Assembly: GCA_016872495.1 (NCBI GenBank) | Contig: VGZT01000026.1 | Location: 1 to 32,890, forward strand | Length of the DNA stretch: 32,890 nt | Reading direction: 5' to 3' | Source: SAR202 cluster bacterium | GTDB lineage: Bacteria; Chloroflexota; Dehalococcoidia; Lucifugimonadales; Lucifugimonadaceae | Shown here: one piece after another, positions 1 to 32,890 of the stretch | How the letters are laid out: each line of letters opens with the position of its first letter | How positions within the stretch are numbered: the first letter of the stretch is position 1 | Position numbers and translations under genes: made by a program | Notes under the pieces: generated by a model | The model's input: the letters and a program-made list of their open reading frames with translations, nothing else | What the model was told of the DNA's origin: nothing | The model's database searches: none

Positions 1-370
1 TTGGCCGATTCAGCCCGTACTGCGCTGGATCATCGATGGTTTTGGCCAGGATGCGTTGCGTCTTGGGGCCGCCCAGGAGGAACGTGATGCCTCCCCAGCG
101 GTCGAAGTTAACCGGGATCCCGGCCGGGTCCTCGAAGTACCAGACGCTCGCCACGTTGCGGCCATCGTCGACGAACGTGGCGTAGAAAGTCTTCTTACCG
201 ACAGGGGTCGTGATCGAGATCTGCCGCAGGTCGTCGGGCGACAGCGTGTAAAAGAAGGGAAGATCCGCCTCCTTCGAGCTGCCGATCGGTGGGTTCTTGA
301 TGACCCAGGTCAGGGCGATTCCGGCCAGTGAAACGACGATGATCAGGACGAGTGAAATCCTGAGGCTCAC
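1..370 (-). CDS. DUF4340 domain protein of a Gld-type ABC system (3' end cut by window edge)
   Basis: Only the first 123 codons are present; the frame is still open at the left edge. I translated it by hand from a GTG at 368-370, which begins 4 bases after the GldG-like stop (375-377), so the two genes are probably translationally coupled. The N-terminus is one hydrophobic helix (about residues 4-23, SLVLIIVVSLAGIALTWVI) acting as a signal anchor. A beta-rich extracytoplasmic part follows, with segments such as FFYTLSPDDLRQISI and WYFEDPAGIPVNFDRWGG. This is the usual layout of DUF4340 proteins, which sit at the end of GldA-GldF-GldG-like operons. The likely role is a periplasmic or outer-face accessory subunit; the substrate is unknown. 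Family assignment rests on context and general sequence character. Confidence 0.75.
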   Translation of the reverse strand, partial: MSLRISLVLIIVVSLAGIALTWVIKNPPIGSSKEADLPFFYTLSPDDLRQISITTPVGKKTFYATFVDDGRNVASVWYFEDPAGIPVNFDRWGGITFLLGGPKTQRILAKTIDDPAQYGLNRP

Positions 371-374
371 TGGT

Positions 375-2159
375 TTAGCGCCTCCGCCACCAGACGAACA
401 CGCCTGCGCTGCCCACCAGCACGGGCATGAGCAGCCAGCCGGTCCACCGGACGTAGTCGCGTTCGCGGGTCGTAAGGACAAGCTCTCGGAACACGCGGGT
501 TTTCGGCCGGATCGAGATCAACTCAAAATCCTGCGCCGCCCAGTTGACCGAGTTGGCGAACATGTCACCATTCTTGGCGGACGAGAAGAACGAATTGCTC
601 GCGAAGTCGGCGTCACCGACCACGACGAGGTTGGTCGTGACCAGCGAACCGTCTGCCTTCTTGACTGGCTCGAGACCGAGCGGGGCAACTGCCCTGGCGG
701 TCACCGCGATCGTCAGTGGCCCCTGGCGGTCCGCTCCCGGGGTGAAGTCGATCTTCTCTGGGTCGCTCTCTTCCCAGCTGTTCAGGGTGGTGGTCATGAG
801 GACCTCGTGGACGATCGTCGGACGGCCGTCGGAGGTCAGCGGGACCGTGCTCTCGTCCACCGTCCGTCCGATAAGAGCAACGCCGGGCAGGTAGACCACG
901 TCCAGGGGCGCCGTGATCTGGCTGACCGGTGACAGCTGCTGGTTCGATTTCTTCACCTGCAGGAACAGTGGGTTCGGGGCGACGAAGCTTGCAGTGTCGA
1001 CCACCTCGTGGTTGCCGACGGTCAAGCCATAGACGCCTAACAGTTCCTTGAAGCTTGGAGGCGCACCGGGCTCGAGAAGGAAGATCGCGCTGCCGCCCAT
1101 GATCAGGTACTGAGCCAGTATTGCCGCTTCGCCTTCCAGGAGGTCGGACTGGGGTCCCGCGAATACGAGCACCGCCGGGAAGAACGGGTCGTTCGCCGGA
1201 TCTTCACCGAACACGATCGGGCCCATCTCCTGCAAGGTGACGGACGCGACCGCGTAGTTGTCGCGCAGCAGGGAGTCGACCGCCCTCGAAAAACCGTCGC
1301 GGCTGTCCGCGGCAATCGTGATGTCCCGTTCCCCGTGGCCCGCAACAAAGTAAACCTGCTTCTGCTTTATGCGGTTCACCACCAGGAGGCCGGTCGTGAT
1401 CTCCTGTTCGCCGAATGCCTTACTGAGGGATCCCGGTTGTGAGCTGACGACTACCTGGACCCGCTTGCTATCCATGCCCTCAATTGCGATGGCGGGGTGT
1501 ACCGTCACCCCGTAGGAGGCGGCCACGTTGGGCTGAAACTCGGGGTCGACCAGCCGGAAATCGAACTTGCCCTGCGATCGCCGCTTGAACTCCGACAGCA
1601 GGTCGCTCGTCTCCTGCCATGCCGCCGCTGCGTCGGGTTTCGCCGTGACCCAGAACACGGTCGCGCGCACCGGCTCGTCCATGTTCTCCAGGACTGCCTG
1701 TGCCTGCTCGGAGAGCAGGAACTGCTTGGTGGCGGTGGTGTCGATGCGTACCCAGCCCGGCGGGTTGGGGCGGTTGGACAGCCACCACAGGAAGAAGTTG
1801 ACGACGACCGCCAGTGCGACGAAAGAGGCGACGATGATCAGGGTGTTGACGCCGTAACGGCCCCGGCGGCCGAAGATCGCACGGCCGAGCCGGCGCCACG
1901 AGATGATGGCGTCGATGAGCAGGATCCCCGCGCCGATCGCCATCATGATCTCGGCTGCGCCCGCAAGGTCGCGCACGAAGACCCAGAGGAGTGCGCCGAA
2001 CAGCAATGTGCCGCTGCCGGCAACGAGGAGGAACTGGCGAATCGAGGTCACGTTCGCCATCACGACCGTCTTGAAGGATTGGCGCCTGCGCGATCCGCCC
2101 TCGGGCCCCTCAGGTGAGCCTTCGGCGCGTGACAGGTTCGCCTGGTTGGAGGTCGACAT
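375..2159 (-). CDS. GldG-like ABC transporter auxiliary membrane protein
   Basis: This 594-residue protein has three hydrophobic helices near the N-terminus (about residues 43-62, 67-88 and 104-126), a long extracytoplasmic region, and a C-terminal helix ending in WWRRR. That matches GldG/ABC-type uncharacterised transport auxiliary proteins, whose soluble part is a degenerate Rossmann-like domain; the stretch VYFVAGHGERD is typical. An ATG three codons further upstream is possible, but I chose the ATG at 2157-2159. It overlaps the permease stop as TAATG and has a strong GGAGGTG about 6-7 bases ahead. The gene lies between the permease and the DUF4340 gene in a four-gene operon. In Bacteroidota the Gld proteins serve gliding and secretion; in other phyla the substrate of the homologous exporter is unknown. 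Confidence 0.88.
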   Translation of the reverse strand: MSTSNQANLSRAEGSPEGPEGGSRRRQSFKTVVMANVTSIRQFLLVAGSGTLLFGALLWVFVRDLAGAAEIMMAIGAGILLIDAIISWRRLGRAIFGRRGRYGVNTLIIVASFVALAVVVNFFLWWLSNRPNPPGWVRIDTTATKQFLLSEQAQAVLENMDEPVRATVFWVTAKPDAAAAWQETSDLLSEFKRRSQGKFDFRLVDPEFQPNVAASYGVTVHPAIAIEGMDSKRVQVVVSSQPGSLSKAFGEQEITTGLLVVNRIKQKQVYFVAGHGERDITIAADSRDGFSRAVDSLLRDNYAVASVTLQEMGPIVFGEDPANDPFFPAVLVFAGPQSDLLEGEAAILAQYLIMGGSAIFLLEPGAPPSFKELLGVYGLTVGNHEVVDTASFVAPNPLFLQVKKSNQQLSPVSQITAPLDVVYLPGVALIGRTVDESTVPLTSDGRPTIVHEVLMTTTLNSWEESDPEKIDFTPGADRQGPLTIAVTARAVAPLGLEPVKKADGSLVTTNLVVVGDADFASNSFFSSAKNGDMFANSVNWAAQDFELISIRPKTRVFRELVLTTRERDYVRWTGWLLMPVLVGSAGVFVWWRRR

Positions 2160-2932
2160 TAGCGCCACCTCCGCATTTCGAGGAGCATCACGGCCAGAAA
2201 CAGGAAGACGACCGTCAGGGAGATGTAGTAGGCGATGTCGCCGGGCGAGATGATGCCGCGGGCGAAGTCAGCGAAGTGCCCGCCTTCGGCCACCCCGAAG
2301 TTGGAGGTATCGCTGGTCGAGAACGAACTCCCGAGCTGGAAGCCATCGATTACCTGGGCGGCTATGCCGCTCACCCGCTGGCTGACGAAGTCAATGACTG
2401 TGAAGGCGGTCAGGACGCCGGCGCCAAGGACCAGCGCAACCAGCTGGTTGGGAGTGACCGCGGATGCCATCAGCCCGACCGCGAGGGTGGCCGACCCGTA
2501 CAGCATCAACCCGAGATACCCCGTGAGGACCGGGCCGAGGTCGGGCACCCCGAAGAGGAAGAGCACCAGCACGTAGTAGAGCGTTCCGGCGATCATGATC
2601 GCCAGCATGGCGAAGGCTGCGAAGAACTTCCCGAGCACGATCTCGATCTCGCGCAGCGGAGAGGTCATTAGAAGTTCGAGCGTACCCAGCTTCTGTTCTT
2701 CCGAGAGCAGGCGCATGGTAAGCGCCGGCGAGAGGAAGATCATGAAGAAGACGGCGCCGGCGGCGAACCCCCGGATCGAGGCCTCAGAGAAGGCATCGGA
2801 CACCGAGGCTACGAAAAAGAACCCGGTGATGGCCAGGAAAGCTGCTGCGACTACATAGGCCATGGGCGATGAGAAGTAAGTCCGGATCTCCTTGAGGGCG
2901 ATGTACCGGATATTGGTCAGCGAAGTTCGCAT
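2159..2932 (-). CDS. ABC-2 type permease, GldF-like
   Basis: This 257-residue integral membrane protein has about six helices, for example MAYVVAAAFLAITGFFFVAS, GAVFFMIFLSPALTM and the C-terminal YYISLTVVFLFLAVMLL. The pattern SEEQKLGTLELLMTSPLREIEIVLGKF is the cytoplasmic coupling segment characteristic of ABC-2/NatB/GldF permeases. It begins at an ATG 3 bases after the ATPase stop and has only a weak ribosome binding site, so it probably depends on coupling to the upstream gene. Its own stop overlaps the next gene (TAATG). It should form the membrane channel that works with the ATPase and the GldG-like auxiliary protein. The transported substrate cannot be read from the sequence. Confidence 0.9.
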   Translation of the reverse strand: MRTSLTNIRYIALKEIRTYFSSPMAYVVAAAFLAITGFFFVASVSDAFSEASIRGFAAGAVFFMIFLSPALTMRLLSEEQKLGTLELLMTSPLREIEIVLGKFFAAFAMLAIMIAGTLYYVLVLFLFGVPDLGPVLTGYLGLMLYGSATLAVGLMASAVTPNQLVALVLGAGVLTAFTVIDFVSQRVSGIAAQVIDGFQLGSSFSTSDTSNFGVAEGGHFADFARGIISPGDIAYYISLTVVFLFLAVMLLEMRRWR

Positions 2933-2935
2933 TGG

Positions 2936-3901
2936 CTACTTGACGTCCTCTTCGGTGGTCAGTTGGAGGAAGATCTCTTCGAGGGTCATTGGCAGTGGAT
3001 GCAGGTTCACCAGGCCCCAACCCCTGCCGACCACGGTTTTCGCCAAGGCCTCAACTGCGCGGTTGCCTGGCTTGGCGTCGACGATGAACGGAAGCGCGCC
3101 CTCAGATGTGATACGCCGTCCGTCTGTGGAGGAGTCGTTGCGGACATCCACCACGAATGGCATCGACCGCAGCGCGCCGATGACGTCACGCGCCTCAGCG
3201 CCCCGCACGGCGAGCTGGACTCGTTCGGTGTGCTGGAGCTTGTTTGACAGGTTCCGCGGCTCGTCATCGGCGACGATGCGCCCTTCGTGAATTACCAGCA
3301 CTCGCTTGCAGATCGCACTGACCTCGGGAAGGATGTGCGAACTGAGGATCAACGTGTGGTCGCCGGCCAATTCGGAGATCAGCCCGCGCGTCTCGACCAC
3401 CTGGACCGGGTCGATACCGATCGTGGGCTCGTCGAGGATGAGGACTTCGGGCTCGTGGAGGATCGCCTGCGCGATGCCGACCCGCTGGCGGTAGCCCTTG
3501 GAAAGCTTCTGGATGTGGGTGTTCTTGTAGTAGTCGAGCTTGACGCGGTCGATTACCTCAGGCAGCCGGCGCTCGATCCACCGGTCGTCCATGCCCCGCA
3601 AATGACCCATGAACTTGAGGTAGTCGGTCACGGTCATGTCCAGGTATAGCGGCACGGTCTCGGGAAGGTAGCCGGTGTGCCGCCTGGCCTCGAGCGAATG
3701 CGCTACGACGTCGTATCCCGCGATGCTTGCGGTACCTTCGGTGGGCGGTGCGAATCCGGTGAGGACCCGCATCGTGGTCGTCTTGCCGGCACCGTTGGGG
3801 CCGAGGAACCCGACGATCTCACCCTTCTGGATCTCGACCGATACGTCGATGACGGCCGGGAAGTCGCCGTACATCTTCGACATGTGTTCGAGCTTGATCA
3901 T
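2936..3901 (-). CDS. ABC transporter ATP-binding protein, GldA/NatA-like
   Basis: This 321-residue nucleotide-binding subunit powers the exporter encoded downstream. Walker A is GPNGAGKTT at residues 34-42, the signature is LSKGY at 133-137, Walker B is LILDEP at 154-159 and the H-loop is SSHI around 187-190. The order and the roughly 90-residue C-terminal extension are typical of GldA/CcmA-type exporter ATPases. I start it at the ATG at 3899-3901 (MIKLEHMSKMYG), which matches the family N-terminus. An in-frame GTG at 3952 would add 17 residues of unconserved appearance, and neither start has an ideal ribosome binding site. It is the first gene of the four-gene operon and is divergent from the cysteine desulfurase. 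Confidence 0.93.
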   Translation of the reverse strand: MIKLEHMSKMYGDFPAVIDVSVEIQKGEIVGFLGPNGAGKTTTMRVLTGFAPPTEGTASIAGYDVVAHSLEARRHTGYLPETVPLYLDMTVTDYLKFMGHLRGMDDRWIERRLPEVIDRVKLDYYKNTHIQKLSKGYRQRVGIAQAILHEPEVLILDEPTIGIDPVQVVETRGLISELAGDHTLILSSHILPEVSAICKRVLVIHEGRIVADDEPRNLSNKLQHTERVQLAVRGAEARDVIGALRSMPFVVDVRNDSSTDGRRITSEGALPFIVDAKPGNRAVEALAKTVVGRGWGLVNLHPLPMTLEEIFLQLTTEEDVK

Positions 3902-4060
3902 GCTCAGGGTAGGTTCACCTGCTTTCACGGACCGGACGGTCTCGCCCCGCACCGCACGCCCAGAGCGCTACGCTCAAGGCGCGAAGCCGGGATCTACCAA
4001 TATGCAAAACCGATATGGTACCAGCAGAGCCCGGGAGCATGCCGCACAAACTTACCCGTG

Positions 4061-4066
4061 TAAAAT
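4061..4066 (+). promoter_or_regulatory. Putative -10 box directly upstream of the cysteine desulfurase
   Basis: TAAAAT lies only 6 bases before the GTG start at 4073. A transcript starting the normal 6-7 bases after this box would begin at or next to the start codon, giving a leaderless message. I see no convincing -35 element. This is a visual call. Confidence 0.4.
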
Positions 4067-4072
4067 CCACCC

Positions 4073-5293
4073 GTGTTATCCCACCCCTCGCCGGCCATCA
4101 ATCCGCTTCCCGAAGGCTTCATCTACCTCGATCATTCGGCGACCACGCCGCTGCGGCGCGCCGCATTCGAGGCCATGGTGCCGTACTTCAGCGAGAAGTT
4201 CGGCAACCCTTCCAGCCTCTACGCGTTGGCCCAGGAAAGCCGTGATGGAGTGGACCTCGCGCGGGAGCGCGTGGCCAGCGTCCTCGCGTGCCGCGCCAGC
4301 GAAGTCGTGTTCACCAGCGGCGGGACCGAGTCCGACAACACCGCCATAAAGGGCGTTGCCGCGGCCCTGCGCAGCAACGGCAACCACATCGTGACCTCGG
4401 CATTCGAGCATCACGCCGTACTCCACGCCTGCCACCAGCTTGAGAAGCAGGGCTTCGAGATCACCTACCTGCCGGTCAACCGGGAGGGGCTGATCGAACC
4501 AGAGGCGGTGGCGGCCGCGGTCACGGACCGCACCACCCTGGTCTCGATCATGTATGCAAACAATGAAGTCGGCTCGATCCAGGACATCGGAGCGATCGCG
4601 CGCCTCGTGCACCAGCGGGCGGCCGAACTTTCCCGAACGATAGTCATGCACACCGACGCCGTGCAGGCCCCCGGCTGGCTCGACCTGAGCACCCAAGAGC
4701 TCGGCGTCGACCTCTTGAGCCTTTCCGGTCACAAGTTCCACGGGCCGAAGGGTGTGGGCGTGCTTTACGTGCGCCGGGGCACACCGCTCGACTCCCTGCT
4801 GGTCGGCGGCGGGCAGGAGCGCCAGCGCAGGTCCGGCACCGAGAACGTGCCGGGCATCGTCGGACTCGGTGTTGCCCTTGAGCTCGCCGAAAAGGAGCGA
4901 GAAGAGGCCGGTACGCGGGTGCAGCGTTTGCGCGACATGCTGATCGAAGGCATCATGGAGAGGATTGGCGGCGCCCATTTGAATGGCGGACTAGACCGCA
5001 GGCTGCCGGGCAACGTAAATATTTCATTCGAAGGGATCGAAGCGGAGCCGCTGCTGATCGGACTCGACCAGCATGGGATCTGCGCGTCCAGCGGCAGCGC
5101 ATGCAGTTCGGCATCGGTGGAGCCGTCGCACGTGCTGCTTGCGGTCGGCCTCGATGCCGATCTCGCGGTGGGGAGCCTGCGCCTGACGCTCGGGCACCAG
5201 ACCACCGAAGCCGAAATAAGCCGCGTCATCGAGGTCCTTCCCGGCGTCGTCAAACAGTTGAGGGCCATGCCCACACTGGCAACCGGCCACTGA
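4073..5293 (+). CDS. Cysteine desulfurase, NifS/IscS family
   Basis: This 406-residue PLP enzyme should convert L-cysteine to L-alanine and pass the sulfur on as a persulfide for Fe-S cluster or thiocofactor assembly. The PLP lysine is K221 in [12 protein letters not shown], the PLP-stacking histidine region is FEHHAVLH (113-114), and the persulfide-forming cysteine is C344 in [18 protein letters not shown] and [10 protein letters not shown] are also family hallmarks. The start is a GTG at 4073 with no clear Shine-Dalgarno but a TAAAAT box 6 bases ahead, suggesting leaderless expression. No IscU scaffold gene is next to it, so the acceptor (Fe-S, tRNA thiolation, or selenium transfer) cannot be assigned. 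Some NifS-type enzymes also act on selenocysteine, which matters here only because of the candidate selenoprotein at 26561-28063. Confidence 0.95.
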
Positions 5294-5314
5294 GTCCCTT
5301 CGGAGAAACCCTGA

Positions 5315-6190
5315 ATGACCCAAAAAGCCCAGGCCATGCCCGAACCGTCCGGCGCGACCGGCGGACAGTCCGTTTCGGGACGAGCCGAGCCCAGGTATAC
5401 GCCGCCCGAACTGGCGGCACTCGAACACGCCAGAGCTGACCGGAAGCCTTATGGCCGCTGGGCCAAGCGCAATCTGGAGTTTTCGGTTGCGGGAAGCGAG
5501 CACGCTGGCGAAGTGGTGCGGGTGCGGGTGACGTACCGGCCCGCCGGCAACTTCAGGGGGCGGCCGGGGGAAGAGGTGGTCAGCGTTCGCTCGGACGGCA
5601 GCTTCGTCGAACGCGAGGTCGTCCACCGGCCCCAGGAGTCGTTCCCGTGGGTGCTTGCGGTCCTCGCCGCGGTATCGGCGATCGCCGCGATCGTGCTCAT
5701 TCCTCTGATCATCATCGACCCCCGGCCGGGTGATCCGCTGTATGTGTCGGGTCGATTCCTCTGGATGCGCGTGTCCAATCCGCTGATCGCGCCCGCGGTC
5801 CACTTCCAGAACCAGGACATCTCAGGTTCCCTTTCGAACTTCGCGATCTCGCAGCCGGACGCCAGCACGCAGCTGGCCGTGATCCAGGTGACCCTGATCA
5901 ACCAGCAGTCGGCTGAGGTCGTGGTCGTGGTCGACGGCAAAGCCGCCGAAGTGACGACCGTAAACGGCTTGACGGTCTTCCCAATCAACACCGTCGAGAG
6001 GAGCGCCAACGTCCAGTCGCTCGACGCACGGTTCGTATACCAGGGTTTCATCCCCCTCTGGGATACGGTCACCCTGCCATCGGGGCAACAGGTCACCGGC
6101 ATGATGGTGTTCGAGCTACCCACGGGTGACCGGGTGAAAGAGTTCAGGTGGGTGGCTACCGACTCGATGATCGTGCGGTACCCGAAATAG
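5315..6190 (+). CDS. Uncharacterised single-pass membrane-anchored protein
   Basis: I do not recognise this 291-residue protein. It starts at an ATG 21 bases after the cysteine desulfurase stop, with GGAGAAA about 7 bases ahead, so the two are probably co-transcribed. The first ~110 residues are hydrophilic and rich in Arg, Pro and Gly. A single strong transmembrane helix covers about 111-134 (WVLAVLAAVSAIAAIVLIPLI). The remaining ~155 residues look like an extracytoplasmic beta-rich domain (alternating hydrophobics in STQLAVIQVTLINQQSAEVV and similar stretches). No cysteines or catalytic motifs are evident. The topology suggests an envelope protein with an exposed beta domain; no function can be assigned. 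Confidence 0.7.
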   Translation: MTQKAQAMPEPSGATGGQSVSGRAEPRYTPPELAALEHARADRKPYGRWAKRNLEFSVAGSEHAGEVVRVRVTYRPAGNFRGRPGEEVVSVRSDGSFVEREVVHRPQESFPWVLAVLAAVSAIAAIVLIPLIIIDPRPGDPLYVSGRFLWMRVSNPLIAPAVHFQNQDISGSLSNFAISQPDASTQLAVIQVTLINQQSAEVVVVVDGKAAEVTTVNGLTVFPINTVERSANVQSLDARFVYQGFIPLWDTVTLPSGQQVTGMMVFELPTGDRVKEFRWVATDSMIVRYPK

Positions 6191-6216
6191 TTCGCAGCGG
6201 GGCCGCCGGGCCACGA

Positions 6217-6222
6217 TAGAAT
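6217..6222 (+). promoter_or_regulatory. Putative -10 box directly upstream of mutS
   Basis: TAGAAT lies 9 bases before the mutS ATG at 6232, and the intervening CGCGGCGAA is a poor ribosome binding site. Initiation from this box would give a leaderless or nearly leaderless mutS transcript. No convincing -35 is visible. Confidence 0.4.
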
Positions 6223-6231
6223 CGCGGCGAA

Positions 6232-8847
6232 ATGGCTCGCCTCCAGGGCCTCTCGCCGGGCCGCAGACAGTATCTCGAACTCAAACGCCAGCACCCAGAT
6301 GCGCTGCTGCTCATCCGCATGGGCGATTTCTTCGAAGCCTTCGACGAAGACGCGCGCACGCTCGCCAGGGTCCTCGACATCACCCTGACGGCACGTGACG
6401 TCGGTGGCGGCGCACGGTCGCCCCTGGCGGGCATTCCGCATCACGCCATGGACGCCTACCTCGGCCGGCTCGTCGCGTCCGGCCTGAAGGTAGCCATCGC
6501 GGAGCAGACCAGCGATCCCGCGGCCTCGCGCGGGCTGGTCGACCGCGCGATCGTGCGCATCGTGACGCCCGGAACGGTCCTGGAGCCCGGCCTCCTCGAT
6601 GAGCGCAGGAATAACTACCTGGCGGCGACGGTGGTGGACGGCGCCAGTGCAGGGCTGGCCTACGTAGACATAACCACCAGCGAGTTCGTAGCCGGTGAGC
6701 TTCCTGCGGCCAGCCTCGCGGACGAGCTGGCCAGGATCGAGCCCGCCGAGATCCTCGCCAACCAGGGCGCACGGGACCTGCTCGAGGCTGGGGAAGGGTC
6801 GTCGTGGCCGATCCGGGCGCTTGAGCCCGGTCGCTCCGACGGGCGACTTTCCGCCGAGACCCTGACGCGCCATTTCAAGGTCGTTTCGCTCGCGTCCTAC
6901 GGAATCGAAGACCGTCCGCTCGCGGCGATCGCCGCCGCCGCGGTGATCAACTTCCTTGCCGAGACACAGCGCGGCAATCTGCCACAGATCACCACGATCC
7001 GCCCGCTCACGCACGGTGACACCATGACGCTCGACCGCCGGGCGTTGCGGGACCTCGAGGTCCTCGATTCGCTGGCCGGTCGCAAGGACTCTCCAACGCT
7101 CCTTTCGGCGGTCGACCGCACGGCGACCCCGATGGGCAACCGTTTGCTGCGGGCCTGGCTGGTAAGGCCGCTCAAGAAGGTTCAACCACTGCTGGAACGC
7201 CAGCGCCGGGTCGCCTACTTCGTCGAGAATCCATCGGCCCGCATGGCGGTGCGCACCGCATTGAACGATGTTCGTGACCTCGAGCGCCTGATCAACCGCA
7301 TCCGGGCCTTCAGTGCCTCGCCGCGCGACCTGAACGGGCTGGCCCGGGGGCTGTCGCAGATACCGGCCATAAAGGCGGCGCTGGCTACCGGACATTGGCC
7401 AGGGACTTTAAGCGACCTCAAGGAGTTCGAGGCGGTCGCGGGCCTCATTCATGCGGCGATCGACGATGACCCACCGATCGCAGTAGGCGAGGGCCATGCG
7501 ATTCGCAAAGGGTTCGATCCTGAGCTGGACGAGGTCAGGGATTTGGCCGCCGATGCCAGCACGCGGATCGCCGAGATCGAGAGCGACGCGCGTGCAAGAA
7601 CCGGTATCAAGTCCCTGAAGATCGGCTACAACCGTGTATTCGGCTACTACATCGAAGTATCCAGGGCGAATTCGGCTGCCGTCCCGCGTGACTTCGAACG
7701 CAGGCAGACGCTGGTCAATGCCGAGCGGTTCGTAACCCCCGCTCTGAAGGAGTACGAGTCCCGCGTTCTCAACGCCCGGGAGCGCCTGTCGGAGCTCGAG
7801 CGCTCGGTGTTCCGGCGCGTCTGTGCGGAGGTCGCAGGCCAGGGAGAGAGAATCCTGGCGACCGCGCGGGAACTCGCCGAGATCGACGTGGTCGCCGGAT
7901 TCGCGGACGTCGCGGTCGCCGGCGGCTGGACCGCGCCGGTGCTCGACGACAGCGATGCGATCGAGATTCACGGGGGGCGCCACCCGGTCGTCGAGCGTGC
8001 GCTCGGGCCCGGCCGGTTCGTGCCAAACGACACCGTCATGTCCTGCTCAGAGGCCCAGATCATGATCATCACCGGCCCGAACATGTCGGGGAAATCGACC
8101 TACATAAGGCAGGTCGCCGTGCTGTGCCTGCTGGCACAGGCGGGCAGCTTCGTGCCCGCGGAAACAGCCCGGATCGGGATGCTCGACCGCATCTTCACGC
8201 GCTGCGGCTCGATGGACGAGATCGCACGTGGACGATCGACGTTCCTGGTCGAGATGGAAGAAACGGCGTCGATCCTGAACCAGGCCACCAGGAGGTCGCT
8301 GGTCGTACTGGATGAGATCGGCCGCGGGACCAGTACCTACGATGGGCTGGCGATCGCGCGGGCCATCGCAGAGCACATCCACACCAGCCCGTCGCTCGGC
8401 TGCAAGACGCTGTTTGCCACTCACTATCACGAGATGACGGGCCTCAGCGAACTACTGCCGCGGGCCGTGAATTTTCAGGTCGCGGTGGCCGAGGAGGACG
8501 GGGAGGTGGTCTTCCTCCATCGGATTCTTCCCGGCGGCGCGGATCGCAGCTACGGGGTGCACGTCGGACGTCTCGCCGGGCTCCCGAAACCCGTCATTAA
8601 CCGGGCGTGGGAGCTGCTGGAGCAGCTCGAGTCCGGGCATCAGCATGAGAAGGGCAGGGCGGCCGGCGCGCGGGGCAGGCGAGCCGCTCGCCAGGAGGCC
8701 CAGCTCCCGCTCATCAGCCCCGGCAGCGAGGCGGTCGCGCACCTGCTCAAAATCGACGTCGATTCCCTTACCCCGATGGAGGCGATCACGAAGCTTTACG
8801 AGCTCAAGAAGAAGGCTCAGGATGACGGCGCCGCACGATCGGGCTGA
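6232..8847 (+). CDS. mutS: DNA mismatch repair protein MutS
   Basis: This 871-residue protein is full length for MutS1 and recognises mispaired bases after replication. The N-terminal mismatch-binding motif appears as MGDFFEAFDEDA, keeping the Phe-x-Glu that contacts the mismatch. Connector, lever and clamp regions follow. The ATPase has Walker A GPNMSGKST at 615-623, a signature region (RCGSMDEIARGRSTFLVEM) and Walker B LVVLDEIGRGTS around 689-700, then ATHYHEMT. The C-terminus (about 800-871) carries a basic linker and a helical tail, SLTPMEAITKLYELKKK, as in the tetramerisation tail. No mutL follows: the next intact gene is an unrelated hydrolase. Expression may be leaderless from the TAGAAT box just upstream. 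Confidence 0.98.
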   Translation: MARLQGLSPGRRQYLELKRQHPDALLLIRMGDFFEAFDEDARTLARVLDITLTARDVGGGARSPLAGIPHHAMDAYLGRLVASGLKVAIAEQTSDPAASRGLVDRAIVRIVTPGTVLEPGLLDERRNNYLAATVVDGASAGLAYVDITTSEFVAGELPAASLADELARIEPAEILANQGARDLLEAGEGSSWPIRALEPGRSDGRLSAETLTRHFKVVSLASYGIEDRPLAAIAAAAVINFLAETQRGNLPQITTIRPLTHGDTMTLDRRALRDLEVLDSLAGRKDSPTLLSAVDRTATPMGNRLLRAWLVRPLKKVQPLLERQRRVAYFVENPSARMAVRTALNDVRDLERLINRIRAFSASPRDLNGLARGLSQIPAIKAALATGHWPGTLSDLKEFEAVAGLIHAAIDDDPPIAVGEGHAIRKGFDPELDEVRDLAADASTRIAEIESDARARTGIKSLKIGYNRVFGYYIEVSRANSAAVPRDFERRQTLVNAERFVTPALKEYESRVLNARERLSELERSVFRRVCAEVAGQGERILATARELAEIDVVAGFADVAVAGGWTAPVLDDSDAIEIHGGRHPVVERALGPGRFVPNDTVMSCSEAQIMIITGPNMSGKSTYIRQVAVLCLLAQAGSFVPAETARIGMLDRIFTRCGSMDEIARGRSTFLVEMEETASILNQATRRSLVVLDEIGRGTSTYDGLAIARAIAEHIHTSPSLGCKTLFATHYHEMTGLSELLPRAVNFQVAVAEEDGEVVFLHRILPGGADRSYGVHVGRLAGLPKPVINRAWELLEQLESGHQHEKGRAAGARGRRAARQEAQLPLISPGSEAVAHLLKIDVDSLTPMEAITKLYELKKKAQDDGAARSG

Positions 8848-8868
8848 AACGCCCGGGGCGCGTGCCGG

Positions 8869-9409
8869 GTGATCGACTTGGCACTGATGGCGCTTGCCGG
8901 GCTCGCGCTTGGCGGCGCGGCCAGTAAGGCGGTCGAACGCCGCCCAATGCGGATCATGGGCTACGCGGCCAGATCGGGCTGTCGTGCTGTCTCAGTTCGA
9001 CCGGGTGACGATCGCCTCTACATCGGTTCTTGCCGCCGCCTTTCCCACCCTGGCAATCATCGATCTTGCACATCAATTGCTGCCCGATAACACCGTCCTG
9101 CCCGGGATTCTGGCCGGCCCGAGTTTCGCGCCATTTCTCGGACACCTGAACACGTGGGATGGCGCACTCGGCGCAGTAGCCGGCTTCCTCCTTTTTCTGC
9201 CCATCTGGCTGCGGGCACAGCTGCCGGGGCCAGCCGGGCAAATCATGGGACTCGGCGACCGCAAGTTTTCTGCCATGCCGGACGCCGCACTCGGACTGCA
9301 ATTCCGGGGCGGCGCGGTGCACACGGGCGTGCGGATCGGCGGCCTGGCTGCGGTCGGCCGATACTGGACCGGGCACTCAACCTTCTTGCCTGAGGAGACC
9401 GTCTATTGA
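8869..9409 (+). pseudogene. Frameshifted remnant of a prepilin peptidase (A24, PilD-like)
   Basis: Two overlapping frames together resemble a shortened type IV prepilin peptidase. The frame from the GTG at 8869 gives a hydrophobic N-terminus (IDLALMALAGLALGGAASKA), then loses character near 8980. The frame open to 9409 picks up with a membrane segment, AIIDLAHQLLPDNTVLPGI, and later MGLGDRK. These correspond to the two catalytic aspartate sites of the family (D at 9062-9064 in the IDxxxxxLPD motif and D at 9257-9259 in GxGDxK), where the third position is usually Val-Lys. The cysteine-rich methylase region is missing, and the end (RYWTGHSTFLPEE) no longer looks like a membrane helix. The stop overlaps the next gene's TTG start (TTGA). 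I read it as a decayed gene; a sequencing indel is the alternative. Confidence 0.55.
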
Positions 9410-10068
9410 CAGCCCGCGTCGCATCGGCATCAGTCGGCTCATTCGCCGAAAATGTCTACGTAATTGCCGCCGCCGAAAGCAATGACTGCGTCGTGATCGA
9501 TCCGGGATCTGACGGCGAAATGATCGCCAACGCGATCAAAGCTGCTGGCTTCAACCTGCGCTACATCCTGATCACGCACGGCCACGCCGACCACACGGGC
9601 GCGATCGCCGTGATCAAGCGAGAACTGGGCGGCACGATCGCCGCCCATCACGGCGACGTCGACATGGTGGCTAATCCGGACCCAGGCATCGTTCAACTCC
9701 TGGGCGATTTCGAACAACCACCAGCCGTCGAATTGGTACTGCACGGCGGCGAAATCATCGAGGTGGCGGACCTGAAGATCCGGGTAATAGCCACGCCCGG
9801 CCATACCCCGGGAAGCGTCTCCTACCTGTGCGAAAACCTGCTATTTACCGGCGACACGCTGTTCAAGGGAAGCATCGGACGGTACGACCTGCCGGGTGGT
9901 AATGGAGAGCTGGAACTGTTGAGTATCCGTGAGCACCTTCTCACCCTTCCCGAGGAAACAGTAGTGCTTCCGGGGCACGGCCCTCAGACGACGATCCGAG
10001 AAGAGAGTGCCAACAATCCTTTCCTCACTTCCAGGGTCACGGATGAGGACGATCAGGCCGGCAACTAG
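9406..10068 (+). CDS. Metallo-beta-lactamase fold hydrolase, glyoxalase II-like
   Basis: This 220-residue protein binds two metals through the classic motif THGHADHTG (H58, H60, D62, H63), with further ligands in TPGHTPGS, FTGDTLFKGSIGR and VLPGHGP. The order and spacing match YcbL/GloB-like hydrolases, which cleave thioesters such as S-lactoylglutathione or related metabolites; the real substrate is not readable from sequence. The start is a TTG at 9406 with a good GAGGAGA about 7 bases ahead, overlapping the stop of the preceding prepilin-peptidase remnant. That overlap suggests the pair was once translated together. It lies downstream of mutS on the same strand. Confidence 0.9.
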   Translation: MTARVASASVGSFAENVYVIAAAESNDCVVIDPGSDGEMIANAIKAAGFNLRYILITHGHADHTGAIAVIKRELGGTIAAHHGDVDMVANPDPGIVQLLGDFEQPPAVELVLHGGEIIEVADLKIRVIATPGHTPGSVSYLCENLLFTGDTLFKGSIGRYDLPGGNGELELLSIREHLLTLPEETVVLPGHGPQTTIREESANNPFLTSRVTDEDDQAGN

Positions 10069-10161
10069 CAGAGACAGCTGCAGAGCAGACCTGACACTAT
10101 TTGCGCTTGACTGCCCTCCGAGAGAAGCGCCACTCCTGCAGAAAAACATGCGAATAATTCG

Positions 10162-10170
10162 TGCTAAGAT
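10162..10170 (+). promoter_or_regulatory. Extended -10 promoter for the 96-residue AT-hook-like gene
   Basis: TGCTAAGAT has the TGn extension plus a TAnnnT hexamer, an extended -10 that can work without a -35. Expected initiation near 10177 would give a leader of about 30 bases carrying the GGGGGGT ribosome binding site before the ATG at 10207. The surrounding 100 bases are noticeably AT-richer than the genes. Confidence 0.45.
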
Positions 10171-10206
10171 CTGCATAAATTAGGTTTTGGGACTTCGGGG
10201 GGTCTG

Positions 10207-10497
10207 ATGAACATAGTTGACGCGGATCTGGCGACGCTTAGGAAGGCCGCCAAGCGTGGCCGGGTTCGTTCAGAGGAAACGCAGCAGTTGATCGACACGA
10301 TCGACGCGCTGGAGACTGGGGAAGCCAAGGCCGTCTTGCTGGGACGCGGCGAGAACGGGGAAAAGGTCCGGGCCCGCGTCGCATACGCGGCCAAGATCGT
10401 AGGCAAGCCCTTGCAGATAGCGCTGGCCAGCGACCGTGTCCTGTTCGCGCTGAAAGAGGTCAAGCGACGGCGCGGGCGGCCGCGGAAGAACTCCTGA
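10207..10497 (+). CDS. Small basic protein with C-terminal AT-hook-like motif
   Basis: I do not recognise the family of this 96-residue protein. The ATG is preceded by a purine-rich GGGGGGT ribosome binding site. The N-terminal half is predicted helical and charged (ADLATLRKAAKRGRVRSEE, then QLIDTIDALETGEAKAVLL). The C-terminus ends in KRRRGRPRKNS, whose RGRPRK at 89-94 matches the core of AT-hook minor-groove binders. The size, the charge and this motif suggest a small DNA-binding, possibly nucleoid-associated, protein; that is inference. It is a single-gene unit with its own extended -10 promoter and a strong terminator, unlike the surrounding operons, as expected for an abundantly expressed product. 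Confidence 0.75.
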   Translation: MNIVDADLATLRKAAKRGRVRSEETQQLIDTIDALETGEAKAVLLGRGENGEKVRARVAYAAKIVGKPLQIALASDRVLFALKEVKRRRGRPRKNS

Positions 10498-10532
10498 AGG
10501 CTCGCCTCGGGCCTTCGTGACCTCGTAAACAA

Positions 10533-10567
10533 AAGGGGCGTCCCGTAACGGGACGCCCCTTCTTTTT
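10533..10567. terminator. Strong bidirectional Rho-independent terminator
   Basis: A perfect 11-bp stem, GGGGCGTCCCG (10535-10545) with CGGGACGCCCC (10549-10559), closes a TAA loop. It is flanked by AAAA on the left and TTCTTTTT on the right, so a U-tract follows the hairpin in both directions. It lies between the convergent AT-hook-like gene and the last gene of the molybdenum hydroxylase operon and should end both transcripts. Confidence 0.92.
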
Positions 10568-10581
10568 CAGGATCCGGTGCG

Positions 10582-11451
10582 CTATTTGGCCCGGCCGAGC
10601 GCCCGGGTAATGGCCCGTTCCGCCGCGACCACGGTCAGGTGGGCCCGGTACTCCGGCGAAGCATGGATGTCGCCATTGAAGTCGCCGATCTCGGCGCCGG
10701 CACGCTTGGCAGCCGTGCTGATCTGCGAGGCGGTCAGCGCCTTCCCGACCAGGATGCGTTCCGTCCGTTTTGCGCGCACGGCCTTCGGTCCCGCGCCGGT
10801 CACGGCAACTCTCGCCGCCGTGCACACGCCACTGGCATTCACCGTGACGATGGCGGCCACGCCAACCACGGCATAGTGCGACGCCTTGTTCTCGAACTTG
10901 TAGTAAGCGGTTCCAGTCCTGGCCGCCAGGAATGGGATCCTGACGGTCTTGAGGACTTCACTGGGCCGCAACGACGTGGTCAGCAGGTCGACGTTAAACC
11001 GTTCGATGCTGATCTTGCGCGTGGCGCGGCTTGACGACGCCTCGAGCTCGGCCCCGAGCGCAAGGATCACCGCCGGGAAGTCGCCCGCCGGGTCGGCGTG
11101 CGCGAGGCTTCCACCGATCGTGCCCTTGTTGCGTACCTGCAGGTCGGCGACCTGCCCGGCCGCTTCGGCAAGGAGCGGGAAGTACTTTCGTACGACTGCC
11201 GAAGCTCCTATCGCGTCATAAGTGGTGGCGGCGCCGATCGCAAGACCGCCGCGCTCCTCCTTGATGCCTGACAATTCCTTGATGTTCGACACATCGATCA
11301 GGTACTTTGGCTCCGCCAGCCGGAGCTTCATCAGCGGAATCAGGCTTTGGCCACCCGCCACGATCTTCGCCTCGCCCTTGTAGCGAGACAGCAGCCGGGC
11401 GGCCTCCGCCACGGTGGCCGGCGCCAGGTACTCGAACTGAGCCGTTACCAT
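10582..11451 (-). CDS. FAD-binding medium subunit of a molybdenum hydroxylase (CoxM/XdhB-like)
   Basis: This 289-residue subunit carries FAD and passes electrons between the iron-sulfur subunit and the final acceptor. The FAD pyrophosphate-binding motifs are AGGQSL at 32-37 and TIGGSLAHADPAGD at 111-124, both diagnostic of the CO dehydrogenase flavoprotein family. The C-terminal domain contains VAVTGAGPKAVRAKRTE, typical of the family. It starts at an ATG immediately after the large-subunit stop (TAG then ATG, no gap), so translation is coupled. It is the last gene of the S-L-M operon and runs into the bidirectional terminator at 10533-10567. Confidence 0.93.
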   Translation of the reverse strand: MVTAQFEYLAPATVAEAARLLSRYKGEAKIVAGGQSLIPLMKLRLAEPKYLIDVSNIKELSGIKEERGGLAIGAATTYDAIGASAVVRKYFPLLAEAAGQVADLQVRNKGTIGGSLAHADPAGDFPAVILALGAELEASSSRATRKISIERFNVDLLTTSLRPSEVLKTVRIPFLAARTGTAYYKFENKASHYAVVGVAAIVTVNASGVCTAARVAVTGAGPKAVRAKRTERILVGKALTASQISTAAKRAGAEIGDFNGDIHASPEYRAHLTVVAAERAITRALGRAK

Positions 11452-13857
11452 CTAGCGTTTCCTCCCGTTGCGTGACCCCTGCCGGGCCTTGCGCCTCTCC
11501 TCTTTTGCGCCCTGAATCAGCCGCCATACCTTCTCCGAGGTGGCCGGCATGTCGATGTGAGTCACTCCCAGGTGCGAAAGCGCGTCCACGACCGCGTTGA
11601 TCACCGCCGGACTGGCTGCGATCGTTCCCGTTTCACCGGCCCCCTTCACGCCCAGCGGGTTGGTGGGAGAAGGCGTCTCAGTGCGGGCGGTTTCGAAATT
11701 CGGGAACATCTCGGCGGTCGGCACCGCGTAGTCCATCATCGATCCCGACAGCAGCTGTCCGTCGTTGCTGTAGACGGCCTGCTCGACCAGGGCCTGTCCC
11801 ACGCCCTGCGCAACGCCGCCGTGCACCATCCCGTCCACGATCATCGGATTGATGACCTTGCCGACGTCATCCACTCCGACATACCGAACCAGCTTGGTGT
11901 CGCCGGTCTCTTCGTCGATCTCCACTACGGCCACGTGGCATCCGAACGGCCAGGTGAAGTTCTCCGGGTCGAAGAAGCTGACCGCCTCGAGCCCCGGCTC
12001 CATGCCCTTCGGAAGGTCCTTGGCCAGATAGCACTGGAGGGCAATGTCCGGGAAGCTCATGGACTTGTCGGGCACGTCCTCAACTACGAAGCGTCCGTTG
12101 GCAAACTGCACTTGCTTTTCGGGCACACCCATCTGGTGGGCGGCCAGCTTCCGTGCCTTGGCCACGACCTTCTGAAGGCTCATGTAGAGGGCCGAGCCCC
12201 CGACCACTACGCTCCGGCTGCCGAACGTACCGGTCCCGAACTGCTGAGCTGCGGTATCGCCGTGCACCACCTCGACGTCTTCCATGGGAATGCCGAGTTG
12301 CGACGAAACGATCTGCGACATCGACGTGTAGTGGCCCTGGCCGTGCGGGGAGGTGCCGGTATAGACGGTCGCCTTCCCCGTCGGGTGGATGCGCACCAGG
12401 CTGGATTCCCAGAGTCCGGCGCCGGCCCCCAGTGAGGATGCGACCGCCGAGGGCGCCATGCCGCAGATCTCGATGTAGGTCGAGAAGCCGATCCCGAGCA
12501 GCTTGCCTTCCTTGCGGGCCGCTCGCTGCTCGACCTTGAACTTCGGGTAGTCGAGCATCTCCAGCGCCTTGTCCAGCGCCTTCTTGTAGTCACCAGAGTC
12601 GTACTTGACCCCCGTGGCCACTGCCTTGCCCCTCTTAAACGCAGGGATCATGTTCTTGCGGCGCACGGCAACGGGGTCGCGCCCGACGGCGTCTGCGAAC
12701 CGGTCAACCATCCGTTCGACCAGGTAGGTCGCCTCGGGACGGCCGGCCCCTCGATAGGCGTCGACCGGCGTGGTGTTCGTGAACGCCCCGCGCACCTTGC
12801 ACTTGACGTTCTCGAGCTTGTAGACGCCGACCAGCATGATTCCGAACAGGATCGTCGGGATCAGCGGCGCAAAGGTCGACAGGTAAGCACCGAGGTTGGC
12901 GTTGACCTCGCAGGAGATGCCGGTGATCGTGCCGTCCTTGTTGCCGCAGATCTCCACATCCGTGATGTGGTCGCGGCCATGCGTCGTGGCCAGGTAGTTC
13001 TCCTGGCGGCCTTCTATCCATTTGACCGGCCTGCCAAGCTGCTTGGCGACGATACCTGTGATCACTTCTTCGGCGTAGATGTAGAGCTTTGAACCAAAGC
13101 CACCGCCGACGTCCGGGGCGATCACGCGCAGCTTGTGCTCAGGGTGGCCCGTCACCAGCGCGAACAGGAGCCGCAGAAGGTGCGGGATCTGGGTCGACGT
13201 CCACATCGTGAGCTGGCCGGAGGCGGGCTCGTAGTCCGCGACCACACCACGGGGTTCCATGGCGTTGGGGATCAAGCGCTGGTTGACGATCCGTTCCCTG
13301 ACGACAACGTCGGCCTTCTTCGCCGCCGCGGCGTAGTCTCCGCCGTTCACTTCCCAGTCGAACGCCACGTTGTTCGGAGCGCCGCCGGCGTCCGCATTGC
13401 CCTCGTGGAGGATCGGCGCGCCACGCTTGGTCGCCTTCTCCGCGTCGACGATCGCCGGTAGTGACTCGTAGGTGACCTTCACCGCGCGGGCTGCATCCGC
13501 CGCGAGATACGGAGCGCTGGCTACCACGGCGGCTACCGCGTCGCCTACGTAGCGCACCTTGTCGACGGCCAGCGGGGGGTGCTTCGGCTGCTTGAGGTCG
13601 GGCAGCACCCAGCCAGCGGGAAGGCTGCCAAGCTGCTCCTGCAGGTCGGCGCCGGTGAAAATCGCGACCACGCCGTCCATTTTCGACGCCCTTGAAACGT
13701 CGACGCGCTTGATGCGCGCGTGAGCGTGCGGGCTACGCACAAGCGAAAGGTGGAGCATTCCAGGGAGCCGGATGTCGTCGACGTACTTGCCCTGGCCGGA
13801 GATGAGGCGCGGGTCTTCTCGACGCTTGACCGATTCGTTGATCCCGACCATCGTCAT
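11452..13857 (-). CDS. Molybdopterin-binding large subunit, form II CO-dehydrogenase-like/aldehyde oxidase family
   Basis: This 801-residue catalytic subunit has GGGFGSK at 251-257 (molybdopterin binding) and GVKGAGE near the C-terminus with the catalytic glutamate E742. The active-site loop reads AYRGAGR at 367-373. True aerobic CO dehydrogenases (form I) carry a Cys in this loop (AYRCSFR), the residue that binds copper. The GAGR version marks form II, whose substrates include purines, aldehydes and heterocyclic acids and which generally have weak or no CO activity. CO oxidation should therefore not be assumed. The ATG overlaps the small-subunit stop (ATGA). The basic tail ([17 protein letters not shown]) is an unusual extension without obvious function. 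Confidence 0.92.
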
Positions 13858-14327
13858 GACGACCTCCTGGCCTCGGCCGCTGCCTGTACGGCTTTAACAA
13901 TGTTGTGGTAGCCGGTGCAGCGGCAGAGGTTGCCGCGGAGCCCGGCCCGGATCTCCGCTTCCGTCGGTTTCGGACTCTTCTTGAGCAGGGCAACCGTGGT
14001 TATGATCATGCCCGGCGTGCAGAAGCCGCACTGCAGCCCATGCTGGTCCCAGAAGGCCTGCTGCACCGGGTGGTACTTGCCGTCTTTGGCGAGTCCCTCG
14101 ACCGTGGTGATATCGGCCCCGTTAGCCTGGACCGCAAACATCGTGCAGGATTTGACGGCCTGCCCGTTCACCAGCACGGTGCATGCGCCGCAGCTGCTGG
14201 TATCGCATCCGATATGCGTGCCAGTAAGATCGAGCACATCCCTGATGAGGTGCGAAAGCAGCAATCGAGCTTCGACGTGCGCGGTATGCTCCACGCCGTT
14301 GACCCTCATGGTGATCATGTAGGACAT
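13854..14327 (-). CDS. 2Fe-2S small subunit of a molybdenum hydroxylase (CoxS-like)
   Basis: This 157-residue electron-transfer subunit contains all eight cluster cysteines. The plant-ferredoxin-type cluster uses C41, C46, C49 and C61 ([12 protein letters not shown]...KSC), and the second uses C100, C103, C135 and C137 (QCGFC...NLCRC). I start it at the ATG at 14325-14327, which has GGAGC about 7 bases ahead; a TTG two codons earlier is possible. It is the first gene of the S-L-M operon, and its stop overlaps the large-subunit start (ATGA). It should carry electrons from the Mo site to the FAD of the medium subunit. It is divergent from the CoxG-like gene. Confidence 0.94.
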
Positions 14328-14446
14328 GGGCAAGCTCCATTCACAAAGCGCGCGTCTGCGCGAGCGGAGCCACTATGCATCCGATTGCTTGGGAGCGCAA
14401 GTGGTCTGACAGGCGCGCAGCTACCCATCGGGCAGGGGAGAAGAAG

Positions 14447-14887
14447 TTGAAGATAGAAGGTTCTTACGAGATCAAGGCCGCCAGAGAGCGCGTCTGGGAC
14501 CTGCTCAACGACGTCGATGTCCTCCGCGACTGCATTCCTGGCTGCGAATCGCTGACGCCGGCCGGCCCCGATACATTCGAGGCGGAGCTGTCGGTGGGGA
14601 TCGGCATGATCCGCGGCTCGTATTCAGGCCGCGTCCGGATCAGCGATCGAAAAAAGCCCGGGTCGTACCGCCTGGAGATCGAGGGAGAAGGCCCGGGCGG
14701 GTTCATCAAGGGCGACGCCACAATCACGCTCCAGGCTACGGGCGAGAGTGTGACGACCGTGACCGTCGACGGCGACGGTGAGGTCGGCGGGATGCTGGCC
14801 CGGGTCGGACAGCGCCTGATTGGCCAGGCGTCGAAGTCGCTCATGAAGCAGTTCTTCGACTGCGCTGGCAAGAAGGCCAGGGGCTAG
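14447..14887 (+). CDS. CoxG-like SRPBCC-fold protein
   Basis: This 146-residue protein begins KIEGSYEIKAARERVWDLLNDV and contains LRDCIPGCESL, the recognisable opening of the CO dehydrogenase subunit G family (SRPBCC/START-like fold). In the cox system CoxG anchors the enzyme to the membrane; here a chaperone, anchoring or maturation role for the neighbouring hydroxylase is likely. I use the TTG at 14447, which has AGGGGAG about 6 bases ahead and gives the family N-terminus. An ATG at 14375 would add 24 unconserved residues. The gene is divergent from the S-L-M operon, about 120 bases away, and convergent with the VOC gene at 14969. Confidence 0.85.
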   Translation: MKIEGSYEIKAARERVWDLLNDVDVLRDCIPGCESLTPAGPDTFEAELSVGIGMIRGSYSGRVRISDRKKPGSYRLEIEGEGPGGFIKGDATITLQATGESVTTVTVDGDGEVGGMLARVGQRLIGQASKSLMKQFFDCAGKKARG

Positions 14888-14899
14888 TGCCCCGAGCCC

Positions 14900-14931
14900 G
14901 TCCCGGCTACCGGGCCCGGGCAGGCCGGGAC
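14900..14931. terminator. GC-rich hairpin between convergent genes, weak terminator candidate
   Basis: GTCCCGGC (14900-14907) can pair with GCCGGGAC (14924-14931) around a 16-base GC-rich loop. It sits in the 81-base gap between the convergent CoxG-like and VOC genes. It has no T-tract on either side, so termination is only a possibility. Confidence 0.3.
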
Positions 14932-14968
14932 CCGGTGTCGGAAAACCCCGGACCGAAGCCGGCGCCCC

Positions 14969-15388
14969 TCACGGGTCGCGCGTATAGCCCCACTCGTCGA
15001 CGACCCGCCGGGAAGGCTTGATACGGGAACTCGTCACGAATTCGATGCGGTTCCCATCGGGGTCCCTGATGAACAGGTAGCGCTGACCATCGTGCCGCTC
15101 TCCCGGCCCTTCGATCTCCAGACTGAGCGCCCGGAAGCGCTCCAGGGTGGCGTCGAAGTTCGTTACCTCGAAGGCCGTGTGGTAGCCGGCCGGCTTCCCA
15201 TCCCGTGGTTCGATCAGGTGCACCATCGATCCGTCGCCGATGGCCGTCCAGACGATGTTCTTCGAATCGACCATCGAAGGGATCACCTGGACGCCAAGGA
15301 CATCCCGCCAGAAGGCCAGGCTCTTCTTACGATCGGTGATCGGGATCCCGACATGGTTGACCCGCTGAACGTGGATCTCGTCAGCCAC
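14969..15388 (-). CDS. VOC family (glyoxalase/dioxygenase-fold) protein, copy A
   Basis: This 139-residue metal-dependent enzyme has two beta-alpha-beta-beta-beta modules. Expected metal ligands are the His in VNHVGI, the His in DGSMVHLIEP and the Glu in IRDPDGNRIEFV. The fold covers glyoxalase I, methylmalonyl-CoA epimerase, extradiol dioxygenases and resistance proteins, so the reaction is open. The GTG at 15386-15388 has AAGGAG 6 bases ahead and begins 10 bases after the RidA stop, so it ends the fumC-MFS-RidA-VOC operon. Its C-terminal tail (IKPSRRVVDEWGYT) closely resembles that of the VOC protein at 20686-21147, marking the two as paralogues. Confidence 0.88.
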   Translation of the reverse strand: MADEIHVQRVNHVGIPITDRKKSLAFWRDVLGVQVIPSMVDSKNIVWTAIGDGSMVHLIEPRDGKPAGYHTAFEVTNFDATLERFRALSLEIEGPGERHDGQRYLFIRDPDGNRIEFVTSSRIKPSRRVVDEWGYTRDP

Positions 15389-15398
15389 CTTGTACTCC

Positions 15399-15860
15399 TT
15401 AGGCCTCGACCTCGACGATCATTTCGACCTCGACAGGGATTGTGCGAGGCAGAGAACCCATGCCTACGGCCGACCGTGCGTGCTTGCCCTGTTCGCCAAA
15501 GACTTCGGTCATCAGGTCGGAGAAGCCATTGATGACCTCGGGGTGATTCTTGAAGTCGGGCACCGCGTTGACCATCCCAAGTACCTTGACGACCCGCTTC
15601 ACTTTGTCGAGGCTGCCGATCTCGCCTTTCAGGCTGGCGAGGGCGGCGATACCTACGAGGCGAGCGGCCTGATACGCCTGCTTTTCGTCCATGTCGCGGC
15701 CGACCACTCCGGACATGAGCGTCTTGTCCTTTTTCAGGGGCCCGTGCCCTGAGATGAACACGAGGTTGCCGACCCGCACCGCGGGCACGTAGTTGGCGAC
15801 GGGTTTGGGCTTGAGCGAAAGATCGATTCCAAGCTCTTTGATGCGCTGTTCTGCCTTCAA
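15399..15860 (-). CDS. RidA/YjgF-family protein
   Basis: This 153-residue protein has the RidA-type opening LKPKPVANYVPAVRVGNLVFISGHGPL and a C-terminal PVEVEMIVEVEA strand. RidA proteins hydrolyse reactive enamine/imine intermediates. This member belongs to a longer subgroup often found in catabolic operons, and the arginine that contacts the substrate carboxylate is not obvious at its usual C-terminal place, so the activity may differ. Translation starts at a TTG (15858-15860) with an excellent AGGAGGG 6 bases ahead. It lies between the MFS transporter and the VOC gene in one operon. Confidence 0.88.
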   Translation of the reverse strand: MKAEQRIKELGIDLSLKPKPVANYVPAVRVGNLVFISGHGPLKKDKTLMSGVVGRDMDEKQAYQAARLVGIAALASLKGEIGSLDKVKRVVKVLGMVNAVPDFKNHPEVINGFSDLMTEVFGEQGKHARSAVGMGSLPRTIPVEVEMIVEVEA

Positions 15861-15954
15861 GAAAGACCCTCCTGTGGGCGGCTGAGCCCCGGTTGTTCGA
15901 TGCCGGACTATTTAACCAGCATGCGACCGCCCCCGCTGAGGCCGGGCCGGAAAT

Positions 15955-17298
15955 TCAGGCTGGCGAGACGGGGGCCGGGCGTTTCGGCGGCCGAAGCATG
16001 AAGAACACGATCGCCGCCGCAAACATGACCACGCTGCCAGCGAACAGGGCGGCCTGGTAGGTGCCGGTCCGGTCGAAGACCAGGCCAGCCGCGATCGGGG
16101 TGATCACCAGGGCTGCGTTGTACATGGGCGCCAGCATGCCCCGCAGGGTCGCGAAATTGCGACGTCCAAACATGTCGCCCACCAGTGCCCAGTTGAGCGA
16201 GGCGCCCGCTTCGGAACCAGCCCAGAGCAGCAAGGAGAGCATCAACGGCCAGGTGCCGCTCACCAGTGCCAGCAGCAGGAGGCTGAGGGCGGAGGACGTG
16301 TATCCGATCGAGAGCAGCAAGGTACGGCCGATACGATCGCCGAGCCAGCCGAAGAGCAGGATCAACGGGACCGAAAATGCCGCCAGGGCGCCCACCATGA
16401 AGGCAGCAGACTGCTCGGACTCGCCCCTCGACACGAGCATCGGCACCAGGTGCACGCCCACGGCGCCGTGCGCGGCCATGCGGAGCACCGTTCCGAGGGT
16501 AAGCACCCAGTAGGCGCGGGTGCGGAGCGCCTCCCGGATGGTCCAATCCTCGGTCGTGGCTTCGAACCGGGAGCTGGCCCTCCCGTGCTTGACCGCCGTC
16601 GGTGCGGGACCGGGAGCCCCGTCCGGGTGCAGGCCCATGCTTTCCGGTGACCTGCGGAAGACGAGCGCGAGGGGCGCAACGACCAGGATCATGAGGATCC
16701 CGACCCAGAAGGCTGCGGTTTGCCAGCCTACGCGCAGGATCACCCAGGCCAGGGCCGGGATCATGATGGCGCCGCCCAGTCGGAACGCCGCGCTGTTTAT
16801 CGACATCGCAAGCCCGCGCTTGCGGATGAACCACTGGTTCAATGCCGTGGTCGCGCCCTGCATGAACGCGGTCGAAGCGCCGATCGAAATCACCAGGAGA
16901 TAGACCAGCAGGAACGACAGGTACGAGTTCGTCTGCGACAGGCCCAGGTACCCGATCCCGACCACGATCGTGCCGGTAAGCATCAACGGGCGCACACCGA
17001 CGCGGTCTACCAGCCAGCCCGTGATCGGGCCCAGGACCCCGTTCTCGGCACGTGCCAGCGCGAACGGCACGGCGGTTGCGGCATGGCTCAGGCCAAGCGT
17101 CTGCGCCACGGGCAGGAAGAAGACCGTAAACCCCTGCCACTGGATGCTGCCCCCGATGCCGTTCGTGAGGGACGACGCGATGACGATCCACCAGCCGTAG
17201 AACATGCCGCCGCGGCGGGTCGCCGGAGCGACCGGCCCGGTTGCATGAGCTGCGGCTGGATCGGGCGAGGTCCGCCCTTCGCCGTCAGAGTTGGTCAA
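15955..17298 (-). CDS. MFS transporter, organic-anion (OFA/monocarboxylate) type
   Basis: This 447-residue protein has about 12 membrane helices with a central loop near residues 205-240. The opening YGWWIVIASSLTNGIGGSIQWQGFTV and the following GPITGWLVDRVGVRPLML loop resemble oxalate:formate antiporter and monocarboxylate-type members, which suggests a carboxylate substrate. The start is uncertain. The longest frame begins at a TTG at 17298 with no good ribosome binding site; an ATG 31 codons later (MFYGWW) follows GGCGGCGG and would remove a low-complexity N-terminus. It lies 55 bases downstream of fumC and 94 bases upstream of the RidA gene on the same strand. Confidence 0.9.
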   Translation of the reverse strand: MTNSDGEGRTSPDPAAAHATGPVAPATRRGGMFYGWWIVIASSLTNGIGGSIQWQGFTVFFLPVAQTLGLSHAATAVPFALARAENGVLGPITGWLVDRVGVRPLMLTGTIVVGIGYLGLSQTNSYLSFLLVYLLVISIGASTAFMQGATTALNQWFIRKRGLAMSINSAAFRLGGAIMIPALAWVILRVGWQTAAFWVGILMILVVAPLALVFRRSPESMGLHPDGAPGPAPTAVKHGRASSRFEATTEDWTIREALRTRAYWVLTLGTVLRMAAHGAVGVHLVPMLVSRGESEQSAAFMVGALAAFSVPLILLFGWLGDRIGRTLLLSIGYTSSALSLLLLALVSGTWPLMLSLLLWAGSEAGASLNWALVGDMFGRRNFATLRGMLAPMYNAALVITPIAAGLVFDRTGTYQAALFAGSVVMFAAAIVFFMLRPPKRPAPVSPA

Positions 17299-17353
17299 GG
17301 ACGGCCGGGGCCCGGGGCGGGCGCCGACCGGCGGAGCCCATCACAGGCCAACT

Positions 17354-18781
<1,428 letters not shown>

Positions 18782-18808
18782 TCATAGCTCCCGAAGTTGC
18801 TGTTCTCT

Positions 18809-18821
18809 TAGCTTGAAGCTA
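18809..18821. promoter_or_regulatory. Palindromic operator candidate at the fumC promoter
   Basis: TAGCTT-G-AAGCTA is a perfect 6-1-6 inverted repeat. It lies about 28-40 bases upstream of the fumC start and covers the expected transcription start of the TAATAT box at 18823-18828 on the minus strand. A dimeric repressor bound there would block fumC and could affect the divergent operon whose -10 is some 50 bases away. Confidence 0.4.
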
Positions 18822-18822
18822 G

Positions 18823-18828
18823 ATATTA
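18823..18828 (-). promoter_or_regulatory. Putative -10 box for the fumC operon
   Basis: TAATAT on the minus strand would start transcription near 18816, giving a leader of about 35 bases that includes the fumC GGGAG. The -35 region is poor (CAATTC at the right distance), which would fit an activated promoter. Confidence 0.35.
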
Positions 18829-18869
18829 GCGGATGGACCGCATCCCGAATTGCCGTTGCCCTGACCGCC

Positions 18870-18875
18870 TACAAT
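18870..18875 (+). promoter_or_regulatory. Putative -10 box for the oxidoreductase-isomerase-VOC operon
   Basis: TACAAT on the plus strand would start transcription near 18882, about 67 bases before the ATG at 18949. No good -35 lies at the right spacing (TTGCCG at 18850-18855 is 14 bases away). It is divergent from the fumC promoter in a shared 167-base intergenic region. Confidence 0.35.
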
Positions 18876-18948
18876 CCGACCGCGCCGGACCGCAGGCCGC
18901 CAGCCTGCCAGGCGCGTCCGCCGCGCCGTTACAACCAGGGGGAGAGAA

Positions 18949-19809
18949 ATGCCCGTTGGCACAATCGCGATCCTTAGCCCCGGGGAGATGGGGGGAGCCG
19001 TCGGTGGTGCACTGAGCCGGAGCGGTTTCCAGGTAATCACCTCGCTCGAGGGTAGGAGCGAACGCTCGAGGCAGTCCGCCCAGCGGCATGGCATTCGCGA
19101 CGTCGGCGGCTACGATGCACTGGTGCGCGCCGCTGACCTGGTCCTTTCGATCCTGGTCCCGGCCGAAGCGGTGGCGGTGGCCACACGCACCGCAGAAGCA
19201 ATGCGCTCAGCGAAACGTGGCATCTACTACGCCGACTGCAACGCGGTCGCGCCCGCTACGGTGCAGGCGATGGCCGAGATCGTGGAATCGGCGGGAGGGA
19301 ACTTCATCGACGGAGGAATCATCGGCGGCCCACCGCGCGCGGGCTATGCGCCCAGATTCTATGCCAGCGGCAAGTCTGCGCACGTGCTCGCCGAGCTGAG
19401 CGGGAAGGGCATCGAGGTCGTGACCGTTGGCGACGAAATCGGGAAGGCCTCGGCGGTGAAGATGTGCTACGGGGCCCTGACGAAGGGGACTATCGCTCTC
19501 CAGGTGTCGCTACTGATCGCTGCGGCCAGGCTGGGCGTCTATGACGACCTGGCCGCAGAGTTCCGGCACAGCCAGGCCGACGCCATGAAGCGGATCGAGG
19601 GACAGATCGGGCGACTGCCGACGGTCGCACACCGGTGGATCGGCGAGATGGAGGAGATCGCGTCCATGTTCGAAGCGGTCGGGCTCCCCGGTAACTTCCA
19701 TTACGGGTCAGCCGAGCTTTTCAGGATGGTGGCCGGCTCGCCGCTGGCGCAGCCCGGCGTAGCCCGGCCCTCGCTCAATGAGGCGGTAGGAACGCTGGCA
19801 AAATCATGA
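18949..19809 (+). CDS. NAD(P)-dependent oxidoreductase, 6PGDH/beta-hydroxyacid family with DUF1932
   Basis: This 286-residue dehydrogenase opens with a Rossmann nucleotide-binding motif in a variant form (ILSPGEMGGAVGGAL, residues 7-21). The C-terminal helical domain, YGALTKGTIALQVSLLIAA and what follows, matches DUF1932, a 6-phosphogluconate-dehydrogenase-like domain. Such proteins are grouped with 3-hydroxyisobutyrate dehydrogenases but their substrates are mostly unknown. The ATG has a strong GGGGGAGAG ribosome binding site. It is the first gene of a three-gene operon with a TIM-barrel isomerase (ATGA overlap) and a VOC protein, suggesting oxidation of a hydroxyacid or sugar acid. Confidence 0.88.
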   Translation: MPVGTIAILSPGEMGGAVGGALSRSGFQVITSLEGRSERSRQSAQRHGIRDVGGYDALVRAADLVLSILVPAEAVAVATRTAEAMRSAKRGIYYADCNAVAPATVQAMAEIVESAGGNFIDGGIIGGPPRAGYAPRFYASGKSAHVLAELSGKGIEVVTVGDEIGKASAVKMCYGALTKGTIALQVSLLIAAARLGVYDDLAAEFRHSQADAMKRIEGQIGRLPTVAHRWIGEMEEIASMFEAVGLPGNFHYGSAELFRMVAGSPLAQPGVARPSLNEAVGTLAKS

Positions 19810-20648
19810 AATTCAAACTCGGCTACTCAACTTACGCGCTCAAGGCCGTGGACCCGTTCGTCGCCTTGCCGAGGATTCGAGAGGTTGGATACGAAGCGCT
19901 CGAGATCTGCCTGAGCGAAGCCTGGCCAACCACGCCGGCGAGATTTCCGGCGGCAGAGCGCAAGCTGCTGGCCAGGCTGGCGCGCGACCTCGGTTTTCCG
20001 TCACCGATCCTCTTCGGGAACATCGATGTCTGTGCGCCCGCCGAGGGGCGGGCAGCGATGTTGAAGTCAGCCACCGAAAAATTCCAGATGGCGCGTGACC
20101 TTCACTACGACGACACGCCCATCTTGATGACCACTACCGCCGGGCACAGCATGCCGGGATGGGAACGGGGCAAATTCGAGATTCGCGACGCGTTCCTCCG
20201 GCTGGCTGATGTTGCAGCCGCCCAGGGCGTCACGATCGCGATCGAACCTCATGCCGGGACCGAATTTGAAACCCCGGAAAAGGCCGTATGGCTGGTCCAG
20301 GAGGTAAAGCACCCGAATATCAAGCTCGACCTGGACGTCAGCCACTTCTACGTCGAAGGCGCCACCGTCGAACACAGCATCGATCTTTGTGCGTCGCATT
20401 CGGTCATGGTCCATATCAAGGACGGTCGCAAGGTAGCCGGCAAGGTCGAGTACTGCCTGACCGGGGCGGGGACGATCGATCTCAACAGCTTCGTGCGTGC
20501 GCTTGCCCGCAACAACCTGCGTTCATTGCCGATCTACGCCGAGATCAGCGTGCAGCAGTCCAACCGTCCCGACTACGACCCGTGGTGGACGGCGAAGTTC
20601 TGCTTCGACGCCCTTGACCGTGCCTGCAAGGCGATGGCCGGCCGGTGA
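19806..20648 (+). CDS. Sugar phosphate isomerase/epimerase-like TIM-barrel protein
   Basis: This 280-residue protein belongs to the xylose-isomerase-like/AP-endonuclease-2 TIM-barrel group. The divalent-metal site typical of these epimerases can be traced: Glu in IAIEPHAGTE, Asp and His in LDLDVSHFYVEG, His and Asp in MVHIKDGRK, and Glu in IYAEISVQQS. Members isomerise or epimerise sugars, keto acids or inosose, so the substrate is open. Its ATG overlaps the stop of the oxidoreductase gene (ATGA), and the VOC gene begins 37 bases after its stop. Coupling to the DUF1932 oxidoreductase suggests consecutive steps in polyol or sugar-acid breakdown. Confidence 0.88.
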   Translation: MKFKLGYSTYALKAVDPFVALPRIREVGYEALEICLSEAWPTTPARFPAAERKLLARLARDLGFPSPILFGNIDVCAPAEGRAAMLKSATEKFQMARDLHYDDTPILMTTTAGHSMPGWERGKFEIRDAFLRLADVAAAQGVTIAIEPHAGTEFETPEKAVWLVQEVKHPNIKLDLDVSHFYVEGATVEHSIDLCASHSVMVHIKDGRKVAGKVEYCLTGAGTIDLNSFVRALARNNLRSLPIYAEISVQQSNRPDYDPWWTAKFCFDALDRACKAMAGR

Positions 20649-20685
20649 TCCCGGAGGGCGGCAGGCAGGGGCGGGCAATGCGGCG

Positions 20686-21147
20686 GTGAGAATCCTCAAG
20701 ATCAATCACCAGTCGATGCCGATCAGGGACCGCGGACGTGCCCTCACGTTCTGGCGCGATCTCCTTGGCCTCGAGATCGTGCCGACGCAGGAAGGCACCG
20801 GCGACCGCCTCATCTGGCTGCGTGCCGCGGATGGCAGCATGGTCCACCTGCTGCAGCGGGATGACCAGGACCGGCCCAATATCCACACTGCATTCGAGGT
20901 CGAGGACTTCGACGCCGCCCTGCAGGAAATGCGGGAAGCCGGGTTCGAGATCGTAAAAGGCCCGCTGGAACGGGCCGACGGACAGCGGGCTTTCTATGTG
21001 TTTGACCCGGAGGGCAACCGGCTTGAGTTCACGACCCGCAACGGGTTGAAGCCCTCGGGCCGCACCGTGAGCCGCGATGGGTACACCAGCGAGGCGCCTG
21101 CGCCCGGAGCCGCATCGGAAGGTCAGCCGCGCACGAACGGCGGGTAG
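20686..21147 (+). CDS. VOC family (glyoxalase/dioxygenase-fold) protein, copy B
   Basis: This 153-residue protein starts at a GTG at 20686, in frame with a longer opening that overlaps the isomerase gene in a different frame; I reject the longer form because its N-terminus is isomerase shadow. Metal ligands are expected at the His in INHQSM, the His in DGSMVHLLQ and the Glu in FDPEGNRLEF. Much of it aligns by eye with the VOC protein at 14969-15388: FWRD-LLG, DGSMVHL, HTAFEV, FDA, and the tail LKPSGRTVSRDGYT. It is the last gene of the oxidoreductase-isomerase-VOC operon and has a proline- and glycine-rich extension of about 18 residues after the shared tail. Confidence 0.87.
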   Translation: MRILKINHQSMPIRDRGRALTFWRDLLGLEIVPTQEGTGDRLIWLRAADGSMVHLLQRDDQDRPNIHTAFEVEDFDAALQEMREAGFEIVKGPLERADGQRAFYVFDPEGNRLEFTTRNGLKPSGRTVSRDGYTSEAPAPGAASEGQPRTNGG

Positions 21148-21233
21148 CCGGTCGGCCAAGCCGAACAGCCGGGACGAACGTTTGTGGTAATCGACCGTCA
21201 GCGACCCTGGATAAGGCGCGCCGACGTGCCCGG

Positions 21234-23321
21234 TCAAATACGGCCACCTCTTATTCGATCTGCCTGGCTCTCCAACTGGGCACGCAACGCTTCCGGCTCG
21301 TTCACCGGTAGCTGGCAAACGGAGTTCTCACACACGTAGGCGGCCGGTCGCCCGCCGATCCTCGTTCGGCCCGTCAGCAGTGGCAGCCGATGCGTCGCGG
21401 CATCGTCCGGCGAGCCCGCAAGCACCGACGTGGGGTGGTACCCGCGACGGTAGACCGCCAGCAGATCGAGCGTGCGCCGGTCTTGTTGATCGCCGATTAC
21501 GACCATTTCCCGGGAGGGCGAGGTGTAGAGGTCGAGGGCGGCCAGCCAGTGCCCCATGCCGGCCGGGGCACGCGCCACGAAGTCACGCACCGACCGCAAC
21601 GACTTTGCGGCATAGCCTTCCAGTTCAGAACGGCCGGTCAACCTCGCAAGCCGAATCAGTGCAACCGCGGCAGCCGAACCACCGCACGGCGTCGCGTTGT
21701 CGAAGATGTCGCGCGGCCTGACCACCAGGCGCTCATGATCCGAGCCGGTGTCGAAGAAGACCTGATCCTCGGAAGACCAGAAAAGTCCAAGCATGCCTTC
21801 AGCCAGCTTCTCCGCCTCGATCAGCCACCGCTCCTCGAAGGTCGCCTCGAACAGCGCCGTCAGAGCGTCGACCAGGTACGCGTAGTCTTCCAGGTAGGCG
21901 TTGAGGCGAGCAGTCCCCGCGCCATGCGCGTCGGCCTTCCAGGTGCGCAGGAGCCGGCCGTCCCGCACGAGCTCGGAAAGCAGGAATCCGCCGTTCTTTT
22001 TTGCTATGTGAAGGTAATGAGGGTTCTCAAGTGCTGCGCCGGCCTCGGCGAACGCCCTGAGGACGAGTGCGTTCCACGCCGTGAGCACCTTGTCGTCGCG
22101 CAAGGGCTTGACCCGTTTCGAGCGCTCGGCGAGCAGCAGTGAGCGGGCCCGGTCGATGGCCGCCGCCAGGTCCGAGGCCGGCATGCCGAGCTCCGCTGCC
22201 GCTTCTTCGGCCGGGCGGGGTACCGAAAGGATATTGCGTCCTTCGAAGTTCCCGTCGTCCGTGATGTCCCAGTAAACGCGCGCGATCCTGGACAGTTCCG
22301 GCCCCAGGATCCGGTCGATTTCGGACGCCCACCATACGAAGTACCGCCCCTCTTCGCCCTCGGAGTCGGCGTCCTGTGCGGAGTAGAAACCGCCACGCGG
22401 GGAGAGCATCTCGCGCTCAAGGTAGGCGAGGATCTCGTCGACGACCCGCCGGTACACAGGACGGCCAGTCGCCTGGAAGGCGTGCAGATAGAGCTGCGCG
22501 AGCAGGCCATTGTCATAGAGCATCTTCTCGAAATGAGGCACCAGCCACGCCCCATCGGTCGAATACCGGTGAAAGCCACCGCCCAGCTGGTCGTACATGC
22601 CGCCCGCGGCCATCTTTTCGAGGGTCAGCTCGGCCATCGTCAGGGCGTGCTCATTCCCGGCGCCCCGCCAGTGTCGTAACAGGAACTCGTAGGTCATCGG
22701 CTGTGGGAACTTGGGTGCAGTCCCGAACCCGCCGAGCCGGGGATCGAAGTCGCGGGCAAGGACACGGAACGCTTCCGAGAGCGTGTCACGAGAGAGCGGG
22801 GCGTCGCTCCCGCGGGCGCTGACCTGCTGCGCGATCTGGCCGAGCAGCTGGCCGGTGCCGGCGAGTATCTCTTCGCGCCTTTCCCGGTAGGCTTCTGCGA
22901 CCGCGCTGAGGACGCGCTTGAAGCTCGGACGTCCGTGCACATCCTCGGGCGGGAAGTAGGTCCCCGCGTAGAAGGGCCGGCCGTCGGGCGTGAGGAAGAC
23001 CGACATCGGCCAGCCGCCCTGACCGGAAATGAGCTGCGTCGCGGTCATGTAGATCGAGTCGAGGTCGGGGCGCTCTTCACGGTCGACCTTGATGCTCACG
23101 AAGTTCTCGTTCATGAGACGGGCCGTCGCCTCATCCTCGAACGACTCATGCTCCATCACGTGGCACCAGTGACAGGCGGAGTATCCGATGCTCAGGAAGA
23201 TCGGACGATCCTCGGCGCGCGCCTTCTCAAGCGCCTCAGCGCCCCAGGGGTACCAGTCGACCGGATTGTCCCTGTGCTGGAGGAGATAGGGGCTGGTTTC
23301 GCCCGCCAGTCTGTTCGGCAC
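21234..23321 (-). CDS. Thioredoxin-domain protein, DUF255/YyaL (spermatogenesis-associated 20-like)
   Basis: This 695-residue protein begins [26 protein letters not shown], the hallmark opening of the DUF255/YyaL family. A thioredoxin-like domain carries the redox pair C50-H-W-C53, followed by a long (alpha/alpha)6-barrel-like region resembling glycosidase or epimerase barrels. The cellular role is unknown; a redox or disaccharide-related function has been suggested for the family. I use the GTG at 23319-23321, which gives the conserved N-terminus and has AAAGGG about 11 bases ahead; a TTG at 23351 is the longer alternative. It is divergent from the SLC13-type transporter. In this gene both redox positions are encoded by ordinary cysteine codons. 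Confidence 0.93.
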
Positions 23322-23357
23322 TGTGTCCGCACCCTTTCTTAAGCAGTTCAACTAGCG

Positions 23358-23363
23358 TAAAGT
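23358..23363 (+). promoter_or_regulatory. Putative -10 box directly upstream of the SLC13/ArsB-type transporter
   Basis: TAAAGT ends 9 bases before the GTG start at 23373, and no Shine-Dalgarno lies between them. As with the boxes before the cysteine desulfurase and mutS, this arrangement predicts a leaderless or almost leaderless transcript. Confidence 0.35.
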
Positions 23364-23372
23364 CTCGCATTC

Positions 23373-24590
23373 GTGGAAGCGATCGTTGTCCTCGTGTTTG
23401 TGCTCGTCTATCTCGGCATGATCGTCGGCCGGATCCCCGGCCTGGGGCTCGATCGTTCAGGGCTCGCGCTGGTCGGCGCGATCGCGCTGCTGGCGATCGG
23501 GTGGTTCTCGCTGACCGAAGCGGTGGCTGCGATCGATGCTTCCACGCTTTCCCTGCTGTTTGGCCTCATGCTGGTCTCCGCCCAGCTGCGCATCGGCGGC
23601 TTCTACTCTGCGGTGACCGAACGCATGGCGCGCGTGGACGTATCGCCACCGGCACTGCTCGGCCTCATGGTCGTCAGCGCCGGCATCCTGTCGGCGCTGC
23701 TGGTCAACGACATCGCCGTGCTCGCAATGGCGCCCTTGCTCATCGAAATCTGCGTGCGACGCAGCCTGGACCCCATGCCTTTCTTACTCGGCCTGGCCGC
23801 CGCCGCCAATGTCGGATCGGCCGGCACGCTGATCGGCAACCCCCAGAACGCGCTGATCGGCCAGACCCTTGACCTTTCATTCGCTCGTTACCTGGCGGAC
23901 GGCGGAGTTCCCGCGGCGTTGGGGCTCGGGATCGTGTGGCTGGTAATCGCGTGGGCCTACCGGGGCAAGTGGACGAAGGCATCCCCGCCGCTTGCCGTGG
24001 AAAGGCCGCCCTTCGACCGGTGGCACACGATACGCGGGCTCGTGGTCCTGGCGGCGTTGATCGCGCTGTTCCTGGTCGGCCGCTGGCCAAGGGAGCTGCT
24101 TGCGCTCGTCGCCGGCGGCGCGTTACTCGTGTTCAACCGGGGAATTGACTCGCGGCGGATCCTGAACCTCGTCGACTGGCAGTTGCTGGTGCTCTTTGCC
24201 GGGCTTTTCGTCGTGAACGCCGCACTGCTGGCGACGTCGGCGTTCGGTCAGACCACCGATACGCTGGCGGGCCGAGGGGTCGACATGTCGAATCCGGCCG
24301 TGCTTTTCGCGTCGTCGGCCGTCCTCTCGAATATCGTCTCCAACGTCCCGGCGGTCATGCTGCTGCTCCCGTTCGCAAAGGGCGAGATCGCCGGCCCGGC
24401 GCTGGCGCTTGCCAGCACGTTCGCCGGCAACTTCCTGATCGTTGGCAGCATTGCCAACATAATCATGGTCGACCAGGCGGGCCGGCTCGGTTTCCGCATC
24501 ACGTGGCGCGATCACGCTCGCATCGGCGTGCCCGTGACGCTTCTGACCCTCTTCCTGGCGGCAGGCTGGCTCTGGCTGCGGGCCCCCTAG
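23373..24590 (+). CDS. SLC13/ArsB/NhaD-type anion transporter
   Basis: This 405-residue membrane protein has about 10-11 helices. The repeats typical of the ion-transporter superfamily are visible: NDIAVLAMAPLLIEI followed by ANVGSAGTLIGNPQNALIG in the first half, and SNIVSNVPAVMLLLPF followed by GNFLIVGSIANIIMVDQ in the second half. Each half thus supplies an SNT-like (here N-D/N-V) motif and a helical hairpin. Relatives move arsenite, dicarboxylates, sulfate or sodium ions; the substrate cannot be read from the sequence. It starts at GTG without a Shine-Dalgarno and ends by overlapping the convergent S9 peptidase gene by 4 bases. Confidence 0.88.
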   Translation: MEAIVVLVFVLVYLGMIVGRIPGLGLDRSGLALVGAIALLAIGWFSLTEAVAAIDASTLSLLFGLMLVSAQLRIGGFYSAVTERMARVDVSPPALLGLMVVSAGILSALLVNDIAVLAMAPLLIEICVRRSLDPMPFLLGLAAAANVGSAGTLIGNPQNALIGQTLDLSFARYLADGGVPAALGLGIVWLVIAWAYRGKWTKASPPLAVERPPFDRWHTIRGLVVLAALIALFLVGRWPRELLALVAGGALLVFNRGIDSRRILNLVDWQLLVLFAGLFVVNAALLATSAFGQTTDTLAGRGVDMSNPAVLFASSAVLSNIVSNVPAVMLLLPFAKGEIAGPALALASTFAGNFLIVGSIANIIMVDQAGRLGFRITWRDHARIGVPVTLLTLFLAAGWLWLRAP

Positions 24591-26530
24591 CGGGCCTGCA
24601 GCGCCTCAGCCAGGCCGGGGACGTGTGCGGCGCCAACCGGCACGGTAATCGACGCCCCCTGGAAGTCGTCGCCGACCGGCTGGATCCTCCCGCCGAGGCA
24701 GGCAGCGAGGAATGCTTCCGAAACGGCATTGAAGGAGATTGCATTCTCAGGCCGACCGAATCCATGCCCCTCGTCGGGGTACAACAGATAGGTGACCGGG
24801 ATGCCCTTCGACTGCATCGCCTCGACGACCTGGTCCGACTCGGAGACCTTTACCCGCGGGTCGTTCTTGCCCTGTCCAATCAACAGCGGACGCTTGATGC
24901 GGTCGACGTAATTCAACGGGGACCGCTCTTCGAGTAATCGGCGCCCCTCCTCGGTCGCCGGGTCACCGATACGCACGTGGAAGGACTTGATGATTGGCTT
25001 CCAGTAGGGCGGGATGGTGTTGAGCAGAGTAAGTAAATTCGACGGGCCGACCAGGTCGACCCCGCAGGCAAAGAGGTCAGGGGTCATGGTCAGGCCGACC
25101 AGTGTCGCGTATCCGCCATAGCTTCCCCCCGCGATCGCCACCTTCTCAGGTTGCGCGATCTTCTCGGCAATCGCCCACCGGACCGCGTCGACCAGGTCGT
25201 CGTGCATCTTGCGGCCCCATTCGTGGATCGCGGCGTTGAGGAACTTCTTCCCGAAACCGGTGGAGCCGCGGTAGTTCACACTCATGACGGCGTAGCCGCG
25301 GTTTGCCAGCCACTGGTGGTACGCGTTGTAGCCCCAGTGATCGCGGGCCGCAGGGCCGCCATGGACATACAAGACCATGGGTACCGGCCGTTGCGGCCGT
25401 CCCGGCGTACGCGCGTCGCTGCCGGCCGGAAGGGTGAGGTAGGAGACCAGCGGCAAGCCGTCGCGCGCCGGGATCACGACCGGATGCATTTTCGACAGGC
25501 GCACGTTCTCCAGTTCGGGACGGGTCGAAAAGAGAAGGTCCAGGGCGCGGCTCGACCGGTCGTACCGGTAGTAGCGATCCGGGCCGTCGTCCCGGCCATA
25601 GCCGACGATCCAGCGGGTGTCGTCCAGCGTGCGTGCAGCGATGCCGAATTCGCCTTCTGCGGCCGACTCGAGCAGCCTGATATCACCCGAGAGGTCATCG
25701 TCGAGTACCGTCCAGGTGTCCTTCTCGTACGTGAACGCGACCGCCTGGGCACGCTTCGTCACGGGATGCCGTACCACGTGCCCGACATCTGCGCGTGGAT
25801 CCTCCGCCAGCAGCCGGGCTTCGCCGGTGGCGACATCCATCGAGAACAGCGCCGAGGTGTCGCGCCCCCTGCTGTCGACCAGGTACAGCTCTCGGGCTGC
25901 TGCATCAAAGCCGAGAGCGTAAGTCGTTAGAGCGTCCTCGACCGGGATGGAGATGAAGGGTTGCCAGTTGGCGCCGACGCGTCGCTGGATCGTTCTCCCG
26001 CCATCAGCCTCCATCCGGTCGCCCAGCCGGACCGTGTAGGAGTCGTCCAGCACGAAGCCTGAGAATCCTTCGTTGCGTTCTAACAGCGACGCCTTCCCGG
26101 TGGCGAGTTCGACGACGTGCAGGTCATGAAGCTCCGGATTGCGATCGTTAAGCCCGACCACGATCGCGCCGGGGATCCGGTGGGACAGCTTGGTGACGCG
26201 TGCCTGGACACCAGCCAGAGGAGTCAGGCTCCTGGCTTCTTTGCCCGCGTGGTCGATCGCGTACACCTGCCAGTTCTCGTCACCTTCCAGGTCCTGGAGA
26301 TAGAGGATGGTTTCTCCATCGAATGCCCAGAAGTGCGCCCTGATCCCGCGCTTGCGGTCGTGGGTAATCGGCCTTGCGGCGGCGATATCGTTGGCAGGGC
26401 CGGCCCAGACGTTAAGGACGCCGTCGACCGGCGCCAGATAGCTGATCAATCTGCCGTCGTGGCTCAGGGTGGGCCACGTGCGTGTCGGGTTTCCGAAAAG
26501 CAGACTGCGCGGCGTCAGGGGTGCTGGCAT
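24587..26530 (-). CDS. S9-family serine peptidase (prolyl oligopeptidase/acylaminoacyl peptidase type)
   Basis: This 647-residue enzyme has an N-terminal beta-propeller (about 1-350) and a C-terminal alpha/beta-hydrolase domain. The catalytic triad is S470 in GGSYGGYAT, D557 in GKNDPRV and H589 in DEGHGFGRPEN; the oxyanion region is VHGGPAARD. It should cut short peptides or remove N-terminal acylated or dipeptide residues. There is no signal peptide, so it is probably cytoplasmic. It starts at an ATG 31 bases downstream of the thioredoxin-NHL gene, on the same strand and probably in the same transcript, with AAAGG about 10 bases ahead. Its end overlaps the convergent transporter gene by 4 bases. 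Confidence 0.95.
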   Translation of the reverse strand: MPAPLTPRSLLFGNPTRTWPTLSHDGRLISYLAPVDGVLNVWAGPANDIAAARPITHDRKRGIRAHFWAFDGETILYLQDLEGDENWQVYAIDHAGKEARSLTPLAGVQARVTKLSHRIPGAIVVGLNDRNPELHDLHVVELATGKASLLERNEGFSGFVLDDSYTVRLGDRMEADGGRTIQRRVGANWQPFISIPVEDALTTYALGFDAAARELYLVDSRGRDTSALFSMDVATGEARLLAEDPRADVGHVVRHPVTKRAQAVAFTYEKDTWTVLDDDLSGDIRLLESAAEGEFGIAARTLDDTRWIVGYGRDDGPDRYYRYDRSSRALDLLFSTRPELENVRLSKMHPVVIPARDGLPLVSYLTLPAGSDARTPGRPQRPVPMVLYVHGGPAARDHWGYNAYHQWLANRGYAVMSVNYRGSTGFGKKFLNAAIHEWGRKMHDDLVDAVRWAIAEKIAQPEKVAIAGGSYGGYATLVGLTMTPDLFACGVDLVGPSNLLTLLNTIPPYWKPIIKSFHVRIGDPATEEGRRLLEERSPLNYVDRIKRPLLIGQGKNDPRVKVSESDQVVEAMQSKGIPVTYLLYPDEGHGFGRPENAISFNAVSEAFLAACLGGRIQPVGDDFQGASITVPVGAAHVPGLAEALQAR

Positions 26531-26560
26531 GTTGCATTTACCTTTAAGTGTCAGGGGGTG

Positions 26561-28063
26561 TCAGGGCAGGACTTCGAGCGTCCTGACGCGGTAGGAGGGC
26601 GAAAGAAGGTCTATGACCCTGATGCGATGGTTGTTCGTATCGACCACGTACAGCTGATCGCCCAGGATCGCCAGGCCGGCAGGTTCGTCGAAACTGGCGG
26701 TCGTACCCGCGCCGTCGTCGGCGCCTGCCTTGCCCGACCCGGCGATCGTCCTGACCTGGAGATCCGGGGTAGTGAGCCTCTTGATCTTGTGGTTGTAAGT
26801 GTCTGCGATGTAGACAGAGGTCGTTCCGCGTTCCTCGCGCAAGGCCAGGCCCTGGCAATGCTGCAGGACCGCCTTCCTGCCGGTGCCATCGCTGTCGCCG
26901 AAGTCAAACAAGCCGGTGCCCACGAGGGTGGTGACGGTCGCCCCGGGCCCGATGCCGGCGGTCCGGATTGCGCTTGTCTCACTGTCGGCGAAGTACACGA
27001 GACGCCCGTCGGTCTTGACCCCGTATGGCTGGGCACAGCGCGCCGCCGCAAGCGGACCGTCGATGATGTCCTCGCCTCCGTCGCCCGCGTAGGGGGCGAT
27101 CCGGCCCGAATCCAGGTCCATCGCCCAGAGTTGATGGAAGCCTGCCATGGCGATATAGAGCACTCCGTCATGCAGCGCGAGGTCGTACGGGGAGTTCAAC
27201 GGATTCTGCCTGGCATCGCCGCCCGCGTGCCGGTAGAGCGACTGCTCTCCCGTCCCGGCGATCGTACGCACCGACTTCTCCGCGAGGTCAACGATGCGTA
27301 TAGCGTGGTTCTCGGCGTCGGCAACGTAGATGCGATCGCCATCGATCGCCATCCCCTGCGGCTTGTTGAACGTGGCGTCGTGCAGGCTGCCGTCTGAGAA
27401 CCCGGGCTCGCCTGCGCCTACCGCCTCGATCACCCGGCCATCGATTCCAAGGACCAGGAGGCGATCGTGATTCGAGTCGGCGACTACCAGCCGGTTGCCG
27501 GCAGGGTCGGCCTCTATCTTGCCCGGGTAGGCGAGCGCTCGCGCGGCCTGGCGGTCCGCCTCGAGCTGGAATGGCAGGAGCTTGCGATCTATCTGCCCCA
27601 GCCGGTCGAACTCCCGGATCATGTCGCCGACCAGTTCATCGAACGGTTCCAGCTCGAACTCGCCCTCGTGCTTCCCGATGACCTTGCCCTGCGGGTCGAT
27701 GAACATCAGCGTGGGCCATGCCCGGACGGCGTAGCTCCGCCAGACGGTGAAGTCGCGATCGTTCACGACGGGGTGCTCGATGCCGTAGCGCACCACGGCG
27801 TTGCGGATATTCGCAGTCTCCTTCTCGTTAGGGAACTTCGAGGAGTGAACGCCGACCACGACCAGTGAATCCCGGTATTTGCGTTCCAGCTTCCGCAACC
27901 GCGGAAGTATGTGCATGCAGTTGATTCAACAGTAGGTCCAGAAGTCGAAGATCAGCAGCTTGCCGCGCAGCGCCTCGAGGGAAAGTGGACGGTCGACGTT
28001 CAGCCACTCGAGATCGCGCGGAAACGCGGGAGCGTTCACCTTGCCGGCGTATTTGGTCGTCAT
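26561..28063 (-). CDS. Thioredoxin-like NHL-repeat protein, candidate selenoprotein (in-frame TGA at 27926-27928)
   Basis: Read from the ATG at 28061-28063 with TGA as selenocysteine, this is a 500-residue protein. A thioredoxin fold (1 to about 155) has FDFWTYC-U46-INC49, with U46 where the family has the nucleophilic Cys of CxxC, and a likely cis-Pro at P117 (RAWPT). About six NHL repeats (180-500; e.g. [32 protein letters not shown]) form a propeller. NHLRC2-like relatives have the same layout with a Cys-Cys-x-x-Cys motif. The uninterrupted frame begins at 27916 just after the motif, so automatic annotation would lose the first 49 residues, including the active site. A hairpin 18 bases past the TGA fits a bacterial SECIS. 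The alternative is a nonsense mutation, but both sides of the TGA are perfectly conserved in character. The S9 peptidase follows in the same transcript. Confidence 0.8.
27890..27907 (-). promoter_or_regulatory. Candidate bacterial SECIS hairpin inside the thioredoxin-NHL gene
   Basis: On the minus strand CTTCCGC-GGTT-GCGGAAG forms a perfect 7-bp stem with a GGUU loop. The stem starts 18 bases and the loop 25 bases after the in-frame TGA. The published bSECIS description asks for a stem of at least 4 bp, a G in the first two loop positions and about 16-37 bases between UGA and loop; all are met. A GGU in the loop is also present in E. coli fdhF. The hairpin encodes LPRLRK, so it is both coding and structural. 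Confidence 0.65.
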
Positions 28064-28133
28064 CGACCTAGGTTAACCCAGCCGCCGCTGGTGCCGGCCC
28101 GCGCGCATGCTCGTTGCCCGTGCCGCGTGCCCG

Positions 28134-28901
28134 CTAGCTTCCGCGCGCCTGCCTCAGGAAGTGCTTGCCGTAGTAGGTCATGAAGGTCGCCACGTGGGTG
28201 TAGTGGTAGAGGATCCCGGCCTTCACGTTCGCGGCCACGTCATCGGCGGCGCAGGTCGTTCCGGACGCCTTCTTTGCGCCGTGGATCTTCGCGAAAGCCC
28301 CTTCAACGGCCTGCTTCACGACCGGGTGATCGCGTTGTCCGGGGTAGCCCAGCGACTGCGAAAGGTCGGTCGGACCGATGAAGAATACGTCCACCCCCGG
28401 GGCCGTCAGGATCTGGTCGAGGTTCTGCAGGCCTTCTTGCTCCTCGATCTGCACACATACGAGGGTCTCCCGGTTTGACCATTCGGTGTAGGCCGAGATG
28501 CTCCCGCCGGTAATTCCGAAGCCGGTCGACCGCTGGCCCCTGGCCAGGCCCCGGTTCCCCTGCGGGTGGTACTTCATCGCCCGCACGGCCGCCAGGGCTT
28601 CGTCCCTGGTATTGACGTGTGGCACCTGCAGGCCCATTGCGCCCCGGTCCAGGTAGCGCATCAACACCTCGGGGCGGTTGGCTTCAGGCCGCACGATCGG
28701 CGTGAGGCCGCGTCGCTCGGCCGCGAGGCACATCAGCTCGGCGCTCTCCGGCGTCATCGAACCGTGCTCGCAGTCGATCAGTACCCAGTCGAAACCGAGT
28801 TCGCCGATCATTTCAACGACCTGCGGCGAGGGGAACATCACGGAGACGCCAAAGACGGGTTGCCCCGCCTGAATCTTTGCCTTCATCTTGTTCTGCAGCA
28901 T
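28134..28901 (-). CDS. HpcH/HpaI-family aldolase
   Basis: This 255-residue TIM-barrel class II (metal-dependent) aldolase should reversibly cleave a 2-keto-3-deoxy or 4-hydroxy-2-oxo acid to pyruvate and an aldehyde. Family motifs are FDWVLIDCEHGSM (base and phosphate/oxyanion loop), VRPEANRPEVLMRYLDRGAMGLQVP, and the metal ligands Glu in CVQIEEQEGL and Asp in VFFIGPTDLSQSLG. Candidates include the 2-keto-3-deoxy-L-rhamnonate and 4-hydroxy-2-oxoheptanedioate aldolases. The ATG has GGAG 6 bases ahead. It is divergent from the aminotransferase gene and separated from the thioredoxin-NHL gene by 70 bases on the same strand. Confidence 0.92.
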   Translation of the reverse strand: MLQNKMKAKIQAGQPVFGVSVMFPSPQVVEMIGELGFDWVLIDCEHGSMTPESAELMCLAAERRGLTPIVRPEANRPEVLMRYLDRGAMGLQVPHVNTRDEALAAVRAMKYHPQGNRGLARGQRSTGFGITGGSISAYTEWSNRETLVCVQIEEQEGLQNLDQILTAPGVDVFFIGPTDLSQSLGYPGQRDHPVVKQAVEGAFAKIHGAKKASGTTCAADDVAANVKAGILYHYTHVATFMTYYGKHFLRQARGS

Positions 28902-28936
28902 TCGTATCTCCGACCCGATTTTCGTTCCGGACGCGC

Positions 28937-28942
28937 ATTATG
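28937..28942 (-). promoter_or_regulatory. Putative -10 box for the HpcH/HpaI aldolase
   Basis: CATAAT on the minus strand, 35 bases upstream of the aldolase ATG. The nearest -35-like element (TTGATG, 28957-28962) is only 14 bases away, so the promoter is plausible but not strong. Confidence 0.3.
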
Positions 28943-28973
28943 ACACCGGCCCGCCACATCAAAGCGGAAGTCA

Positions 28974-29002
28974 TTGACACGACCCCGCGCGCAGGTGAGA
29001 CT
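28974..29002 (+). promoter_or_regulatory. Putative sigma-70-type promoter for the aminotransferase gene
   Basis: A perfect -35 TTGACA (28974-28979) is followed after 17 bases by GAGACT (28997-29002), a half-matching -10 with TG at 28996-28997. Initiation near 29009 would leave a leader of about 70 bases before the ATG at 29081. Confidence 0.4.
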
Positions 29003-29080
29003 TCAGCTTGGCGCGCTCGCGCGTCATCCCCCTGATGCCCCTGACCGCCGCCCGTGGTGGCGGGGAGAGGTTCCTTCGAA

Positions 29081-30250
29081 ATGACAAAGAAGCTCGCAAC
29101 TCGCATGAGCAACCTGGGCACGGAGACGGCTTTCGAGATCCTTGCCAAGGCGAAGCAGCTCGAACGATCGGGCCGCGACATCGTGCACCTTGGTATCGGA
29201 GAGCCCGACTTCGATACCCCGGCGCACATTCGCGAGGCCGCCAAGAAGGCGCTCGACGACTCGTTCACGCACTACGGACCTTCGGCCGGCCTTCCCGAGG
29301 CCCGCGAGGCGATCGCCCGCCACCAGACGAAGCGCCAGGGCTACGAGATCGGTCCGGAGAGGATCGTCGTGACGCCTGGCGGCAAGCCGATCATGTTCTT
29401 CACCATCCTCGCCCTGGTCGACGAAGGCGACGAAGTCCTCTACCCGAACCCGGGTTTCCCGATCTACGAATCGATGATCCGGTTCGTGGGCGGGGTGCCG
29501 GTGCCGACCCGCCTGTACGAGGAGAACGGGTTCAGCGTCGACGTCGAAGAGATCCGCAAGAAGATCACCAAACGCACGAAGCTGATCATCCTTAACTCCC
29601 CGAGCAACCCGTGCGGCAGCGTGATCCCGGATAGCGATCTCAAGGAGATCGCAAAAATCGCCGTGGCAGCCGACGTCACGGTCATGAGCGACGAGATCTA
29701 CAAGGACTTCTATTTCGAGGGATCACACACTTCGATCAGCCGCTTCCCGGGCATGAAGGAACGCACCGTGATCCTGGACGGCTTCTCGAAGAGCTACGCG
29801 ATGACCGGCTGGCGTCTGGGTTACGGCGTGCTCCCCGAGTTCATGGTCGAAGGCGTCACGAAGCTGATGACCAACAGCGTCTCCTGCACGTCGTCGTTCA
29901 GCCAGATCGCGGCCATCAAGGCGCTCGACTCGTCCCAGCAGCCCGTGCTGGACATGGTCGCCGAGTTCCATAAGCGCCGGAAGCTGATCGTCGAAGGCTT
30001 GAACTCCATCAAGGGCATCAGCTGCGTGATGCCGAAGGGCGCCTTCTACGTGTTCCCGAACATCCGGGGTACCGGGATGAAGAGCAAGGAATTTGCGGAG
30101 CGCGTCCTCACGGAGGCGGGCGTGGCCACGGTCCACGGGACCTCGTTTGGCGAGTTTGGCGAAGGCTACGCCCGGCTCTCGTTCGCGAACTCGCAGGCCA
30201 ACATCACCAAGGCGCTCGGGCGCATCGAAGAGTTCCTGGCCAGGAGATAG
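29081..30250 (+). CDS. Class I/II PLP-dependent aminotransferase
   Basis: This 389-residue fold-type I aminotransferase has the PLP lysine K237 in DGFSKSYAMTGWRLGY, the PLP-contacting N176 in NSPSNPCGS, the Asp-Tyr pair in VMSDEIYKDF, and the carboxylate-binding Arg of GYARLSFA. The layout fits the I-gamma aspartate/aromatic-type subgroup, with amino-acid or keto-acid substrates such as aspartate, alanine or aromatic amino acids; the exact substrate is open. I use the ATG at 29081, which has GGGAGAGG about 10 bases ahead; the frame extends nine codons further to a GTG at 29054. It is divergent from the aldolase and convergent with the MFS gene (5-base gap). Confidence 0.93.
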   Translation: MTKKLATRMSNLGTETAFEILAKAKQLERSGRDIVHLGIGEPDFDTPAHIREAAKKALDDSFTHYGPSAGLPEAREAIARHQTKRQGYEIGPERIVVTPGGKPIMFFTILALVDEGDEVLYPNPGFPIYESMIRFVGGVPVPTRLYEENGFSVDVEEIRKKITKRTKLIILNSPSNPCGSVIPDSDLKEIAKIAVAADVTVMSDEIYKDFYFEGSHTSISRFPGMKERTVILDGFSKSYAMTGWRLGYGVLPEFMVEGVTKLMTNSVSCTSSFSQIAAIKALDSSQQPVLDMVAEFHKRRKLIVEGLNSIKGISCVMPKGAFYVFPNIRGTGMKSKEFAERVLTEAGVATVHGTSFGEFGEGYARLSFANSQANITKALGRIEEFLARR

Positions 30251-30255
30251 TCAGG

Positions 30256-31470
30256 CTAGCGCTTGCCGCCGGCCAGCGCCTTCGCCTCGGGCATCCGGCT
30301 GAGGAACAGGAGGATCGCCACGCCGGCGATCGCGAGCGCCCCGTTGAAGCTGAACGCCAGGCCCCAACCATGGTCCGCCGCCCGCGTGAAATCCAGGATG
30401 CTACCTGCTATCACCGGCGCTAACGCGCCGATGCTGAATCCGGCAAACGACTGGATCGCCTGCGAGGATCCAACGCGCCCGGCCGGCGCCAGCTCGGTGA
30501 CCGAGGCCGAATAGATCGCGGAGTCGGCGGCGGTCGCGAACCCGTAAAGGAACCCGAAAACCACCAGGACTCCGAACGGCGCCGACATGAGCCAGCCAAG
30601 CACGAAGGAACAGGCGCCGCTCAGCCCGAAGATGGCTATCGCAGCCCTGGTGCGCCCGACCCGGTCGGAAAGCACGCCGCCCAGGAAGACGCCGGCCACG
30701 CCGCTCGCAAACATGAGACCGGAAAGCGCAGCCGCAAGCGGTAGCGCGGTCACGACGTCCCTGCCTGATCGAACCAGCGAGGCAATCATCAGGAGCGGCA
30801 GCCAGAGACGCGCCAGGTAGAGCTCGGCAGAGTGCAGCGAGTAGGCGCAGATCATCAGCGCGGTCGGGCGGTTTCGGAGGATACCCAGGCTGAGCCGCCA
30901 GGACCCCGGTGCGGTTACCCGTTCGCGCGCCCGCCAGGCTTCGGGCAGCATCGTCAGCCAGAGGAAGATCCCGGCCACCCCGAGCAAAGCGGTGTAGAGG
31001 TAGGCGTCTTGCCAGGTCTGGGTGCGTCCCGCCAGTGCGCCGGTGACGATGTAGGACACCGTGGTTCCCGCATAGGAAGCGGCGACGAACACGGCGACCG
31101 CGGTTGCCCGGCCGCGGTTTGCGAAACGCCGTGCGACGAGCTGAATGCCGGGCACGTATACCGCCACATGGCCGGCCCCGGCAGCGAACCGCAGCGCGGA
31201 GGCCGTCACCGCGTCCGTGGCAAGCAGCGGAAACGCGATGTTGGCCAGCACCGCCGCGACGACGCCTGACAACAGCACGATGGCGGCCGGATACCGATCG
31301 GTCAGGGGGACGAGCAGGAGGGACGAGGCCGCATACCCGGCGAGGTACGACGAAAAGACCAGTGCCGACTGGCTGTTGCTCATCTCCCACTCCGGCTGGA
31401 TTGCCGGGAGGAGGGCCACATAACTCGAAAATGGCAGGAGCGAAATGAAGACGACGACGCTGACCCGCAC
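30256..31470 (-). CDS. MFS transporter
   Basis: This protein of about 404 residues has 12 predicted helices and the MFS loop motifs LVPLTDRYPAAIVLLSG between helices 2 and 3 and FLGGVLSDRVGRTRAA in the second half. The substrate is unknown. The first canonical start is a GTG at 31468-31470. The reading frame continues upstream as AAREAEDRAWRTADVSWL, which looks like a normal cytoplasmic N-terminus, but I find no ATG, GTG or TTG in it before the neighbouring gene ends (31524). The true start may be rarer (for example ATA or CTG) or the GTG may be correct. It is a short distance downstream of the nuclease-like gene on the same strand. Confidence 0.88.
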   Translation of the reverse strand: MRVSVVVFISLLPFSSYVALLPAIQPEWEMSNSQSALVFSSYLAGYAASSLLLVPLTDRYPAAIVLLSGVVAAVLANIAFPLLATDAVTASALRFAAGAGHVAVYVPGIQLVARRFANRGRATAVAVFVAASYAGTTVSYIVTGALAGRTQTWQDAYLYTALLGVAGIFLWLTMLPEAWRARERVTAPGSWRLSLGILRNRPTALMICAYSLHSAELYLARLWLPLLMIASLVRSGRDVVTALPLAAALSGLMFASGVAGVFLGGVLSDRVGRTRAAIAIFGLSGACSFVLGWLMSAPFGVLVVFGFLYGFATAADSAIYSASVTELAPAGRVGSSQAIQSFAGFSIGALAPVIAGSILDFTRAADHGWGLAFSFNGALAIAGVAILLFLSRMPEAKALAGGKR

Positions 31471-31523
31471 CAGCCAGCTGACGTCGGCCGTCCGCCACGC
31501 CCGGTCTTCCGCCTCGCGCGCGG

Positions 31524-32264
31524 CTATGGCGCAGCCTCCCCGGCTTCCGTTGACGCCACTGCGCCGCGTGCCACCATCATGTCGCGTGTGTTCGCCCGGG
31601 CGATGGCCCGCAGGACATGGGCTGTAGCCTCGCGCACCTGCTTCACCGGCGCCTCAACGTGAACTCGTGGGGTTTCATCGAGCAGCCCCCACATCAGTGG
31701 CAGATCTACGGGTGCCAGCAAGCCAGAAGGCGCCATGATGTAGTGGCAGTGCGCGACCCTCAGGTAGGAAGCGTCGTGAAATTTCGTGCTGTACGTGGCG
31801 ATCCGCTCTCGTAGCGCCTCCGATCGCCGGACGACCCGGGCGTGCTCGCTCAGCGCCTGCCGGTAGCCGGGGTCGGCCCGAAAGTCGTCGGACCGTTCCG
31901 CGCGAGCGTGCCCCGCCGCGGCCTCCAGCACGCCGGCAGTCAGTCTTATGGCCTCTTGGACCCTGGGCACCCGCGCCTCCAGCCGCTGACGGTCGTGTTC
32001 TGTGTGGTCGTCCCGTGAGAGATCGCCCCGCGATGACTTCACTTCGACCAGGTAGACGCGGTTGCCCGGGCCGACGCCAACGACGTCGGCGATACGGCCG
32101 AACGGGCCTTCGAGCTTGACCTCAAAGCCTATGGCGCGACACCTGGCCGCGCTGTGGAGCCACTCCCAGGCGGCCCATTTCAAGCGGTACGTGAGGAGGC
32201 TTTCGTTGCCCCGCTTGAAGATCAGCGCGCGCCCGGGGGCTTCGCCCGGGTTTTTTCTGGGCAT
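31524..32264 (-). CDS. PD-(D/E)XK nuclease-like protein (MmcB-like core)
   Basis: This 246-residue protein contains a PD-(D/E)XK-type core. IADVVGVGPGNRVYLVEVKSSRGDLSRDD gives D60 and E74-x-K76, the acidic-acidic-lysine arrangement of the restriction-endonuclease fold, and E21 precedes on the first helix. The EVKSSxxDL signature resembles MmcB-type DNA-repair proteins and Holliday-junction-resolvase relatives, but the C-terminal ~140 residues are not familiar to me. I start at the ATG at 32262-32264 (MPRKNPGEA). The frame stays open to 32432, but that extension is low in complexity and a TAGAAT box at 32321-32326 supports the shorter form. A DNA- or RNA-processing role is inferred from the fold. 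Confidence 0.65.
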   Translation of the reverse strand: MPRKNPGEAPGRALIFKRGNESLLTYRLKWAAWEWLHSAARCRAIGFEVKLEGPFGRIADVVGVGPGNRVYLVEVKSSRGDLSRDDHTEHDRQRLEARVPRVQEAIRLTAGVLEAAAGHARAERSDDFRADPGYRQALSEHARVVRRSEALRERIATYSTKFHDASYLRVAHCHYIMAPSGLLAPVDLPLMWGLLDETPRVHVEAPVKQVREATAHVLRAIARANTRDMMVARGAVASTEAGEAAP

Positions 32265-32590
32265 CCTTGGAAATCCGCCGATCCTGCCCGCTAAAGCATC
32301 GATGAAAGGGCAGGGAGGCGATTCTAGCGCGCACGACCCCGCACGGCCATGACACGCTGGCGAGGACGCCCGCCGGGCACGGACGGGCAGGGCGGTAACA
32401 TTAAGGGTGCGCGACCCGGTTTCCCAGAACACTGGGCGGCGCCGGAGCGGACACTCAGGCGCTGCGGGTGACGGCCCCGAGGGGCGGACGGCCTCTATCA
32501 GGCCCCCCTGGTAAAACGACCGCTCCGCCCCCCGGCGTAAGAAACGCTATTTAACGATTTCCCCGAAGCGGCAGGCGCCGATCGCGCACC
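32265..32590. other. 326-base intergenic region without a supported gene
   Basis: Between the nuclease-like gene and the response regulator I see only short, low-complexity frames. It holds a TAGAAT -10-like box at 32321-32326 on the minus strand, which could drive the nuclease-like gene with a leader of about 50 bases, and the left copy (32404-32414) of an 11-bp inverted repeat, whose right copy (32582-32592) spans the regulator's stop. No T-tract terminator is visible after the regulator gene. Confidence 0.5.
32321..32326 (-). promoter_or_regulatory. Putative -10 box for the PD-(D/E)XK-like gene
   Basis: TAGAAT on the minus strand, the same hexamer as before mutS. Initiation near 32314 would leave about a 50-base leader before the ATG at 32264 and would exclude the longer start at 32432. 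No good -35 is visible. Confidence 0.35.
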
Positions 32591-32890
32591 CTAACTAGCG
32601 AGGGTCAGCGCGTAGCCCTTACCGCGCACGGTCTTCACCAGTTCGGAGCCCCCCGGGACCCTCGACAGCTTCCGCCGGAGACGGTGGATCGTGACGTCCA
32701 GGGCATTGCCGGGCGCAGCGGTTGAGTCTCCCCATACGGCTGAAACCAGCTCACTGCCCGGCGTGATCTCGCCATTTCGGGCCGCAAGCGCGTACAGAAG
32801 ATCGAACTCGGTCTTTGAGAGCGAAAGCGCGTTACCGTCGACCACGCATCGCTCAGTACGCGGGTCAAGCGCGATGCCAGGGAGGTCGAG
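32591..32890 (-). CDS. OmpR/PhoB-type response regulator, C-terminal DNA-binding domain (5' end cut by window edge)
   Basis: The frame is open to the right edge; the last ~99 residues are present. They form a winged-helix trans_reg_C domain: LSKTEFDLLYALAARNGEI (helix 1), SELVSAVWGDS (helix 2), NALDVTIHRLRRKLSRV (recognition helix) and VRGKGYALTL (wing). The Arg-rich DVTIHRLRRKL helix is the DNA-reading element. The missing N-terminus should be a CheY-like receiver with a phosphorylated Asp. A GTG at 32845 would produce only a free DNA-binding domain and is unlikely to be the start. The partner histidine kinase, if any, lies outside the window. Confidence 0.9.
   Translation of the reverse strand, partial: LDLPGIALDPRTERCVVDGNALSLSKTEFDLLYALAARNGEITPGSELVSAVWGDSTAAPGNALDVTIHRLRRKLSRVPGGSELVKTVRGKGYALTLAS

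Follow-up and report, generated by a model that had tools for sequence, protein, structure and literature searches.

Two proteins, NHLRC2 (essential in mice; mutated in FINCA disease) and SOQ1 (which controls photoprotection in plants), share an architecture in which a thioredoxin (Trx)-like domain is followed by a six-bladed NHL propeller. In the Trx paradigm the first position of the active site motif is the attacking nucleophile and the second Cys resolves. The chemistry of the NHLRC2/SOQ1 family is unsettled: human NHLRC2, in which the motif adjoins the propeller, was inactive in an insulin reduction assay, and the authors of that study questioned whether it carries out thiol-disulfide exchange (PMC6107167). 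Ordinary disulfide reduction may therefore not be its reaction, whereas SOQ1 reportedly hands reducing power on to its targets (PMC10173003). Trx-fold families in which selenocysteine (Sec, U) forms a UxxC motif are known (PMC13188914 Table 1; PMC2398784 Table 2). As judged by family names, the 119 prokaryotic selenoprotein families of a 2026 review include no NHL, NHLRC2 or SOQ1 entry (PMC13188914), and a search of the open literature found no Sec-containing NHLRC2, SOQ1 or NHL protein.

The window analyzed here is a 32,890-nucleotide stretch of DNA from a SAR202 cluster bacterium. On its minus strand, a frame is open from an ATG at 28063 to its terminal stop, and the sole interruption is an in-frame TGA that replaces the first Cys of a CxxC motif to give WTYC-U-INC (Table 1). 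The sequence-only reading described this frame as continuous and family-like around one TGA, and that is borne out by Pfam, where Thioredoxin_8 (residues 34-128) spans the TGA and NHL repeats lie behind it. It also predicted that standard gene calling would truncate the protein at 27916. Indeed, the table-11 ORF starts at the ATG at 27916, 3' of the TGA, so that the Trx active site is lost from the called gene. Since, in addition, all matches of NCBIfam models to the window protein fall below cut-off, automatic annotation of the Sec-type gene is likely to miss the Trx active site. The N-terminus of the Sec-type protein has no apparent signal peptide and a cytosolic role is therefore likely.

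Table 1. Positions of the Sec-type gene, its recoding elements and associated loci (window coordinates, or genome and contig).
Feature	Location	Strand	Basis
Sec-type NHLRC2/SOQ1 coding sequence, 500 residues, UGA read as Sec at residue 46	26561..28063	-	translation, Pfam, AlphaFold, Foldseek
In-frame TGA, predicted Sec codon, first residue of UxxC (C-U-I-N-C)	27926..27928	-	translation and alignment
Terminal stop, also TGA	26561..26563	-	translation
Predicted bSECIS, CTTCCGC-GGTT-GCGGAAG, 7 bp	27890..27907	-	folding, conservation, covariation
DUF255/Thioredox_DsbH (YyaL/SPATA20-like) gene, two genes between it and the Sec gene	21234..23351	-	domain annotation
DipZ-like TGA loci L146-L151	G066:C49, G003:C1, G011:C28, G029:C1, G020:C17, G082:C5		

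Profile, sequence and structure searches confirm the protein as NHLRC2-like, with thioredoxin and NHL domains. A profile built from 21 orthologues matched SOQ1 (7djj) with 548 bits and NHLRC2 (6gc1) with 497 bits over the whole length, while the single window protein gave 405 bits to SOQ1 and 370 bits to NHLRC2 (residues 9-488). The AlphaFold model (pLDDT 91.4) shows a Trx fold and a propeller, with the Trx-like domain at about residues 9-155 and the six-bladed NHL propeller at about 176-496, and the top PDB matches in Foldseek were NHLRC2 6gc1 (39% identity) and SOQ1 7djk (42%), with E about 1e-51. In the alignment, the TGA stands opposite the second Cys of CCINC, which is Cys-90 in human NHLRC2 (numbering from PMC6107167), and it thus falls, as first suspected, on the nucleophilic first Cys of CxxC. 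The family motif CC(I/V)NC is kept as C-U-I-N-C, and both C45 and the WP at residues 116-117 (the cis-Pro position) are invariant in the alignment.

Based on the gene, the Sec machinery, the SECIS element, the conservation and the fold, all established here by computation, we propose, with a probability of about 0.96, that this gene is the selenocysteine form of the NHLRC2/SOQ1 family, with Sec inserted at the UGA; its product would be a UxxC oxidoreductase. Against the proposal stands that MAG assemblies could mix strains. For selenium incorporation, redox activity, the direction of the reaction and the substrate, we infer the following hypothetical mechanism. SelB with Sec-tRNA(UCA) would bind the hairpin 25 nt downstream of the UGA at 27928, Sec would be inserted at residue 46 in place of termination, and translation would continue to the TGA at 26563. 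The first Trx helix would then carry the U46 selenolate at its N-terminus, turned towards the NHL propeller. The protein would work as a dithiol-type oxidoreductase of the UxxC kind, in which the selenolate is the nucleophile and attacks a disulfide or other oxidized sulfur of a partner that the propeller holds. By analogy with NHLRC2, the propeller probably holds the substrate. Resolution would be by C49, or possibly by the neighboring invariant C45, and C45 and U46 could form a vicinal selenenylsulfide. The exchange of Cys for Sec at this position favors a redox role for the NHLRC2/SOQ1 family in general. We consider it unlikely, although this is the strongest of the alternatives, that the protein contains Sec but that U46 binds a metal or other ligand in the Trx-propeller cleft with no thiol-disulfide exchange, as the insulin assay of human NHLRC2 and the doubts of its authors (PMC6107167) might suggest. 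U46 occupies the classical nucleophile position of the Trx fold and is followed by xxC, WP 116-117 is invariant, UxxC Trx-fold selenoproteins are generally taken as redox enzymes (PMC13188914), and SOQ1 reportedly supplies its targets with reducing power (PMC10173003).

A Sec codon calls for Sec machinery, the first check named in the sequence-only reading, and all of it is present in the source genome. This Chloroflexota MAG (2.34 Mb, 98% complete) encodes selA (535 bits), selB (344.9 bits) and selD (377 bits), each above the curated cut-off, and a tRNA-Sec with anticodon UCA on contig C67. Its selD itself carries an in-frame TGA in the context CAG-U-AGK, and UxxK is the known Sec site of selD (PMC13188914). 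This selD (L023, 1480-1560) is thus a predicted selenoprotein, with a different possible hairpin, AGCTCAG-CCAGA-CTGAGCT.

The second check concerned homologues, and here the residue proved to be Cys or Sec only. Full or near-full orthologues with exactly one in-frame TGA occur in 44 of 100 relatives, base-by-base reading of 29 TGA orthologues places it at the residue-46 codon in 29/29, and one of the 100 relatives, G090, has TGC at the Sec position. TGA stands at this codon in 46 of the 80 named loci and TGC/TGT in the other 34, which leaves no other codon. The TGA loci are labeled Chloroflexota (Dehalococcoidia, SAR202) in 45 of 46 cases, and the exception, one Sphaerobacteraceae MAG, is listed under Thermomicrobiota in the taxonomy used. 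Sphaerobacteraceae were long classed in Chloroflexi. The Sphaerobacteraceae copy (L095) is, on the tree, the most divergent of the Sec copies; its hairpin stem retains a pair swapped from G-C to C-G but has one C-A mismatch. Cys copies come from Acidobacteriota, Armatimonadota, Planctomycetota, Cyanobacteriota and others. The TGA motif was found in 52 of 400 genomes sampled phylum-wide from Chloroflexota, in many families, and a reversed control pattern in none of the 400; a scan of viral contigs found no Sec form, and plasmids gave only distant relatives. Sec forms may also occur in phyla other than Chloroflexota. Many Sec copies share only 55-60% protein identity and come from independent assemblies. 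When the trait columns were left out of tree building, the distribution of Sec and Cys required two changes, most simply a single gain of Sec on the way to Chloroflexota and a reversal in G090; the tree has no inferred root, and several of its deep forks are weak.

The Cys-bearing relative G090 (97% complete) has no selA, no tRNA-Sec and no selB above cut-off, the best selB match (188 bits) covering the GTPase part only, and in its copy of the gene (L046) the codon is TGC and the hairpin is destroyed. To judge from its genes, G090 is a natural Sec-to-Cys reversal accompanied by loss of selA, selB and tRNA-Sec, and such events are described as uncommon among bacteria (PMC13188914). Conversely, selA is present in 39 of the 44 UGA genomes, and the other five are MAGs of 61-88% completeness.

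The hairpin in the window has a GGUU loop that starts 25 nt past the UGA and a 7 bp stem (-11.5 kcal/mol), and the codons between the UGA and the stem are ATC AAC TGC ATG CAC ATA. It satisfies all constraints of the published bSECIS model, which are a loop of 3-9 nt, a stem of 4-16 bp, G in the first two loop positions, a UGA-to-loop distance of 16-37 nt and an MFE <= -7.5 (PMC13188914 Fig 2). As a single copy it is unremarkable, since 13 of the 868 TGAs in the window have an equally good hairpin (>= 7 Watson-Crick pairs) and its folding relative to shuffles is not significant (z -1.07), and its weight therefore comes from conservation. Elsewhere in the window, TGAs at 17768 (+), 32124 (-), 19209 (-) and 7970 (-) also have a SECIS-like hairpin and are flanked by long open stretches, but they have no redox-motif context and look like chance. 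Across 83 Sec copies, 98.3% of pair cells are paired, with double changes at four of the seven pairs. Shuffles average 92.6% and 0/1000 reach 98.3%, a slid partner gives at most 71%, and the Cys copies are 35.9% paired, with no signal. A separate count on 21 of the 83 Sec copies agrees with the covariation, and the hairpin columns are unaffected by the fact that rows L041 and L050 of alignment A2 begin one base early. In distant Chloroflexota the pairs swap jointly (TTG...CAA, TCG...CGA, GCG...CGC, TCC...GGG), even when the encoded residue changes, and the loop is AGUU in 82/83 Sec copies.

Codon usage within the stem points the same way. Leu is TTG in 66/66 copies compared with an expectation of 0.13 from usage in the same genes, Arg is CGG in 65/65 (expected 0.26) and Pro is CCG in 65/66 (expected 0.38), so that, on codon evidence, the wobble bases of the stem are frozen by the hairpin. 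The encoded segment is mostly PQLRKL in Sec copies and mostly PDLKK/RL in Cys copies, which fits a protein recoded to make room for the hairpin. The codon immediately 5' of the stem (27908-27910 in the window) is ATA or GTA in 38/66 Sec copies even though ATA makes up about 15% of the Ile codons of these genes, and the base preceding the stem may thus also be constrained. A covariance model of this SECIS searched in the source genome matched only the NHLRC2/SOQ1-type gene, and the hairpin is therefore family-specific at the sequence level and not common to selD.

These data also bear on whether the UGA might serve as a regulated stop or a leaky read-through site, the usual product being a 45-residue peptide or a protein starting at 27916, with little Sec. 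UGA termination competes with Sec insertion in bacteria, and the ATG used by the ORF callers lies just four codons past the TGA. We nevertheless give this reading very little weight, because the Met at 27916 is not conserved (it is Ala, Val or Leu in several Sec copies) and because the TGA/Cys exchange, the SECIS covariation and the co-loss with selA are jointly explained only by Sec insertion.

Two further explanations have a negligible probability. A TGA is one base from the TGC/TGT of the Cys homologues, as expected if a sequencing error or pseudogene mutation had hit the Cys codon, but this is refuted by the conserved TGA and hairpin. In the first set examined, all 66 distinct Sec copies have the TGA at exactly the residue-46 codon and zero further internal stops, a recurrence that is not chance and that upholds the earlier argument against a random nonsense mutation; none of the observations that the sequence-only reading named as refuting turned up. 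Differences from a same-genus relative lie mostly at third codon positions (11/18/53% over the three positions before the TGA and 24/16/57% after it), showing that both halves are under protein selection, which persists 3' of the TGA and, together with the recurrence in independent assemblies, excludes error or decay. A code in which the whole lineage reads UGA as an ordinary sense codon, such as Trp or Cys in the manner of code 4, would likewise leave the frame open but is refuted, since UGA terminates the window gene and 26/66 Sec orthologues, TGC/TGT encode Cys in the same motif, no homologue has Trp here, and a dedicated tRNA-Sec(UCA) is present with selA and selB.

The Sec form may have a partner nearby. 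Of the 44 Sec loci whose downstream sequence is long enough, 11 have a homologue of the DUF255/SPATA20-like gene directly downstream. None of the 33 Cys loci does, but these come from other phyla, so that the contrast is also one of lineage. This is an association only, but a functional link between the two genes, as a redox module with two Trx folds, is plausible.

The essence of our proposal is that Sec is found exactly at the second Cys of CCINC and so singles out the reactive nucleophile in this family. The selenoprotein reading of the original TGA, a candidate with a UxxC motif, is supported at the computational level by the Sec machinery, the Cys/Sec-only exchange and the covarying SECIS, and the hairpin sequence, the phylum-wide spread and the paired loss in the Cys-bearing relative go beyond it. 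We think it probable that these genes form a phylum-wide, undescribed Chloroflexota family in which Sec, standing where human NHLRC2 has Cys-90, points out the catalytic atom of the NHLRC2/SOQ1 family, and whose members are redox enzymes, possibly using a C45-U46 selenenylsulfide along with UxxC. The Sec form would provide a testable and probably more reactive bacterial version of NHLRC2/SOQ1, and it extends the list of common selenoproteins in uncultured Chloroflexota by one that ordinary annotation truncates. Marine reads assigned to Trx-like 1, Prx-like 3 and thiol-disulfide isomerase-like proteins (PMC2398784, PMC1088965) may include its Trx part unrecognized.

Compared with the described systems, the closest in structure is human NHLRC2 (6gc1), the best Foldseek match, which has the same two domains with CCINC in the cleft, but it is eukaryotic, has Cys at the Sec position and carries an additional C-terminal domain. 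The lumenal part of Arabidopsis SOQ1 (7djj, 7djk) has both domains in the same order and the motif WTYCCINCMHxLP, whereas SOQ1 has Cys at the Sec position and is membrane-bound in the thylakoid lumen, with further domains. The C-terminal domain of DipZ (2hyx) belongs to a related Trx subfamily with a CINC motif but lacks an NHL propeller and has S/T instead of Cys before CINC. Within that DipZ-like subfamily, some relatives carry FWTYT (FWTYG in G082) before TGA-xNC, and this also looks like a UxxC selenoprotein (Table 1). Finally, the bacterial UxxC Trx-fold selenoproteins (Trx-like, thiol-disulfide isomerase-like and redoxin), compared here by description, likewise have Sec first in CxxC and a bSECIS just downstream, but none is named or described with an NHL propeller or as NHLRC2/SOQ1.
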